From: Dolichospermum flos-aquae CCAP 1403/13F
GTDB taxonomy: Bacteria; Cyanobacteriota; Cyanobacteriia; Cyanobacteriales; Nostocaceae
DNA length: 64,000 bases
Reading direction: 5' to 3'
Assembly (NCBI RefSeq): GCF_012516395.1
Contig: NZ_CP051206.1
Span: forward strand, 2,214,501 to 2,278,500
The position numbers and the translations under genes were made by a program. This document shows, piece by piece, positions 1 to 64,000 of the stretch (its first letter is position 1; each line of letters opens with the position of its first letter). The notes beneath the pieces are model-generated. The model was not told where the DNA came from. It ran no database searches and saw nothing but the letters and a program-made list of their open reading frames with translations.

Positions 1-2336
1 TTGCCGTTGATAAAATGGCCAATGCGATTAAAAAAATCTCCCTCCAACGTGGTTATGATGTATCTGAGTATACTTTATGCTGTTTTGGTGGTGCAGGTGG
101 ACAACACGCTTGTTTAATTGCTGACGCTTTGGGAATGAAACAGGTATTTATTCATCCCTATTCTGGAGTTTTATCTGCTTATGGTATGGGTTTGGCAGAT
201 ATTAGGGTGTTAAAAGAAAAAGCTATTGAAGCGGTTTTAGAATTAGGGATATTGTCAAATTTAAAAGTAGTATTCACAGAATTAGCAGCAGAGGGAAAAA
301 AAGAATTAAACCGTCAAGATCCTGGTAATACAGGGATTCAAATGTATAAAAAGCTGTATTTAAGATATGAAGGAACAGATGCGGCTTTGGTTGTAAATTT
401 TGCCGATTTAGCAGCAATGCAGAATCAGTTTGCAGAGTTACATCGTCAGCGTTACGGCTTTATTGCCGAGGAAAAACCCTTGATTGTGGAAGCGGTGACG
501 GTGGAGTTAGTATTACATCATGATGCCCCATTTGCATCTGTAATTTCTCGGATAAATGATAATTTACCGATTGCAGATACAACCGTACAGATGTTTACTG
601 CTGGGAAATGGTGGGATACCCCAGTTTATCGTCGGGAGAATTTACAACCGGGAGACTGTATTTCTGGACCGGCAATTATTGTAGAAGCGACGGGGACAAA
701 TATTATTGAACCCCATTGGAAAGCAGAATTAACTAATATTCAGAATTTGGTTTTGTCAGTTGTTAGTAGTCAGTTATCAGTGGAAAATACAAATGAGAAA
801 ATTGAAAATCCTGATGCTGTCATGTTGGAAATTTTCAATAATTTGTTTCGGGCAATTGCTGAACAAATGGGAATAACATTACAAAATACCAGTTCTTCTG
901 TGAATATCAAAGAAAGGCTCGATTTTTCCTGTGCAATTTTCGATAATCATGGACAATTGGTCGCAAATGCCCCCCATATTCCTGTACATTTAGGTTCCAT
1001 GAGTGAAAGTATTCAGGCTTTAATTTCCACTCATAAAAATAATATTCAACCTGGTGATGTTTTCGCTGCTAATAATCCCTACAATGGGGGAACTCACCTT
1101 CCAGATATTACAGTTATTACTCCGATATTTCTTAATTCTCATTTTCCTATTTTTTATGTAGCTTCACGGGGACATCATGCAGATATTGGGGGAATAACTC
1201 CCGGTTCTATGCCACCTTATAGTACAAGTGTCACAGAAGAAGGAATTTTATTAGATAATTTTCAATTAGTTAATTCTGGGGTTTTCTGCGAACAGGAATT
1301 AATTAATTTACTCAGCAGTGAACCTTACCCAGCGAGGAATATTCCTCAAAATATCGCCGATTTAAAAGCGCAAATTGCAGCGAATGAACTGGGAGTTAAA
1401 GAATTATTGAAAATGGTAGAACACTACAGCTTAGAAACTGTGCAAGCTTATATGGGTTTTGTCCAAGATAATGCCGAAGCATCAGTTCGTCGAGTAATTG
1501 AAGTTTTAAAAGATGGGAGTTTTAGTTATGCTTTGGATGATGGAAGTATGATCAAAGTTAAAATTACTATTGATAAAAAACTCAGAAATGCTAAAATAGA
1601 CTTTACTGGGACTTCACCGCAATTAAATAATAACTTTAACGCACCATCAGCAGTTTGTAAAGCAGCAGTTTTATATGTTTTCCGCACTTTGGTAAATGAT
1701 GATATTCCTTTAAATGCAGGATGTATGAAACCGTTGGAAGTGATTATTCCTCAAGGTTGTCTGTTAAATCCCCATTATCCGGCTGCGGTAGTTGCGGGAA
1801 ATGTGGAAACTTCCCAAGCAATTACAGATGCTTTATATGGGGCTTTGGGTGTGTTAGCTGCTTCCCAAGGAACGATGAATAATTTTACTTTTGGTAATAC
1901 GAAATATCAATATTATGAAACTATCTGTGGTGGTTCTGGTGCGGGTGAAGATTTCAATGGAACAGACGCAGTTCATACCCACATGACTAATTCTAGATTA
2001 ACAGATCCTGAAGTTTTAGAATGGCGGTTTCCGGTAATTTTAGAAAGTTTTGAAATTCGGGAAAATAGCGGAGGAAAAGGTAAATATCATGGTGGAAATG
2101 GTGTAATTCGACGGTTGCGGTTTTTGGAAAATATGACAGCGGGAATTTTAGCAAATCATCGGGTTATTCCCCCTTTTGGTTTATGTGGTGGGAAAGCAGG
2201 TATGATAGGTAAAAATTATGTAGAAAGAAATAATGGAACTGTGAAAAAATTAGGAAGTAAAGCTGTGGTAGAAATGAATCCTGGAGATATATTTGTCATT
2301 GAAACTCCAGGAGGTGGTGGTTATGGGGAGATATAA
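1..2336 (+). CDS. 5-oxoprolinase / hydantoinase family protein, 3' part (5'-truncated by window edge)
   Basis: The open frame runs in from the left edge (codons from base 3; the ATG at 15 is internal), so the N-terminal catalytic part lies outside. The first ~240 visible residues match the C-terminal part of a HyuA/hydantoinase A domain (FGGAGGQHA motif), and residues ~265-773 form a HyuB domain ([28 protein letters not shown] at the C-terminus). Fused A+B proteins of about 1,200 residues are the eukaryotic-like 5-oxoprolinases, which hydrolyse 5-oxo-L-proline to glutamate with ATP. Substrate specificity cannot be settled from the visible half. A hairpin follows the stop, and moeA starts 191 bases downstream. 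Confidence 0.9.
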
Positions 2337-2340
2337 AATA

Positions 2341-2399
2341 TCCCCAACTTCTTAAATAAATATATGATATATAATCTAATTCTAAAATAGAAGTTGGGT
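2341..2399. terminator. Inverted repeat after the 5-oxoprolinase gene
   Basis: CCCAACTTCT at about 2343 pairs with AGAAGTTGGG at about 2390 across an AT-rich loop of nearly 40 bases. It lies just after the stop codon, so a termination or mRNA-end role is plausible, but the loop is long and no T-run follows. Confidence 0.35.
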
Positions 2400-2527
2400 A
2401 TCTGCTCACTAATTAACTATTAAATTTCTATTCAGTGTAAAGAAATGTAAAATCGCTGAAAACTTCTTCACCCTTGCCTTTTGCCTTGCTATAACGACAA
2501 TTTTTAACGCTAACCTACTTATTCATT

Positions 2528-3754
2528 ATGTTATCAGTCCAAGATGCCGAAACTATTATTTTCAATGCCGTCCAACCTTTAAATCAAGAACATGATATTG
2601 AAGTTGTGGATTTATTAACAGCATCTCACCGAATTTTAGCAACTGCTGTAATTAGTTCTTTAGATTTTCCCCATTGGGATAATTCCGCAATGGATGGTTT
2701 TGCTGTACGTTATGAAGATGTGCAAAATTCAAATCCTGAAAATCCTACCATATTGGAAGTTGTCGAAGAGATTCCCGCAGGATATCAACCGCAAATTACT
2801 ATTAAACCAGGACAAGCAGCCAGGATTTTCACCGGTGCAATCATCCCAAAAGGTGCGGATACTGTAGTTATGCAGGAAAAAACTAAATTGCAGGAAAATC
2901 AAGTTTTTATCTTAGCTACACCGCAACCCCAAGAATTTGTTAGACACCAAGGAGACTTTTACCAAGCCGGAAAAGAACTTTTACCAGCAGGAATTCCCCT
3001 GAATGCAGCAGAAATTGCTATTTTAGCCGCAGCGCAATTATCTAAAATCAGTGTTTTCCGTCGTCCACGAGTGGCTATTTTTTCTAGCGGTGATGAGTTG
3101 GTAACACCAGAACAAACTCTAAAACCCGGACAAATAGTAGATTCTAACCAATATGCTTTAGCAGCTTTAGTGCGTGAATTGGGTGCAGAAGTGTTAATGT
3201 TAGGAATTGTTAAAGATGATCCAATTGCTTTAACAGAAACTATAAATTATGCCATTAATCATGCTGATATAGTTCTTTCTTCTGGTGGAGTTTCCGTCGG
3301 TGATTATGATTATATTGATAATATATTAGCATCTTTGGGGGCAAAAATCCATTTTCGCGCCGTGCAAATGCGTCCAGGAAAACCTTTAACATTTGCCACA
3401 TTTCCCAATTCCCTTTATTTTGGTTTACCAGGAAATCCCGTTTCGGCTTTGGTGACATTTTGGCGATTTGTCCAACCGACAATCAAAAAACTTTCAGGAA
3501 TTAATCAAGGTTGGGAAGCGAAATTTTTAAAAGTGAAATCCTATTCCGAATTAAAATCTAACGGAAAAATGGAAACTTATATTTGGGGTACTTTAAATTT
3601 AAATAATGGTATTTATGAGTTTCATCAAGCTGGTGGTAACTTAAACTCTGGAAACTTAATTAACTTAGCCCAAACAAATGCTTTAGCCATTTTACCAGTA
3701 GGAAAAACCTTAGTTACTCCAGGAGAAGAAACCTTAGTTTTGAAAATAGGATAA
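2528..3754 (+). CDS. moeA: Molybdopterin molybdenumtransferase MoeA
   Basis: This 408-residue protein has the full length of MoeA, which inserts molybdate into adenylated molybdopterin in the last step of Moco synthesis in the cytoplasm. Family motifs are visible in order: NSAMDGFAV near residue 57, FTGAIIPKGADTVV near 100, SSGDELV near 194, the MoCF-type SGGVSVGDYDY near 255 and GLPGNPVSA near 303. The gene stands alone between the oxoprolinase gene and a convergent DUF2726 gene. No other Moco genes are in the window. Confidence 0.96.
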   Translation: MLSVQDAETIIFNAVQPLNQEHDIEVVDLLTASHRILATAVISSLDFPHWDNSAMDGFAVRYEDVQNSNPENPTILEVVEEIPAGYQPQITIKPGQAARIFTGAIIPKGADTVVMQEKTKLQENQVFILATPQPQEFVRHQGDFYQAGKELLPAGIPLNAAEIAILAAAQLSKISVFRRPRVAIFSSGDELVTPEQTLKPGQIVDSNQYALAALVRELGAEVLMLGIVKDDPIALTETINYAINHADIVLSSGGVSVGDYDYIDNILASLGAKIHFRAVQMRPGKPLTFATFPNSLYFGLPGNPVSALVTFWRFVQPTIKKLSGINQGWEAKFLKVKSYSELKSNGKMETYIWGTLNLNNGIYEFHQAGGNLNSGNLINLAQTNALAILPVGKTLVTPGEETLVLKIG

Positions 3755-3884
3755 TTATCATTTTTATTCAAGATACTTGGGAACTATAGGGCTACTATTT
3801 GATTTTTGAACAAGCTGTAAACCGTAAACCCCATCGAATCAACGATTGAGTCTCAGTATAATGAACAACAATCAAACCGGATTC

Positions 3885-4742
3885 CTATATATATTTCTTT
3901 CTAAACTCTTCTTCCTTTTTTGCCATTTGTTCCTGTGTAAATAGTCCAGTTATAGATTCTATTTCTTCAAAACGCTGCACAATTTCTAAAATTGCTAATT
4001 CTTCACATAGATCGTATGCAGAAGATGAATAAAAATTAATTGATGTACATTCAGATTCACCATAAATATATAGTCCATTATGAAGTTGTAAAATTGCCAA
4101 GGTTGCCCAAGTTATTTCGTTATCATCATGTCCTTTAATGATTTTTGGTTTAATTGTCCTACAAAGCTTGTCTTTATATTTTTTGTGTAAATATAGTGCT
4201 GATTGTGCGAAAGGGTCATGTCCAATAAATGAAAACCACAAAAATGGTTCATCTTCGGGAATTAAACCATTATCTTGTGCTTCATAAAAAGCCTTTTGTA
4301 AAAACCAAGTTTCCACAAGCCAACCCGCTAAAGAATCAAACTTACCTGCAAAAATAGATTGTGAATCATTTTTGGGAAAATCACCAATTGGTTTGAGGAA
4401 ATTTGATTTTATTCTAAATAATGAAATTTCGTACTTTTGGCATATAGAGTTTTTCTTTCTATCTCGCTTCTGTGCTTGAGGATCATTATGTGAACTTCCA
4501 TCAACTTCAATTGCAAATTCTGGAGATAGTTCACTTCCTGTAGTGATTACAAAGTCAAAATGAGCCTTTAAAGCATAGCTATATTCATCTTTATCTGTTA
4601 AAATTTTCTGATTAATTTCTACAATATCAGCTATTCTAACTTTAGGGTATACCAAAGCCCCATATTTGGAAGCAGCTTTTTTAAGTTCTTCATTTGTAGT
4701 TGCTTCAGATTTATTTACTAGTAAATTCTTTTTGTGCTTCAT
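3885..4742 (-). CDS. DUF2726 domain protein (PD-(D/E)XK nuclease-like fold)
   Basis: The N-terminal half (residues ~20-120) looks like DUF2726: an aspartate in AHFDFVI, then FAIEVDGSSHND followed by a basic KRDRKK stretch and a short cysteine-containing end. DUF2726 belongs to the restriction-endonuclease-like superfamily, and the D / EVDG spacing fits that fold. The C-terminal ~160 residues show no recognised domain. Function is unknown; such proteins are usually accessory. No close partner gene: moeA is convergent and the next gene on the same strand ends about 75 bases upstream. Confidence 0.7.
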   Translation of the reverse strand: MKHKKNLLVNKSEATTNEELKKAASKYGALVYPKVRIADIVEINQKILTDKDEYSYALKAHFDFVITTGSELSPEFAIEVDGSSHNDPQAQKRDRKKNSICQKYEISLFRIKSNFLKPIGDFPKNDSQSIFAGKFDSLAGWLVETWFLQKAFYEAQDNGLIPEDEPFLWFSFIGHDPFAQSALYLHKKYKDKLCRTIKPKIIKGHDDNEITWATLAILQLHNGLYIYGESECTSINFYSSSAYDLCEELAILEIVQRFEEIESITGLFTQEQMAKKEEEFRKKYI

Positions 4743-4818
4743 AATTATTTATCAAAAATGTACAATATTATAAATGTCCATAGTTTTATAATGAGAACAA
4801 TAAAGAATATCGAAAGGC

Positions 4819-5622
4819 TTATATTCCTTTACTCAAATAGTGTTGGCAAGCAAAGGAAATGGCGATCGCATAAGGATCTGATGGAGACTGAATATAGTTA
4901 AATGGCTGATGTTGCGTTTGGGTAAAAATATAATTTGAGTGTTGTCCAGTTATCAAACCTTCACCTGTTTTGCAGTTTACTTCTACTGATATTCCCCTAT
5001 CAACTCCATCTGCTGATGGTAAATATGTGTCTTCTGGCGTTCTTCCTTGTTTTAACATAATCCCAATGCCATCAGGAATAAATATAGTTGGATAACTGTA
5101 AACCTCAGCCCGGACAAAGTGATCTTGTGCGCGAATTGGTGGACTTTGTTCTGGTTCTAGAATAATCGTAGTGGGATTCACTACTGTATTATTAAATGTT
5201 TGTTGTGTATTTTGTAAATTCTGATTTACTTCCTCCATAGGTGCAGAATAAATATTATAGTTGGCTGAATTGCTAAATTGTGCATATATATCTAGCAAAA
5301 AATCAGGATCAATGACTGGCACACCATTAGTCTGAAAATGAGCATTTTTCAACACAACCAAAACTGCTTGACCTTGATGAAGGACAAAAGGGGGATTTAA
5401 GCAATGAGTATTGTAAGGGCTATAAAGACCATAAGCACCACCATATATTCCGTGTTGATTACGGATACTGTAAAGACCATAAGCACTGCCATACATTCCA
5501 TGCAAATTGCTGATTGAGTTTGGATCATATCTGTCACTTGACAAAACTCCTAAGAATTGCCTATCAGCAGCCCATAATTGAGCTATACCATTAATAGCAG
5601 CAAGAAATTCTGGAATTGACAT
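4819..5622 (-). CDS. Hypothetical protein with YGLYS-type tandem repeats
   Basis: The product has 267 residues and no signal peptide. Near residues 35-75 are imperfect repeats of the form N-x-HG(M/I)YG(S/G)AYGLYS, a pattern found in several uncharacterised bacterial proteins. The rest contains no motif I recognise; the centre is Asn/Gln-rich. The start ATG at 5622 begins MSIPEFLAAI. It is preceded by an AT-rich spacer and lies between the DUF2726 gene and a toxin-antitoxin pair, which suggests accessory DNA. No function is proposed. Confidence 0.6.
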   Translation of the reverse strand: MSIPEFLAAINGIAQLWAADRQFLGVLSSDRYDPNSISNLHGMYGSAYGLYSIRNQHGIYGGAYGLYSPYNTHCLNPPFVLHQGQAVLVVLKNAHFQTNGVPVIDPDFLLDIYAQFSNSANYNIYSAPMEEVNQNLQNTQQTFNNTVVNPTTIILEPEQSPPIRAQDHFVRAEVYSYPTIFIPDGIGIMLKQGRTPEDTYLPSADGVDRGISVEVNCKTGEGLITGQHSNYIFTQTQHQPFNYIQSPSDPYAIAISFACQHYLSKGI

Positions 5623-5733
5623 TTATTTATGCTTTGTTTTGATCGCAAACTACTGTAATTAATTATGATTATTGAATAGTTGTATTTTATAAAACAACCG
5701 TATAAATGCGTAATTGTATTGTTTATCTGAATG

Positions 5734-6063
5734 CTAAATTAAATCTTCTAAATCATCTATAGTCATAGGTGCTTGAGCAGTATGACGAACATATAAAACA
5801 GATACTATCGTGTCTCGAATTGTAAATAGCACTCTGTAAATATTCTTAGATTTGCCATAAAGCAATTGACGGACTTCTTCTGGAAAAATCTCGTGTTCCA
5901 CTGCCAAAGCACAACGCTGGGGCTTCTCTTGCAGGGTAGCAATGGTATTCATCAATCCTCGAAACCAAATATCTGCGAATTCAGGATTACGTTCTCGATA
6001 CCAGCGATAGGCTTGCGAAATTTGGTTTTCAGCAATTGGAGTAATCTCAACCTGAAATGTCAT
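5734..6063 (-). CDS. ParE/RelE-type toxin of a type II toxin-antitoxin pair
   Basis: The product is about 109 residues starting MTFQVEITP. I chose the ATG at 6063, not an upstream in-frame ATG, because family members start this way and the first 35 codons of the longer frame lie inside the antitoxin gene. The sequence shows the RelE/ParE superfamily pattern: AENQISQAYRWY helix, an LQEKPQRC segment and a C-terminal VRQLLYGKSKNIYRVLFTI followed by VLYVRHTAQ. Members either cleave ribosome-bound mRNA or poison gyrase; which applies is not decidable here. The gene overlaps the antitoxin by 17 bases, the usual translationally coupled order. Confidence 0.85.
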   Translation of the reverse strand: MTFQVEITPIAENQISQAYRWYRERNPEFADIWFRGLMNTIATLQEKPQRCALAVEHEIFPEEVRQLLYGKSKNIYRVLFTIRDTIVSVLYVRHTAQAPMTIDDLEDLI

Positions 6064-6310
6064 ATTTCTGCTGCATTTCTTGAATAAAATCGGCAATAGG
6101 GCGCGTTTTACCAGCGTTGAGTTCTTCAAAACCCTGCCCAATCCCAGCAATAGTTTCCAAATGCTCAATTAATTGGCGTATCTTGTGAGGATCAATGTTA
6201 CCAGAATCAAGAAAAGTGATGAGAACCTGGGTACTATTGTTCACATCTTTAGGGGGTTCTGTAAATTCAATTTGCCCGTCTCGATAAATACCTTCGACTG
6301 TTTTTAGCAT
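6047..6310 (-). CDS. Antitoxin of the ParE/RelE pair
   Basis: This protein of about 87 residues begins MLKTVEGIYRDGQIEF, a start typical of small cyanobacterial antitoxins; an alternative ATG exists at 6334. The N-terminal half would bind DNA or dimerise, and the C-terminal part (IADFIQEMQQKYDISG) would wrap the toxin, by analogy with other type II systems. It lies directly upstream of the toxin and overlaps it. Autoregulation of the pair is expected from family knowledge but no operator was identified. Confidence 0.75.
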   Translation of the reverse strand: MLKTVEGIYRDGQIEFTEPPKDVNNSTQVLITFLDSGNIDPHKIRQLIEHLETIAGIGQGFEELNAGKTRPIADFIQEMQQKYDISG

Positions 6311-6381
6311 AAGTCTTGTGGTGTTAATCATCAATTAAATTCTATCACGAGAAGCCTGTTACCTGTCACTTGTTATATCGT

Positions 6382-6735
6382 TTATAAATTCTCATAAACT
6401 TCATCATCATTTCGCTTACCAACTCGGAAAATTTGAATTTCCTCCTCTTGAATTTTATAGAGAATACGAAACTCTCCCAGGGCAAACGCACCTAAATTCT
6501 GTAATCCATGCCCAGCAAGGGTTTTAACTTTTAGTTACAAAACTTAACAATCGTCAAAACCTTTGTCCAGTAAGCATTCTAAAAATAAGATGCGCTTGCC
6601 CTGGAAACTCTCCCTGATCTACTCGATAAAGATCAGGATAGCCTTGTCAATTAATTGCTGAAAAACTTGCTCGATATGTTCTTTAGCAATTTTAGTATTT
6701 GTGGATTTATTGGTTATTTCTACGTTTGGCATCAT
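6382..6735 (-). pseudogene. Decayed RelE-family toxin gene split by a MITE
   Basis: Reading leftward from 6735, an ATG frame (MMPNVEITNKS) resembles the N-terminus of RelE-type toxins but soon runs into a stop. In another frame, and beyond an inserted 124-bp element, the C-terminal core follows (YRVDQ, then GEFRILYKIQEEE, IFRVGKRNDD and EVYENL before a TAA at 6382). Removing the element does not restore one frame, so the gene also carries a deletion or frameshift. No full antitoxin accompanies it. Confidence 0.75.
6479..6602. mobile_element. 124-bp MITE (copy 1) with flanking target duplication
   Basis: The element starts AGGGCAAACGCACCTA and ends with the inverted AAGATGCGCTTGCCCT. A near-identical 124-bp copy lies at 39879-40002. 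The flanks carry a direct repeat, GAAACTCTCCC at 6468-6478 and again at 6604-6614 (11 of 12 positions if a 12-bp duplication is assumed). It has no open frame, so it must have been moved by a transposase encoded elsewhere. It sits inside a degraded RelE-type toxin gene. Confidence 0.88.
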
Positions 6736-6765
6736 TTTTGTTAATTTTCTCCGAGAGTGTTACAT

Positions 6766-6804
6766 AAAAGGGTAATTCCAGAAAAACCAGAATTACCCTT
6801 TTTA
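6766..6804 (-). terminator. Intrinsic terminator downstream of ftsH
   Basis: AAAGGGTAATT and AATTACCCTTT form a stem around a 14-base loop, with A and T runs on either side, so it can act in both directions. It lies 16 bases beyond the ftsH stop codon. Confidence 0.85.
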
Positions 6805-6819
6805 AAAGTTTAGGAAAAA

Positions 6820-8664
6820 TTAAGCAAAAGCAGCCATTTTCACATCATTATTACCAAGAATTTCTTGTAATTCCTCAGCGTCAACGGTTTCCTTTTCAAT
6901 CAGCATTTGAGCAATTTCATCTAATACCTTGCGGTTATTGACTAAAACTTCTTTAGCTCGAATATAAGCAGTATCAACTAACTTCCGAACTTCTTCATCA
7001 ATAGCAGCAGCGGTTTCTTCTGAAAAGTCGCGTTCAGACATAATATCTCGACCCAGGAACATATTTCCTTGTTGACGACCAAGGGCAACTGGACCCAAGC
7101 GATCGCTCATGCCAAAGCGAGTTATCATTTGTTTAGCTACTCTGGCAACTTGCTGTAAATCATTAGAAGCACCAGTAGTAACTTCCTCTTCACCAAAGAT
7201 GATTTCTTCAGCGAGACGACCACCCAAAGCCACAGCCATTTGATTTTCCAAATAAGCACGGCTATATAAACCAGTGTCCATACGGTCTTCACTAGGGGTA
7301 AACCAAGTTAAACCACCAGCTTGACCACGGGGAATAATGCTAATCTTTTGCACAGGGTCATAGTCAGGCATTAAAGCCCCAACTAAAGCGTGACCTGCTT
7401 CATGGTATGCAACCAAAGTTTTGCGCTTTTCGCTCATTACCCGGTCTTTCTTTTCCGGACCCGCTAATACACGATCAATTGCATCATTAATTTCATCCAT
7501 CGAAATTTCCGTTAAATTCCGACGGGCGGCTAAAATTGCCGCTTCGTTGAGTAAGTTAGATAAATCTGCACCGGTAAAACCAGGAGTCCGACGGGCAATT
7601 TTATCCAAATCTACATCTTTAGATAAAGTTTTACCACGAGCATGAACTCTGAGAATTTCGCTTCTTCCAGCGTAGTCAGGACGGTCAACGACAACTTGAC
7701 GGTCAAAACGACCGGGACGTAATAAAGCCGCGTCTAATACATCAGGACGGTTGGTAGCAGCAATAATAATAATGCCAGTGTTACCTTCAAAACCATCCAT
7801 TTCCGTTAGTAACTGGTTGAGGGTTTGTTCCCGTTCGTCATTACCACCACCCAAACCAGCACCCCGTTGACGACCTACCGCGTCAATTTCATCAATAAAG
7901 ACGATACAAGGAGCGTTTGTTTTTGCTTGTTCAAATAAATCGCGGACACGGGAAGCACCCACACCCACAAACATTTCCACAAATTCAGAACCGGAAATTG
8001 AGAAGAAAGGAACACCTGCTTCTCCAGCAACAGCCCGCGCCAGCAGGGTTTTACCAGTACCAGGAGGACCAACTAAAAGTACACCTTTAGGAATTTTTGC
8101 ACCAATAGCGGTAAAGCGATCGGCATTTTTCAAAAAGTCTACAACTTCATTTAGTTCTAATTTAGCTTGGTCAATACCCGCAACGTCCCCAAATGTCACT
8201 TGAGTTTGGGGTTCCATTTGCACTCTGGCTTTAGATTTACCAAAGTTCATGGCTTGGCTACCTGGTCCACCTTGAGCGCGACGGAGAAGGAAAAATAGAC
8301 CAACTAGCAGCAATACAGGGAAGAATAAGCTGCTGAGAGCTTTAAACCAAAATCCTTCGTCTGCTTGAGGTAATACGGCAATATCAACACCTTTATTTGT
8401 CAGAGTATTGATTAAATCTGGGTCGTTAACTAAGGTAACTATCTTTTTATTAGGATCATATTTGGGTGTTACCAAAGCTGTAGAACGGTCAGAACTCAAA
8501 CTGACTCTCTCAACTCTGCCTTGTTTAACTTCTTGGATAAACTGGCTGTAGCGCCATGTTTCCCGGCTTTGGGGTTGTTTGTCAAAAAATGCTGTTCCTA
8601 GGGCAATAACAACTATAAAAAGGAGCGCGTACAGCCCCGTATTTCTCCATCTTTTATTATTCAC
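6820..8664 (-). CDS. ftsH: ATP-dependent zinc metalloprotease FtsH
   Basis: The 614-residue product has the complete FtsH layout: two N-terminal membrane helices (residues ~9-27 and ~108-127) around a lumenal/periplasmic domain, an AAA+ module with Walker A GPPGTGKT at ~199, the second region of homology ([20 protein letters not shown]) and a zinc HEAGH motif near residue 420. FtsH hexamers extract and degrade membrane proteins; in cyanobacteria they take part in D1 turnover in photosystem II. The N-terminal sequence resembles the Synechocystis Slr1604 (FtsH3) type more than Slr0228, judged from memory. It is monocistronic, with its own terminator. Confidence 0.97.
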
Positions 8665-8850
8665 TGATGTTGATTCTCCTGTACTGGTTTGCTGCTTATA
8701 CTTAGCTTCTCTAAGAAAGAGGACATTATGATAATTATGTTAACTTATTTTAAGATATCTCAAAATAATCCTCCTGTCATGCTAAAAATTATCTCCCACC
8801 TCCTGCAAGTCTAAAACATGAGAATGATAGGAGTTCTATTGTAGCGATTC

Positions 8851-10517
<1,667 letters not shown>

Positions 10518-11942
10518 ATGTTAGAGATAGGATTTGAGACTAATAGAGGCAGCAGCAGCATTCAGTTAGTAAAACTCCCACGATTTATATCTCTATTCCT
10601 GATGGTGGGGGATGTCCTTAGCCTATTTGTCTGCTTGGGACTTACTTCTTACTGGACGTTAAATAATCCATTGACAGGATTTGACCCATTTGTCTGCGGA
10701 TTTATCTTACTGGTTTTAACAGGGATGTATTTGTCAGATACATACCATCCAGAGAAAGAAATTGCAGGTTTACAAGCTCCAAATCGCATTCTCATCAGTA
10801 GTGGAATAATTACCATCATCACTTCATTGGTGATTTATCTATCGGAGAGTTGGGAACAGCATTCAGGAGGGATGAGGGGTATATTGCTAGTTAATCTGGG
10901 AATATTTACAATCTGGGCAATCATATTAAGACTATTGGCATTCAATTGGTGGCGATCAAAGTTCCACCAGGGTCGTTGGTTAATGCTAGGATCTGGCAAT
11001 CATGCGATCAAGTTTGCCCAAATGTTCTTAACACGGAATCCATTGGGAAGATTAGTTATCCTGACTGAAAATGGCCAACAACTGCCTGAATTAGCAGAAA
11101 TAGAACCCCAACTAAGTCATGAAGGCTGCCTCAGCGACCTATCTGATTGGAGTCAGCAACCCTTATCAGGGGTGGTAGTAGGGACAAAAATCAGTCTCTC
11201 TGATGTACAAGTGCAAAGTTTAATGCAACTACGACTAAAAGGCATCCCTGTTTACCAGTTGCCCGATATTTGGGAAACTTTATGCTACAAACTTCCCTCC
11301 TCTCTACTTGAAGATGAGTGGTTTGCTTTTAGTAGTGGCTTTAACCTGGTATTTTGTGGTTTTAGTCTCAAAATCAAGCGGTTTACAGATATAATGCTGA
11401 CTGGAGTATTATCTGTGCTGCTACTGCCACTCATGGTCATTGTTGGTATAGTCATTAAGTTAGATAGTCCAGGTCCAATTTTCTATAGCCAATTACGAAC
11501 AGGATTATACGGTAAACCATTTCGGGTTTACAAGTTCCGTTCCATGTCTCAGGATGCTGAAAAGAAGGGCGCACAATGGGCAATTCAACGAGATCCACGC
11601 ATTACCAGGGTGGGATATTGGCTACGAGTTTTGCGAATTGACGAACTACCTCAGATTTGGAATGTGTTATCTGGAGAAATGAGCCTGATTGGTCCTCGTC
11701 CAGAGAGGCCAGAGTTTGATGTCAAGCTCAAAGAAGCAATTCCTTATTATGAAATGCGCTATTTAGTCAAACCAGGAATCACAGGTTGGGCGCAGGTACT
11801 TTATCCATACGGAGCCTCCCTTGAAGATGCCTATGAAAAGCTGGCTTACGACCTTTACTATATCAAGAACTATTCTTTATGGTTGGATATAGTCATAGTC
11901 TTGAAAACCATCAGAGTTGTTTTATTGGGTAAAGGCAGATGA
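10518..11942 (+). CDS. Polyprenyl-phosphate sugar phosphotransferase (WbaP/HepC-like priming enzyme)
   Basis: This 474-residue protein has an N-terminal set of membrane helices (about four or five within residues 25-150), a nucleotide-binding-like middle and a bacterial sugar transferase domain from about residue 285. The catalytic domain shows KRFTDIMLTG, a membrane hairpin, YGKPFRVYKFRSM, the IDELPQIWNVL and GEMSLIGPRPERPEF motifs and PGITGWAQV. These enzymes move a sugar-1-phosphate, commonly galactose or glucose, onto undecaprenyl phosphate to start an exopolysaccharide repeat unit. Similarity to HepC of heterocyst envelope synthesis is possible but not shown. It overlaps galE by 4 bases (ATGA), so the two are co-translated. 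Confidence 0.9.
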   Translation: MLEIGFETNRGSSSIQLVKLPRFISLFLMVGDVLSLFVCLGLTSYWTLNNPLTGFDPFVCGFILLVLTGMYLSDTYHPEKEIAGLQAPNRILISSGIITIITSLVIYLSESWEQHSGGMRGILLVNLGIFTIWAIILRLLAFNWWRSKFHQGRWLMLGSGNHAIKFAQMFLTRNPLGRLVILTENGQQLPELAEIEPQLSHEGCLSDLSDWSQQPLSGVVVGTKISLSDVQVQSLMQLRLKGIPVYQLPDIWETLCYKLPSSLLEDEWFAFSSGFNLVFCGFSLKIKRFTDIMLTGVLSVLLLPLMVIVGIVIKLDSPGPIFYSQLRTGLYGKPFRVYKFRSMSQDAEKKGAQWAIQRDPRITRVGYWLRVLRIDELPQIWNVLSGEMSLIGPRPERPEFDVKLKEAIPYYEMRYLVKPGITGWAQVLYPYGASLEDAYEKLAYDLYYIKNYSLWLDIVIVLKTIRVVLLGKGR

Positions 11943-12916
11943 ATCAAAAAGTCTTGGTGACAGGAGGTGCAGGCTATATTGGTTCCCACGTCGTGCGTCA
12001 ACTAGGCGAGGCTGGTTATAATACAGTCGTATATGACAATTGCTCTACGGGTGTACCCCAATCCGTACTCCATGGTGAGCTAATTATTGGCGATTTAGGA
12101 GATATAGACCGCCTTTACCAAGTCTTTGGCAAACATCAATTTAGTGCAGTGCTGCACTTTGCAGCTAGTCTAGTTGTACCAGAATCCGTTGCCTATCCCC
12201 TCGATTACTACGCAAATAATACACGGAATACTCTGAATTTGCTCCGGTGCTGTAGTGTCATGGGTGTTAACCAATTGATATTTTCTAGTACAGCCGCAGT
12301 TTACGGCGAACCCCAAGAAAATCCAGTCACCGAGTCTACTCCTACCCTACCAATTAATCCCTACGGACGCTCCAAACTGATAAGCGAATTCATGATTCAA
12401 GACTATGGATTAGCTTCTCGTCTGCGGTATGTAATTCTCCGCTATTTCAACGTCGCCGGAGCCGACCCCGGTGGCAGAATCGGACAAAACTCAAGCAATG
12501 CAACTCATTTGATTGCCAATGCCTGTAATGCCGCCCTGAAACGCCAATCAGAATTCAAGATCTTTGGCACTGATTTTCCCACCCCAGATGGTACAGGAAT
12601 TCGAGATTATATCCATGTTGAAGACTTAGCCGCAGCCCATGTTGATGCATTACGCTATCTGGAACGAGATGGAGAAAGTCAAGTTCTCAACTGTGGTTAT
12701 GGCAAAGGTTATAGTGTCCGGCAAGTTGTGGAACGGGTCAAAGCTATTTCTGGTGTGGATTTTCCCGTAATTGAAGTAGCGCGTCGTCCCGGAGATCCAG
12801 CCTGTGTGACTGCTGATGCAGAGAAAATTAAGCAGGTATTGAACTGGCAACCCAAGTATAATAACCTAGACAATATCATCTACAGCTTTCTATCGTGGGA
12901 AAAAGGTAAGATATGA
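11939..12916 (+). CDS. galE: UDP-glucose 4-epimerase
   Basis: The protein is an extended short-chain dehydrogenase of 325 residues with the NAD-binding GGAGYIGSH motif at residues ~9-17, the active-site serine in FSSTAAVYG and the catalytic YGRSK pair (Tyr ~141, Lys ~145). It interconverts UDP-glucose and UDP-galactose. Its start overlaps the stop of the priming transferase, which fits a role in supplying UDP-galactose to the polysaccharide pathway. The length is normal and all key residues are present. Confidence 0.94.
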   Translation: MNQKVLVTGGAGYIGSHVVRQLGEAGYNTVVYDNCSTGVPQSVLHGELIIGDLGDIDRLYQVFGKHQFSAVLHFAASLVVPESVAYPLDYYANNTRNTLNLLRCCSVMGVNQLIFSSTAAVYGEPQENPVTESTPTLPINPYGRSKLISEFMIQDYGLASRLRYVILRYFNVAGADPGGRIGQNSSNATHLIANACNAALKRQSEFKIFGTDFPTPDGTGIRDYIHVEDLAAAHVDALRYLERDGESQVLNCGYGKGYSVRQVVERVKAISGVDFPVIEVARRPGDPACVTADAEKIKQVLNWQPKYNNLDNIIYSFLSWEKGKI

Positions 12917-13017
12917 ACTTCTTTGATTAAATTTCATAGCCTGTAATTTTGCAAACTCTTCAATTTATCGAATAGTGTGTAAAAAGGATTATTTACTACT
13001 TTGTCCATTTTCTGTTT

Positions 13018-13084
13018 TGTTGGGTTTCGCTGTCGCTTAACCCAACCTACAAATCAAGACTTTTGGCGATTTGGACAAGGTATT
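13018..13084. repeat. Dispersed GTTGGGTT palindrome plus leader block shared with the 10.4-kb region
   Basis: TGTTGGGTTTCGCTGTCGC is followed by the inverted TTAACCCAACCTAC, one of several such copies in the window (31652, 60785, 60992). Directly attached is AACCTACAAATCAAG, a 15-base gap, and GACAAGGTATT, the same block with the same spacing as at 10396-10436. It ends 91 bases before the Wzc start codon. Confidence 0.6.
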
Positions 13085-13175
13085 GCCGGAAATGACTTAA
13101 TTTTGTGCAAATACATGATCTACAATTTCTACAACACTTAAGTTCTATACTTAGTATATTTTCTTAAATTAATTT

Positions 13176-15365
13176 ATGTCTATTAACCAAGAAGACCAAG
13201 ATTCCTCTCTTGATATCCAACAATACTGGCTAACATTCAAAAGACATTGGCTGGTGACATCAATTGTCTTTGCCTCTGTCTTAGGAGTCACAGCCTTGTT
13301 CACTTACTCAGCAAAACCAGTTTACGAGTCGGAAGGCAAGCTGGTTTTCACCAAAAAAAGTGGGGCTTCCTCACTCGCAGGTCTCTCCCAATCCCTGGGA
13401 GAACTGGGCGGATTGACAAACCTCAGTAACCCAGTAGATACCGAATCTGAGATCATCCGCTCCTACCCCATTGTTATAAAAACTATTACCACACTGAATT
13501 TGACAAATGATCAAGGCAAACAGATTTCTTTGGAGAACTTTCTCAAAAAACTGAAGTTGAAGACTATCCGAGGAACGGATGTGATCCAGCTTTCTTACAG
13601 GAGTACTAATCCGCAAGAAGCAGCAGATGTGGTCAATTCTTTAATGAAATATTATCTGGAGAGTAATATTCGCACTAACCGCACCGAGGCTAGATCCGCG
13701 CGAGAATTTTTAGACAAGCAATTACCAGAGGTCGAGAAAAGAGTTATAAAAGCAGAAATGACCTTGCGTCGCTTTAAAGAAAACAACCGGGTGGTAGCTC
13801 TGGATGTAGAAGCCAAAACTGGTTTGGAATCCCTTGGAAAACTAGATGAGGCAATTACCCGCAGCCAGGGCGAATTAGCGGCAGCTTACACTCGCTCTGT
13901 GGCTTTGCAGGATAAAATGAAGTCAACTACACAAGAGGCGGTTGATCTCAGTGCATTAAGTCAATCTCCTGGCGTACAGCAGGTACTCACAGAATACCAG
14001 AAAACACAATATGACCTAGCAACAGCCCGAACACTTTATACTAGTGATAATCCAAAAGTTGTGAATTTGGTAATGCAAGAGGCATCTCTTAAAGACTTAC
14101 TAGAAAAGCGAGTTGCCCAAACCATTGGTAGTTCCAAGTCTCTCCCCCAACAGAACTTGCAGGTAGGAGAACTCAAACAGGCATTAACTCAAGATTTAGT
14201 CAAATCAGAGGTGGAAAGGTTAGCCTTAACAAACCAAATCGGAGAATTGCGAAAGGTATTTATAATTAATAGGCGACGTTTGGATAGCTTACCTCGACTG
14301 GAACAACAACAGCTACAGCTACAGCGACAGTTATCCGTGGCACAAATCACCTATCAAGAATTTCTGAAGCAATTTCAGTTAGTTCAGGTGCTAGAGAATC
14401 AGAATGTAGGTAATTCGCGGATCATCTCTGAGGCTTTAGTTCCTGACCGTCCCGTTTCTCCCAAGATTCCCCTCAACTTAGCACTAGGCGGATTTTTGGG
14501 AATCCTCTTAGGTGCGGGAACAGCGCTGCTGTTGGAATCCATGAATCAATCTCTCAAAAATGTTGAAGAAGCGAATCGGCTGTTGGGCTTTCCTTTGCTG
14601 GGGACGATTCCCCAATATGGTAAAAAAAATCCAAAAAATCGGCAGGAAGGTCGGCAAGAGTTGCCCTTGTTGGATAACCCCTATTCACCAGTTACTACAT
14701 CTTTTGAAATGCTCCAGACTAATTTAGGCTTTACCCTATCTGACAAAGAATTACGGGTAATTTTGCTCACTAGTTCAAACCCTGGAGAAGGTAAATCTTT
14801 TGTGGCAGCAAATTTAGCCCTAGCCGCAGCCCACGTAGGACGACGAGTGCTGTTAGTGGATGCCGATATGCGCCGTCCCCGTCAGCACCGCGTTTGGGAA
14901 ATACCCAATTTATTGGGACTAAGCAATATCTTAGCTGGTCAGACACAGTTAAAAAATGCTGTCCAGGAGGTATCTCCCCAGGTGAATATGTTGCCAGCAG
15001 GAAAAATTCCGCCTAACCCAGTCACACTTTTGGATTCCCAGCGCATGGCTGACTTGATTGCAGAAGCAAGGAATGATTATGATTTTGTCATCATTGACAC
15101 GCCACCCTTGACTGCTGTTACTGATCCACTGATTGTTGGTAAGTATGTGGATGGATTATTGCTGGTTGTCCATCCTGGCAAGGTGGAATATTCAGCGGTG
15201 AAGTCATCGAAATCATTACTTAATCATGGGAAAGTGCCTATTTTGGGAATGGTAGTGAATGGTGTTAGTGAGGAAAGTAGTTATGGTGGGTATTATTATC
15301 AGAAAGGTTATTACGGTGAGAAAGTAGATAGTAAGAAGAAGTCTTCTCAGTCCAATCTGCGGTAA
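13176..15365 (+). CDS. Wzc-like polysaccharide co-polymerase / BY-kinase
   Basis: The 729-residue product combines an N-terminal Wzz chain-length domain with a C-terminal bacterial tyrosine kinase. Membrane helices lie near residues 30-50 and 435-455, and the long region between them is partly coiled coil (residues ~180-410). The kinase shows Walker A (PGEGKSFVAANLA, ~537), Walker A' (VDADMRRPR, ~563) and Walker B (VIIDTPP, ~643). The C-terminal tail is tyrosine-rich (SSYGGYYYQKGYYGE), as in Wzc/PCP-2a proteins that cycle between phosphorylated states to control chain length and export. It follows galE by 259 bases and shares a leader block with the upstream priming transferase gene. Confidence 0.93.
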   Translation: MSINQEDQDSSLDIQQYWLTFKRHWLVTSIVFASVLGVTALFTYSAKPVYESEGKLVFTKKSGASSLAGLSQSLGELGGLTNLSNPVDTESEIIRSYPIVIKTITTLNLTNDQGKQISLENFLKKLKLKTIRGTDVIQLSYRSTNPQEAADVVNSLMKYYLESNIRTNRTEARSAREFLDKQLPEVEKRVIKAEMTLRRFKENNRVVALDVEAKTGLESLGKLDEAITRSQGELAAAYTRSVALQDKMKSTTQEAVDLSALSQSPGVQQVLTEYQKTQYDLATARTLYTSDNPKVVNLVMQEASLKDLLEKRVAQTIGSSKSLPQQNLQVGELKQALTQDLVKSEVERLALTNQIGELRKVFIINRRRLDSLPRLEQQQLQLQRQLSVAQITYQEFLKQFQLVQVLENQNVGNSRIISEALVPDRPVSPKIPLNLALGGFLGILLGAGTALLLESMNQSLKNVEEANRLLGFPLLGTIPQYGKKNPKNRQEGRQELPLLDNPYSPVTTSFEMLQTNLGFTLSDKELRVILLTSSNPGEGKSFVAANLALAAAHVGRRVLLVDADMRRPRQHRVWEIPNLLGLSNILAGQTQLKNAVQEVSPQVNMLPAGKIPPNPVTLLDSQRMADLIAEARNDYDFVIIDTPPLTAVTDPLIVGKYVDGLLLVVHPGKVEYSAVKSSKSLLNHGKVPILGMVVNGVSEESSYGGYYYQKGYYGEKVDSKKKSSQSNLR

Positions 15366-15451
15366 GACTTGACTTTATTTCCTGCTCATGTAATATTAAC
15401 CTACTAAGATGTAGAGTTTTTTGGTTGGTGCAAATACAGTTTGCACCGCTA

Positions 15452-15618
15452 AGAGGGTGTTTGAAAAGTTTTAGGCTGTGATTTTAGGCACTTACAGATC
15501 CCCCCTAACCCCCCTTGCTAAGGGGGGAACTAGAGTCAAAGTCCCCCTTTTCAAGGGGGATTTAGGGGGATCTAAAAATATTTGATACACCATGAGTGAC
15601 TTTTCAAACATCCTCTAA
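15452..15618. mobile_element. C/G-rich MITE-like element (copy 1) with inverted ends
   Basis: The left end AGAGGGTGTTTGAAAAGT is matched by the inverted right end ACTTTTCAAACATCCTCTAA. The interior holds two large hairpins of CCCCC and GGGGG runs around GATCCCCCCTAA and TTAGGGGGATC. A second element with the same ends but a different C-rich interior lies at 50026-50195. It encodes nothing and fills most of the 428-base gap between the Wzc-like and Uma2 genes. Confidence 0.75.
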
Positions 15619-15793
15619 GAAATTAACTAAAATTATTCGTTTTTTAGGAGTTGAGCTTTGATGGTCTTTTGATCTCAGTTCCTCCCTCGCCACCTACTCG
15701 TAACTGGGAAGGCTGAAGTAGGGGAAAGCTATGTCTAAATTATGGTATAATTATCAAAACGATGTCGACTAAGGGCTATAATAATCATCCTTT

Positions 15794-16354
15794 ATGACCA
15801 TCAGATCCATAAGATCTCTCACATTGCAGGAGTTTCTGATGCTACCGGAAACAAAGCCAGCATCAGAGTTCTTGGGTAGGGAAATTATTCAAAAACCTAT
15901 GCCGAAAGGAAGACACAGCCGACTGCAAGGGAAACTTAGTAGCGAAATTAATTTGGTGAGTGAATCTGAAAAAATTGCCTATGCTTTCCCTGAACTCAGG
16001 TGTAGCTTTGGTAATCGCTCAATTGTTCCTGATATAGCAGTTTTTACATGGGAACATATTCCTTTCCTTAGCAGTGGAGAAGTCCCAGATAGATTTGAAC
16101 TAGCTCCCGATTGGGTAATTGAGATTCTTTCTCCTGAACAGAAATCAAATAAAGTGATTGGCAATATCTTGTATTGTGTGGAGCATGGGTGTAAATTAGG
16201 ATGGTTTCTTGATCCTGATGATTTAAGTATTCTAGTATTTTTGTGCGATCGCCAACCAATACTGATGGAAAAAACCGATATTCTGCCTGTATTGGCAGGA
16301 ATAGAGTTAAAATTAACTGCTGATTATGTATTTGGCTGGTTGAGAATGGCTTAA
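15794..16354 (+). CDS. Uma2 family endonuclease-fold protein
   Basis: The product has 186 residues, the normal Uma2 (DUF820) length. It shows the N-terminal LTLQEFLMLPETKPASEF, a RCSFGNRSIVPDIAVF strand with the conserved Asp, and an IEILSPEQKSNKV segment, the PD-(D/E)XK-like core. Uma2 proteins are very abundant in cyanobacteria; their substrate is unknown. It is about as long as, and clearly paralogous to, the Uma2 gene at 35047. Its place inside the polysaccharide locus next to a Uma2 pseudogene suggests insertion rather than a role in sugar assembly. Confidence 0.88.
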   Translation: MTIRSIRSLTLQEFLMLPETKPASEFLGREIIQKPMPKGRHSRLQGKLSSEINLVSESEKIAYAFPELRCSFGNRSIVPDIAVFTWEHIPFLSSGEVPDRFELAPDWVIEILSPEQKSNKVIGNILYCVEHGCKLGWFLDPDDLSILVFLCDRQPILMEKTDILPVLAGIELKLTADYVFGWLRMA

Positions 16355-16454
16355 CTAAGCAATACCTTAAGACAAGGTAAGAGTTTTACTAAAGAAGTTA
16401 TCTCCTCGCCACCAATGTTAAATTAGTCCGTATGGGGATTCCATCGCAGCATAT

Positions 16455-16816
16455 ATGACTGAATCAACATTGCCTAAACTAAATAACCCACAGATAGATA
16501 GTTTATCACCAGATTTTGTTAAGCCGCCGACACAAGACGAATTACTTTACGATGATGGGATTCCCATGGAGACTTAGCGCCATAAACTGCAAATGGATTT
16601 ACTAGTTGATCCTTTGTCATATTGGCTACGCGATCGCGTAGCCTTTGTAGGCGGGAATATGTTTTGACAATTGATAAACTGAGGGGGATTATTGCGAATT
16701 CAGATCACCAAACCAATATCGATGAAAAAAAACGGTGTTCTACCTGTCCTAGTAGGATTAGATTTAAAAATTAACTGTTGATGATGTCTTTGACTGGATA
16801 AAATTGATATCTAGGC
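16455..16816 (+). pseudogene. Uma2 family pseudogene
   Basis: From the ATG at 16455 the frame reads MTESTLPKLN and continues to DDGIPMET, then hits an in-frame TAG before RHKLQMDLLVDPL. Most of the middle is missing. Further on, VLPVLVGLDLK is followed, after a +1 shift in an A-run, by LTVDDVFDWIKLI, which matches the end of Uma2 proteins. One stop, one frameshift and one deletion show a decayed gene. Confidence 0.8.
16624..16643. repeat. 20-bp perfect palindrome centred on a HIP1 site
   Basis: GGCTACGCGATCGCGTAGCC is its own reverse complement and contains the cyanobacterial HIP1 octamer at its centre. It lies inside the Uma2 pseudogene. Confidence 0.85.
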
Positions 16817-16910
16817 GATATTTAGCTACTTTATAAGGAAAATATTAGGTCAATATGCAAAACGCAAAAAATTCATCGCCAATGGCGTTCACTTTCAACA
16901 GTTGCTCAAT

Positions 16911-18416
16911 ATGACTAAATCCCAACTCCAGACTTTAATAAGTGGACGAATATTAGCCCGAAATACAATTTACAGTCTTATCGGTCAGGGAGCGCCATTA
17001 CTAGTAGCTGTTTTTGCGATTCCGCAACTCATAAAAGGACTAGGTACTGATCGTTTTGGTATATTGACTCTGGCTTGGATGGTTCTTAGTTATTTCAGTT
17101 TATTTGATTTGGGTTTGGGTAGAGCATTAACTCAACTTGTAGCTGAAAAATTGGGAAAGGAAAGTGGTGAGAAAGAAATTCCTGCTCTGGTTGGGACTGC
17201 TTCTTTCTTAATGTTGATTTTAGGGCTAATAGGAACATTAGTTTTTGTAATTTTATCACCTACGATAGTTTATAATCTTCTCAAGATTCCTACTGAATTA
17301 CAAAGCGAGACTGTTGTTGTATTTTATCTACTTTCAGCATCAGTGCCTCTGGTTACTAGCACCGCAGGAACTGTGGGTGTATTATCTGCTTTACAAAGAT
17401 TTGACCTGATTAATGCAGTTCGCATTCCCTTGGGTCTATTGATGTTTCTCGGACCTCTGTTGGTATTGCCATTTTCCCATAGTCTTGTTCCAATTATCGC
17501 TGTTTTATTAGGAGTTAGATTCTTAGCTTGGGGAATTTATATATGGCTATGCCTTCACGCTATGCCATCTTTACAGCATCAGATACAATTTAATAAAGCA
17601 TTATTAGTGCCCTTGTTAAAATTCGGTGGCTGGATGACTGTAACTAACATTGTCGGTCCACTAATGATATACATGGATAGATTTTTAATTGGGGGGTTAA
17701 TTTCTGTTACTGCTGTTGCTTACTACACTACACCATACGAGGTAGTAACTAAGCTCTGGCTAATTCCCGGATCTTTAGTTAGTGTTCTATTCCCGGCTTT
17801 CTCTACTAGTTTCGTCCAAGAACCTCTACGTGCAAAGCAAATGTTTAATAGGGGTGTGAAATATATTTTTTTGATATTATTCCCCATTACTTTAATAATT
17901 GTTACTTTTGCAAATGAGGGATTGACTCTCTGGATAGGAAAGGATTTTGCTCAAAATAGCACTCTGGTATTGCAATGGTTAGCCGTAGGGGTTTTAATTA
18001 ATAGCCTTGCTCAAGTTCCTTTTGCACTGATCCAAGGTGTCGGAAGACCCGATATTACGGCAAAATTCCATTTTATTGAGCTACCATTTTATCTACTGAT
18101 ATTGTGGAAGTTCACCACTGCCTTTGGCATTATAGGTGCAGCCTACGCATGGGTATTAAGGACAATGATAGATACTATACTTTTGTTCTACACAGCATCT
18201 AGGCTTATGCCAAACAATCAATCACTAATGCAATGTATGGGTTTTGCTACAGGTGTAGCTGTATTGATTTTTGCTTTTGCAAGTCTAAAGTTAGACCTTT
18301 ATATAAAAGGAATATACTGTTTATTGACATTGTTGGCTTTTGTTATTACGACATGGTTTCTAGTTCTAGAAACTGATGAACGGACAATGATCAAGAAGAA
18401 ACTAAAGGCAGTTTAA
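16911..18416 (+). CDS. Polysaccharide flippase (Wzx / MATE-like oligosaccharide transporter)
   Basis: The 501-residue product has about 12-14 hydrophobic helices and the N-terminal pattern of Wzx/RfbX proteins (NTIYSLIGQGAPLLVAVF, then GTDRFGILTLAW). Such proteins move undecaprenyl-linked repeat units across the inner membrane. I used the ATG at 16911; an in-frame TTG lies three codons upstream. The gene is followed closely by the methyltransferase gene and belongs to the polysaccharide locus together with the polymerase at 21570. Confidence 0.9.
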   Translation: MTKSQLQTLISGRILARNTIYSLIGQGAPLLVAVFAIPQLIKGLGTDRFGILTLAWMVLSYFSLFDLGLGRALTQLVAEKLGKESGEKEIPALVGTASFLMLILGLIGTLVFVILSPTIVYNLLKIPTELQSETVVVFYLLSASVPLVTSTAGTVGVLSALQRFDLINAVRIPLGLLMFLGPLLVLPFSHSLVPIIAVLLGVRFLAWGIYIWLCLHAMPSLQHQIQFNKALLVPLLKFGGWMTVTNIVGPLMIYMDRFLIGGLISVTAVAYYTTPYEVVTKLWLIPGSLVSVLFPAFSTSFVQEPLRAKQMFNRGVKYIFLILFPITLIIVTFANEGLTLWIGKDFAQNSTLVLQWLAVGVLINSLAQVPFALIQGVGRPDITAKFHFIELPFYLLILWKFTTAFGIIGAAYAWVLRTMIDTILLFYTASRLMPNNQSLMQCMGFATGVAVLIFAFASLKLDLYIKGIYCLLTLLAFVITTWFLVLETDERTMIKKKLKAV

Positions 18417-18438
18417 TTTTTCAGTGAGTCAAGGAATT

Positions 18439-19449
18439 ATGGTTGAAATAAAAGATGGTAATGAAATTCGTACTTATTCTTGTCCAAAGTGTTATTTATG
18501 TGGCAATGAAGGTAAGCTGCTTTATGAGAGTTTAAAGGATCGCCTGTTTGGTGCGCCTGGGGAATGGAATTTAAAGAAATGTACAAATCCTGAATGTGGT
18601 TTGGTGTGGTTAGATCCAATGCCGCTTGAGGAGGATATTAGTAAGGCCTATCAAACATACTATACTCACGATAATAACTATGTTCAGAAAAAAAGTCTTA
18701 TCTGGCTTTTATTACGAGCAATTTATCGGGGCGTAACAGCAATATCTTCATATATTATGGGAATGAAGGCGGAAGAATTCCAGCTTTCTAGGATGTATTT
18801 AAATAGAATCAAGCCATCTAAACTATTAGAAATTGGTTGTGGTTCTGGCGAATTTCTGAATTATATGCAGATAGCAGGTTGGCAAGTTGAAGGTATTGAT
18901 TTCGATGCTAAAGCAGTTGAAAGTGTACGTAATAAGTATGGTATTAATGCTCATGTTGGTACTTTGGAGAGTTTTAGATATGCAGAAAAATCTTTTGATG
19001 CCATTACTATGAATCATGTAATTGAACACTTACCCAACCCAGTTACTCTACTTGAGGAGTGTCACCGTATTCTTAAACCTGGTGGTTATTTAGTTTTAGT
19101 AACCCCAAACATTAATAGTTGGGGTCATCAGAAATTTAAAACTAATTGGAGGGGTTTAGAACCGCCAAGACATATTCATTTGTTTTCGGAAGCTACACTT
19201 CGAAAATGTGGAATGAAAGCCGGATTTCAGGAAATAGATACTTGGACAACTGCGGCTCGATCAATAAGTCTATTTAATGAAAGTTTTGATATTGAAGAAT
19301 TTGGGTATCACGCTACGAATCGTCATGGTAATAAGTACCACATATTCAAATCACTAATTTTTTCTTACACAGAACAAATTTTACTCAAAATACTTAAAAT
19401 CAATCCTGAATTAGGTGAAGAGGTTGTTTTGTTCGCTAAAAAGAGTTAA
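18439..19449 (+). CDS. Class I SAM-dependent methyltransferase with N-terminal zinc-ribbon-like motif
   Basis: The start at 18439 has an AAGGA ribosome-binding site; a GTG at 18424 is also in frame. Near the N-terminus are CPKCYLCG and, some 30 residues later, CTNPECG, a four-cysteine zinc-ribbon-like arrangement common in sugar-modifying methyltransferases. The SAM-binding motif LLEIGCGSGEFL lies near residue 133, followed by GIDFDAKAV and the MNHVIEHLPNP strand. In this setting it probably methylates a polysaccharide sugar, which is inference. It starts 23 bases after the flippase stop. Confidence 0.87.
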   Translation: MVEIKDGNEIRTYSCPKCYLCGNEGKLLYESLKDRLFGAPGEWNLKKCTNPECGLVWLDPMPLEEDISKAYQTYYTHDNNYVQKKSLIWLLLRAIYRGVTAISSYIMGMKAEEFQLSRMYLNRIKPSKLLEIGCGSGEFLNYMQIAGWQVEGIDFDAKAVESVRNKYGINAHVGTLESFRYAEKSFDAITMNHVIEHLPNPVTLLEECHRILKPGGYLVLVTPNINSWGHQKFKTNWRGLEPPRHIHLFSEATLRKCGMKAGFQEIDTWTTAARSISLFNESFDIEEFGYHATNRHGNKYHIFKSLIFSYTEQILLKILKINPELGEEVVLFAKKS

Positions 19450-19465
19450 ATATAGAATAGAAACA

Positions 19466-20347
19466 ATGAAAAATCAAGTATGTGCAATATTTGTTTCTTA
19501 TAACCCTAGTGATGAAATAATAGCCAATGTTGTAGCGTTAATTAATCAGATTGATGAAGTTGTTATTGTTGATAATGCTTCTTGTGCCAAATCAAAAGAA
19601 TATTTAGATTATTTAGGTAATAACTATAAGCTGAATATTATCCATAATAGTGAGAATGTGGGAATTGCAACAGCACTAAATATCGGAGTTAAATACGCTA
19701 GAACCACGGGTTGTTTTTGGGTGGCTACATTTGATCAGGATAGTTTAGCGCCCCTGGGTTTTATTGACTTAATGCTCAATGCTTATGAAGCCTGCAATTA
19801 CAAAGAACGCGTAGCATTAATATCACCTCGTTATTTTGATAATAACTCCAATACTATTTATCCAGTAATAGAAAGTGTAGACTCTAATAAGTTATTTTGT
19901 GATATTAAGACAACATTAACTTCAGGCAATTTGGTCAAATTATCCGTATTTGAAACTATTGGACTGTTTGATGATAGATTTTTCATAGATTATGTTGACC
20001 ATGAGTTTTGTTTACGGTGTCTGAATAATAATTATAAAATTATAATGTCATCTAAAGCTTTGCTCAATCATGAATTAGGTAATATAACTACACACTCATT
20101 ATTTGGAAGGCAATTTTTGACAACAAATCATAGTGGCATTCGGAGATACTACAATGCAAGAAATAGGTTTTTTGTTTATAAAAAATATGTAAGTTTGAAT
20201 CCTAAATGGATATTTTTAGATATTTGTTATCTATTCAAGGATATTATAAAGATACTTATTTTTGAACATGAATCGTTACCAAAAATTTCTTACATAATCA
20301 AGGGAATTTATCATGCTTGGCTTGGAAAAAGTGGAAAATACGAATAA
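19466..20347 (+). CDS. Glycosyltransferase family 2 (rhamnosyltransferase-like)
   Basis: I chose the ATG at 19466, which gives MKNQVCAIFVSYNPSDE and removes an overlap with the methyltransferase gene. The 293-residue product is a GT-A enzyme: VIVDNAS near residue 36, SENVGIATALNIGV near 65 and the nucleotide-sugar-binding DQD in VATFDQDS. The pattern is that of RfbF-type rhamnosyltransferases, but donor and acceptor sugars cannot be read from sequence. It is part of the + strand polysaccharide gene run. Confidence 0.88.
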   Translation: MKNQVCAIFVSYNPSDEIIANVVALINQIDEVVIVDNASCAKSKEYLDYLGNNYKLNIIHNSENVGIATALNIGVKYARTTGCFWVATFDQDSLAPLGFIDLMLNAYEACNYKERVALISPRYFDNNSNTIYPVIESVDSNKLFCDIKTTLTSGNLVKLSVFETIGLFDDRFFIDYVDHEFCLRCLNNNYKIIMSSKALLNHELGNITTHSLFGRQFLTTNHSGIRRYYNARNRFFVYKKYVSLNPKWIFLDICYLFKDIIKILIFEHESLPKISYIIKGIYHAWLGKSGKYE

Positions 20348-20463
20348 AGTTTACATTATCCTCGAAAAATCTGGTTTGAATGTCTCACATCTATACTTCA
20401 TACTTCCTATTTCCTGTCAATGCGTAAGTCCTACAAATATTTAATTTAGTTGAATAAAAAGCA

Positions 20464-21474
20464 ATGTCTAAGCAACCCCTAATTTACATTATTATCCTCA
20501 ATTGGAATGGTTGGCAAGATACCCTTAAGTGTCTTGAGTCTTTGCAAACACTTAACTACCAAAACTATGTAGTTTTGATTATAGATAATGGCTCTGAAAA
20601 TGATTCAGTGCAGCAAATTAAATCTTGTACTAAAGATCGTAGTTCATCTGATATTTATTTTGAACAATCTGAAGTTAGTATTTCTCTTATTGTTGAAAAA
20701 CAAATATATAGCTCATTGACTATTTTAAATAAAAATATATTATTAATTACTTCTCCTAGTAACTTAGGCTTTAGCGGTGGCTGTAATCTTGGCATTACTT
20801 ACTCCTTACAGCAAATGGCTGATTATGTATTTTTATTAAATAATGATGCATCTGTTCATCCTGATATTTTCAATCATTTACTGAGTGCTTCAAAAGCTGC
20901 AAATGCGGCTGTTGTTGGAGCAAGAGTCTTGGATGAAAAAGGTGAACAAACACTTTTCGCTGGAAAAGATTGGCCAGCGCCAATATTCGTCAGCGGAACA
21001 GCATTTTTTAAGCTAGAGCAGCAGTTTTGGGAATCTACTTATGTTGAAGGTTCTTCTATGCTACTCCGCAGGGATTTACTGGAGCAAAGACTCATTGATA
21101 ATAGTTATTTTCTCGATCCTAGTCTTTTTATGTACGGCGAAGATGTAGATATTTCCATCTATGCAAGGCATCAAGGTTATAAATGTCTGATAGCTCGTGA
21201 TGCAATTATTTACCACAAAGCTTCTAAAATTTCTGGTGGTCAGGGAAACCCTCGTACATGTTATTATTGTACCCGAAACCGCATCTATCTTGCTAATTGC
21301 TGGTTAAGTTTGCCAGAAAAAGCATTATTTCATGTTTACTATGTTCCATCACGCTTAATTATTATACTAATCAAAATATTTCTAAAACCTCAAAACCTGA
21401 ATGTAGCCAGGGCAATTATTAGCGGGTTACTGGACGGTTATCGAGGTGTTAAAGATAAATGGGTAAGACACTAA
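20464..21474 (+). CDS. Glycosyltransferase family 2
   Basis: This 336-residue GT-A protein begins with the typical YIIILNWNGWQDTLKCL strand, then LIIDNGSEND, SNLGFSGGCNLGI and the metal-binding LLNNDA motif. A DVDIS motif near residue 238 completes the usual catalytic set. An insert of about 40 residues separates the first and second motifs, longer than in most relatives. Its role is adding one sugar to the lipid-linked repeat unit; which sugar is unknown. Confidence 0.9.
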   Translation: MSKQPLIYIIILNWNGWQDTLKCLESLQTLNYQNYVVLIIDNGSENDSVQQIKSCTKDRSSSDIYFEQSEVSISLIVEKQIYSSLTILNKNILLITSPSNLGFSGGCNLGITYSLQQMADYVFLLNNDASVHPDIFNHLLSASKAANAAVVGARVLDEKGEQTLFAGKDWPAPIFVSGTAFFKLEQQFWESTYVEGSSMLLRRDLLEQRLIDNSYFLDPSLFMYGEDVDISIYARHQGYKCLIARDAIIYHKASKISGGQGNPRTCYYCTRNRIYLANCWLSLPEKALFHVYYVPSRLIIILIKIFLKPQNLNVARAIISGLLDGYRGVKDKWVRH

Positions 21475-21569
21475 TTAAGTGTATCTTCACTTTTTGAAGG
21501 TGAATAAAAATATCTAAACCTAATGGCAAATAAGTTTTCTTAAAAACAAAAAGATATATCAATAATAAA

Positions 21570-22799
21570 ATGCAGAAACATAGAAAATATTTGGGTGTTA
21601 ATTTATCATATATATTGATGTTTTTTTTATTTCTGGGAGGGTTTGTATTTCAAAGTGGATCTTTCACTTTCAATCTCCCGGTTATCATATTTATAATGAT
21701 TCCTATTATTTGTGTTTTTTTTAAAAAAATTAGGTTATCAAGGGATATTTATCTGTTATATGCAGCTCTTACTATATCAATAGTGGTTTCATGCATATCT
21801 TTTGAGGGAGCAACTCCTCGTCAATTAACAGGTCTTGTATTTATTGTGTTTGGTTGGTTAGGCTTACTTTGTGGTAGTCTTACAAAAATTACTAAAAATG
21901 ATTCATCAGTTATGATAGGCGGAATAACTCTATTCTGTCAATTGGTTTTTTCATTTTTATATACTATTATGCAAACCAATATATCTCCAACTAACCTAAT
22001 AACAGGTTTTAATCTAGTTGATTATTACATACTAAAAGATGGCTTAGTTACGCCATTTGGCAGCTCTAATTATTTAGCCGCTTTTTTACTTTTCTTTATT
22101 GGATATTTTTTAGTAACTCGTAAAATTAATTTATTAATCATATCATTGCTAGGAATTTTTTTTACATTATCAAGAACTGGGATCATTATTGTAGTGATAT
22201 TCTTGGTGATTTTTGGCTTGATTAAATTGTATCAAAAACAAATAAAATATAATACAGCGAAAAATTTATTGTTAATTTCATCTTTTACTATTTGTTTAGC
22301 TTTTTTATCAACTTGGCTTGGAAATTCTTTGCAAGAAAATGCAACACAACATACTTTAGATAATATATCTACGTTAACAAACAGAACTGTTTTATGGGAA
22401 AGTGCATCTGAAATTATTTCAGAACACCCTTGGTTTGGTAATGGCTTTGGTTCATTAGTGGATTTACCAGCTTTGAAATCTGTAGCAGGTGAAACTGGTA
22501 TTTGGAGTGCACATAATGGTCTATTAGACTATTGGTTAGCACACGGAATATTCTCAATGCTAATATTTTTAGCATACATTTATTTTATAATGTTCAAGCT
22601 TTATAAGTTATCAACACATTCTTTAAATCATCAAGAGCGCTCATCTGCTCTAGGAATTTTTATAGGTTTATTTCTAATGCTAATACATGGATTAGTTGAG
22701 CCTTTGCTATTCGATTCTAAGTTTTTAATTTTCATTGGATTAATTGCAGGTGGAATAACTAGTAGTAATCAATATGTTGATGGCAGAATAAATAGTTAA
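21570..22799 (+). CDS. O-antigen polymerase/ligase-like membrane protein (Wzy)
   Basis: The 409-residue product has roughly ten or more hydrophobic helices and a Wzy_C-type loop with SEHPWFGNGFGS and WSAHNGLLDYWLAHG, features of Wzy polymerases and WaaL ligases. Given the flippase and Wzc-like genes in the same run, a polymerase role in joining repeat units at the periplasmic face is most likely. The coding sequence is notably AT-rich, like most wzy genes. Confidence 0.85.
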   Translation: MQKHRKYLGVNLSYILMFFLFLGGFVFQSGSFTFNLPVIIFIMIPIICVFFKKIRLSRDIYLLYAALTISIVVSCISFEGATPRQLTGLVFIVFGWLGLLCGSLTKITKNDSSVMIGGITLFCQLVFSFLYTIMQTNISPTNLITGFNLVDYYILKDGLVTPFGSSNYLAAFLLFFIGYFLVTRKINLLIISLLGIFFTLSRTGIIIVVIFLVIFGLIKLYQKQIKYNTAKNLLLISSFTICLAFLSTWLGNSLQENATQHTLDNISTLTNRTVLWESASEIISEHPWFGNGFGSLVDLPALKSVAGETGIWSAHNGLLDYWLAHGIFSMLIFLAYIYFIMFKLYKLSTHSLNHQERSSALGIFIGLFLMLIHGLVEPLLFDSKFLIFIGLIAGGITSSNQYVDGRINS

Positions 22800-22878
22800 T
22801 TAGAAAAATTCAATTTAGTTTGACTATTTAGCGCAGATTGTTTAAGATAATTGATAATATATCAAATGAGGTTGGGAA

Positions 22879-23937
22879 TTGAAAATAGCACTAATAGCTC
22901 TTTCAGTGCGGGGAGCAATGGGTCATTATATTGATGCACTGGTAACACCTCTGAGTAAACATGTAGAATTACATCTTTTTGTACCCGAACACTACACTGG
23001 AAAATCAGGGATGGCAACTGTGCATTTCTTCGCTACCGGACTCAACAAAAGCCAAGCTTTATATCGTTTGATTAATCCATATTTAGCACTCCATGTATGG
23101 AAATCAATTGAAAACGTAGAACCTAATGTGGTACATATTTTTAATGGAGAGGGCTATCCATGGAGTTTGCTCTGGGCTTATTGGGCAAGTAAAACAAAGT
23201 TACCAATAGTATTTACTGTTCACGATCCAGAGCCTCATCCTGGCAACATTTTAGAATTGATAAATTCATACCTTCGCCGCTTTACTCTGACTAGAGCTAC
23301 TAAGATACATATTCATTCCCAGCGTTTTCTGCAAGCAATCACTCAGCAAGGAGTATTACCTGAAAGAGTTTCTATAATTCCAATTGGCAGCATAGCGGAT
23401 CGTTTTGTATGTCATCGTCGAGGGGATATTTTCCAAGAGCGTGCAGCTTTATTTTTCGGTCGCTTAGAAGCCTATAAAGGTTTGGATATTCTTGTAGAAG
23501 CAGGTCTCTTCTTGAAAGGAGAATTACGAGTAATTATTGCTGGTCCGGGAGATATCCCTAACACTATTCTCCAAACAATACAAACAAATCCAGAGATTTT
23601 TGAACTACATAACCGTTATTTATCTGAGGACGAGGTAGCAAATCTTTTCCAACGAGCGTCTGTCTGTGTGCTACCTTATCGACAAGCTACACAATCTCAA
23701 CTACCTTTGATTGCTGCTGCTTTTGGTGTTCCACTAGTAGCTACATCTGTTGGTGGATTTTTAGAAGATGTGCCTCTAGTCAATGGTTTGCTAGTTCCTC
23801 CTGGAAATCCTAAAGCTCTCGCTGAGGGAATTCAAGAGGGTGTAGGTCGGACACCTTATTATCCAAAAGAATATGAATTTGAGGTGTTAGTTGAAAAATT
23901 TGTTCATCTCTACAAGTGTGTTTGCAGAGAATTTTAA
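22879..23937 (+). CDS. Glycosyltransferase family 4, TTG start
   Basis: The 352-residue GT-B protein begins at a TTG preceded by GAGG; no ATG lies near the conserved N-terminus MKIALIALSVRGAMGHY. The C-terminal domain has FFGRLEAYKGLDILVEA near 193, VIIAGPGD, and LPLIAAAFGVPLVATSVGGFLEDV near 280, with the E of the usual E-x7-E replaced in part. It would add a sugar with retention of configuration on the cytoplasmic face. The spacing to the polymerase gene is 79 bases. Confidence 0.88.
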   Translation: MKIALIALSVRGAMGHYIDALVTPLSKHVELHLFVPEHYTGKSGMATVHFFATGLNKSQALYRLINPYLALHVWKSIENVEPNVVHIFNGEGYPWSLLWAYWASKTKLPIVFTVHDPEPHPGNILELINSYLRRFTLTRATKIHIHSQRFLQAITQQGVLPERVSIIPIGSIADRFVCHRRGDIFQERAALFFGRLEAYKGLDILVEAGLFLKGELRVIIAGPGDIPNTILQTIQTNPEIFELHNRYLSEDEVANLFQRASVCVLPYRQATQSQLPLIAAAFGVPLVATSVGGFLEDVPLVNGLLVPPGNPKALAEGIQEGVGRTPYYPKEYEFEVLVEKFVHLYKCVCREF

Positions 23938-24119
23938 GACTCTTGAAATACAAGCAGTGCTTACTGTTTATATCCAGCAATAGAAGTTTACTATTGATTG
24001 ATGTTTTACACTCTTATTTTACAGTTACTTTCTTTTGAGTTTTAACTAACAATTTCGCTAACAGCTACTAAGGAATAAAGTTTTATTGAGTAACAGAGAT
24101 AAAAAATATCTAAGCTAAT

Positions 24120-25211
24120 ATGAAAATTCTGTACATCATTACGAAATCCGATTTAGGTGGCGCTCAAGCAAACGTTTATGATTTGATAGCCAATTTCTGC
24201 AAATATGATGAAGTTCACCTCGCCACAGGTAATAATGGTCCCCTTACAGAGGATGTTACAAAATTAGGAGTTACCGTACATATTCTTCCTAATTTAACCC
24301 GTAATATTCAGCTATTCGGTGACTATAACGCAGTCCAAGAATTTATTTCATTAATTCATCAAATTAAACCGGATATTATCCACGCACACAGCAGTAAAGC
24401 AGGAGTGATAGCCCGCGTTGCTGGATGGATATGTAGAGTTCCAATAGTATTTACAGCGCATGGGTGGGGTTTTACGCCAGGAACACCCAATACGCGGCGG
24501 ATTATAGCACTGATAGCTGAAAAAATACTGGCACTATTAACAACAAAACTAATATGCGTATCTGAAAATGATCGCCAACTTGCTTTAAGGTCTGGGGTAG
24601 GTCATAAAAATTCACTTGCAGTTGTTCGATACGGAATTAACAATATTCCCGTTACTACTCCTAATCTGTTACAACAGCCGCCACGACTAATTATGGTGGC
24701 ACGTTTTAACGAACAGAAGGATCAAACGACCTTACTCAAAGCGATCGCTCAACTCAAAGATGACTCTATCCATCTTAACCTGGTTGGTAGTGGTCCATCT
24801 TTAGAATCTTGCAAAGCTTTAGCCAAGTCATTAGGAATTGAAAATCAAGTTTCCTTTTTAGGCGATCGCCGGGATGTACCAGATTTATTAGCTCAGTCTC
24901 AAATATTTATCCTGAGTACCCATTACGAAGGTTTGCCCATCAGCATTTTAGAAGCTATGCGTGCTGGATTACCAGTTGTTGCAACTAGCGTTAATGGTAT
25001 TCCTGAAGAAGTTGTAGATGGTAAAACAGGCTTGCTGGCACCGCATCAAGATGTAAAAGCACTAGCAAATGCACTGCACATACTTACTAATTCTCCTGAA
25101 ATTCGTCAGCAGATGGGTAAAGAAAGTAGAGAGAAATTTGAGCAAGAATTTACAGTTGACCGTATGATAACTGAGATTAGAGCAATATACGAACAAATTA
25201 TTCAAAAATAG
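24120..25211 (+). CDS. Glycosyltransferase family 4
   Basis: This 363-residue GT-B enzyme shows an N-terminal KSDLGGAQANVYDL loop and HAHSSKAGVIARVAG, and C-terminal motifs MVARFNEQKDQTTLLKA, LVGSGP and HYEGLPISILEAMRAGLPVVAT with both glutamates of the E-x7-E element. It resembles galactosyl- or N-acetylgalactosaminyl-transferases of capsule loci (PelF/WbpH-like groups), though the sugar is not decidable. Two HIP1 sites lie within the gene. It sits in the polysaccharide locus, 182 bases after the previous glycosyltransferase. Confidence 0.92.
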   Translation: MKILYIITKSDLGGAQANVYDLIANFCKYDEVHLATGNNGPLTEDVTKLGVTVHILPNLTRNIQLFGDYNAVQEFISLIHQIKPDIIHAHSSKAGVIARVAGWICRVPIVFTAHGWGFTPGTPNTRRIIALIAEKILALLTTKLICVSENDRQLALRSGVGHKNSLAVVRYGINNIPVTTPNLLQQPPRLIMVARFNEQKDQTTLLKAIAQLKDDSIHLNLVGSGPSLESCKALAKSLGIENQVSFLGDRRDVPDLLAQSQIFILSTHYEGLPISILEAMRAGLPVVATSVNGIPEEVVDGKTGLLAPHQDVKALANALHILTNSPEIRQQMGKESREKFEQEFTVDRMITEIRAIYEQIIQK

Positions 25212-25311
25212 ATTCTAACCATCTGGAAATTAACGGTTAAAACTCACCTTATTCTGCCTTGTGTGTAACCATCTAGAAAACGGCAAATCGGCAATTATAA
25301 AATATCAGCAA

Positions 25312-26259
25312 ATGACCAAGAAAGCCCTAATCACCCGATTAACTGGTCAAGATGGCTCTTATCTTGCCGAACTCCTTCTATCCAAAGGATATCAAGTATT
25401 TGGCTTAGTCCGTCGCTCCAGTTCTGGAAACCTCGAACGGATTAATCACCTCAGTGGTACTGTTGAAATTCTTTCAGGAGATCTCCTGGATCAATCTTCA
25501 CTCATGGATGTGATTACAGAGTCCCAACCCGACGAAATTTATAACCTTGCTTCTCAAAGCTATATTCCCACATCCTGGACACAACCATCTCTCACTGCGG
25601 AATACACTGCTTTGGGTGTTTCTCGTCTCTTAGAATCCATTCGTCGTTGTAAATCTGATGCGAGATTTTACCAAGCCTCCAGCAGTGAAGTTTTTGGACA
25701 GCCTGACGTATCTCCCCAAAACGAGCTTACAGCTTTCCGCCCCCGCAATCCCTACGGTGTCGCCAAGGCATATGCCCATTGGATGACTATCAATTATCGC
25801 CAACAATATAACCTTTACACTTGCTGCGGTATTACTTATACTCACGAATCCCCCCGACGTGGTGCAGAATTTGTATTTCGTAAAATTACTCGAACTGCCG
25901 CCATGATTAAGCTAGGATTAGCTAATCAATTAAAATTGGGAAATTTAGATGCCCGTCGTGATTGGTGCTACGCTAAAGATGCTGTACACGCTATGTGGTT
26001 GATGTTACAGCAACAGCAGCCTGATGATTATATTATTGCTAGTGGTAAAACCCACTCAGTTAAGGAACTGGTAGAGTGTGCTTTTAAATTTGTTGGGTTG
26101 AACTGGCAAGATTACGTTGTCGTTGATCCTGCTTTTTACCGACCGGATGAATCAGTGCTATTATTGGGTAACATTGATAAAATTCAAAAACAATTAGGTT
26201 GGAAACCCCAATATTCCTTATTTTTTTTAGAGGAAGATATTAAATTTCTCTTTTTTTAG
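25312..26259 (+). CDS. gmd: GDP-mannose 4,6-dehydratase, possibly defective
   Basis: From the ATG at 25312 (MTKKALIT) the protein has 315 residues and matches the short cyanobacterial GDP-mannose 4,6-dehydratase type: SGDLLDQSSLMDVI, NLASQSYIPTSW, SSSEVFGQP, catalytic YGVAK and RRGAEFVFRKIT. The enzyme makes GDP-4-keto-6-deoxymannose for fucose or rhamnose-type sugars. Two oddities: the Rossmann motif reads TRLTGQDG where TGITGQDG is expected, so the first glycine is Arg, and the C-terminus (YSLFFLEEDIKFLFF) departs from the family after a T-run. Both suggest loss of function or sequence error. No GDP-fucose synthase gene is nearby. Confidence 0.85.
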   Translation: MTKKALITRLTGQDGSYLAELLLSKGYQVFGLVRRSSSGNLERINHLSGTVEILSGDLLDQSSLMDVITESQPDEIYNLASQSYIPTSWTQPSLTAEYTALGVSRLLESIRRCKSDARFYQASSSEVFGQPDVSPQNELTAFRPRNPYGVAKAYAHWMTINYRQQYNLYTCCGITYTHESPRRGAEFVFRKITRTAAMIKLGLANQLKLGNLDARRDWCYAKDAVHAMWLMLQQQQPDDYIIASGKTHSVKELVECAFKFVGLNWQDYVVVDPAFYRPDESVLLLGNIDKIQKQLGWKPQYSLFFLEEDIKFLFF

Positions 26260-26283
26260 GCTTTTTCTTAGCAGTGTAACTAT

Positions 26284-26375
26284 TAGACATCTCCAGAAAA
26301 GAATGTAGAGACGTTCCATGGAACGTCTCTACAAGGGTTGTAAGTCACGCATATTTAATTTTCACCAGATGTCTA
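26284..26375. mobile_element. Palindromic MITE-like element (copy 1)
   Basis: The ends TAGACATCTCCAGAAAA and TTTTCACCAGATGTCTA are inverted with 14 of 17 positions matching. Inside is a perfect 28-base palindrome (26305-26332) whose left half is GTAGAGACGTTCCA. A second element with the same ends and a variant palindrome is at 56759-56849. It lies between convergent gmd and the TOPRIM-like gene, where the hairpin may also stop transcription. Confidence 0.8.
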
Positions 26376-26387
26376 TTGTTTCTTGGT

Positions 26388-26876
26388 TTAATTTGGAAAC
26401 AGAAATGGTTTAACAGATAAAATCATCCGTTCTAACTCAGTTTTATTATGTATGATAAGACGATGTTCCCATAATTTATGATTGTTTTCCGCGCAATCTG
26501 TAGCCAGAGATTCTCCAATAGTCTCCAAATTTTTTTGAATATCCCTTTTAAGACTCTCTGGATTAGATTGTACACCTAAAACAAATACTCTATTTTTTAT
26601 ATCATCTGGAATATAATTTTCTACAAAATTTAATCTATCTTCACATTCATCAAAATCAATAATTAATAGGATGTTTCTCTGTGGATATTGTCGCATAGCT
26701 TTGATATGATCATTTGTGAATTTATCCACAGCTTTTTTCCAACCATCAGCAATTGGTAGGATTTGAATAGCCAGATTATTCACATTCAAATTTTGAATAA
26801 ATCCGTTAACAATCTGACGATTAGCATCATCTTCAGGTAAAATTAACAAATGTGGTTTATTCTTATTTATACTCAT
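26388..26876 (-). CDS. Small TOPRIM-like protein partnered with an ABC-type ATPase
   Basis: I recognise no named family for this 162-residue protein. It has a strand-loop HLLILPEDDANRQI with Glu15, and 59 residues later a strand ending in IIDFDECED (Asp74, Asp76). An early Glu and a later DxD are the acid pattern of TOPRIM folds. Its start overlaps the end of the ATPase gene by 4 bases (ATGA), so they are co-translated. ATPase plus TOPRIM pairs include OLD-like nucleases and defence systems such as PARIS, but this effector is shorter than AriB. Function is unproven. Confidence 0.65.
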   Translation of the reverse strand: MSINKNKPHLLILPEDDANRQIVNGFIQNLNVNNLAIQILPIADGWKKAVDKFTNDHIKAMRQYPQRNILLIIDFDECEDRLNFVENYIPDDIKNRVFVLGVQSNPESLKRDIQKNLETIGESLATDCAENNHKLWEHRLIIHNKTELERMILSVKPFLFPN

Positions 26877-27982
26877 AATTCTATATCACCACAAATCAAA
26901 GAATTAATCAAATCGCCAGTAACAGGTATATCACTAAGCAATCTAATTAAAGTTGGTTCTAAGTGACTTTTTCTATCCAGAATAAAGGTGTTTTCATTGG
27001 AGAATTTTCTAATTGCTTCAGGATTATGAGAAGTTACTAAAATTTGGCCACTATCCTTAAATGAACGTCTCAGAGATGTGATAAAATGACCTACTTCTGA
27101 GATAGAGAGATAGTTGTCAGGTTCATCCCAAAAGCACAAAACTGACCCATAGAATTTATTAGCTGCTAATACCACAGCACAAAGAAAAAAGCATTTTTCA
27201 CCATCTGATAAATCTTGAAAGTTAACATTCAAGGTTGCATTATTTTCAGCAAATCTCACAATTAAACTTTTGAACTCTTTACCGATAAGTTCATTCAAGA
27301 AATCTTGAAAATCGGGCATAACTTCCCGTAAATATTTATCAACGTCTCTATAGGCCGCAGGATATCTACCAAGTAAACCAGAAAACCATTCCCCAATATT
27401 TGCACCATCTCTGTTTGGTTGTAAAGTTTCTCCGTGGGAATCTCCAGTCATTAAACTAGGAATTGGTGCTAGAATAATTATATGAGCCAGCCAATTTTTG
27501 AAAGTATGAAGTGGATCTGTTTCTGATTGCTCTTGAATGACTGGAAGGGCTACTAAATGCCAATCTACTAAAAACTGAGATTCACGATTTTGTGAACTAC
27601 TATAAAGAGTAACTTGTGCTTCTTTACGAGAGTAAATTGGATTTCCTGCAACTAAAAGTTGTTCTTCAAAAACTCGCAATTCTTTAAATTTTTCTGGCAA
27701 CTCTAAGGCCAGGACGTATTTATATAATTTCTCCTCAAGTAATACTTCTATTTCCAAGCGAATGGGAACATCATACCTGCCACGAGTAAAATCTTTAGAC
27801 TTTACAAGTTGACCAACTCTATTTATACCTCTACCAATAGATTGAAATACCTCTAATGCAGTTGCAATAGTTGATTTACCTGTACCATTTTTTCCAATCA
27901 AGAGAGCAGATGACATCTCCTTCATTGTTAATTCAAAGTTTTCTAAACATCTGAAGTTGTGTACATATAGTCTTTGGAGCAT
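26873..27982 (-). CDS. AAA/ABC-type ATPase (AAA_21-like) of a two-gene cassette
   Basis: The ATG at 27982 gives MLQRLYVHNFRCLENFEL, the standard start of SMC/RecF-like ATPases; the 31 codons upstream lack homology. The 369-residue protein has Walker A (IGKNGTGKST, ~29-38), the ABC signature LSDGEK (~254), Walker B VLCFWDEPD (~282) and the H-loop TSHNPEA (~315), so all ATPase elements are intact. It is translationally coupled to the small TOPRIM-like gene. Such ATPases act as sensors or motors in many phage-defence systems and in OLD nucleases. The role here is inferred from architecture only. Confidence 0.8.
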   Translation of the reverse strand: MLQRLYVHNFRCLENFELTMKEMSSALLIGKNGTGKSTIATALEVFQSIGRGINRVGQLVKSKDFTRGRYDVPIRLEIEVLLEEKLYKYVLALELPEKFKELRVFEEQLLVAGNPIYSRKEAQVTLYSSSQNRESQFLVDWHLVALPVIQEQSETDPLHTFKNWLAHIIILAPIPSLMTGDSHGETLQPNRDGANIGEWFSGLLGRYPAAYRDVDKYLREVMPDFQDFLNELIGKEFKSLIVRFAENNATLNVNFQDLSDGEKCFFLCAVVLAANKFYGSVLCFWDEPDNYLSISEVGHFITSLRRSFKDSGQILVTSHNPEAIRKFSNENTFILDRKSHLEPTLIRLLSDIPVTGDLINSLICGDIEL

Positions 27983-28133
27983 AATCAAATAATTTCCCGG
28001 AATGGCAAGTGAAAGAACTTTTTGATGAGATATACCAATTATAGGTTCAGATACCTGACTTCGTAGAAAAATCAAAACCTGAAACCCTTATCTGTTATTC
28101 CTTCTAATCTTATTCAGCAAGCCCTAACTAAAG

Positions 28134-28167
28134 TCCGCAGTACCTCAAAAAAAGATAGGTACTGCGG
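28134..28167 (-). terminator. Strong hairpin between the coiled-coil gene and the ATPase cassette
   Basis: TCCGCAGTACCT pairs perfectly with AGGTACTGCGGA over a 10-base A-rich loop. It lies 40 bases after the stop of the coiled-coil gene and before the cassette, all on the minus strand. No T-run follows the stem in that direction, so it may be a pause or processing site rather than a classic terminator. Confidence 0.5.
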
Positions 28168-28206
28168 AATAGAAGTTTTGATTTAATTCAAATACAGTCA
28201 CAAATT

Positions 28207-28773
28207 TTAGACATTTTGGGCAGCAGGTAAACTATCGGTTGTAACTTCCGAACGAGGAAAAGTAGGTAAATCAATACCGCCATGATTTGTGTAGCGGTTT
28301 TTAAGTGCTAAACGATAACTCACACTTTGCAATTCGGCTTGCAATTGGCGATTTTCTCGTTGTAGGATTGTGACCTTGTCTCGCACTGGTGTCATGCGTT
28401 CCTCAAACTTACGACGGTAAATTTGGGGTAATTCCTGTACTACCTGCTCTAACATTCGACTACGATCAGTTAGTTCTTGTACAGACTGTCGTAATTGGCA
28501 AATCTCCGTATCACGATTCGTAATTTGCTCTTGATAGAAAGTCACCTGCTGTTCGACGGCTTGGATTTGATCTCTTAAAGCCTGCAATTGACTCAAATCT
28601 ATCTCTGGCTCAGATTTTGGCGGTGTAAAGTTAGTATTACCCTTAACTAGCCGGAATAGTTCTTGAGATAACTGTTGAACTAATTGATCTCGCAGTTGCA
28701 AGTCTTGGCGCAACTGCGAGATTTCGGTGGACAGTTCTTGGATGTTTGGTATATCAGATTGGCTCACAGTCAC
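28207..28773 (-). CDS. Conserved coiled-coil protein
   Basis: The 188-residue product is almost entirely heptad-like: residues 10-48 (ELSTEISQLRQDLQLRDQLV) and 60-165 are rich in Leu, Gln and Glu without proline breaks except near 50-60. There is no signal peptide or catalytic motif. It lies upstream of the ATPase cassette but is separated from it by a strong hairpin, and downstream of rpsF on the same strand. Its function is unknown. Confidence 0.7.
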   Translation of the reverse strand: MTVSQSDIPNIQELSTEISQLRQDLQLRDQLVQQLSQELFRLVKGNTNFTPPKSEPEIDLSQLQALRDQIQAVEQQVTFYQEQITNRDTEICQLRQSVQELTDRSRMLEQVVQELPQIYRRKFEERMTPVRDKVTILQRENRQLQAELQSVSYRLALKNRYTNHGGIDLPTFPRSEVTTDSLPAAQNV

Positions 28774-29082
28774 TTAAAGCTCTTACTTAATATATATAGT
28801 TAATTTTTCACTTGCGCCGATTATATCACATAGGTCGCAATTCGAGTGAAATAATTGAGCGATTTTTAGTAATTTCCTGATGTCGCAGTATGACGCAGGC
28901 CATACTGCTGAACTGCTAAGAGACTTCCAATTAAAGAAATATCCAAAATTTCTTGTAGTGCGGGCATCTTGCCCGCTAATAATACAAGAACGATACCACA
29001 AACTTGGACAGCGAAGCCCTGCTGCAAGCAGTTCATCTTTTTTGTGGAGTTATCTAACTAATCACCTCGGAAAACGCGGTTA
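28774..29082. other. Gap between coiled-coil gene and rpsF
   Basis: No gene is supported here although short open frames exist on both strands. A dispersed palindrome, GCGGGCATCTTGCCCGC, lies at 28960-28976 and has relatives near 37027, 56290 and 61724. It may serve as the rpsF 3' hairpin, though it is about 110 bases from the stop. Confidence 0.5.
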
Positions 29083-29406
29083 TTAAGCTGCTACAACTTC
29101 TTCTGGTTTTTCTTTGTGAACTTCTTGCTTGACTGTCATATAGCGAATCACTTCTTCACTCAATCGCATTGCGCGTTCCATGATAGCAATTACAGTTCCA
29201 GGACCTGTGTAGTTGAGTTGAACATAAACGCCATCACGATGCTTTTGAATTTCATAGGCCAGACGACGCTTACCACGGTTTTGAATTTCAATATTCTCAG
29301 CACCGTGTTCACGAATTAAGTTTTCGTATTTGGCGATTTGTTGTACTACTTGCTCATCTCCCAAGTCAGGACGCAAAATGTACATGGTTTCGTAAACTGT
29401 GGTCAT
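29083..29406 (-). CDS. rpsF: 30S ribosomal protein S6
   Basis: The 107-residue protein begins [20 protein letters not shown] and has the S6 core [29 protein letters not shown] split over two strands, ending [17 protein letters not shown]6 binds S18 and the central domain of 16S rRNA in the small subunit. The start has an AAGGTG ribosome-binding site. As in other cyanobacteria it is not next to rpsR or ssb. Confidence 0.97.
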
Positions 29407-29695
29407 GTTTTTTAATTCACCTTATGGACAATGGCTGAAGAGGTATTAATTTATACAAATATTGCCATGGGCGATACTTTAATTGATTAACATCTCAAGC
29501 AACAAGGAATTTTGACAATTTTTTAGTTATTCTACAGTAGCACAATTTTGAGCAGGATTTGTCCACTGGTTAATAGTTTGTTAATTAAGGTCATAAGATT
29601 TTCAATATTTATCATATAATCTTACAAGTTTTTAATGGCAATCATTAAGCACATTCTGCTGGAACAAAGTATATTCAAGGATATTTGTCAAAGTT

Positions 29696-30469
29696 ATGGC
29701 GCAGCGATATGTGCGAGTTCAAAGTCAAGAAGGGAAAATTTACTATGGGTTACTCCAGCTTTCTCAGAATGTAGAAGTGCTGGATGCTCCACCTTGGTTG
29801 GATGGTCAACCTACGGATTTAATCCTGCCATCCAATTCTTACACGATTCTAGCCCCCTGTGCGCCTTCAAAAATTGTGGGTGTAGGCAAGAATTATGCTG
29901 ATCATGCGGCGGAAATGGGAACACCTGTACCCGCTGAACCGCTAATTTTTTTCAAACCGCCTACATCTGTGATTGCGTCAGAAAGAGAAATTAAGTATCC
30001 TTATCAGTCTCAACGGGTAGACTATGAAGGAGAATTGGCTTTGGTGATTGGCGATCGCACAAGTGATTGTACCCCAGCCCAAGCCCAAAGTAAAATTTGG
30101 GGTTATACCATTGCCAATGATGTTACAGCCAGGGATTTACAAAAAAAAGACCCCCAATGGACAAGAGCCAAAGGTTTTGATACTTTTTGTCCTTTGGGTC
30201 CTTGGATTGTCCGAGAATTAAACCCAGGAGCGAGATTACAGACGTTTCTGAATGATAATCCCCATCCAGTCCAATCTACTTGTATTGATCAAATGGTATT
30301 TTCCCCAGATTTTTTGGTGTCTTATATCAGTCAAGGGATGACCTTATTACCTGGGGATATAATATTAACTGGTACACCAATGGGGGTAGGAGCTTTGCAA
30401 ATAGGCGATCGCATCCGTGTAGAAATTGAAGGAATTGGTCGCCTAGAAAACACAGTTATCGTCCGTTAA
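29696..30469 (+). CDS. Fumarylacetoacetate hydrolase family protein
   Basis: The 257-residue product has the FAH C-terminal fold: KIVGVGKNYADHAAEMG, FFKPPTSVI, the metal-binding E-x-E of VDYEGELALVIG, TIANDVTARDLQ and TGTPMGVGALQIGDRI. Members hydrolyse or decarboxylate beta-dicarbonyl compounds such as acylpyruvates or oxaloacetate; the actual substrate is not evident. The gene is convergent with the Tic20-like gene, whose stop lies 3 bases away. The start ATG at 29696 is preceded by an AT-rich leader. Confidence 0.92.
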   Translation: MAQRYVRVQSQEGKIYYGLLQLSQNVEVLDAPPWLDGQPTDLILPSNSYTILAPCAPSKIVGVGKNYADHAAEMGTPVPAEPLIFFKPPTSVIASEREIKYPYQSQRVDYEGELALVIGDRTSDCTPAQAQSKIWGYTIANDVTARDLQKKDPQWTRAKGFDTFCPLGPWIVRELNPGARLQTFLNDNPHPVQSTCIDQMVFSPDFLVSYISQGMTLLPGDIILTGTPMGVGALQIGDRIRVEIEGIGRLENTVIVR

Positions 30470-30472
30470 CTG

Positions 30473-30949
30473 TTAGCGTACTTGCATATGTACTGCATCG
30501 GAAATCGCGGGAATTTCCGCATACTTACCCATTAATGACTGAGCAACGGAATAAACAACTGCTGCTAATATCCCCATGAAAATGGTTGTATAAAGTGTTT
30601 GCATAGCAAATCCACTACCAGGAACTAATTTCACAATATCGGTCAAGATGCTACATAAAAAGATCACAATATCGAGAATGATGGCTTGCATCGTGTTAAA
30701 ACGAATAAAATGATTAATTTTCTCGTTTCTGACCACCAACAGCCACAAAGCAAAGAAAATAATCATTCCCGCATAACGGACACCATAGTAAATTCTTAAT
30801 AGTGGCAACAGGGGTAAAAATATCAGTCCTAACAGTGGAAAATCATTCATTAAAAACTGACCGAAAGCAAATACCTCAATCAAAGGCAGTAGATAAGGTA
30901 AACAGGCAAAAATTCGATCAGGGAAAGTTGTAGACCCGCGCCAAGACAT
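30473..30949 (-). CDS. Tic20 family membrane protein
   Basis: The 158-residue product has four hydrophobic segments, the pattern FACLPYLLPLIEVF near residue 13, and VVRNEKINHFIRFNTMQAI near 67, which is the signature of cyanobacterial Tic20/HOTT-type proteins. Plant Tic20 is a subunit of the chloroplast inner-envelope import complex; in cyanobacteria the role is unclear. Its end abuts the FAH-family gene on the other strand. Confidence 0.88.
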   Translation of the reverse strand: MSWRGSTTFPDRIFACLPYLLPLIEVFAFGQFLMNDFPLLGLIFLPLLPLLRIYYGVRYAGMIIFFALWLLVVRNEKINHFIRFNTMQAIILDIVIFLCSILTDIVKLVPGSGFAMQTLYTTIFMGILAAVVYSVAQSLMGKYAEIPAISDAVHMQVR

Positions 30950-31009
30950 TTTGTGTTCTCCTGTGGCTAAATTTTAACAGCTATTGAGCTTAGGATAACG
31001 CAGATGCTT

Positions 31010-31410
31010 GACCTTGCTGACAAATCACCAAATAGAACGAAAGGCACGGAAGCCACTTGGCAATAGATGCGTGGAGGAAGTGCCAACGGCGAATTTATTC
31101 GCCGTGACATGATAGAATTAATTAGCAAGTAGGAATAACCATCAACGCCAAGAAGTGTTTTATTAAGGAGAAACCCCTGATTTATCTCGTCTCGGCATAG
31201 CCGTGGCCTGGGTAAACAAGCAATGGTAAATCATGGAGCGTTTAACATTAAAAATTGATGGACTCACAAAAGCAGCAAAAAAATCAAAAGTAAGCGCAAT
31301 TGCAATACCTGTCGTACTGGTAGTTGTCTTGAGCGTCTAGGAGGATAATTGACTATCCTTTTTAAGCAGGTCTTAAAGAATCTGCGTGTCTTTAGACCGC
31401 AGAGTGTCAA
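31010..31410 (+). mobile_element. IS200/IS605-family remnant with right-end hairpin
   Basis: The right end, GAATCTGCGTGTCTTTAGAC followed by CGCAGAGTGTCAAC, forms a stem CTGCG/CGCAG around GTC-TTTA-GAC. It is closely related to the end at 50465-50495, with compensating changes in the stem. Upstream, stop-broken frames such as MRGGSANGEFIRRDM (31069-31130) resemble tails of TnpB-type proteins as I remember them. No intact tnpA or tnpB is present. The 35-codon frame at 31233-31340 is not supported as a gene. Confidence 0.55.
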
Positions 31411-31412
31411 CA

Positions 31413-31610
31413 TTATTCTACATTGGCGACACGAAAGCCCATAACGCACTCGTATTGATCTGGCTGTTGTTCTGTAAACTTATTAATTGCTTGACCACAG
31501 CGCAGTTTACCTCCACCCCAGCGAGGTTGTCCACTACCATTTGCTAGTAAACAAGACTGACAAACCTTTTCAGAGCTAAGGATTTGATTGTCCATTAAAA
31601 TGACTAACAT
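31413..31610 (-). CDS. Small conserved cysteine-containing protein
   Basis: The ATG at 31610 has a perfect AAGGAGG ribosome-binding site, so the protein is 65 residues: MLVILMDNQILSSEKVCQSC, then LRCGQAINKF, and ending with YECVMGFRVANVE. Four cysteines (C-x2-C, C, C) could bind a metal. I recognise it only as a small cyanobacterial hypothetical protein. Its stop codon is two bases from the IS200/IS605 remnant end, so the element appears to have landed just after the gene. Confidence 0.7.
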   Translation of the reverse strand: MLVILMDNQILSSEKVCQSCLLANGSGQPRWGGGKLRCGQAINKFTEQQPDQYECVMGFRVANVE

Positions 31611-31961
31611 CTCAACTCCTCCTTGTTGCAAATAGAGTCAGGAAGTAATCTAATGTTGGGTTACACTGTCGCTTCACCCAACCTACAAAGAATTGTAAGT
31701 TAATAAATCCACGTTCCTAACTAGATAATCTAGGTTTATTGTATCTTATATATCTTAGATTTTTGTAAGTTTGAGTACAAAATAATACATAAATTCAGGC
31801 TACCACGTTGATGAAAGTCAGTAATTCTTAAATAATGACGTTCCCAGTTCTCAAAGCTTTTCCGTCTAAATCCTATAATAAACAAGTTGCCTGATTTCTA
31901 ACTTTGGTAATAGGTTTAACCGCAATCTCGATTTTCGTCAACTGCCATAAGGATAATAAAC
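31611..31961. other. Gap upstream of glyA with a dispersed repeat
   Basis: A copy of the dispersed palindrome, TGTTGGGTTACACTGTCGCT then TCACCCAACCTAC, lies at about 31652-31685. The rest is AT-rich leader for the divergent small gene and glyA; no other feature is supported. Confidence 0.5.
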
Positions 31962-33245
31962 GTGACAAAAACTAATTCAGACCTGTTAAAAAACTCTGAT
32001 CCTGCTATTAATGAACTAATTAACCAAGAATTACAGCGTCAACGAGACCACTTGGAATTAATTGCGAGTGAAAACTTTACCTCTGCTGCGGTATTAGCTG
32101 CTCAAGGTTCAGTATTAACCAACAAATACGCTGAAGGATTACCAGGTAAACGCTATTATGGCGGTTGTGAGTTTGTTGACAAAATTGAACAAATAGCCAT
32201 TGACCGGGCTAAACAGCTATTTGGTGCGGCTCATGCCAATGTTCAACCCCATTCCGGCGCACAAGCTAATTTTGCCGTCTTCCTAACCCTGCTGCAACCA
32301 GGGGACACAATTATGGGTATGGACTTATCCCATGGAGGACACCTTACCCACGGTTCACCAGTGAACGTTTCTGGTAAATGGTTCCAAGTCCGTCATTATG
32401 GCGTAAGTAAAGAAACTGAACAATTAGACTATGACCAAATTCGTGATTTAGCTATCAAAGAACGGCCTAAACTCTTAATTTGTGGGTATTCAGCCTATCC
32501 TCGGATTATTGACTTTCAAAAGTTCCGCAGTATTGCTGATGAAGTTGGCGCGTACTTACTCGCAGATATTGCTCACATTGCTGGTTTAGTGGCGACTGGT
32601 CATCATCCCAACCCCCTGCCTTATTGTGATGTTGTCACAACTACAACTCATAAAACTTTACGTGGACCTCGCGGCGGCTTGATTTTGACTCGTGATGCAG
32701 AATTGGGTAAAAAGCTGGATAAATCAGTTTTCCCCGGTACTCAAGGTGGACCACTAGAACACGTGATTGCTGGTAAAGCTGTGGCTTTTGGTGAAGCTCT
32801 TAAACCTGAGTTTACAACTTATTCTGGCCAAGTGATTGAAAATGCCCGCGCTTTGGCTACTCAATTGCAAAACAGAGGATTCAAATTAGTGTCTAATGGC
32901 ACGGATAATCACTTAATGTTAGTAGATTTACGTTCTGTTGGTATGACTGGGAAGAAGGGAGATCAACTAGTCAGCAGTGTTAATATTACCGCCAATAAGA
33001 ATACAGTTCCTTTTGATACTGAATCACCTTTTGTTACCAGTGGTTTAAGATTGGGTTCTCCCGCTATGACTACTAGGGGTTTAGGTGTGGCAGAATTTAC
33101 GGAAGTTGGCAATATTATTGCTGATCGTTTACTTTCTCCAGATGCGGATACAGTCACTAAAGATTGTTTGATGCGAGTGGCGGCATTGTGCGATCGCTTC
33201 CCATTATATCCTCACTTGGAAATTCCTGTACCAGCCCTAGCTTAA
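31962..33245 (+). CDS. glyA: Serine hydroxymethyltransferase
   Basis: The 427-residue product begins at a GTG with an AAGGA site upstream. It contains the SHMT hallmarks LIASENFTS (~28), [23 protein letters not shown], the PLP-binding lysine in [13 protein letters not shown] (~230) and FPGTQGGP. It interconverts serine and glycine with tetrahydrofolate as one-carbon carrier, and in cyanobacteria also handles photorespiratory glycine. The gene is monocistronic and followed by an intrinsic terminator. Confidence 0.98.
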
Positions 33246-33250
33246 TAAAC

Positions 33251-33300
33251 TTTGGATTTTGGGTTATTGATACTGATCCAAAATCCAAAATTTGGTTTTT
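33251..33300 (+). terminator. Intrinsic terminator after glyA
   Basis: TTTGGATTTTGG at 33251 pairs with CCAAAATCCAAA at 33278, and the tract ends with TTTTT at 33296. It lies a few bases after the glyA stop. Confidence 0.75.
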
Positions 33301-33348
33301 AAACCGACTATTTTTGCTTTATTTGTTCTATCGCACTGGACAGGGTAG

Positions 33349-34881
33349 TTATTGCATTCTATCAATTGTCCGATATTGAATTGCTTCGGCTACGTGCTGG
33401 GGTTTAAGGTTTTCATCTGCTGCTAAATCTGCTATAGTTCGTGCTACTTTAAGAATGCGATCGCTTGCTCTTGCGGATAACCCTAATTTCCTAATTGCTG
33501 CTTCTAATAAAGTCCGACTAGCATCATCTAAATTACACCATTTTTGTAAATGACGACTTTGCATTTGAGCATTACATTGTAAATCTTCTTCTTTTTGAAA
33601 TCGAATCATAGCCAATTCTCGTGCTTTTTTCACTCTTTCTGCTACAGATTTTGACGCTTCTCCCGTTGGTTGTTGAGTAATTTCTTCGGGTTTCAAACGA
33701 TTTACTGCTACTTGCAAATCAATTCTATCCATTAATGGTCCAGACAATTTTGCCCAATATTGTTCCCGTTGTCGAGGTGAACAAGTACATCCTTGAATTG
33801 TATCACCATAATAACCGCAAGGACAGGGATTTGTACTGGCTACTAATGTAAATTGTGCCGGAAAAGTGACAGATTGTTTAGTTCTAGAAATTGTCACAAA
33901 ACCATCTTCCAAAGGTTGACGTAAAAACTCCAAAACATCTCTTTTAAATTCTGTTAATTCATCTAAAAAAAGTACACCTCTATGAGATAATGAAATTTCG
34001 CCAGGACGAGGAAAAGTACCACCACCAACTAAAGATGGACCAGATGCGGAATGGTGGGGACTTCTAAAAGGTCTTTCTCTAACTAATGAACCTCGATTTT
34101 TCAACAATCCAGCCACAGAATGAATGCGTGTTACTTCCAAAGATTCAGGAAAACTTAAAGGTGGTAAAATTCCCGATAATCGCCGTGCTAACATCGTTTT
34201 TCCGCTTCCTGGTGGTCCAACGAAAATCAAATTGTGTCCTCCCGCAGCCGCAATTTCTAAAGCCCTGCGGGCGTGCGCTTGTCCTTTAATATCTTGCAAA
34301 TCTGCTAAATTTAAAGATGTTTCTTGGGTAGTTTCTACTGCTTTATTTAACTGGACAGGTTTATATTTTTTAGGATTATTTAATAAGTCCACTACATCAG
34401 CAATATCTTTACAACCATAAACCATTAAACCTTCAACAACAGCGGCTTCTTGGGCATTATCAACAGGAACAACTAAACCTGTAATTCCCATCTTTTTTGC
34501 AGTTGCAGCAATAGGTAAAACACCAGCAACAGGACGCAAACTACCATCTAAAGAAACTTCCCCCAAAAATAAAAAATCTCCTAACAAATCGGCGTTAACT
34601 TGTTCAGAAGCTGCTAAAATTCCCACACTAATTGGTAAATCAAAAGCGGGTCCCTCTTTCCTCAAATCTGCGGGAGTTAGGTTAATGACAATTTTCCGGA
34701 TGGGAAAAGCAAAACCCGCATTTTTCAAAGTTGCTTTTACCCGTTCTTTAGATTCTTGAATTGCGGAATCTGGTAAACCTAAAATCACAATTCCCGGTAA
34801 ACCACCGGAAACATCAACTTCTACTCCCACTTTTACAGCGTCAATCCCGATGATAGATGCACTCCAAACTCTAGCCAGCAT
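33349..34881 (-). CDS. YifB/ComM family Mg-chelatase-like AAA+ ATPase
   Basis: The 510-residue protein has an N-terminal Lon-protease-like domain (VEVDVSGGLPGIVILGLPDS split near residue 22), Walker A GPPGSGKTMLA near 223, Walker B FLDELTEF and a C-terminal Mg_chelatase_C domain with SARASDRILKVARTIADL. ComM is a branch-migration helicase that extends recombination tracts in natural transformation. A comF-like gene, also competence-linked, is at 40848 but not adjacent. The gene is convergent with glyA. Confidence 0.94.
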   Translation of the reverse strand: MLARVWSASIIGIDAVKVGVEVDVSGGLPGIVILGLPDSAIQESKERVKATLKNAGFAFPIRKIVINLTPADLRKEGPAFDLPISVGILAASEQVNADLLGDFLFLGEVSLDGSLRPVAGVLPIAATAKKMGITGLVVPVDNAQEAAVVEGLMVYGCKDIADVVDLLNNPKKYKPVQLNKAVETTQETSLNLADLQDIKGQAHARRALEIAAAGGHNLIFVGPPGSGKTMLARRLSGILPPLSFPESLEVTRIHSVAGLLKNRGSLVRERPFRSPHHSASGPSLVGGGTFPRPGEISLSHRGVLFLDELTEFKRDVLEFLRQPLEDGFVTISRTKQSVTFPAQFTLVASTNPCPCGYYGDTIQGCTCSPRQREQYWAKLSGPLMDRIDLQVAVNRLKPEEITQQPTGEASKSVAERVKKARELAMIRFQKEEDLQCNAQMQSRHLQKWCNLDDASRTLLEAAIRKLGLSARASDRILKVARTIADLAADENLKPQHVAEAIQYRTIDRMQ

Positions 34882-35046
34882 TTTTTATATATCAATAAAC
34901 CTTGATCATATCAAAGCAGATTTTTGGGTGCATTAACAATGAGTGAAATCACCCAAGAGGATTGTTAATATAATAATAGCGGTTAGATGATGTGATGCCA
35001 CGATAATTGATTTAGAATAATTACAATTCACTTAACTCAAACGATA

Positions 35047-35610
35047 ATGGTTCAAACTCCCACTAAACTCCTAACCTTAGATGAATTTCTCAAACAGCCA
35101 GAAACCAAACCAGCCAGCGAATTTATAGACAGTAAAATTATCCAAAAACCTATGCCTCAAGGAAAACACAGCACGGTGCAACTTGATCTCGGTGCTGATA
35201 TCAATATAGCTCTCAAACCCCAGCATATCGCTCGTGCTTATTCGGAACTGCGCTGTACCTTTGGGAGTAAATCTATTGTTCCTGATATCGCAGTTTTTAC
35301 TTGGGAACGTATTCCCCGTGACGAAAATGGTAAAGTATCTAATACCTTTGCACTCGCACCAGACTGGACAATTGAAATTCTTTCTCCTGATCAAAGTCAA
35401 ACTAAAGTTGTTCGCAATATCCTTCATTGTCTCACTCATGGGACTCAAATGGGGTGGTTGATTGACCCAGAAGAAGAATTAGTATTTGTTTATTTTAGCA
35501 ATCGTACCATTGAAGTTTTTGAAGTTGCAAGCGATCGCCTACCTGTTCCCCATTTTGCAGAGTCCTTTAAGCTAACAATTGGTCAACTTTTTAGTTGGTT
35601 AAGCGAATAG
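35047..35610 (+). CDS. Uma2 family endonuclease-fold protein
   Basis: The 187-residue protein is a close paralogue of the one at 15794: it shares LTLDEFLKQPETKPASEF, the QKPMPQGKHS stretch, RCTFGSKSIVPDIAVFTWER and IEILSPDQSQTKVVRNIL. The Asp and Glu of the PD-(D/E)XK-like core are present. Its biological substrate is unknown. It stands divergent from the comM-like gene and upstream of an Rpn-type gene. Confidence 0.88.
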   Translation: MVQTPTKLLTLDEFLKQPETKPASEFIDSKIIQKPMPQGKHSTVQLDLGADINIALKPQHIARAYSELRCTFGSKSIVPDIAVFTWERIPRDENGKVSNTFALAPDWTIEILSPDQSQTKVVRNILHCLTHGTQMGWLIDPEEELVFVYFSNRTIEVFEVASDRLPVPHFAESFKLTIGQLFSWLSE

Positions 35611-35674
35611 CAAAACATGACAAATTATCTGCGTTTTTACCTTTTATACTCGTGATAGTTGAGATTTGAACTTG

Positions 35675-36544
35675 TTATGAGAAACTTTGGAGTATGTGTT
35701 TTAGTTCCTCTAAACTTTCAACGGTGAGAATCGAGCGTTGAATTGTTTTTAGTGTCTCAAGATCAGATATTTCTGATATTTTCGGCATGAATTTTAATCC
35801 TTCATTACCAAATTTTACTTCTAAACATAACTCAATGCTTGAGAGTCTATCTTTCTTTTCTCCTTTTTGTTCTCCTTGCTGTTCTCCTTGTTGCAATATT
35901 TCCTGATACCAAGGTGATTCGCGTAAAACTGTCATATCCCACCTCATAATTTCTTGAACTAAGGAACTATCTAATACAAACGTAGCAGAAAAAGCAAGAA
36001 CCGTTTCTAATTGATTTAATTGTTCATCAGCTTGCAATAAACGCAATGCTTCCCGAATTATAGATTCATCTTCACCACCTTTGAGAATCGGCACAAAAGG
36101 CAGTAGAGACGGTAAAGGTTGTTCTAAGGCAATTTTAACATCTACTTCCCACAGGTTAATTACTCGGTAATCTTGACGCACTTCTAAACCAGCAAGATTA
36201 GATTCAAATCGTGTTGGGATTTCAGCATCACCTGTTTTGAGAATGTTAATTAGTACAGGATATGTGGGTAATTTATATTTTTCTTCAGCTAATCCTGCAT
36301 AAGCTCGCATCCTTCGCGGCAGTTCTGACTTATACCGCAATTGCAATTCATTGAGAACCATAAATTCCCCATATTCTTTACTTTCAGCACGGATAAGTAC
36401 ATCACTTTCCCTACTAATCCATTGAAATTCAGAATTGAGAATTTCCCCAGCAACCACATCCGGGATTTGCGTTACCCATTTTACCCAATTATTGGGTGCA
36501 AGACTAATTAAGCGTTTGGTACTAACATCCGCAGGTTTGGCCAT
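35675..36544 (-). CDS. Rpn/COG5464-like (transposase_31-type) protein
   Basis: The ATG at 36544 gives MAKPADVSTKRLISLAPNNW, the usual start of this cyanobacterial group; a longer frame adds nine residues. The protein of 289 residues has the nuclease-like stretch SRESDVLIRA followed by GEFMVLNELQLRY (D and E-x-Q), a pattern of PD-(D/E)XK enzymes of the Rpn/DUF4351 type. A short repeat GEQQGEQKGEKK precedes a C-terminal helical domain. Rpn proteins promote recombination in E. coli, but the role of this relative is unknown. Confidence 0.75.
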   Translation of the reverse strand: MAKPADVSTKRLISLAPNNWVKWVTQIPDVVAGEILNSEFQWISRESDVLIRAESKEYGEFMVLNELQLRYKSELPRRMRAYAGLAEEKYKLPTYPVLINILKTGDAEIPTRFESNLAGLEVRQDYRVINLWEVDVKIALEQPLPSLLPFVPILKGGEDESIIREALRLLQADEQLNQLETVLAFSATFVLDSSLVQEIMRWDMTVLRESPWYQEILQQGEQQGEQKGEKKDRLSSIELCLEVKFGNEGLKFMPKISEISDLETLKTIQRSILTVESLEELKHILQSFS

Positions 36545-36634
36545 AAAACTATAAATGCACTGACTACACAATAGCTTAACTTTTTATCGCCTGTTCCAGC
36601 GATCGCTTAAAATCTTGAGCAGATGAGTAAGTAA

Positions 36635-36991
<357 letters not shown>

Positions 36992-37019
36992 ATTTTACAT
37001 CTGAAATAGTCCAGAACTC

Positions 37020-37055
37020 CTGTGGGGTGGGCATCCTGCCCGCCTAATTATCACA
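37020..37055. repeat. Dispersed GTGGGGTGGGCATCCTGCCC repeat
   Basis: The sequence TGTGGGGTGGGCATCCTGCC and its relatives at 56283, 61719 and (shorter) 28960 form a dispersed repeat with an internal GGGC/GCCC palindrome. It lies in the psbA upstream region, 70 bases before the proposed -35 box. Confidence 0.65.
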
Positions 37056-37125
37056 ATAGCTGCTGTTAATCCCATGATATCAGAAAAACTAATGACTTTC
37101 ATAACTAATACCTACTTTAAATAGC

Positions 37126-37154
37126 TTTACAAATCGAAACATAAAGCTTAATAT
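37126..37154 (+). promoter_or_regulatory. Candidate sigma-70-type promoter of psbA
   Basis: TTTACA (37126-37131) and TAATAT (37149-37154) are separated by exactly 17 bases, matching the housekeeping consensus well. Transcription would start near 37161 and give a leader of about 50 bases. The leader holds a small stem GGTAG/CTACC around 37166-37181, which may influence stability or ribosome access. Confidence 0.65.
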
Positions 37155-37214
37155 AAATTCATGAGGTAGAAACACCTACCAAAACATACATAACTCAAAC
37201 GCAATTATAAACAC

Positions 37215-38297
37215 ATGACAACTACCTTACAACAGCGCGAAAGTGCTAACGTATGGAATCGCTTCTGCGAATGGATCACCAGCACTGACAACCGTTTATA
37301 TATCGGTTGGTTCGGAGTATTAATGATCCCTACCCTCCTCGCTGCAATTACTTGCTTTGTAATTGCATTTATCGCTGCTCCTCCCGTGGACATTGACGGT
37401 ATCCGCGAACCAGTTGCAGGTTCTCTACTCTACGGAAACAACATCATCTCCGGTGCAGTAGTTCCTTCCTCCAACGCTATCGGTTTACACTTCTACCCTA
37501 TTTGGGAATCTGCTTCTTTAGATGAGTGGTTGTATAACGGCGGTCCTTACCAGTTAGTAGTATTCCACTTCTTGATCGGCGTATTCTGCTACCTCGGTCG
37601 TGAATGGGAACTTTCTTACCGCTTAGGAATGCGTCCTTGGATTTGCCTAGCATTCTCCGCACCTGTAGCTGCTGCTACCGCAGTATTCTTGATCTACCCA
37701 ATCGGTCAAGGTTCATTCTCAGACGGTATGCCTTTAGGTATCTCTGGAACATTCAACTTCATGATCGTGTTCCAAGCAGAACACAACATCTTGATGCACC
37801 CCTTCCATATGTTAGGTGTAGCTGGTGTCTTCGGTGGTTCTTTGTTCTCTGCAATGCACGGTTCACTTGTGACTTCTTCCTTGGTTAAAGAAACAACCGA
37901 AAACGAATCACAAAACTACGGTTATAAATTCGGTCAAGAAGAAGAAACCTATAACATCGTTGCTGCTCACGGTTACTTCGGTCGCTTGATTTTCCAATAC
38001 GCTTCCTTCAACAACAGCCGTCAACTACACTTCTTACTAGCTGCTTGGCCTGTAATTGGTATCTGGTTCACAGCTTTGGGTGTTAGCACAATGGCGTTTA
38101 ACCTCAACGGTTTTAACTTCAACCAATCCGTCATGGATTCTCAAGGTCGCGTTATTGCTACCTGGGCTGACGTAATCAACCGCGCTAACTTAGGTATGGA
38201 AGTAATGCACGAGCGTAACGCTCACAACTTCCCTCTAGATTTGGCTGCTGCTGATGTTGCTCCTGTTGCTTTAAGCGCTCCTGCAATCAACGGTTAA
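37215..38297 (+). CDS. psbA: Photosystem II reaction-centre protein D1
   Basis: The 360-residue protein has the five membrane helices of D1 with the expected ligands: Tyr161 region, Asp170 in FSDGMP, His190 in FQAEHN, His198 in HPFHMLG and the QB pocket around [12 protein letters not shown]. Counting gives Glu at position 130 (LGREWEL), the form linked to the high-light or stress-type D1:2 copies rather than the Gln130 D1:1 form. The C-terminus after Ala344 is a 16-residue extension removed by CtpA. Codons are strongly biased, as in highly expressed genes. An intrinsic terminator follows. Confidence 0.98.
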
Positions 38298-38316
38298 TAA
38301 CTAGAGTCTAGTTAAA

Positions 38317-38350
38317 TAAAAAACGCTCTCCACGAGGGGGGCGTTTTTAT
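38317..38350 (+). terminator. Intrinsic terminator of psbA
   Basis: AAAAAACGCTCTC and GGGGGGCGTTTTT form a stem around a short CACGA loop, with T-run, 20 bases after the stop codon. Confidence 0.9.
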
Positions 38351-38443
38351 TATGAAAAATAAATTATTGTTAATCAGAGTTTGAATTATAATATTTGTGC
38401 TAGAAAAGGAAAACGAAGTAAATACAGCAAATAAAGATGATAT

Positions 38444-39709
38444 ATGAGTCAAATAAAAGTTAAAAATTTCGGACCAATTAAATCAGGTTTCGCAGAAAAT
38501 AATGGATTTATAGACATTCGTAAAATTACTGTTTTTATCGGTAATCAAGGAACGGGAAAAAGTAGTATCGCTAAACTAATTTCAACATTAAGTTGGTTGG
38601 AAAAACAGTTGTATCGTGGAAATTTAGAAATAAAATATGTAAAAAACTATAATAGGTTTATTAGAACATATTGTAACTATCATAACTTGAAGAATTATTT
38701 CTTGCCAGAAACTGAAATTGAATATGTAGGAAATGCTTTTTCTTTTTATTTCCAAGAGGGAAAATTAAAAGTTTTTCCTATGATTAAACAATTAGATCTG
38801 TTTTCTAATAATAATAGTCCCCAAGAATATATTGTACCTAAAATTATGTATGTACCAGCAGAAAGAAACTTTTTTAGTGTTGTCAAGGGGGCTGAAAAAG
38901 TAAAAGAATTACCTCAATCATTATCTACTTTTTTTGAGGAATTAGAGCGTTCACAGCAGGAATTATCAGAAAGTTTGACTTTACCAGTGGGTGATGTAAA
39001 GTTGGAATTTGATCAAAAAGATAATACTTTAAATATTATAGGAAGTGATTATAAATTAAATATTTCCGAATCTTCAAGCGGGTTTCAATCTTTTATTCCT
39101 TTGTTTTTAGTTTCTAGAAATATTGCGTTATCTATTGGTCAAAATCAAGATTCTTCCCAAAATGAACTTAGTGGAGAAGAACAACAAAGATTAAAAACAG
39201 AAATTGAAAAAATCCTATCCAATGATAATCTTTCTGAGGAATTTAAAAAAGCTGCTTTGGAAGTATTATCTTCTAAATATAAAAATGAATGTTTTTTAAA
39301 TATTGTTGAAGAAATAGAACAAAATCTGTTTCCCAAATCGCAAAAAGACGTTTTATATAAATTGTTAGAATTTGCTAACCTTACAGAAGGTAATACACTA
39401 ATTCTCACTACCCACAGTCCTTATATTATTAATTATCTGACATTAGCAATCAAGGGATATCAGGTTTTACAGAAAATTCTAGATTTACCAAACAGCAATT
39501 TACTAAAGGAACAACTAGAAAATATTGTTCCTCAAGCATCTTGTGTATCTGATGAGGATTCAATTGTATATGAATTAACAGAGACAGGGGAAATTATCAA
39601 ACTTTCTACTTATGAAGGATTACCTACTGATGAAAATTATCTCAATTCTTTCTTAGCAGAGACTAATAACCTTTTTGATGATTTACTAGAAATTGAGGAA
39701 CAAATATGA
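38444..39709 (+). CDS. AAA-type ATPase (AAA_15/21-like) of a second two-gene cassette
   Basis: This 421-residue protein starts MSQIKVKNFGPIKSG, as in SMC/OLD-like ATPases. Walker A is FIGNQGTGKSS (~31-41), a degenerate signature SSSGFQS is near residue 210, the Walker B region reads NIVEEIEQNLFP (~287), where EEPEQ is usual, and the H-loop is TTHSPYI (~322). The C-terminal ~90 residues are specific to this protein. It overlaps the next gene by 4 bases (ATGA). The pairing with a nuclease-like partner fits a defence-type module, but this is architecture-based inference. Composition is AT-richer than neighbouring psbA. Confidence 0.8.
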   Translation: MSQIKVKNFGPIKSGFAENNGFIDIRKITVFIGNQGTGKSSIAKLISTLSWLEKQLYRGNLEIKYVKNYNRFIRTYCNYHNLKNYFLPETEIEYVGNAFSFYFQEGKLKVFPMIKQLDLFSNNNSPQEYIVPKIMYVPAERNFFSVVKGAEKVKELPQSLSTFFEELERSQQELSESLTLPVGDVKLEFDQKDNTLNIIGSDYKLNISESSSGFQSFIPLFLVSRNIALSIGQNQDSSQNELSGEEQQRLKTEIEKILSNDNLSEEFKKAALEVLSSKYKNECFLNIVEEIEQNLFPKSQKDVLYKLLEFANLTEGNTLILTTHSPYIINYLTLAIKGYQVLQKILDLPNSNLLKEQLENIVPQASCVSDEDSIVYELTETGEIIKLSTYEGLPTDENYLNSFLAETNNLFDDLLEIEEQI

Positions 39710-40345
39710 GTATAAATTTTTTTGATGCTAATTGTCAAAGTCAGACAAATCAGTATAAATTTGGACTTTGTGATGATCCTAACGAAGATCCTGCTTATAT
39801 TGATACTGATATTGATGATTGTAGCAAATGGATTGCTATTGTTGAAAATAATCAAGAAATAGAGGTGATATTTACCGCAGGGCAAACGCACCTAAATTCT
39901 GTAATCCATGCCCAGCAAGGGTTTCAACCTTTAGTTACAAAAATTAACAATCGTCAAAACCTTTGTCCAGTAAGCATTCTAAAAATAAGATGCGCTTGCC
40001 CTGATATTTACCGCTATTGATAATTGTATTGAAATTCTCAGATCAGATGGTACAATGGATAACCGTTGTGATGGTATGCTGACTTACAACAATCATCTTA
40101 TTTTCGTGGAATTAAAAGAGAAAAATTATAGAAATAATTGGGTTGTAAAGGGAGAGAAACAATTAAAAAATACAATTAATGTTTTTATTGCAAATCATGA
40201 TTTAGAAATTTATAAATCTAAAAAGGCATATATAGCTAATAACAAAAAACCTAATTTTCAGTCTTCACAAATTACAAGAATGGATAAATTTAAGGATGAA
40301 ACAGGTTTTAGATTAATCATCCAAAACACCATAGAAATTTCCTAA
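39706..40345 (+). pseudogene. PD-(D/E)XK-like partner gene, split by a MITE
   Basis: As it stands the frame MSINFFDANC runs only to 40020 and a second fragment starts at 40055. Deleting the 124-bp element plus one 12-bp duplication (136 bases) leaves 504 bases, an uninterrupted 167-residue frame. The rebuilt protein has Asp77 (RCDGMLTY), Glu90 and Lys92 (IFVELKEK), the spacing of a PD-(D/E)XK nuclease core. It is translationally coupled to the upstream ATPase. Both halves are otherwise undamaged, so the insertion looks recent. Confidence 0.85.
39879..40002. mobile_element. 124-bp MITE (copy 2) with 12-bp target duplication
   Basis: It starts AGGGCAAACGCACCTA, ends AAGATGCGCTTGCCCT and is flanked on both sides by GATATTTACCGC (39867-39878 and 40003-40014). 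Over its whole length it is nearly identical to the copy at 6479-6602. The terminal inverted repeats match at about 16 of 20 positions. It has no coding capacity. Confidence 0.92.
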
Positions 40346-40374
40346 ATAGTATTCTAATTTAATGGACTAAATTT

Positions 40375-40851
40375 ATGTATCAATACCAAGATTTTATCAT
40401 TCGCAATTGGCAAGAAAAAGACCGCATTTTTGCAGCCACAGTTATTAGTTCTATATTATCAGAATATGGTTTACCTTGGCAACCGGAAGCAGCAGACAAG
40501 GATGTATTAAATATTGAAGAATATTATTTAGCAACTGGTGGAGAATTTTGGGTAATTGAACATCAAAATCAGATTGTCGGGACTGCTGCCTATTATCCCA
40601 TAAATCGCGGCGAAAAAGCGGTAGAAATTAGAAAAATGTATCTTTTACCAAAAGTGCGTGGTTTAGGATTAGGAAAATATTTATTACAACAACTAGAAAC
40701 AGCAATTGCTTTACGGGGATTTAAGCAAATTTGGATTGAAACCGCCAGTATTTTAGCTGAAGCTGTTAAACTTTATGAAAGTAATGGTTATCTACCAACA
40801 ACAGGTGTAGAAACTAGCAGATGTGATTTAGTCTATGTAAAATATCTATGA
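40375..40851 (+). CDS. GNAT family N-acetyltransferase
   Basis: The 158-residue product has the acetyl-CoA-binding GNAT core: IVGTAAYYPI, EIRKMYLLPKVRGLGLGKYLL (R-x2-G-x-G/A at ~98-103) and YESNGYLPT near the end. The substrate is unknown; the pattern resembles the small single-domain acetyltransferases related to PaiA/YjcF groups only in general. Its stop overlaps the start of the comF-like gene by 4 bases, so the two are co-transcribed. Confidence 0.9.
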   Translation: MYQYQDFIIRNWQEKDRIFAATVISSILSEYGLPWQPEAADKDVLNIEEYYLATGGEFWVIEHQNQIVGTAAYYPINRGEKAVEIRKMYLLPKVRGLGLGKYLLQQLETAIALRGFKQIWIETASILAEAVKLYESNGYLPTTGVETSRCDLVYVKYL

Positions 40852-41507
40852 TCAAGATATTCAAAAACCTTCTGAGTCTTTTTCTTAAATCCTCTTGTCC
40901 CCTGTGTCAGCGTCCTACACCCAGGGAACTTTGTCCATATTGCATCAAACAAATTCAAATTTGTCACAAACAAAATCCTGCTTATTTATGGAAACAACCA
41001 TTACCAATATTTGTGTGGGGAAATTATGGTGGTGCAGTCAAAAGAGCGATCGCTGCATTAAAATATGAGAATCAGCCACAAATTGGTTATGTGTTAGGAG
41101 AATGGTTAGGGGAATCATGGTTATTACATTCACCGCAACCACAACAACAGCTTTTAGTTGTTCCTATCCCTATGCACCCCAAAAAACAAAAACAACGGGG
41201 CTTTAATCAAGCTGCATTAATAGCTGAAGGTTTTTGTAATGTGACAGGATACAAATTGAAAATCAATGGTTTAGAACGCATTAAGGAAACCAAAGCACAA
41301 TTTAGTTTATCCGCAGTTCAAAGACAAGAAAATTTAGTAAATGCTTTTGTGATTGGTAAAGATTTGCGTCGTCATCCCCATATACCAATCTTATTAGTGG
41401 ATGATATTTATACTACTGGTGCTACTGTTAAAGCTGCTGTACAGACTCTTGAACAACATCAAATTACAGTCTTGGGTGTAGCTGCTGTTGCCACGACAAA
41501 TAAATAA
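40848..41507 (+). CDS. ComF family protein (phosphoribosyltransferase-like)
   Basis: This 219-residue protein has an N-terminal four-cysteine zinc motif (CPLCQRPTPRELCPYC) and a C-terminal PRTase domain with VPIPMHPKKQKQRGFNQAALIA and the PRPP-binding ILLVDDIYTTGATV. ComF proteins help take up or process single-stranded DNA in naturally competent bacteria and are widespread in cyanobacteria. It overlaps the GNAT gene. All motifs are intact. Confidence 0.93.
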   Translation: MIKIFKNLLSLFLKSSCPLCQRPTPRELCPYCIKQIQICHKQNPAYLWKQPLPIFVWGNYGGAVKRAIAALKYENQPQIGYVLGEWLGESWLLHSPQPQQQLLVVPIPMHPKKQKQRGFNQAALIAEGFCNVTGYKLKINGLERIKETKAQFSLSAVQRQENLVNAFVIGKDLRRHPHIPILLVDDIYTTGATVKAAVQTLEQHQITVLGVAAVATTNK

Positions 41508-41563
41508 AAATCAAGCTATATTAGATTAGTTACCCTGTATTTCTGGGAACAGTATTTCAATTT

Positions 41564-42019
41564 ATGAAAAAGATTTTTGCAGTGGGTTTCAGAAACATCT
41601 TAATTATTCCTATTACATTACTAACAATGGGGATTTGGATCAAAACAGCCTCAGCACAAAATAAGTTATATAGCCCTATTCCGTTAACTAATTTGACAGA
41701 AATTTCTGATACCTTATCAAACAAAGATATTCCCACAGGACAAGGGGGATTTGCTCGTGATTATGCAATCAAATTAAATCAGGGTGATAATCTATCTATT
41801 GATTTGTCATCGGAAAACTTTGACAGCATTATTACACTATTAGCACCCAATGGTTCAACAGCAGGAGAAAATGATGATGCTCCCGACGGTACAAGTAATT
41901 CTCTATTATTTACCCGCATTACAGAAACAGGAACTTACATTGTGCGCGTTCATTCTTTTGGGGAAACTGGGGTAGGGAAGTTTAAACTCAAGGTGACAAA
42001 ACTGCAACCTGTGAAGTAG
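41564..42019 (+). CDS. Secreted PPC-domain protein
   Basis: The 151-residue product has a signal peptide (MKKIFAVGF..., hydrophobic core 12-25, cleavage after TASA near residue 31) and one bacterial pre-peptidase C-terminal (PPC) domain: YAIKLNQGDNLSIDLSS, FDSIITLLAPNG, ENDDAPDGTSNSLL and GTYIVRVHSF. PPC domains are usually appended to secreted proteases; here the domain stands alone. Its role is unknown, probably in the periplasm or outside. Confidence 0.85.
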   Translation: MKKIFAVGFRNILIIPITLLTMGIWIKTASAQNKLYSPIPLTNLTEISDTLSNKDIPTGQGGFARDYAIKLNQGDNLSIDLSSENFDSIITLLAPNGSTAGENDDAPDGTSNSLLFTRITETGTYIVRVHSFGETGVGKFKLKVTKLQPVK

Positions 42020-42196
42020 CCTTTGCTCGTCCAATCCCATCCTTAATTGGGTATAATTGAATTGACGAGTTAAACGGAATAAATTATGAAAATTCAAGTA
42101 ATCATATAGGCAAAAATTTTTGTGGTGATAAAATGCCAATAAACAACTTAGGAACTATTCTGGAGATAGAGGTTTTGTTGCTCAAGTAGGTTAGAT

Positions 42197-42565
42197 ATGG
42201 AAACTGAGGAACTAAAACGGCGTTATCTTGCAGGAGAAAGATATTTTGTTTCTGCTAAATTAATCAGGGCTAAATTAATTAATGCCTATTTACCCGGAAT
42301 TAATTTATGGGGAGCAGATTTAAGTGAAGCTAACTTAGCTAAAGCTAAACTCTGGGGTGCAGATTTGAGTGGAACGAATTTAGCAAAGGCAAATTTGACT
42401 AAAGCAAATTTATCTGGTGTCAATCTCACTGAAGCAAATCTTCGGGGTGCTAGGCTGCATTATACTAAGTTATATGGAGCGAATTTACATCGTGCATATT
42501 ATGATGAAAGCACCAAATTTCCTCGAAATTTTGATCCTCTTAGTCACAATATGCACAAGTTGTAA
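42197..42565 (+). CDS. Pentapeptide repeat protein
   Basis: The 122-residue product has about 12 A(N/D)Lxx-type pentapeptides between residues 22 and 105 (for example GADLSEANLAKAKL and TKANLSGVNL), which fold into a right-handed quadrilateral beta-helix. A short C-terminal tail (FDPLSHNMHKL) follows. These proteins are very common in cyanobacteria and mostly of unknown role. The gene stands alone between the PPC-domain gene and a convergent DUF1838 gene. Confidence 0.88.
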   Translation: METEELKRRYLAGERYFVSAKLIRAKLINAYLPGINLWGADLSEANLAKAKLWGADLSGTNLAKANLTKANLSGVNLTEANLRGARLHYTKLYGANLHRAYYDESTKFPRNFDPLSHNMHKL

Positions 42566-42681
42566 TTACAGCGATTTTCGGGTAAATGAACCACATTTTT
42601 TTGCCTCACGCTCCAGACGCAGAGGTGCAAAGAGGAATCAAGAGTTTGGTCTAAATACATGAAAACTGCTGTAATTGTCAA

Positions 42682-43497
42682 TTAAACTGATTCTGGTGCT
42701 GGTATGGGGAATATTTCTCCAGCTAAATATGCGGAAAAGTGCTTTTGAAAATAAAGCCAAGATGTCATATCTTCCCCCTCAACATAACTTTTTGGGGCTG
42801 CTTTATATAAAGGAACGCGAGTATTTATTTCCTGTTGTAAAATTGGGTGTAATGCTTGTAAACCGCTGACTTTATTACCTGTAGCACTGTAGATTAAATA
42901 ACCAGGATGTTTACCCATTTTCATCCAAGGTAACCATTGACCAATTCTATCCCAAGACAGGCTTAATTGCGTAACTGAATTTAGTTCTGCATTTTCTAAT
43001 TCTGCTGTAGGTACAGAGATTTTAAATAATTCTGCGGCTTGATAAATTCCTCCTGGACAATAATCAGCAAATTCGGGATTTTCGGCTAAAGGATTCGGAT
43101 AGTTAGGAAAGATATCAAATACAAAATTAGTTTTTTCTCCTGCTATTTGGACAGGTAATTTATTTTTAAATTGACCTTGAACGGGACTATTAGCAACGTG
43201 CATAACTGTAACTGTTTCCTCTGTCCAAGGGTTTTCCCATTGATGTAAAATCTCCTTTGTTTCTGGGTTGAGATAATAAGTCAGTTCTCTAGAAGTAAAA
43301 TCCCAACTACCTTCCTCAGTGGGAATACAACGACTTACACTCATTCCCACAATTTTAAATAATAATTGTCGTTTTTCTCCAGGAATAAAACTATAAATAT
43401 TCCCTGTCCAACTCAGAAAATTAGATTCGTTAGCATCTAAAGAAGCACGGGTTTTAATCCATTGTTCAACATCTACTAATTGGGTTTGTCCTATCAT
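42682..43497 (-). CDS. DUF1838 family protein
   Basis: The 271-residue product resembles DUF1838 proteins: early SWTGNIYSFIPGEKRQLLFKI split by a Gly, a RELTYYLNPETKEIL segment, FPNYPNPLAENPEF and the C-terminal APKSYVEGEDMTSWLYF. No signal peptide and no catalytic motif is evident, and the family function is unknown. It follows the VOC-family gene on the same strand by 44 bases, suggesting an operon. Confidence 0.75.
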   Translation of the reverse strand: MIGQTQLVDVEQWIKTRASLDANESNFLSWTGNIYSFIPGEKRQLLFKIVGMSVSRCIPTEEGSWDFTSRELTYYLNPETKEILHQWENPWTEETVTVMHVANSPVQGQFKNKLPVQIAGEKTNFVFDIFPNYPNPLAENPEFADYCPGGIYQAAELFKISVPTAELENAELNSVTQLSLSWDRIGQWLPWMKMGKHPGYLIYSATGNKVSGLQALHPILQQEINTRVPLYKAAPKSYVEGEDMTSWLYFQKHFSAYLAGEIFPIPAPESV

Positions 43498-43541
43498 GCT
43501 ATATCTCCTGAAATCTTAAATCTTGTTAAATTGGCTAATTT

Positions 43542-44573
43542 TTACTTACTTTCCACTATATTCCAAAAATAACCATCTGGGGCAACAAAAGAAAAACTAT
43601 TTTCTGCAAATTCATTATTTACAATTTCCGTAATTTGTTTTGCTGCACTTTCTCGCACTAGTTGCCAATACGTCTCTATTTCCTGCACTTTATAAGTATA
43701 AAGACACATTCCTAAACTTCCTGGTTGGGCATCTACAGAACGTGATTCTAAGGTAATATTTTCTGGAAAGCGAATAATATAAAGTCTACCACTTCGCGCT
43801 GCCATAAAATCAGTTTGAGAAGAACGAGGATCATCAAAAGCCGTAACTATAAATTTTTCTCCTGGGTTCAGTGCAAAAAATTCTCTTCCTGCTAAAGATG
43901 ATTCATAAGTTGTTTCTATATCATCACGTACACGCAATAAACCTAAAGCTTGTTCATAGAATTTGAGAATTTCCTTACTATCATCTTGGACAACTATACC
44001 TACATGAGTAAACTGACTAGTTTTTAAAGGTGAATGATCATTAATCTGTCCATAATTAGTCACATCATAACCAAAACGTTGAAATAAAACTTGCCGACTA
44101 AATGGTTGAAGTAATAGCATTTCTCGTACCCCCACCAACGGTTCTACGAAAGGACGAATTTTTTGATCTTTGTTATAAATTACTTCCCAGTGAGTTTGAG
44201 TGTAAAGAATGTTTTCACCAATTGATTTTGCTGCTTCCGCATGATTTAAAATCCCTAATATATCAGCAGTTAAGCTAGTAGCCCAACGATTACCTTTTGT
44301 TTTCATGGAACTCACACCTAACCCTGTAGATGTAGGATTTTGCCAAATCATTAACCGAATTAATCCATGATCTGCATTTTGATGATAAAGTCGAATAGTC
44401 TGTAAAGGTGAATTTACCCGATATAGTTGATAAGCTGTAGTTGCGGTTAATTCTCCTATTTCTCCAATCCGATAACCAAATTGTTGCCAATATTGAATTG
44501 CGGAAATAGCATCTGTGACACCAATACAGACTTCATATATGCTGCTAATTGTTGTATTATTGTTTGAATTCAT
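43542..44573 (-). CDS. VOC superfamily protein (glyoxalase/dioxygenase-like), two-module
   Basis: The 343-residue protein has two VOC-like halves: residues ~8-160 (VCIGVTDAISAIQYWQQFGY) and ~185-343 (FTHVGIVVQDDSKEILKFYEQALGL, then FVAPDGYFWNIVE). A His and a late Glu that could bind metal are in the second half. VOC members include glyoxalases, extradiol dioxygenases and resistance proteins; which applies is unclear. It is probably co-transcribed with the DUF1838 gene and divergent from xseB, 23 bases away. Confidence 0.82.
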   Translation of the reverse strand: MNSNNNTTISSIYEVCIGVTDAISAIQYWQQFGYRIGEIGELTATTAYQLYRVNSPLQTIRLYHQNADHGLIRLMIWQNPTSTGLGVSSMKTKGNRWATSLTADILGILNHAEAAKSIGENILYTQTHWEVIYNKDQKIRPFVEPLVGVREMLLLQPFSRQVLFQRFGYDVTNYGQINDHSPLKTSQFTHVGIVVQDDSKEILKFYEQALGLLRVRDDIETTYESSLAGREFFALNPGEKFIVTAFDDPRSSQTDFMAARSGRLYIIRFPENITLESRSVDAQPGSLGMCLYTYKVQEIETYWQLVRESAAKQITEIVNNEFAENSFSFVAPDGYFWNIVESK

Positions 44574-44596
44574 AATTTATTTAGGGGGAAAATTTT

Positions 44597-44836
44597 ATGG
44601 TTAAACGGAATAATTCAGTTAAGTCCATGTCCGCAAATGGGGAAAGTTATGAAGCTAAGATAGCAGAAATTGAAACTATTATCACTCGCATTGAAGGAGG
44701 TGAATTACAATTAGCGGATATATTTGCAGAATTTGCCACTGCGGTTAAGTATTTACAAGAATGTGATAGTTTTCTACAGCAGCAACAGCAGCAGGTAGAT
44801 TTGTTAATTGAAACTTTGCAAGATGACCAGAAGTAA
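44597..44836 (+). CDS. xseB: Exodeoxyribonuclease VII small subunit
   Basis: The 79-residue protein has the XseB pattern: [21 protein letters not shown], then an aligned helix [18 protein letters not shown] and a Gln-rich turn into VDLLIE. XseB wraps the large subunit XseA in the exonuclease that degrades single-stranded DNA from both ends. xseA is not in the window to the left or directly downstream. Confidence 0.88.
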
Positions 44837-45117
44837 ATAAATGGAAGACAATCAAAATATGCGACGATATGCAAATTTTCCTGAATGCGTTATCTTAGTT
44901 GAGTTTTGTAAAATTGTCAAAACCAAATAAGTAATAAATACTTTTTAAATACAGCCAAACATACCATTCATTATTACCGTAATTGTGGTAATTGCCAAAA
45001 TTAGTTAATTCAGGTATCAGAAACAAACATCATTTTGGATATGTTGAAACTTTACCTGATTAACCAAATTAAGAAAAAATTAACTTGTGAGACTATTTGC
45101 TAATTAATAACTACGGC

Positions 45118-46032
45118 TTACAAATCTTTCTGAGGAATCGGTTCATGAAACTCGATCATTAATTGCATGGTTTCTACGGCTAAATCACGTAAATCTTGAT
45201 TGAGATATACAGCACCTTGAGAACCAAACCAACGGTCAAAAATCGCCACATATTTGGAGTTATTGTTCACAAATCCTTGCATAAATTTGACGAGGGAATA
45301 ATTCACTGAATTGAGGAATTTAGAGTTATTCTCAGGAACCATACAAGCAATTCCTTCTCGTGAATAGGGACGAGGGGGGACTATGGCAAAACTATCTGGA
45401 TTTTTTGCTGTTTGTAACCATCCCTCTAAAAGAATGCTATCGGATGCAAAAGCGTCAATTTTACCCTGTTCCAAAGCTGCAAATGCTTCCGGTCTAGTCT
45501 TAAAATATACAAGCTTAGACTGGGGTTGTATTTGCTTGATTGCTTGTTCATTGGTAGTTCCAGCTAACACACCCACACGCTTATTAATCAGGGATTCTGG
45601 TGAACCTAAATTGGTTTCCTTTTTAATTAAAATTTGCGTCCCTGTGACACCATAACTAATAGAAAAATCAACTTTTTTATCTCGTTCCCAAGTAAAACTA
45701 CTGGCATCACAGACAATATCAACTTGTCGGTTAATTATCTTAGGAATCCTTGCTGCTGGGGTAACTGCAACTAATTTAAGTGTAATTTTTTTGCCTAATT
45801 CTTTCTCTAATTGCTGTTGGATTAAAGTTAGCATATCCACAGAATAACCAGTCAATTTTCCTTGACTGTTGGAGTAGGCAAATGGTAAAGCATCTTTGCT
45901 TGTACCAGCAGTTAATACTCCTGTTCGGGCTACTTTTTCCATCACTGTTTCTGCCTTAGCAACACCGGGTATTAATCCTGATAATATCAAACCGAAGATC
46001 ACAGGGGCAATATTTTTATATATCTTCGACAT
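45118..46032 (-). CDS. Amino-acid-type ABC transporter substrate-binding protein
   Basis: The ATG at 46032 gives MSKIYKNIAPVIFGLILSG and a signal peptide cut after VAKA (~27), which the longer frame would spoil. The 304-residue product is an SBP_bac_3 protein: AGTSKDALPFAYSNSQGKLTGYSVDML (broken by a Leu/Lys turn), RDKKVDFSISYGVTGTQILI and KRVGVLAGTTNEQAI. Closest known types bind glutamate or aspartate in the periplasm. No permease or ATPase gene is adjacent, so it is an orphan binding protein. Confidence 0.88.
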   Translation of the reverse strand: MSKIYKNIAPVIFGLILSGLIPGVAKAETVMEKVARTGVLTAGTSKDALPFAYSNSQGKLTGYSVDMLTLIQQQLEKELGKKITLKLVAVTPAARIPKIINRQVDIVCDASSFTWERDKKVDFSISYGVTGTQILIKKETNLGSPESLINKRVGVLAGTTNEQAIKQIQPQSKLVYFKTRPEAFAALEQGKIDAFASDSILLEGWLQTAKNPDSFAIVPPRPYSREGIACMVPENNSKFLNSVNYSLVKFMQGFVNNNSKYVAIFDRWFGSQGAVYLNQDLRDLAVETMQLMIEFHEPIPQKDL

Positions 46033-46207
46033 AGTGAAAGCAGGTAAATGGGAGAGATTTATTTTGGTACTTACAAACATATTAATCTTGGGGAATCCAT
46101 AGAATCAAAATGATTAAATTATCTCTATTAAAGATCAAGTTAACAGTTCTAGAAATGATTCTTCACATTAGACCCTGTACAGAATTATGAAACCAATTAA
46201 TTCATCC

Positions 46208-46247
46208 GTCTTGATCTGCGTTTATCTGCGTTTATCTGCGTTTATAT
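46208..46247. repeat. Short tandem repeat TTTATCTGCG
   Basis: The unit TTTATCTGCG occurs about three times in a row, ending at a HIP1 site at 46249. It adjoins the 3' end of a truncated CBS-like gene. Confidence 0.7.
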
Positions 46248-46505
46248 AGCGATCGCAGAGGAAATTATCAAAAATTCTGAATTGATGAAAAGTTCCTTGT
46301 CTGGTAATAGTTCCACATAACCACTAACAATATTTTCTGTCTCTACCCCTACCACATCAAAATCTTGTAACTGCATCCAATGTAATACTTCTTTGACATC
46401 AGCATCAACCGACACAGCCTTGAGAGGTTCGGCTACATATTCTATAGTGATACTTTTCTCAAATAGGCCGCGTAAATCTTGCGAGCGTGATTTTAGCTGT
46501 TTCAT
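46242..46505 (-). CDS. CBS-domain-like N-terminal fragment, probably truncated
   Basis: The 87-residue frame MKQLKSRSQDLRGLFEKS has a half-CBS pattern: AVSVDADVKEVLHWMQLQDF, then VVGVETENIVSGYVE. The last residues (LIISSAIAI) come from the HIP1 site and tandem repeat and look like a run-off after a 3' deletion. Intact relatives would be longer. I count it as a probable pseudogene or fragment; no partner gene is near. Confidence 0.5.
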   Translation of the reverse strand: MKQLKSRSQDLRGLFEKSITIEYVAEPLKAVSVDADVKEVLHWMQLQDFDVVGVETENIVSGYVELLPDKELFINSEFLIISSAIAI

Positions 46506-46672
46506 CTACCCTGAGAAATAAAATAAATATTAGCAAAATTAGTATTTCATAAAACTCCCTACCATAACTGTTCTTTAGATTCATCTTTGTCAAAGTAGGA
46601 AGAACTTTTCCACTATAGTTTAATTTTTGATACAGTATTAATGCTGAATGTAATATAACGCAATTATTTTCC

Positions 46673-47650
46673 ATGTCAACACAAAAACCATCTGTTAGTC
46701 TCATTCGGGCTAAATCCTACGAACAGGAAGCTTTAAAAGAATCCTTAGAAACACTGCTAGAACCTTTAGGGGGTATGGCTGCTTTTGTGAAACCAGGAAA
46801 CCGCGTTTTACTCAAACCCAACCTGCTCACAGGTTCTCGTCCTACTAAAGAATGCACCACCAGACCAGAATTAGTGCGTGCTGTTGCCGAAATGGTAATT
46901 GCAGTGGGTGGAAATCCATTTTTAGGAGATAGTCCCGCTTTTGGTAGTGCTAAAGGTGTGGCCATAGCGAATGGTTTATTACCAATTTTAGAAGAACTAA
47001 AATTACCACTGGTGGAATTTCACGGGAAACGTTATCAAACCGTCAACGACAATTTTAATCACTTGCTTTTATCGAAAGAAGCAATGGAAGCAGACGTGAT
47101 TATTAATCTGCCTAAAGTTAAATCTCATATGCAATTAACCCTAACTTTAGGAGTTAAAAATCTCTTTGGTTGTGTTCCTGGGAAAATGAAAGCTTGGTGG
47201 CACATGGAAGCTGGTAAAGATGCTAACAAATTTGGAGAAATGTTAGTAGAAACTGCCAGAGCAATTAATCCAACTTTAACAATTTTAGATGGAATTATTG
47301 GTCATGAAGGTAATGGACCAAGTGGGGGAGAACCTAGGAAATTAGAAATTCTAGCAGCTGCGAGTAATGTATTTGCTTTAGATAGAGCAATGTTAGAAAT
47401 TCTCCAAGTTGCACCCGCACAAGTTCCCACAGTTGCAGCTTCCCAAAGATTGGGAATATGTCCAGAATTAAGTGATATTCACTTTCCGAATTTATCACCC
47501 GATTTATTACAAATTACAGATTGGCAATTACCCGAAAAGTTAATGCCCATAGATTTTGCCATGCCGCGTGTGATTAAGTCTACTTTTAGGCATCTTTACA
47601 TCAGGTTTATCAAAGAACCTATGAGCGCTTATACTGGAGGACGCTTGTAA
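46673..47650 (+). CDS. DUF362 domain protein
   Basis: The 325-residue protein has the DUF362 hallmarks: VLLKPNLLTGSRPTKECTTRP broken at Gly, GDSPAFGS, NLPKVKSHMQLTLTLGVKNLFG across two strands and LDGIIGHEGNGPSGG. Some family members carry a 4Fe-4S ferredoxin domain at the C-terminus; this one has none of the needed cysteine clusters. The family is believed to be metabolic but has no settled reaction. The start ATG at 46673 reads MSTQKPSVSLI. Confidence 0.85.
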   Translation: MSTQKPSVSLIRAKSYEQEALKESLETLLEPLGGMAAFVKPGNRVLLKPNLLTGSRPTKECTTRPELVRAVAEMVIAVGGNPFLGDSPAFGSAKGVAIANGLLPILEELKLPLVEFHGKRYQTVNDNFNHLLLSKEAMEADVIINLPKVKSHMQLTLTLGVKNLFGCVPGKMKAWWHMEAGKDANKFGEMLVETARAINPTLTILDGIIGHEGNGPSGGEPRKLEILAAASNVFALDRAMLEILQVAPAQVPTVAASQRLGICPELSDIHFPNLSPDLLQITDWQLPEKLMPIDFAMPRVIKSTFRHLYIRFIKEPMSAYTGGRL

Positions 47651-47746
47651 GGTAAAGTATGGGCAGGGAGTAAATTCCCTGTCTAAACCCATTGATTCTA
47701 CCAAGTAGGTGTGATACCATCTCACTTAAGTCATTTGTATGTAAAT

Positions 47747-49105
47747 ATGAATCTATCTAACCAAATACTGAAAAATAATTCTGCTATTTTCTCAGTTACG
47801 GTATCAACATTTGTATTTTTTGTAGCATTGATTTCCGTGCAAGCGGAAAAACTTGAGGACGCTGCCCAACAAACTACAGTACAAATTAATAGTGAAGGTA
47901 ATGACTCGCCCGGCGGCTCAGGTGTAATTATTGACAAAAAAGGAAAAATTTACACCGTTCTAACGGCTAATCATGTTGTATGTGATGCCATACAGGGACG
48001 CAAACCAGTTACCTGTAGCACGGGCATTAATTACACAATTCATACTTATAATGGCAAAGATTATCCCATTAAAGACCGTCAAATATTCCAAAAAAATCCG
48101 AAAGACCCAGATTTAGCTATAGTTACCTTTGAAGCTCAGGAAAACTATCCTGTCGCTGCTTTAGGAAATTCTGAGGAGATAAAAATTGGGGCAGAGATTA
48201 AAGTCACCGGATTTCCCAGTATTTTTGGTAATAAAGGCAAGGATAGAACATATACCGTCACACCGGGTACAGTAGTCACTTTCAATCCTGGAGCGGTCAA
48301 CGGTTACAGATTAGTATACAATGCTACTACCTTTGTTGGTAACAGTGGTGGACCTGTATTTGATGGTAATGGTAGAGTTATTGGTATTCACGGACTAGCA
48401 GATGCAGATGGCGGAGATGACAATGATTCTGGTCAGTCAGAAACAAGAGTCAGACGAAAACCAATCACACCTGTGAAAAAGCCAAAAATTGGACAACAGG
48501 AAACGGGAACTTCTGGACAGGGAAAAACGGGATTTAATGCGGCAATTCCGATTAATATCTTTTTCTCCCTCACTGGTCAGAAACCTCCTACTGGGGGTGA
48601 GATTCCACCAAAAAAAGCCAGAGAAAAGAAAGAAATAGAAGTAGCAACCAGAGGGAATACTGGAAACTTTCCCGCTAGTATGGACAAATTGGAAAAATTA
48701 TTATCTCAAGGTGATTGGAAAGGGGCTGACGAGGAAACAAAGTCTCTAATGCTGGAGATTAGCCAAGCTTCTGGATCACTCAATGATAAGGCAATTTCTC
48801 GATTGTCCTGCGGAAATTTAAGTGCTATTAATCAAATTTGGCAAACTCAAAGTCAAGGTCGCTTTGGTTTTTCTGCACAAGCACAAAAATGGAAGAGTTT
48901 ATTTGGTAATAAATTTGAACCAACTAACGAGCATTTTGAAGATTTTGCTACTGATTTAGGCTGGCGTTATCGAGGTAGATATTTATCTAATAATCAGCTT
49001 AAATACTCTTTAGATGCGCCTAAAGGATATCTCCCTAGAGCATTTTTAGATGGACCTGTTTGGGGAAATTTTATTGCGTATTTCGATGGTTGCAAGATAA
49101 AGTAA
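47747..49105 (+). CDS. Secreted trypsin-like serine protease with C-terminal GUN4-like extension
   Basis: The ATG at 47747 gives MNLSNQILKNNS and a signal-like helix (11-36). The protease domain (~40-215) has the triad His in LTANHVV (~76), Asp in DPDLAIV (~125) and Ser in VGNSGGP (~199). A charged linker follows. The last ~140 residues (KLEKLLSQGDWKGADEETK, LSCGNLSAINQIWQTQSQGR, FGFSAQ and GWRYRGRYL) match the GUN4 pattern: helices plus the Phe-Gly-Phe/Ser loop. GUN4 binds porphyrins in Mg-chelatase regulation. The function of protease-GUN4 fusions is not known. Confidence 0.8.
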   Translation: MNLSNQILKNNSAIFSVTVSTFVFFVALISVQAEKLEDAAQQTTVQINSEGNDSPGGSGVIIDKKGKIYTVLTANHVVCDAIQGRKPVTCSTGINYTIHTYNGKDYPIKDRQIFQKNPKDPDLAIVTFEAQENYPVAALGNSEEIKIGAEIKVTGFPSIFGNKGKDRTYTVTPGTVVTFNPGAVNGYRLVYNATTFVGNSGGPVFDGNGRVIGIHGLADADGGDDNDSGQSETRVRRKPITPVKKPKIGQQETGTSGQGKTGFNAAIPINIFFSLTGQKPPTGGEIPPKKAREKKEIEVATRGNTGNFPASMDKLEKLLSQGDWKGADEETKSLMLEISQASGSLNDKAISRLSCGNLSAINQIWQTQSQGRFGFSAQAQKWKSLFGNKFEPTNEHFEDFATDLGWRYRGRYLSNNQLKYSLDAPKGYLPRAFLDGPVWGNFIAYFDGCKIK

Positions 49106-49316
49106 TTTCATACCTAGATGAATCTGCATACAATTTGAAAAGCATAAAACTATTGCTTATTAATTGCTGCGGGTATATATAGCTATAAATTGAGCCAAGC
49201 TTACTAACCTCATAGTTCAATCCGGTTCAATATCAAGAATTGAACTCAACAATCCAAGTTAATATCCTTCGTTAACTGAAGCTTATTGACTAAATAACCT
49301 ACAAATTCTTTACTTT

Positions 49317-49958
49317 ATGGTGAGAAAAATGTCAAAGAGAACTCGCTGCATATCCTATTTGATGAAGATTGTTGTATTGTCCACTCCATTAGTATTCATG
49401 CAATCCTTGCCGAGTTGGGGACAATCTGCTCCTGCTGCACCTGAGATTGGGTTTGAAGTTGAGGGACAATCAGAACTTAATCAAATAGTTTTGCCTTTGT
49501 TTAAATATGTGGGTGAATGTCCTAGTGCTACAACTTATATAAGTGATACTAAAGCTTGGTTTACATCCTCAAGTGAACCACCAAAAAATGGCAGGAGAGT
49601 AATTATCAGAAACATTTCCCGGGGAATGTCTCCTGATAATTTCCCATACACTGATCGAGATTATAGTAAAGGGAGAGGCTCAGAGTCCACCAAAATAAGT
49701 ATCGGGACTCGGCATAGTGGTAGTGCATTTGTTGTGAAAAGAGATGCCAATGAATTTGAATATGAGATTAGACAAGATAATTCAGTAGTTGAGAGGGGAC
49801 AATTTTCTTCATTTGTCCGTGGAAGTTCTACTGTGTCAGAAATTCCTAGAGAAAAAAAGGAGGTTGATAAAGGATACTGTGCAGAATCAGGTAGAGGTTT
49901 GTTTTCCCCTTGTCGTCGCTGGGTAGAAAACAAAGTTAAAGAGTGTCCGAAAGACTAA
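49317..49958 (+). CDS. Secreted hypothetical protein
   Basis: The 213-residue product has an N-terminal signal peptide (hydrophobic residues ~17-33, cleavage after SWG-Q near 37). The middle has GFEVEGQSEL and later RVIIRNISRG; six Cys lie mostly in the last third (KGYCAESGRGLFSPCRRW, EC). No domain is recognised. It follows the protease-GUN4 gene by 211 bases on the same strand, but no link is shown. A second in-frame ATG lies four codons downstream. Confidence 0.6.
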   Translation: MVRKMSKRTRCISYLMKIVVLSTPLVFMQSLPSWGQSAPAAPEIGFEVEGQSELNQIVLPLFKYVGECPSATTYISDTKAWFTSSSEPPKNGRRVIIRNISRGMSPDNFPYTDRDYSKGRGSESTKISIGTRHSGSAFVVKRDANEFEYEIRQDNSVVERGQFSSFVRGSSTVSEIPREKKEVDKGYCAESGRGLFSPCRRWVENKVKECPKD

Positions 49959-50025
49959 TATCTTATAAGGGAAATGCCGAAAACCCTTGCGGAGTATAGC
50001 TGACTTAGGAAGCTACATCTGTGCT

Positions 50026-50195
50026 TTAGAGGATGTTTTAAAAGTTTTTCATGTGTAAACAGACCCCTCTCCAAACCTCTCCCCTGGTAGGGGAGAGGCT
50101 TTAAAACCCCCATTCCCTTGTAGGGAAGGGGGGTAGGGGGGTTAGGTTTTTGGAGATTATGGGTTTCATATAATACTTTTCAAACAACCTCTTAG
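50026..50195. mobile_element. C/G-rich MITE-like element (copy 2)
   Basis: The left end TTAGAGGATGTTTTAAAAGT and the inverted right end ACTTTTCAAACAACCTCTTA mirror those at 15452-15618. The interior has two hairpins, CCTCTCCCC/GGGGAGAGG and CCCATTCCCTTG facing GGGAAGGGGGG, unlike the first copy. Confidence 0.75.
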
Positions 50196-50296
50196 ACAAG
50201 GGATGAAGGCTAGAGGCTTTCCTTTATCCTGCATTGACATTAATTTAAAAATTTGAAATAATTTCAAATTTTAATCCATATTCGTGAGACAATTAA

Positions 50297-50495
50297 ATTG
50301 TCAGCAAAGACATTAAAAACCTACCGGGGGACTCTCGGAAAGTTACGCTTGTCAGAGATGATTCTGCCAGTAATGGCAAACAGGATCAGGGCAAGAACCC
50401 AAATATTTAAGGAACCCTGCCTGAGGCTGGGATAACTGAGAGATATAGACTGAAACTCTCTATAGAATCCCCGCGTCTTTAGACCGGGGAGTGTC
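50297..50495 (+). mobile_element. IS200/IS605-family 3' remnant: TnpB tail, omega-RNA-like segment and right end
   Basis: An open frame from 50297 to the stop at 50408-50410 reads PGDSRKVTLVRDDSASNGK and QDQGKNPNI, which matches cyanobacterial TnpB C-termini as I know them. About 60 bases later comes the right-end hairpin CCCCG-C-GTC-TTTA-GAC-CGGGG followed by AGTGTCAA. In this family the segment up to the right end also templates the guide RNA of TnpB (omega-RNA). Everything upstream of 50297 is lost. Confidence 0.65.
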
Positions 50496-50539
50496 AATGA
50501 ACTAATTAGAGATTACGAAATCAACCGAAAACTTGCCTG

Positions 50540-50565
50540 TAGAGACGTTCCATGGAACGTCTCTA
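50540..50565. repeat. Solo palindrome TAGAGACGTTCCA... of the 26.3/56.8-kb family
   Basis: A perfect 26-base palindrome, left half TAGAGACGTTCCA, identical to the core of the element at 26305. The outer inverted ends are absent. A T-run follows, so it could end transcription. Confidence 0.75.
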
Positions 50566-51034
50566 TATTTTTTTGCCGTTCCTTCTAATCCCAAAATAAT
50601 GTAGTGTTTCGTAGTCAAAAGTAGGAATAAGCATCTTTGCTGTGGAGTTTTTTAAGTTGTAAATTTAGCAATGGTAGGCAAAAGACAAGCAATTTTTTCA
50701 TAAATTAAGTAGGTTGGCGTTAAAAATTGTCGTTATGACAAGGGAACAGGGAACTCTTAACTGGGAACAGGGAAGAGGTTTTGGGCAACTTTACTTTTCG
50801 TTACATATTACTCTTCGACAAGCCGCTTCGCGTCTACGGTTTTTTTCCGTTCACCTACATATTGAGGACTGCTATAATTTCCTCACTATAATGAGATTTA
50901 ATTTTAGCTGCTTAATCAATGATCCCCGTATCGCTTTAGTATAGGTTGGTGTTAGCCATATTTCTCGCTACCCTATTAAATGAAATGACAACACAAAACT
51001 CTAAAACTCAGAACTGCTGTTGAATACAACGCCC
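50566..51034. other. Gap before the permease gene
   Basis: No gene is supported. AAGTAGGTTGGCGTTAAAAA (from 50706, continuing TTGTCGTTATGACAAG) is a reverse-complement relative of 2487-2521 upstream of moeA, another dispersed repeat. The rest contains fragments of GGGAACAGGG-type low-complexity sequence. Confidence 0.5.
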
Positions 51035-52087
51035 ATGAATCAACTGAACAATGGTTTTACAATATTTCTCAGTCTACTAGTGGAGGCGATGCCATTTTTA
51101 CTGCTGGGTGTATTTTTATCCAGTCTATTACTATTATTTGTCGATGAAAGTAAATTGGTGGAGAAAATGCCCAGAAATCCCCTATTGGGGGCTTTATTTG
51201 GCAGTATGATCGGCTTTTTGTTTCCAGTTTGTGAGTGCGGTAATGTGCCTGTGGCCAGACGGCTATTGATGCAGGGAGTACCCACACCAGTAGCGATTGG
51301 CTTTTTATTAGCAGCACCAACAATTAACCCCATTGTGATTTGGTCAACTTGGACTGCATTCCGCGATCAACCAGAAATAGTAGTGTTAAGAGTGGTATTT
51401 TCCCTAGCCATTGCCACTATTATTGGTTTTATCTTCAGCTTTCAACCGGATTTAGTTCCCTTTCTGCAACCATCAATCGCCCGTTATCTCAAATTTAACC
51501 CCCCAGCACCACCGAAAACAAACCGCAGGGGACGACAATCTCAAGTACAACCCCAAACTAATACACCGAGTTTATTGCAATCAGGAACATATATTCTTGG
51601 TGGCACAACGGGAGCGTCGAAACGCATAGATGATAGTTACAGTGAAGTCGCTGCAATTTCTAACTTCAGTAAACCCTTATCAGAGAAACTCCGCTCCCTA
51701 TTAGATAATATTATCCAAGAACTCCGGGAATTGGGCGGAGTCATGGTAATAGGAAGTGCGATCGCCGCCGCTACCCAAGTTTTAGCCCCCCGTGACCTGA
51801 TTATTAGTCTTGGGGCTGGGCCAATTAGCTCGATTTTAGCCATGCTAGTATTAGCAGCAGTTGTATCAATATGCTCTACAGTTGATGCCTTTTTTGCCCT
51901 GTCTTTTGCTTCCACCTTTACTAGCGGGTCATTGTTAGCATTTCTAGTCTTTGGACCGATGATTGATATTAAAGGTATTGGTTTAATGCTATCAATTTTT
52001 AAGCCAAAAGCCTTGATATATCTGTTTTTATTAGCTGGACAATTGACACTTCTATTCACCCTATTTCTGAATCTGCACGTGATCTGA
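51035..52087 (+). CDS. UPF0718/DUF318 family permease
   Basis: I used the ATG at 51035 (MNQLNNGFTIF); an upstream TTG at 51020 is in frame. The 350-residue product has about eight membrane helices and the family signature FPVCECGNVPVARRL with a conserved Cys-x-Cys, and FLLAAPTINPIVIWST. The cytoplasmic middle (residues ~155-230) is hydrophilic. The family (also called YraQ/permease) is thought to move small molecules or metals, unproven. It is followed on the same strand by a TIGR03943 gene, the usual partner. Confidence 0.88.
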   Translation: MNQLNNGFTIFLSLLVEAMPFLLLGVFLSSLLLLFVDESKLVEKMPRNPLLGALFGSMIGFLFPVCECGNVPVARRLLMQGVPTPVAIGFLLAAPTINPIVIWSTWTAFRDQPEIVVLRVVFSLAIATIIGFIFSFQPDLVPFLQPSIARYLKFNPPAPPKTNRRGRQSQVQPQTNTPSLLQSGTYILGGTTGASKRIDDSYSEVAAISNFSKPLSEKLRSLLDNIIQELRELGGVMVIGSAIAAATQVLAPRDLIISLGAGPISSILAMLVLAAVVSICSTVDAFFALSFASTFTSGSLLAFLVFGPMIDIKGIGLMLSIFKPKALIYLFLLAGQLTLLFTLFLNLHVI

Positions 52088-52296
52088 AGCAAGATTGCGT
52101 CCCTTTTTCGCAGAATTTTCTTTTTTTCCCGCAAATGTGGGGTGTGAGGTATGGGGTTTAAATCCTGGGAAGGTGGGAATATAGTAATTGGAGATTGACA
52201 AAAAGGTAGTCGGTAATTTTCTCAAATAATTTCTGTTCCCTGTTCCCTATCCCCTGTTCCCCATTACCTATTCCCTATGATACCCAAATAACCTTA

Positions 52297-53061
52297 ATGC
52301 TGAATTCCCAAACTAAAGCCCCAAATAAACTCATCCCTTGGCTAGATGTATTAGCCATTACAGCTTGGGGTATTCTCATGTTGAAATATTGGCTCACAGG
52401 CAAACTCTACCTATTGATTCACCCGGACTTCTTTTGGTTAGTAGTTGTCGCCGGCATAGCCTTATTAATCATTGGTTTCTCTAAGGGATTGCAACTGTGG
52501 AAACACCGTCACATTCCCCAAATACCTAGTGCTGGGCATATTAATTTGTTTCCCCCTGGTTGGGGCAGTTTCCTGTTACTAACAACGGCAATTTTAGGAT
52601 TAATGATTACACCTCGTGTCTTTGCGAGTCAAACAGCCCTAGATCGGGGTGTGACTGAATCAACAGGTGCTAGTCGCACTCAACCCCAGGCATTTCGGGC
52701 TACAGTTCGCCCAGAAGAGCGATCGCTTGTAGATTGGGTCCGCACATTGAATGTCTATCCCGAACCGGACGCATACACAGGGCAAAAGGCAAAAGTCCAG
52801 GGATTTGTGATTCATCAACCTAACGTCAGTGAAGACTATATATTTTTAGCCAGATTTGTTCTCAGTTGTTGTGCCGCAGACGCTTATCCCGTGGGATTAC
52901 CAGTCCAAATATCTGGATCACGTCAACAGTACCCCCCTGATACATGGTTAGAAATAGAAGGACAAATGACAACACAAACTGTCGGAGAGAAACGCCAACT
53001 CACTATCAAAGCCAACTCCCTGAAAAAAATTCCCCAACCTCAAAATCCTTACAGTTATTAG
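52297..53061 (+). CDS. TIGR03943 family membrane protein
   Basis: The 254-residue product has two or three N-terminal helices (residues ~13-30, 42-65, 88-108) and a C-terminal soluble domain with GFVIHQPNVSEDYIFLARFVLSC split near Glu, then a CCAADAYPVG motif. These are features of TIGR03943 (DUF1980) proteins, regularly encoded beside DUF318 permeases and called putative permease subunits. The 209-base spacer to the permease has only CCCTGTTCCC-type low-complexity sequence. Metal handling via the Cys-Cys pair is possible but speculative. Confidence 0.88.
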   Translation: MLNSQTKAPNKLIPWLDVLAITAWGILMLKYWLTGKLYLLIHPDFFWLVVVAGIALLIIGFSKGLQLWKHRHIPQIPSAGHINLFPPGWGSFLLLTTAILGLMITPRVFASQTALDRGVTESTGASRTQPQAFRATVRPEERSLVDWVRTLNVYPEPDAYTGQKAKVQGFVIHQPNVSEDYIFLARFVLSCCAADAYPVGLPVQISGSRQQYPPDTWLEIEGQMTTQTVGEKRQLTIKANSLKKIPQPQNPYSY

Positions 53062-53106
53062 TCAGTTGTTAGTTGTCAGTTGTCAGTTGTTAGTTGTCAG
53101 TTGTTC
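53056..53106. repeat. STRR: tandem GTTAGTTGTCA units
   Basis: Four to five overlapping heptamer-like units of (T/A)GTTGTCA and GTTGTTA run in tandem. Such short tandemly repeated repetitive sequences are typical of filamentous cyanobacteria. Confidence 0.8.
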
Positions 53107-53139
53107 CCTAATCTAAAATCCAAAATCTAAAATTGTTAG

Positions 53140-54639
53140 ATGAACAAATCCTATAAACTTATTCAACCCTTAGACGGAATTGCGATCGCTGTCATGCTCC
53201 TACTGAGTGTGTTGATTGGGTTAATCATCTGGAAAGGTGATGTAGTCAAACCTATGGTTCGCACCTTTACCTGGGAAAATCAACAAATTGGCGCAGAGGA
53301 TCTCTCCTTCTCCCTCACCTTTAGTCGGCCAATGGACTCCAAAAGCATCGAGGAGAATTTAAAAATAGATCCACCTCTAGCCGGTAAAACCAGTTGGGCT
53401 GGCAGAAGAATGGTGTACACACTCCTTACCCCAGCCCCCTACGGCACAAACTACCAAGTCAAACTAGAAAAAGGTCAAGATAAATATTCCCAAGCGGAAG
53501 GAAAAAACCGCGTCATGCAGCCCTTTACAGGTAGCTTTTCTACCCGCAATCGCGTCATCCTTTATATTGGTGCTAACCCAGAAGTCCAAGGGCAGTTGGT
53601 ACTTTATAATTTAACCCAAGAACAAAAAAAAGTTCTTACCCCCAAAGACTTAATTGTGATGGATTTTGAACCATTCCCCAATGGTGAAAAAATCCTCTTC
53701 TCGGCTCGTTCTGCTAAAAATCCTGATTTACTTTCCGCCCAACTTTATACAGTCAGCACAGGTATTTCTAGTCAAATTGGGACAGAAATAGCCGCCGCAG
53801 GGAAAGTTGACCTAATTTTAGATAACAAAGAATATCAAAATCTCAAATTTGACCTTTCAGCCGATGGCAAAATTATTGTTATTCAAAGAGGTAAACGCGA
53901 TAATCCCGGTGATTTTGCTCTCTGGTACTTATCAACCAGCAATGATAATTCCGCCGAAAAACCCACGCCAAAACGGTTACAAGGGCAGCCTGGTGGAGAT
54001 TTTCTGATTACACCCGATAGCAAAGCCGTAGCAGTTTCCCAAGGACAGGGGACAGCAATTGTATCTTTAGACGGTGATAGCAACAAACCTCTCGATTTTC
54101 TGCCTCAATTTGGCTTAGTCCAAGCTTTCTCTAAAGACGGTTCCCAGGCAGCGATGGTCAAATTTAATACTGATTATACGCGAGATTTGTTTTTAGTCAC
54201 CAACCAAGGTGTACAAAAACAATTATTAAAAACTACAGGCTCAATTCTTAGCTGTCAGTTTGACTCTGCTTCCCCTAGCCTTTACTGCTTAGTTACCCAA
54301 CTTATTTCTAAAGAACAATACATAGAACAACCTTACTTGGTATCCATTGACTTGAAAACAGGCAAGCAAAAACCATTGTTACTCTTGCCTCCGGCTCAAC
54401 GCAATGTCCAAACCAGTTTAGCACCTGACGGTTTAGGCTTCTTATTTGACCAAGTAGTTCCCATTGCCAATAACACCACACCATTACCCGCAAACACCTT
54501 AAAAACTGATGATGGTGAACCCATTGCTAGTAGTAGTCTCTGGTTAATGCCCATGCTACCTATAGCTGATAATACAAATATTGACATTAAACCAGAACAA
54601 CTACCTCTCATGGGCTTTCATCCCCATTGGCTACCTTAA
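53140..54639 (+). CDS. Membrane-anchored Ig-like plus beta-propeller-like protein
   Basis: The 499-residue product has one N-terminal membrane helix (~13-30), then a bacterial Ig-like domain (~40-130; LSFSLTFSRPMDSKSIEENL, AGRRMVYTLLTP) and a C-terminal region of repeated strands of the TolB/WD-like type (for example LDGDSNKPLDFL, FSKDGSQAAMVKF, LAPDGLGFLFD). It would be anchored in a membrane and face the periplasm or lumen. It follows the TIGR03943 gene by 78 bases of repeat. Function is unknown. Confidence 0.78.
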   Translation: MNKSYKLIQPLDGIAIAVMLLLSVLIGLIIWKGDVVKPMVRTFTWENQQIGAEDLSFSLTFSRPMDSKSIEENLKIDPPLAGKTSWAGRRMVYTLLTPAPYGTNYQVKLEKGQDKYSQAEGKNRVMQPFTGSFSTRNRVILYIGANPEVQGQLVLYNLTQEQKKVLTPKDLIVMDFEPFPNGEKILFSARSAKNPDLLSAQLYTVSTGISSQIGTEIAAAGKVDLILDNKEYQNLKFDLSADGKIIVIQRGKRDNPGDFALWYLSTSNDNSAEKPTPKRLQGQPGGDFLITPDSKAVAVSQGQGTAIVSLDGDSNKPLDFLPQFGLVQAFSKDGSQAAMVKFNTDYTRDLFLVTNQGVQKQLLKTTGSILSCQFDSASPSLYCLVTQLISKEQYIEQPYLVSIDLKTGKQKPLLLLPPAQRNVQTSLAPDGLGFLFDQVVPIANNTTPLPANTLKTDDGEPIASSSLWLMPMLPIADNTNIDIKPEQLPLMGFHPHWLP

Positions 54640-54642
54640 TTA

Positions 54643-54687
54643 ATTGACAATTGACAATTGACAATTATTAATTATCAACTGTCAATT
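54643..54687. repeat. STRR and hairpin, TTGACAA units
   Basis: TTGACAA occurs three times in tandem from 54646, followed by TTATCAACTGTCAATTTTT, which pairs with it. It sits immediately after the Ig/propeller gene and may terminate it. Confidence 0.65.
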
Positions 54688-54724
54688 TTTATTTGTGTAA
54701 ATAACTGAGAACGGCTACGTATTT

Positions 54725-56161
54725 GTGGATAATAATAATATGACCGTGACAAATTTACCTATAATAAAGCTAACGCCACGCTATCGGCCAACTACAGATT
54801 GTCAATGTGAAACCGTAGTTATGGAAAAATTGGAAGACAGCAACCAACAAGACTGGATTGCAGAACCTAATATTGATCAACAAGCACAGATCAACTTAGA
54901 ATTTCAGCAATTACTCAAGTTAAATACAGAATTAACTACAGCTAATAATCATCTCTATGCTCAGGTAGAGCAGTTAAAAACCGAATTAGCTGAAGCCGAA
55001 AAGATTTTGCAATGGCACAAAACCCGGTCTACTGTGACGGAATCTATGTTTAACCAACAAAATCAAGAACTTTCCGCTGGTCAAGAACAAATTCATTCCC
55101 TGTATCAGCAGTTAGAAACTGCTGTCCAAACAGTTCAACAACAAGAAATTTGTATTGAAAATTATCAAGCTAATTTGCAAGTTAGCCAACAGCGGTTAGC
55201 GCATTTGGAAAGAGAATGTTCTCTTTTGCAAGCTAACTACAGTCAAGAGTCTCAACAGTTATTACACTCGGAAAATACTTGTCGTGAATTGCGGTCTCGG
55301 CTCATGCGTCAACAACGACAAACTATGCAATTTAAATCGGCTTTGGAAAAATGTCTAGATACTCCAATTCCTAGCCATGAAAATTTAGAAGATCATATCC
55401 ATCATCCCCATGATGTGATTCACAAACAAACGCGATTCTCCAGAAAAGCCCGGTCTTTGTTTCCCAATGCTCAACCTATTCGACCTTGGACAGGAGAACC
55501 GGATTCTGTGAATGAGTCTGTAAATAATTCCTGGGTTAAGCCGACAGCAACAACTTCTGAAAATTATCCCCATGATCCAGAACCAGTAATCTCTCAGCCT
55601 ACACAAGTTGATGAATCAACAACTCCATCAACAACTGAAGATGATTCTGGAGTATTATCCCTAGACCAGCAATTAGAAGGGATAATTCATCGGTTTTTTA
55701 TTACACCATCATCTGACACAACGGAGGAGGGGAGCCAGGCAAAAGTAAATATTCATCAAGGTGATATATCTGTTTTAGAAACTTTAGTATCTACTTCGGA
55801 AAATTATGCACAACCAGAAATAATAATTAAACAGGATTTGCCGATAGAAATTGATCCTTATGGTACTACTGAAAATTCTGGAAAGGAAGATTTTTCACTA
55901 TCACTAATAGAGGAATTTCCAATCATTTCCACCGCTCTCAGCCATCAGATCAATACTGTGGAAATGGAAGATTATTGGTTGGATATTTCCCCGACAACGG
56001 AATCAAATTTACCCACTAATGATGTTTTGCCAAAGTTATTGGATGAAAATACATCTGACCATAAATCGCCTTCACCATTGATTTATCCCCAACGACCACC
56101 CAAGGGACGCAAATCTTTAGCATCTGTAGAATTGCCGAATTTTCAACCTAAGCACAAGTAG
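54725..56161 (+). CDS. Large coiled-coil protein of unknown function
   Basis: The frame opens with a GTG at 54725; an ATG five codons later (54740, MTVTNLPIIKL) is an equally good start. Residues ~50-210 are a long coiled coil rich in Gln, Leu and Glu (LLKLNTELTTANNHLYAQVE and following heptads). The rest is low complexity with Ser/Thr/Glu and ends in a basic stretch (PPKGRKSLASVELPNFQPKHK region). There is no signal peptide. Coiled-coil plus disordered tail suggests a scaffold, but no family is recognised. Confidence 0.7.
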   Translation: MDNNNMTVTNLPIIKLTPRYRPTTDCQCETVVMEKLEDSNQQDWIAEPNIDQQAQINLEFQQLLKLNTELTTANNHLYAQVEQLKTELAEAEKILQWHKTRSTVTESMFNQQNQELSAGQEQIHSLYQQLETAVQTVQQQEICIENYQANLQVSQQRLAHLERECSLLQANYSQESQQLLHSENTCRELRSRLMRQQRQTMQFKSALEKCLDTPIPSHENLEDHIHHPHDVIHKQTRFSRKARSLFPNAQPIRPWTGEPDSVNESVNNSWVKPTATTSENYPHDPEPVISQPTQVDESTTPSTTEDDSGVLSLDQQLEGIIHRFFITPSSDTTEEGSQAKVNIHQGDISVLETLVSTSENYAQPEIIIKQDLPIEIDPYGTTENSGKEDFSLSLIEEFPIISTALSHQINTVEMEDYWLDISPTTESNLPTNDVLPKLLDENTSDHKSPSPLIYPQRPPKGRKSLASVELPNFQPKHK

Positions 56162-56243
56162 ATGATTAAGACTTTATTTCTGGTCACGCATTTGATAAAA
56201 TTGTTAATAGGCTGAAATAAATATCAAAATGATATTGTTGACT

Positions 56244-56325
56244 CTTGGCAGGCTAGAAGCCCACCCCACAATAAGTATAATATTATTGTGGGCTGGGCAT
56301 CCTGCCTGCCCGTATTATGTTTAAT
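56244..56325. repeat. Inverted pair of the GTGGGCTGGGCATCCTGCC repeat
   Basis: GGCAGGCTAGAAGCCCACCC (56249) and the reverse-oriented TGTGGGCTGGGCATCCTGCC (56288) face each other around an ATAAGTATAATATTAT spacer and can form one large hairpin. It lies downstream of the coiled-coil gene. Confidence 0.7.
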
Positions 56326-56385
56326 TGTAACTATCAAACTCGTTTTGGCTGGGGTTATTTGTTGAATATTTGAACCGCATAAATC

Positions 56386-56598
56386 TTAATCACTAAAGGT
56401 TGATTGATTTAATGTTTCCATCAAAATTTCTCCAGCCCCGAAGTGATCATAAGGCGTTGCTAGGTGATATGTTTTGAAGGGTTCTAGTGGAGAAATATTT
56501 TCAGATGAATCTAAATTTTCTGCAAGAATGCGAATTAATTTGAGTTTTTCTGGTGCTGAGAGTTGTTGAATTGATGGGAGTAAATCGGTTAGTGTCAT
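56386..56598 (-). CDS. Small antitoxin-like hypothetical protein
   Basis: The 70-residue product begins MTLTDLLPSIQQLSAPEKLKL, a helix pattern common to small cyanobacterial proteins paired with toxins or found alone (compare RILAENLDSSE). The C-terminal half (FKTYHLATPYDHFGAGEILM) is shared by that group. No toxin gene follows; the downstream gap holds an inverted repeat pair. It could be an orphan antitoxin. Confidence 0.6.
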   Translation of the reverse strand: MTLTDLLPSIQQLSAPEKLKLIRILAENLDSSENISPLEPFKTYHLATPYDHFGAGEILMETLNQSTFSD

Positions 56599-56758
56599 AT
56601 TTTTCTCTTGATATATCTGAGGGATAGAGTCAAAATTACTTTATTCTATTTTATCTCAAAGCGATTTCTAGGTTGTGGTTTGTGATCACTCATTTTATCA
56701 TGGTGGGATTAAAAAAATCTACAACTGTTTCTGTAGATTTACCTTCTCGCGGAATCAA

Positions 56759-56849
56759 TAGACATCTCCGAAAATGAATGTAGAGACGTTCTATAGAACG
56801 TCTCTACAAGGGTTTCAAACCACGCACATTTAATTACCGGAGATGCCTA
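56759..56849. mobile_element. Palindromic MITE-like element (copy 2)
   Basis: The ends TAGACATCTCCG and CGGAGATGCCTA are inverted with one mismatch. The inner 28-base perfect palindrome (56780-56807; left half GTAGAGACGTTCTA) differs from the copy at 26305 by changes on both arms that keep the pairing. It lies between the small antitoxin-like gene and the TPR protein gene. Confidence 0.82.
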
Positions 56850-56907
56850 ATGCAGAAAACGCCACAATATTCAGTCATATTGATACTAAGGGTGCGGAAG
56901 GTGGGTT

Positions 56908-59900
56908 CTAAATCAAAACTTTAATCTTGGGATTGTTCAAAAACTCCTGACTATCTTTTATCAACTTATCACCCCAATTATTCTCTTTTAGAAACTCAAT
57001 TTTTCCAAAACGTTTATCTAATTTTAATGCCGTTTCTGCCGATTTTAAACCCGCTTCTTTATCGCCTTTGGCATACAAAGCTACACCTAAAGCTAGATGT
57101 GCTTCTGCAAAATCGCTATTTATTTTTATCGCATTTCGCCAATTACTAATTGCTGTTTCTACTTCTCCCATTTCATAGTGAACTATGCCTAAATTAGTGT
57201 ATGCTTCAGGATATTCAGGTTTGATTTTAATGGATTGATTCCAATCATTTATTGCTTGTTGGTACTCTTTTAATTTATAGTTTGCGAAACCTCGATTGTA
57301 GGCGTAATCTGCATTTTTCGGGTCAAGTTTAATGGCTTGGGTGTAATCATCAATCGCCTGTTTATAGTCTTTTAACTGCAAATAAGCATCACCTCGAGCG
57401 GCGTATGGATTGGCATTTTTCGGGTCAAGTTTAATGGCTTGATTCCAATCATCAATTGCTTGTTTGTAGTCTTTTAAGAAATAGTGAGCAATACCCCGAA
57501 CATAGTAGGATTCAGTAAAGTCGGGTTTTAATTTAATGGCTTGAGTGTAATCATCAATCGCTTGTTTATAGTCTTTCAATTGAAAGTAAGCATCACCCCT
57601 AGCACTATAGTATATTGCCTTTTTAGGGTCAATTTTAATGGCTTGAGTATAATCATCAATCGCTTGTTTGTAGTCTTTTAATTGAAAGTAAGCAAAACCC
57701 CTACCACCATAGTATGTTGCATTTTTAGGATCAAGTTGAATGGCTTGAGTATAATCAGCTATGGCTTGTTTGTAGTCTTTTAATTGTAAATAAGCAAGAC
57801 CCCTAAAATCATAGTATATTGCCTCTTTAGGGTCAAGTTGAATGGCTTGAGTTAAATCATCAATCCCCTGTTTGTATTCTTCCAGGACAGAGTAAATACC
57901 ACCACGAAAAGCATAATACTCGGCATTTTGAGAATCAATTTTAATGGCTTGGGTGTAATCATTAATCGCCAGTTTGTATTCTTTTAATTTATAGTAAGTA
58001 CCACCCCTAGTTGCGTAAGCTTTACTCATTAAGCCAGTGTAACCACTAAGGAAGCCTTTAATATCTTTAAATTCAGAGTATCTGAGACCTTGCATAGTGT
58101 ATGGTGCATTTTTAGGGTCACGACGAATAGTTTCTGTTAAATCAGATATAGCTTGTTTATAGTCTTTTAATTTTGAGTAAGCGCCACCCCGCAAAGAGTG
58201 GTAGATTGCGTCTTTAGGGTCAAGTTGAATGGCTTGAGTGAAATCAGCTATGGCTTGTTTATAGTCTTCTAATACTAAGTAAGAGCCACCCCTCATACCA
58301 TAGTATGTTGCATTTTTAGGGTCAAGTTGAATGGCTTGAGTATAATCAGCTATGACTTGTTTGTAGTCTTTTAACTGTGTGTAAGCAATACCCCTGCTAT
58401 TATAGTATTTGGCATTTTTAGGGTCAAGTTGAATCGCTTGAGTATAATCAGCTATGGCTTGTTTGTATTCTTTCAATCCCTCGTAAGCAATACCCCTGAC
58501 ATTATAGTACAATGCCTTTTTAGGGTCAAGTTGAATGGCTTGAGTTGAATCAGCTATGCTTTGTTTGTATTCTTCTAATACTAAGTAAACCGAACCTCTC
58601 ATGAGGTAAGAGACAGCGTCTTTAGGGTCAAGTTGAACAGCTTGAGTAAGATCAGTTATGGCTTGGCGATAGTTTTTTAACTCTACATAAGAAGAAGCAC
58701 GCCCATTATAAGCAAATTTAAACAGAGGATCAATTTTAATAGATTGATTGTAAGCCTCAATTGCTTCAGGAAACCGCTTTAAGTAATGAAGCGTAAAACC
58801 TCGCCAGTGGTAAAGATCAAATTGATTAGGACTCAGAGTAATGGCTTTGTCAAAAGATGTTAAGGCTTCAGAATATTTATCTAATGTAAACAGCAATCTA
58901 CCCCGATCTTTCCAAGCTTGAGCAAAGTTGGGATTAATTTTAAGAGCTTTATCATAAGCAGCAATGGATTCTGGGTATTTTTTCTCACTATCAAATATCA
59001 CCCCCTTGAAATACCAAGCTTGATAAAAATCCGGTTTTTTGCTAATCGCTTTATCAACAGCTTTTCTCGCTTCTGCATATTTTTGAGAACGCCATAGTTG
59101 ATTGGCATAATTTAGCCATGATATTTCATTATCGCTGTTTTTAGGAACTTGATCCAATGGTAATAAATATTCACTAATTACATCCTCTTCCGATTTTTTC
59201 AGTGTAGCTGGTACAGTAGTTTCGACTTTTAAATCTGAATCTATTCCTCCTTGTTCAACCAAATTTAAAAATGTCCTAATGGGAATACCAGAACTACTAC
59301 CTAAATTGATTTCACCATCAAAATCGAGTGATATTTCACCTTCCGCTCTGCCATGAATACCAATTAATCTTCCTTGGGTATCTAAAACCGCACCGCCACT
59401 CATTCCGCCTTTAGTAATATTACTATAAAGTAGATCATAACCATCACTTAAAACAGTTTGTATTTGCACGGGTATCAGAGAACTTTGATTATTGAAACTT
59501 AGATAAGTATTTAACTTAATGACTTGCTGTTGGCTCAAAACTCCCGCTGTTAAAATCCGGTGAGGTTTGTTTTTATTTTGTTGTTTATTACCAGGAAAAC
59601 CAGAAACAAACACTTTTTGACCTTTAGTATTTAAACTATAATTTGCTAAAGTTGCAACTTGATATTTTTGATTACTGGTAAATTGAACAACGGCTAAATC
59701 AACTCCAGGCATTCTTTTCGCATTGCTAACATTTATAGCATATCGTTGATTATCGGGTGCGACTATTTCTAACTTATCTTTTAATTTTTTTTCATCACGA
59801 TTCCAGATAACGTGATCCGCGGTCAACACATAATAAATATTACCTTTCTGGGCAATAATTACCCCGGAACCCATATCTGTGGGGTTAGCATTAGGAATTA

Positions 59901-60747
59901 AAACCGTAATTTCTTGGGCAATTTTATCAATATCATTAATCAAACCTTTTTTCGCTATCAAAGCAGAATCATCAATCTTTTTAGGCGATTTAGCAATAAC
60001 TTCATTGACTACTTTAGCGACACTATAAATCGGTAAACCCCAACTATATTGACGCATTTGCTGACGTTCGGCTACACTGGGTTTACTATTGTCAATATAA
60101 GTATATATTTTATCAGAAATAGGATAGGCATGAACGGCATTAATACCAATAACTTCACCTTGATAATTTAATATGGGTCCGCCACTCATTCCTGGTTGAA
60201 CTTTATTGCTGTAACCTATGCGATAACCTCTTTGAAAACTCTTATCTGGTAATAGAGAAATTTGTCCTTCTGTGAAAACCAATTTAGCACTATCACTCAC
60301 AAATCCAGCCGCGACAATTTTTTGTTCTACTGCTATAGGTGCGGAAATTCCTAAAGTAGCTATAGTATATTCTGCTGTTGATTGAAACTGGAATAAAGCC
60401 ACATCTTGATTTTTTAAAGATGCTGGTTTTTCTTTAATCACATTAGCAGGATATATTTTTCCATCAGGTGTTTGAATGCGATAAGATGCACCTGGATTCA
60501 TCACATGATCATTAGTTAAAATAGTGTAATTATTACCATTTTTGGCAATTAAAGTTCCTGAAGCACTGCCATTTTTAGTTAATATTTTCACCGTGATTGA
60601 TTTAGCTAAAGCTTGTAATTGTGCTGAGGTTAATAGTTTTTTTGTAGGTTCTTGTGCGGTAACTAGTTGAGGAGAAATCAATAACAATTGCTGAGGAATA
60701 GTTAATAAAGCGGTTGTGCAAATGAGGGTAAAAAATAGGTGTTTCAT
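56908..60747 (-). CDS. Secreted double trypsin-like / TPR repeat protein
   Basis: The ATG at 60747 gives MKHLFFTLICTTALLT and a signal peptide to about residue 31; the longer frame adds 40 codons derived from the upstream repeat. The 1,279-residue protein has two trypsin-like domains: one at ~50-230 (His in TNDHV, Asp in NQDVALF, Ser in GMSGGP) and one at ~275-500 (TADHV, GVDLAVV, GMSGGA). Then follow about 20 TPRs (~540-1240), many almost identical (YKQAIADYTQAIQLDPK), with a degenerate stretch after the tenth. TPRs would bind partner proteins for cleavage or sequestration. Confidence 0.88.
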   Translation of the reverse strand: MKHLFFTLICTTALLTIPQQLLLISPQLVTAQEPTKKLLTSAQLQALAKSITVKILTKNGSASGTLIAKNGNNYTILTNDHVMNPGASYRIQTPDGKIYPANVIKEKPASLKNQDVALFQFQSTAEYTIATLGISAPIAVEQKIVAAGFVSDSAKLVFTEGQISLLPDKSFQRGYRIGYSNKVQPGMSGGPILNYQGEVIGINAVHAYPISDKIYTYIDNSKPSVAERQQMRQYSWGLPIYSVAKVVNEVIAKSPKKIDDSALIAKKGLINDIDKIAQEITVLIPNANPTDMGSGVIIAQKGNIYYVLTADHVIWNRDEKKLKDKLEIVAPDNQRYAINVSNAKRMPGVDLAVVQFTSNQKYQVATLANYSLNTKGQKVFVSGFPGNKQQNKNKPHRILTAGVLSQQQVIKLNTYLSFNNQSSLIPVQIQTVLSDGYDLLYSNITKGGMSGGAVLDTQGRLIGIHGRAEGEISLDFDGEINLGSSSGIPIRTFLNLVEQGGIDSDLKVETTVPATLKKSEEDVISEYLLPLDQVPKNSDNEISWLNYANQLWRSQKYAEARKAVDKAISKKPDFYQAWYFKGVIFDSEKKYPESIAAYDKALKINPNFAQAWKDRGRLLFTLDKYSEALTSFDKAITLSPNQFDLYHWRGFTLHYLKRFPEAIEAYNQSIKIDPLFKFAYNGRASSYVELKNYRQAITDLTQAVQLDPKDAVSYLMRGSVYLVLEEYKQSIADSTQAIQLDPKKALYYNVRGIAYEGLKEYKQAIADYTQAIQLDPKNAKYYNSRGIAYTQLKDYKQVIADYTQAIQLDPKNATYYGMRGGSYLVLEDYKQAIADFTQAIQLDPKDAIYHSLRGGAYSKLKDYKQAISDLTETIRRDPKNAPYTMQGLRYSEFKDIKGFLSGYTGLMSKAYATRGGTYYKLKEYKLAINDYTQAIKIDSQNAEYYAFRGGIYSVLEEYKQGIDDLTQAIQLDPKEAIYYDFRGLAYLQLKDYKQAIADYTQAIQLDPKNATYYGGRGFAYFQLKDYKQAIDDYTQAIKIDPKKAIYYSARGDAYFQLKDYKQAIDDYTQAIKLKPDFTESYYVRGIAHYFLKDYKQAIDDWNQAIKLDPKNANPYAARGDAYLQLKDYKQAIDDYTQAIKLDPKNADYAYNRGFANYKLKEYQQAINDWNQSIKIKPEYPEAYTNLGIVHYEMGEVETAISNWRNAIKINSDFAEAHLALGVALYAKGDKEAGLKSAETALKLDKRFGKIEFLKENNWGDKLIKDSQEFLNNPKIKVLI
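57230..58680. repeat. 102-bp tandem DNA repeats inside the TPR gene
   Basis: Units of 34 codons recur with nearly identical DNA, for example GGGTCAAGTTGAATGGCTTG near 57830, 58218, 58319 and 58524. The similarity at DNA level points to recent unit duplication or gene conversion within the gene. Confidence 0.8.
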
Positions 60748-60784
60748 GATCTTTTTTTGTTTGAGTAAATTAGGAGATGAATAT

Positions 60785-61142
60785 AAGTAGGTTGGGTTGA
60801 GGAACGAAACCCAACACTTCTTGACAACTTCTTTAAGTAGGTTGGGTTGAGGAACGAAACCCAACACTTCTTGATAACTTCTTTAAATTAGTTGGGTTTC
60901 ACTTCGTTCTACCCAACCTACAATTTTTGAGAATCTGGTGCTTGAATGCGATAAGATTCACCTGGATTGATTACATGATCATTAGTTAAATAAGTAGGTT
61001 GGGTTGAGGAACGAAACCCAACACTTCTTGACAACTTCTTTAAGTAGGTTGGGTTGAGGAACGAAACCCAACACTTCTTGATAACTTCCTTAAATTAGTT
61101 GGGTTTCACTTCGTTCTACCCAACCTACAATTTTTGAGAATC
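60785..61142. repeat. Duplicated block of GTAGGTTGGGTTGAGG repeats around a protease-gene relic
   Basis: A ~150-base block (two units of AAGTAGGTTGGGTTGAGGAA..., then TTAGTTGGGTTTCACTTCG and TTTTTGAGAATCT) occurs at 60785-60936 and again at 60992-61142. Between them, 60937-60990 matches the coding region 60467-60520 of the adjacent protease-TPR gene at 50 of 54 positions. The GTTGGGTT palindrome belongs to the dispersed family seen at 13018 and 31652. Confidence 0.85.
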
Positions 61143-61146
61143 TTCT

Positions 61147-61677
61147 TTATTGCATTTTATTCGCTGGTGGTGTATTTAGAAATTGGCGAATATCAATGTA
61201 AAATTTATCTTCTCCAGAACTTTGTGCAATAGGTACTGTCGTAGCACTGCCAAACCAGAGTTTGTTTAACTGTTTGAGAACATCCCTAGACTTGTCTTGA
61301 GGTCGTAATGTAAATAATACAGTATCACAACCACCATCAATTGAACTCACAGAACAAATTACTTTATTACCGTTTTGAAAAGCATTGGTAACGTAATTAA
61401 GACTGCCGTTATTAAAAGCTGTTTGGAAGTTCTGAGAAACTATTTTACAACGTTGTTGTGGTTTAACTCCTCCTAAAACAGATGTCCAAGTCACCATTGC
61501 TTTTTGGAAATTTGGTGTCCAAAGAAAAGTGGTAGGAACAGACTTTCCATTTTCGGAGTAACGACTTGTAGAACAGATAAAGCGAATTTGATTATTAGCG
61601 TCTTCTTGAGCAAAAACAGGAGTAGATGCTAATGTAGTGGTTAAGAACAGTGTGGTTAATAATGTTAATTTCATCAT
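61147..61677 (-). CDS. COP23 domain protein
   Basis: The 176-residue protein has a signal peptide (MMKLTLLTTLFLTTTL, cut after VFA near 23) and the COP23 pattern: RFICSTSRYSENGKSVPTTFLW, QQRCKIVSQNFQTAFNNGSLNY split over a Val, KVICSV and GGCDTVLFTLRP. COP23 is a circadian-oscillating 23-kDa protein of a unicellular cyanobacterium, of unknown role. Four Cys could form disulfides. It lies between two trypsin-like protease genes on the same strand, a common neighbourhood. Confidence 0.87.
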   Translation of the reverse strand: MMKLTLLTTLFLTTTLASTPVFAQEDANNQIRFICSTSRYSENGKSVPTTFLWTPNFQKAMVTWTSVLGGVKPQQRCKIVSQNFQTAFNNGSLNYVTNAFQNGNKVICSVSSIDGGCDTVLFTLRPQDKSRDVLKQLNKLWFGSATTVPIAQSSGEDKFYIDIRQFLNTPPANKMQ

Positions 61678-61709
61678 TTCTTAAATCTCCTAATTTGGGA
61701 AAGGGACAT

Positions 61710-61745
61710 TTAATTTCTGTGGGGTGGGCATCCTGCCTGTCCAGA
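61710..61745. repeat. Dispersed GTGGGGTGGGCATCCTGCCT repeat
   Basis: TGTGGGGTGGGCATCCTGCC at 61719 is the same motif as at 37021 (20 of 20 bases) and similar to 56288. It lies between the protease and COP23 genes. Confidence 0.7.
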
Positions 61746-61794
61746 TAGACAAACTAGCTAGAAGCTGATACCAATCTAAATTCTCAACAGACTA

Positions 61795-62520
61795 TTAGCG
61801 CCGTAAACGGGAAATATTTCCCTGACGAATTGCCGTTAAGAAAGGTTGTATTTTATTTACCAGGATGGCAATACTAATACCACTATTGCTGCCATTTCTA
61901 TCAAGTTGAATAGCAGTATTTACGCCAATAACTTGGGCTTGGGAATTGAGAAGTGGACCACCAGAATTACCGGGATTAATTCTAGCATCATGTTTAATTA
62001 TACCATCTTGCTCGTCAAGATTGCTCAAAACACCGGCAGTAAAATTATTTTGATTGTCATAGCTGAAGGGACTACCAATAGCATATACAGACTGTCCCAC
62101 TTGGGCTGATTTTGCTAAAGATAATGTGGGTAAATTCTTCTGGTTACGAATTTTAATTGCTGCTAAATCTACTCCATTTTTAGCAAAGCCAATCACGTTA
62201 GCAGGAAGTCGTTTCCCGTCTTCTAAAACTACAGTAACGGTTGCGGGTGCATCTTGCAAAACGTGAGCATTGGTAATAATTAACCCGTCAGAACTAACAA
62301 TAAAGCCACTGCCGCTTGATTTACCTGTGTTGATATAAACTACCGCTGGACTGGCTTTTTGATTCACTCGAATGCGCGTTTGTTCCTCCGAGTTTTGGGC
62401 TATGACAGAGTTGGAATGATGATTTGGTTGGGGAAATGCCAAGCCATTTGGTGATGCTAGAGCCTGTATGGATAAAACAGCAAGCCCTGTAACTGCTATC
62501 AGATATGGTTTTCTGTTCAT
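61795..62520 (-). CDS. HtrA/Deg-like trypsin-type serine protease (no PDZ)
   Basis: The 241-residue protein has a signal-like N-terminus (MNRKPYLIAVTGLAVLSIQA) and a complete Deg-type protease domain: GSGFIVSSDGLIITNAHV with the His, NGVDLAAIKI with the Asp and ARINPGNSGGPLLNSQAQVIGVN with the Ser near 187, quoted in parts. No PDZ domain follows, so it is shorter than HhoA, HhoB and HtrA. It probably acts in the periplasm. It heads a minus-strand run with COP23 and the protease-TPR gene. Confidence 0.9.
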   Translation of the reverse strand: MNRKPYLIAVTGLAVLSIQALASPNGLAFPQPNHHSNSVIAQNSEEQTRIRVNQKASPAVVYINTGKSSGSGFIVSSDGLIITNAHVLQDAPATVTVVLEDGKRLPANVIGFAKNGVDLAAIKIRNQKNLPTLSLAKSAQVGQSVYAIGSPFSYDNQNNFTAGVLSNLDEQDGIIKHDARINPGNSGGPLLNSQAQVIGVNTAIQLDRNGSNSGISIAILVNKIQPFLTAIRQGNISRLRR

Positions 62521-62698
62521 TGGTGAACTTGGTATAGACTAAGGTAGCTATGACAGTGTATTTAGAAGATTATCTAGGATAAATGACAAAATTCAACTGT
62601 TGTTACCATTTTTGTAACAGTCTCTCATTGTGGGTATATTTTAGAAAAAATATATTTATTTGTTAGACAGTGATATTAAATATGATTAAAATAGCTGG

Positions 62699-62745
62699 AA
62701 AGGGCGCAGTTCTTCGGAAAGGGCGCGGGCCCTGCGCCCCTACGG
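62699..62745 (-). terminator. GC-rich hairpin repeat downstream of sdhA
   Basis: GGGCGCGGGCCCTGCGCCCC forms a GC-rich stem and is preceded by a related GGGCGCAGTTC. It stands out in an AT-rich gap and lies 12 bases after the stop of the sdhA-like gene, so it may end that transcript. Confidence 0.5.
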
Positions 62746-62756
62746 GATGATTTTAA

Positions 62757-64000
62757 TTAATATTTTCGCTCTTTTGGTTCAAACATTGTGATTGTGACGG
62801 GACGATATTGAATATTAATTCCTGTTGGTGAATAATAAGCCATGGTGTGTTGTAAAAACTTATTATCGTCCCTTTCGGCAAAGTCTTCTCTAAAGTGTGC
62901 GCCACGACTTTCTTGGCGATTGAGGGCGGAAGTTAAAATGGTTTGTCCAACTACCATTAAACTTTGTAGTTCTAAGGCTTCAACTAATTCTGTATTCCAG
63001 CTTTTTCCTTTGTCATCTAAATATATTTGTGAATATTTTTGTTGTAGTTGGGCGATTTTTTCTAATCCCTGACGCATTACTTCGTCGGTGCGGAAAACGC
63101 CACAATTTTCAGTCATATTATCTTGAAAAGCTTGACGGATTTGATTAATTCTGTACTGTCCTGGTTGGTCTATTAAGAGTTGTATTTGTTCTTTGGCTTC
63201 GTTGATGTAGCGTGTTTCATCTATGGATGGTAATTGCCGATTTTGGACATAATTAGCGATCGCTGCTCCAGTCCTTTTACCATAAACTACACATTCTAAT
63301 AAGGAGTTACTACCGAGACGATTTGCACCGTGAACCGACACGCAAGCAGTTTCTCCAGCAGCAAAAAAGCCTTCGACAAAACTATCATTATTACTTCTAA
63401 CTTGTCCGTCAGTGTTGACAGGAATACCACCCATACAATAATGATTGGTAGGACGCACAGGCATCGGTTGAGTCACAGCATCTACACCAAGCAAACGATG
63501 GGCTTCTTCCCAGCAAAAGGGAACACGACTCATGATTTTTTCCTTACCCAAATGGCGTAAATCCAGATAGACAAAGGGACCACCCGCGCTACCATCAGTA
63601 TTTACACCACGACCAGCCCGGATTTCATAGGTAATTGCCCGTGAGGTAATATCACGAGGGGCTAATTCCATGCGACTGGGGGCATAATTGGCCATAAAGC
63701 GATCGCCATCGGCATTAATTAAATATGCCCCTTCACCGCGCACAGCCTCGGAAATCAGCACGCCCACAGGATACAAACCGGTAGGATGAAATTGGACAAA
63801 TTCCATATCTGCCAAAGGCAAACCAGCCAAAGCGGTCATTGCCAAACCGTCACCAGTGGAAGCATAATCATTAGAAGTCGTGTTATAAACGCGACCATAG
63901 CCCCCGGTGGCAAACATCACAGCCTTTGCTCGTAATACCTCAATATGTCCATCCAAGAGGTGAAACATCACCACACCCTTAGCCTGACCATCCTCCAAAA
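62757..64000 (-). CDS. sdhA: Succinate dehydrogenase / fumarate reductase flavoprotein subunit, cut by window edge
   Basis: The 413 visible residues are the C-terminal two thirds of SdhA; the N-terminal FAD-binding part lies beyond the right edge. Visible motifs include MFATGGYGRVYNTTSNDYAS (quoted in part), the substrate-binding EFVQFHPTGLYP, RGEGAYLINADGDRFM, the catalytic-region NHYCMGGIPV and HGANRLGSNSLLE. The enzyme oxidises succinate to fumarate and feeds quinones in the thylakoid and cytoplasmic membranes. The C-terminus has the ESRGAHFREDF and RPVTI segments expected of the family. Confidence 0.95.
   Translation of the reverse strand, partial: LEDGQAKGVVMFHLLDGHIEVLRAKAVMFATGGYGRVYNTTSNDYASTGDGLAMTALAGLPLADMEFVQFHPTGLYPVGVLISEAVRGEGAYLINADGDRFMANYAPSRMELAPRDITSRAITYEIRAGRGVNTDGSAGGPFVYLDLRHLGKEKIMSRVPFCWEEAHRLLGVDAVTQPMPVRPTNHYCMGGIPVNTDGQVRSNNDSFVEGFFAAGETACVSVHGANRLGSNSLLECVVYGKRTGAAIANYVQNRQLPSIDETRYINEAKEQIQLLIDQPGQYRINQIRQAFQDNMTENCGVFRTDEVMRQGLEKIAQLQQKYSQIYLDDKGKSWNTELVEALELQSLMVVGQTILTSALNRQESRGAHFREDFAERDDNKFLQHTMAYYSPTGINIQYRPVTITMFEPKERKY

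What the first reader, a model, noticed from the sequence alone, without database searches (positions are those of the whole stretch)
38444..40345. ATPase + PD-(D/E)XK-like two-gene cassette, possibly an undescribed defence module
Seen: an SMC/OLD-like ATPase (Walker A at ~31-41, H-loop at ~322) overlaps by ATGA a small gene whose rebuilt product has D77, E90 and K92 in nuclease-like spacing. Known: ATPase-nuclease pairs are common in phage defence (Septu, Gabija, OLD types), but the small partner here is neither HNH nor UvrD nor TOPRIM. Inference: this may be an unnamed ATPase-nuclease system.
Basis: partly seen in the sequence, partly recalled or inferred. Interest (0 to 1): 0.75.

Follow-up and report, generated by a model that had tools for sequence, protein, structure and literature searches.

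The report
Catalogued ATPase–nuclease defence pair, broken here
This cyanobacterium carries a two-gene ATPase–nuclease pair of a type already listed as a candidate anti-phage system; a small transposon has split the nuclease gene in this copy, but intact copies occur in many relatives.

Summary

It is not unnamed: PADLOC-DB lists the pair as candidate PDC-M29 (ATPase E=4.5e-180; nuclease pieces 2.2e-21, 9.8e-39). The general kind, an OLD-ABC ATPase with a PD-(D/E)xK nuclease, was validated in 2025 as WonAB. I found no test of PDC-M29 itself.

Added here: a PD-(D/E)XK assignment for PDC-M29B; profile links to two other ATPase-coupled nuclease families; presence in 7 of 16 genomes of the genus, with the nuclease broken or active-site-altered in at least 3 of 7 and the ATPase frame open in 7 of 7; a hypervariable ATPase patch. 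Best reading: an abortive-infection type ATPase–nuclease system whose local copy has lost its effector.

The parts
38326..38346 (+). Terminator-like hairpin plus T run behind psbA, so the cassette probably has its own promoter
   Evidence: 3 overlapping hits at this one place, against 0.6 (sd 0.8) expected in the region; psbA ORF ends at 38297 (gene named by eye)
38444..39709 (+). Gene A: 421-aa OLD/PtuA-like ABC ATPase, PDC-M29A, intact
   Evidence: PDC-M29A E=4.5e-180; AAA_15 E=2.8e-13
38540..38563 (+). Walker A GNQGTGKS, residues 33-40
   Evidence: G33, Q35, G38, K39, S40 invariant in 17 of 17
38624..38828 (+). Hypervariable patch of A, residues about 61-128
   Evidence: pairwise aa difference 0.375 (61-80), 0.125 (81-100), 0.652 (101-120), 0.273 (121-140) against a mean of 0.127 (n=8)
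39068..39091 (+). ABC-signature-like ESSSGFQS, residues 209-216
   Evidence: S212, G213, S216 invariant
39308..39325 (+). Walker B end EEIEQN, residues 289-294
   Evidence: all six invariant in 17 of 17
39407..39421 (+). H-loop TTHSP, residues 322-326 (H324)
   Evidence: T323, H324, S325, P326 invariant
39706..39709 (+). ATGA overlap of A stop and B start
   Evidence: same 4-base overlap in 11 of 17 relatives with intact B
39706..39877 (+). Gene B, 5' piece (N-terminal ~57 residues of PDC-M29B)
   Evidence: protein 2: PDC-M29B E=2.2e-21, profile 1-56 of 164
39868..39877 (+). 10-bp target duplication, left copy
39878..40003 (.). 126-bp MITE inserted in gene B
40004..40013 (+). 10-bp target duplication, right copy
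40016..40345 (+). Gene B, 3' piece with the nuclease core (ATG-initiated ORF from 40055, 96 aa)
   Evidence: protein 3 (40055-40342): PDC-M29B E=9.8e-39, profile 70-163 of 164
40070..40117 (+). D77, E90 and K92 codons (40070-72, 40109-11, 40115-17) of the PD-(D/E)XK-like core
   Evidence: read against alignment A1
40120..40340 (+). Divergent C-terminal part of B, read as a recombination mosaic
   Evidence: DNA identity to five relatives 67-84.5% at 40120-40216 and 77-87% at 40217-40316, against 86.6-93.8% at 40023-40119; pS 0.36-0.41 in the 3' piece against 0-0.06 in the 5' piece

Best explanation
The cassette is a member of PDC-M29, a two-gene anti-phage type system. Gene A is an ABC/OLD-class ATPase that probably dimerises around ATP, controls the nuclease and senses infection. 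Gene B is a small PD-(D/E)XK nuclease effector that is switched on and cuts nucleic acid of the infected cell, most likely an abortive response as in WonAB. Shown here: the gene pair, its conservation, the ATPase motifs and fold, the nuclease motif and topology with a weak to moderate fold match, and membership of the PADLOC family. Inferred: complex formation, sensing, target, and defence. In this genome a MITE has split B after about residue 57 and shifted the frame, so the local module has most likely lost its normal effector while A still reads through.
Confidence: 0.75

Rival explanations
1. The 3' half of B is re-initiated at the ATG at 40055 and makes a 96-aa nuclease core, so the local system is altered rather than dead.
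For: The ORF 40055-40345 is open and holds the D77, E90, K92 and Q108 positions; promoter-like matches lie at 39996-40024, across the right end of the MITE, and at 40029-40056.
Against: It lacks the N-terminal ~72 residues including the invariant D23 and D60. Promoter-like matches are not clearly above chance (17 found, 12.2 expected, sd 3.5), and the second one ends inside the start codon. The translational overlap with A is gone.
Confidence: 0.12
2. A toxin-antitoxin pair in which A simply neutralises B; losing B is then harmless and A lingers.
For: Small nuclease behind a larger partner; in this genus the ATPase frame is open in all 7 carriers while B is broken in 2 of them and has G in place of D77 in a third.
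Against: In the related WonAB, B needs an active A for toxicity, which the authors say rules out simple sequestration (PMC12137116). A has conserved ATPase motifs.
Confidence: 0.1
3. A housekeeping DNA-repair or regulatory pair (Rad50/RecF-like) without a role in defence.
Against: Patchy presence: strong matches in 15 of 291 genomes of the order and 7 of 16 of the genus; missing beside the GNAT gene of relatives; spread over distant phyla; one copy between hsdMS and hsdR, another near hsdMS and AbiLi.
Confidence: 0.08

Closest known systems
PDC-M29 (PADLOC-DB 2.0.0, PDLC04562 and PDLC04563/04564)
   Same: Both genes match, A end to end and B piece by piece; relatives have the same order, usually overlapping
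   Different: Nothing at family level; only this copy has B split by a MITE. The library row gives no description for PDC-M29
WonAB and the 'OLD-ABC ATPase + novel REase' operons (PMC12137116, citing an ABC-ATPase survey that I could not read)
   Same: ABC/OLD-type ATPase plus small PD-(D/E)xK nuclease in a two-gene operon; the same set of ATPase motifs; small nuclease with a lysine needed for function (K71 there; K92 is its likely counterpart here)
   Different: Nuclease 168 aa (19.6 kDa in L043) against 16.1 kDa; WonAB sequences were not fetched, so homology was tested only to a size-matched family
PD-T4-4
   Same: ATPase plus nuclease with a (C/N)D ... E(L/M)K pattern in PD-T4-4_B-like proteins
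   Different: Weak: profile match of PDC-M29B to those proteins only 58.5% over 42 columns
Septu (PtuAB)
   Same: The ATPase fold: PtuA is the best structural match
   Different: PtuB is an HNH nuclease; no HNH match in B
PARIS / OLD / Gabija
   Different: No TOPRIM match in A and no UvrD partner; PADLOC matches to such families cover their ATPase part in the rows shown

Membership tests
PDC-M29 | Gene A matches the PDC-M29A profile over its length | tested here: met
   E=4.5e-180, residues 1-420, profile 1-409 of 410
PDC-M29 | Gene B matches the PDC-M29B profile next to A | tested here: met
   pieces match profile 1-56 (2.2e-21) and 70-163 (9.8e-39) of 164; gene interrupted in this copy
WonAB-like OLD-ABC ATPase + PD-(D/E)xK systems | ATPase with Walker A, signature, Walker B and H-loop | tested here: met
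WonAB-like OLD-ABC ATPase + PD-(D/E)xK systems | Small partner with conserved PD-(D/E)xK residues | tested here: met
   E90, K92 and Q108 in 17 of 17; position 77 D in 13 and E in 4
WonAB-like OLD-ABC ATPase + PD-(D/E)xK systems | Small partner with the PD-(D/E)XK fold | tested here: inconclusive
WonAB-like OLD-ABC ATPase + PD-(D/E)xK systems | Sequence homology to WonA/WonB themselves | not tested
   WonAB was not fetched; a size-matched cyanobacterial family (144 aa) matches PDC-M29B at 97.0%
WonAB-like OLD-ABC ATPase + PD-(D/E)xK systems | C-terminal extension of the ATPase binds the nuclease | not testable with these tools
   A conserved C-terminal region exists; no complex prediction was available
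WonAB-like OLD-ABC ATPase + PD-(D/E)xK systems | Both genes needed for abortive phage defence | not testable with these tools
   needs a bench test
PD-T4-4 | Nuclease homologous to PD-T4-4_B | tested here: inconclusive
   58.5% over 42 columns; no PD-T4-4_B match for the window's own B pieces
Septu | HNH nuclease PtuB | tested here: not met
   no HNH match in the B pieces or in the intact relative L049
OLD / PARIS / Gabija | TOPRIM nuclease (fused or partner) or UvrD helicase partner | tested here: not met
   no TOPRIM or UvrD among the Pfam matches of A, the B pieces or the intact B of L049

The most novel reading that the evidence does not exclude
PDC-M29, WonB-sized pairs and a ~200-aa nuclease family form one superfamily of ABC-ATPase/PD-(D/E)XK defence pairs. 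It includes two cyanobacterial lineages (nuclease ~160 and ~200 aa) whose tested representatives have no close model in PADLOC 2.0.0. In PDC-M29, two variable patches, an insert of the ATPase (residues about 61-128) and the C-terminal half of the nuclease, mark the surfaces that sense phage triggers or escape phage inhibitors. Hosts repeatedly keep the ATPase while disarming the nuclease.
Probability: 0.35. Interest if true: 0.55.

Novelty: new member of a known kind. Interest (0 to 1): 0.35.

Why it matters
It turns an undescribed catalogue entry (PDC-M29) into a testable hypothesis with named residues, and it links several ATPase–nuclease pairs to one validated kind (WonAB). The hypervariable ATPase insert gives a concrete place to look for the phage trigger. 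For this genome it is a warning that a count of defence systems from gene A alone would include a system whose effector gene is split.

Tried and rejected
Rejected: 'unnamed system' (PADLOC models exist). Rejected: a natural A-B fusion in G142 (L098, one of the weakest hits); it reads as a different AAA-type protein. Considered but not claimed: 'the cassette sits behind strongly expressed photosynthesis genes' (psbA in the close relatives; a phycobilisome linker gene in Microcystis). Four other cyanobacterial loci (L013, L014, L020, L021) show other upstream ORFs. 'A is kept, B is lost' is only suggestive: B compromised in at least 3 of 7 carriers in the genus, A in 0 of 7 (the active sites of G774 and G778 were not looked at). 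Against it: L059 has lost part of both genes and L022 is a remnant of both.

Led nowhere: no relative confirmed in viral contigs (67 and 22 pattern stretches); no match of B in phage records (A was not searched there); no Pfam or NCBIfam family above cut-off for B; PHROGs gave weak matches to families of unknown function; viral structure library no match at E 0.001 or better; PDC-M29 in 0 papers. The ABC-ATPase survey cited by the WonAB paper is not held. The library holds no bioRxiv preprints; that the PDC models come from such a preprint is recalled.

Results that do not favour my reading: the ATPases of the ~145-, ~160- and ~200-aa groups that I scanned match AriA best and PDC-M29A second in PADLOC. 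In one search, 82 of 291 genomes match A at E 0.001 or better, but only 15 at 1e-49 or better; the rest are weak ATPase matches.

Full report
WHAT IS THERE. The window lies in a genome of 5.22 Mb in two contigs. It is cyanobacterial by its relatives: gene A is 85-91% identical over its length to loci of Dolichospermum, Aphanizomenon, Cuspidothrix and Anabaena. Gene A (38444-39709, 421 aa) is intact. Gene B starts in the ATGA overlap at 39706 and is split by a 126-bp MITE at 39878-40003 with a 10-bp target duplication. The element matches 40 places of the genome, this one included (40 of 62 candidates were scored). Of the 9 best-scoring other copies outside the window, 9 were identical over 126 bp and 7 had a flanking duplication of 9-10 bp. 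Insert plus duplication is 136 bp, so the frame is shifted. I did not remove the insert; intact relatives, or the two pieces apart, were used instead.

THE FAMILY IS ALREADY CATALOGUED. In PADLOC-DB 2.0.0 gene A is PDC-M29A (E=4.5e-180, residues 1-420), and the two pieces of B match PDC-M29B (E=2.2e-21 and 9.8e-39). The next best families for A are AriA (1.5e-15), PDC-M56A and NsnB. Pfam gives AAA_15 and AAA_21 for A above cut-off and nothing above cut-off for B; NCBIfam gives nothing above its cut-offs. 'PDC' stands for phage defence candidate in a paper that uses PADLOC (PMC11514479, passages seen). A full-text search for PDC-M29 found 0 papers.

THE PAIR IS CONSERVED. Of 21 named loci encoding a relative of A, 20 hold B sequence directly behind it; in the other, L051, A runs into an N. 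Of the 20, 17 have a full-length open B frame; L046 (B cut short after 28 residues), L054 (frame broken) and L059 (parts of A and B missing) do not. The overlap is exactly 4 bases in 11 of those 17; in 5 it is 1, 7, 10, 11 or 17 bases, and in L056 there is a gap of 36 bases behind a shortened A frame. In the order of the window, 15 of 291 genomes have a strong A match (E 1e-49 or better). 14 of those 15 loci show B, though B is cut short or partial in L019, L020 and L022; the fifteenth (L023) runs off its contig by its coordinates. Record titles include Sphingobacterium, Ferruginibacter, Pedobacter and Altibacter (Bacteroidota) and Beggiatoa and Thioploca (Gammaproteobacteria; phyla recalled). 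Among plasmids A matches 3 records and B one, a Persicobacter plasmid where both lie side by side.

A WIDER SUPERFAMILY. A search for PDC-M29B in 388 genomes of the class gave 29 genomes with a match at E 0.001 or better. I read the 20 weaker loci L078-L097 and L098 apart. In 16 of the 20 an A-like ATPase frame lies beside the B-like ORF (profile E 1.3e-11 or better); L078, L079, L088 and L095 have none. The B proteins fall into size groups of ~145, ~160 and ~200 aa, plus one of 183 aa. Profile comparison links PDC-M29B to the ~145-aa group (97.0%, 107 columns) and to the ~200-aa group (96.6%, 106 columns), with the CD and ExK motifs in register; the ~160-aa group was aligned but not compared this way. 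The control against the A profile gives 0.1%. Proteins found with the PD-T4-4_B profile (7 of 291 genomes) link only weakly (58.5% over 42 columns with PDC-M29B; 74.7% over 34 columns with the ~145-aa group); an A-like ATPase was found beside 5 of those 7. Of five group B proteins scanned in PADLOC, five have PDC-M29B as best model, at E 5.1e-6 to 2.4e-10, but the three ATPases scanned have AriA as best model and PDC-M29A second. The own genome holds one ~200-aa pair as well (504 and 196 aa), at G000:C1:3152071-3154169 (L131, 3072-5170).

CLOSEST TESTED SYSTEM. WonAB (PMC12137116; sections 7-9 read; passages) is an ABC/OLD-type ATPase with a PD-(D/E)xK nuclease. ATPase or nuclease point changes abolish protection. 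It acts by abortive infection and, by the authors' model, inhibits translation; overproduced B was toxic only with an active A present. The authors relate it to an 'OLD-ABC ATPase + novel REase' operon from an ABC-ATPase survey and to PD-T4-4, and call it part of a larger, as yet uncharacterised family. I could not read that survey and did not fetch WonAB. The ~145-aa cyanobacterial group resembles WonB in size (L084 B 16.6 kDa against 16.1 kDa). Its Walker lysine in L084 is K34 as in WonA, but the ~160-aa group also has K34 and the H-loop histidine is 338 against 333 in WonA, so this is a hint, not a homology test.

DEFENCE SETTING. 58 flanking ORFs of 13 loci were scanned as a set and 30 of them one by one with PADLOC; no background control was made. 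L057: A-B lies between hsdM/hsdS and hsdR of a type I restriction system. L053: hsdM and hsdS upstream, AbiLi downstream. L045: hsdM downstream. L058: a NACHT protein downstream. L049: a second ATPase plus 148-aa nuclease pair directly downstream. L050: a GajB-like helicase 2.6 kb upstream. L056: a PDC-S02 candidate upstream. Against this, the close relatives' site (psbA, GNAT, comF), L052 (NRPS), L055 (M20 peptidase and GcvT) and the SufB gene next to A in L050 are ordinary, and most other ORFs scanned one by one gave no PADLOC match at the strict limits used.

THE SITE AND THE DECAY. Among the seven close named relatives, psbA lies upstream in the five where that flank shows it (L039, L040, L042, L046, L059), and GNAT plus comF lie downstream in six, not in L059. 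GNAT also follows B in G154, G246 and G256. These gene names are mine, by eye. 7 of 16 genomes of the genus carry A, 7 of 7 with an open frame. 5 of those 7 have a full-length B; the window copy has the MITE, and G775 keeps only model positions 1-34. In G154 (L011) the B frame is open but the D77 position reads G; G774 and G778 were not examined. So B is compromised in at least 3 of 7 and A in 0 of 7, too few to prove selection. In G240, which lacks the cassette, HIT and GNAT lie within 90 bp of each other and no psbA was found in the 7.2 kb fetched; in G181 other sequence lies between HIT and GNAT, and in G286 HIT was not found in the stretch fetched.

VARIABLE PATCHES. Among eight A proteins of this group the mean pairwise difference is 0.127, but 0.375 at residues 61-80 and 0.652 at 101-120. 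In B the part behind the ExK motif varies most (0.285 at 101-120, 0.330 at 141-160), though the contrast with the mean of 0.171 is modest and n is 5. In the window copy the 5' piece of B has synonymous difference 0-0.06 to three relatives but the 3' piece 0.36-0.41. DNA identity to five relatives drops from 86.6-93.8% (40023-40119) to 67-84.5% (40120-40216), while L043 and L041 stay 99% alike there. I read that as a recombination mosaic, and the patches as sensing or inhibitor-escape surfaces; both are inference.

VERDICT. Observation confirmed; interpretation partly supported. A PD-(D/E)XK-type ATPase–nuclease pair of a catalogued candidate family for which I found no published test, with its effector gene split by a MITE in this genome.

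Noticed in passing
window 6478-6603: A second copy of the same 126-bp MITE (97.6% identical) with its own 10-bp target duplication.
   Followed up: partly
L131:3072-5170 (G000:C1:3152071-3154169): The same genome carries a second, distant ATPase plus ~200-aa nuclease pair (504 and 196 aa) with both frames open.
   Followed up: partly
L049:5001-8549: Sphingobacterium siyangense has a PDC-M29 pair followed directly by a second pair with a 148-aa nuclease of the WonB-sized group.
   Followed up: partly
L044, L045, L058 (Microcystis): A 901-aa ORF lies upstream of the cassette in all three (scanned in L044: phycobilisome linker); the genes downstream differ between strains (hsdM in L045, a NACHT protein in L058), like a variable defence site.
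   Followed up: no
L011 (G154), gene B: The B frame is intact but the D77 position reads G, a likely loss of the active site.
   Followed up: no
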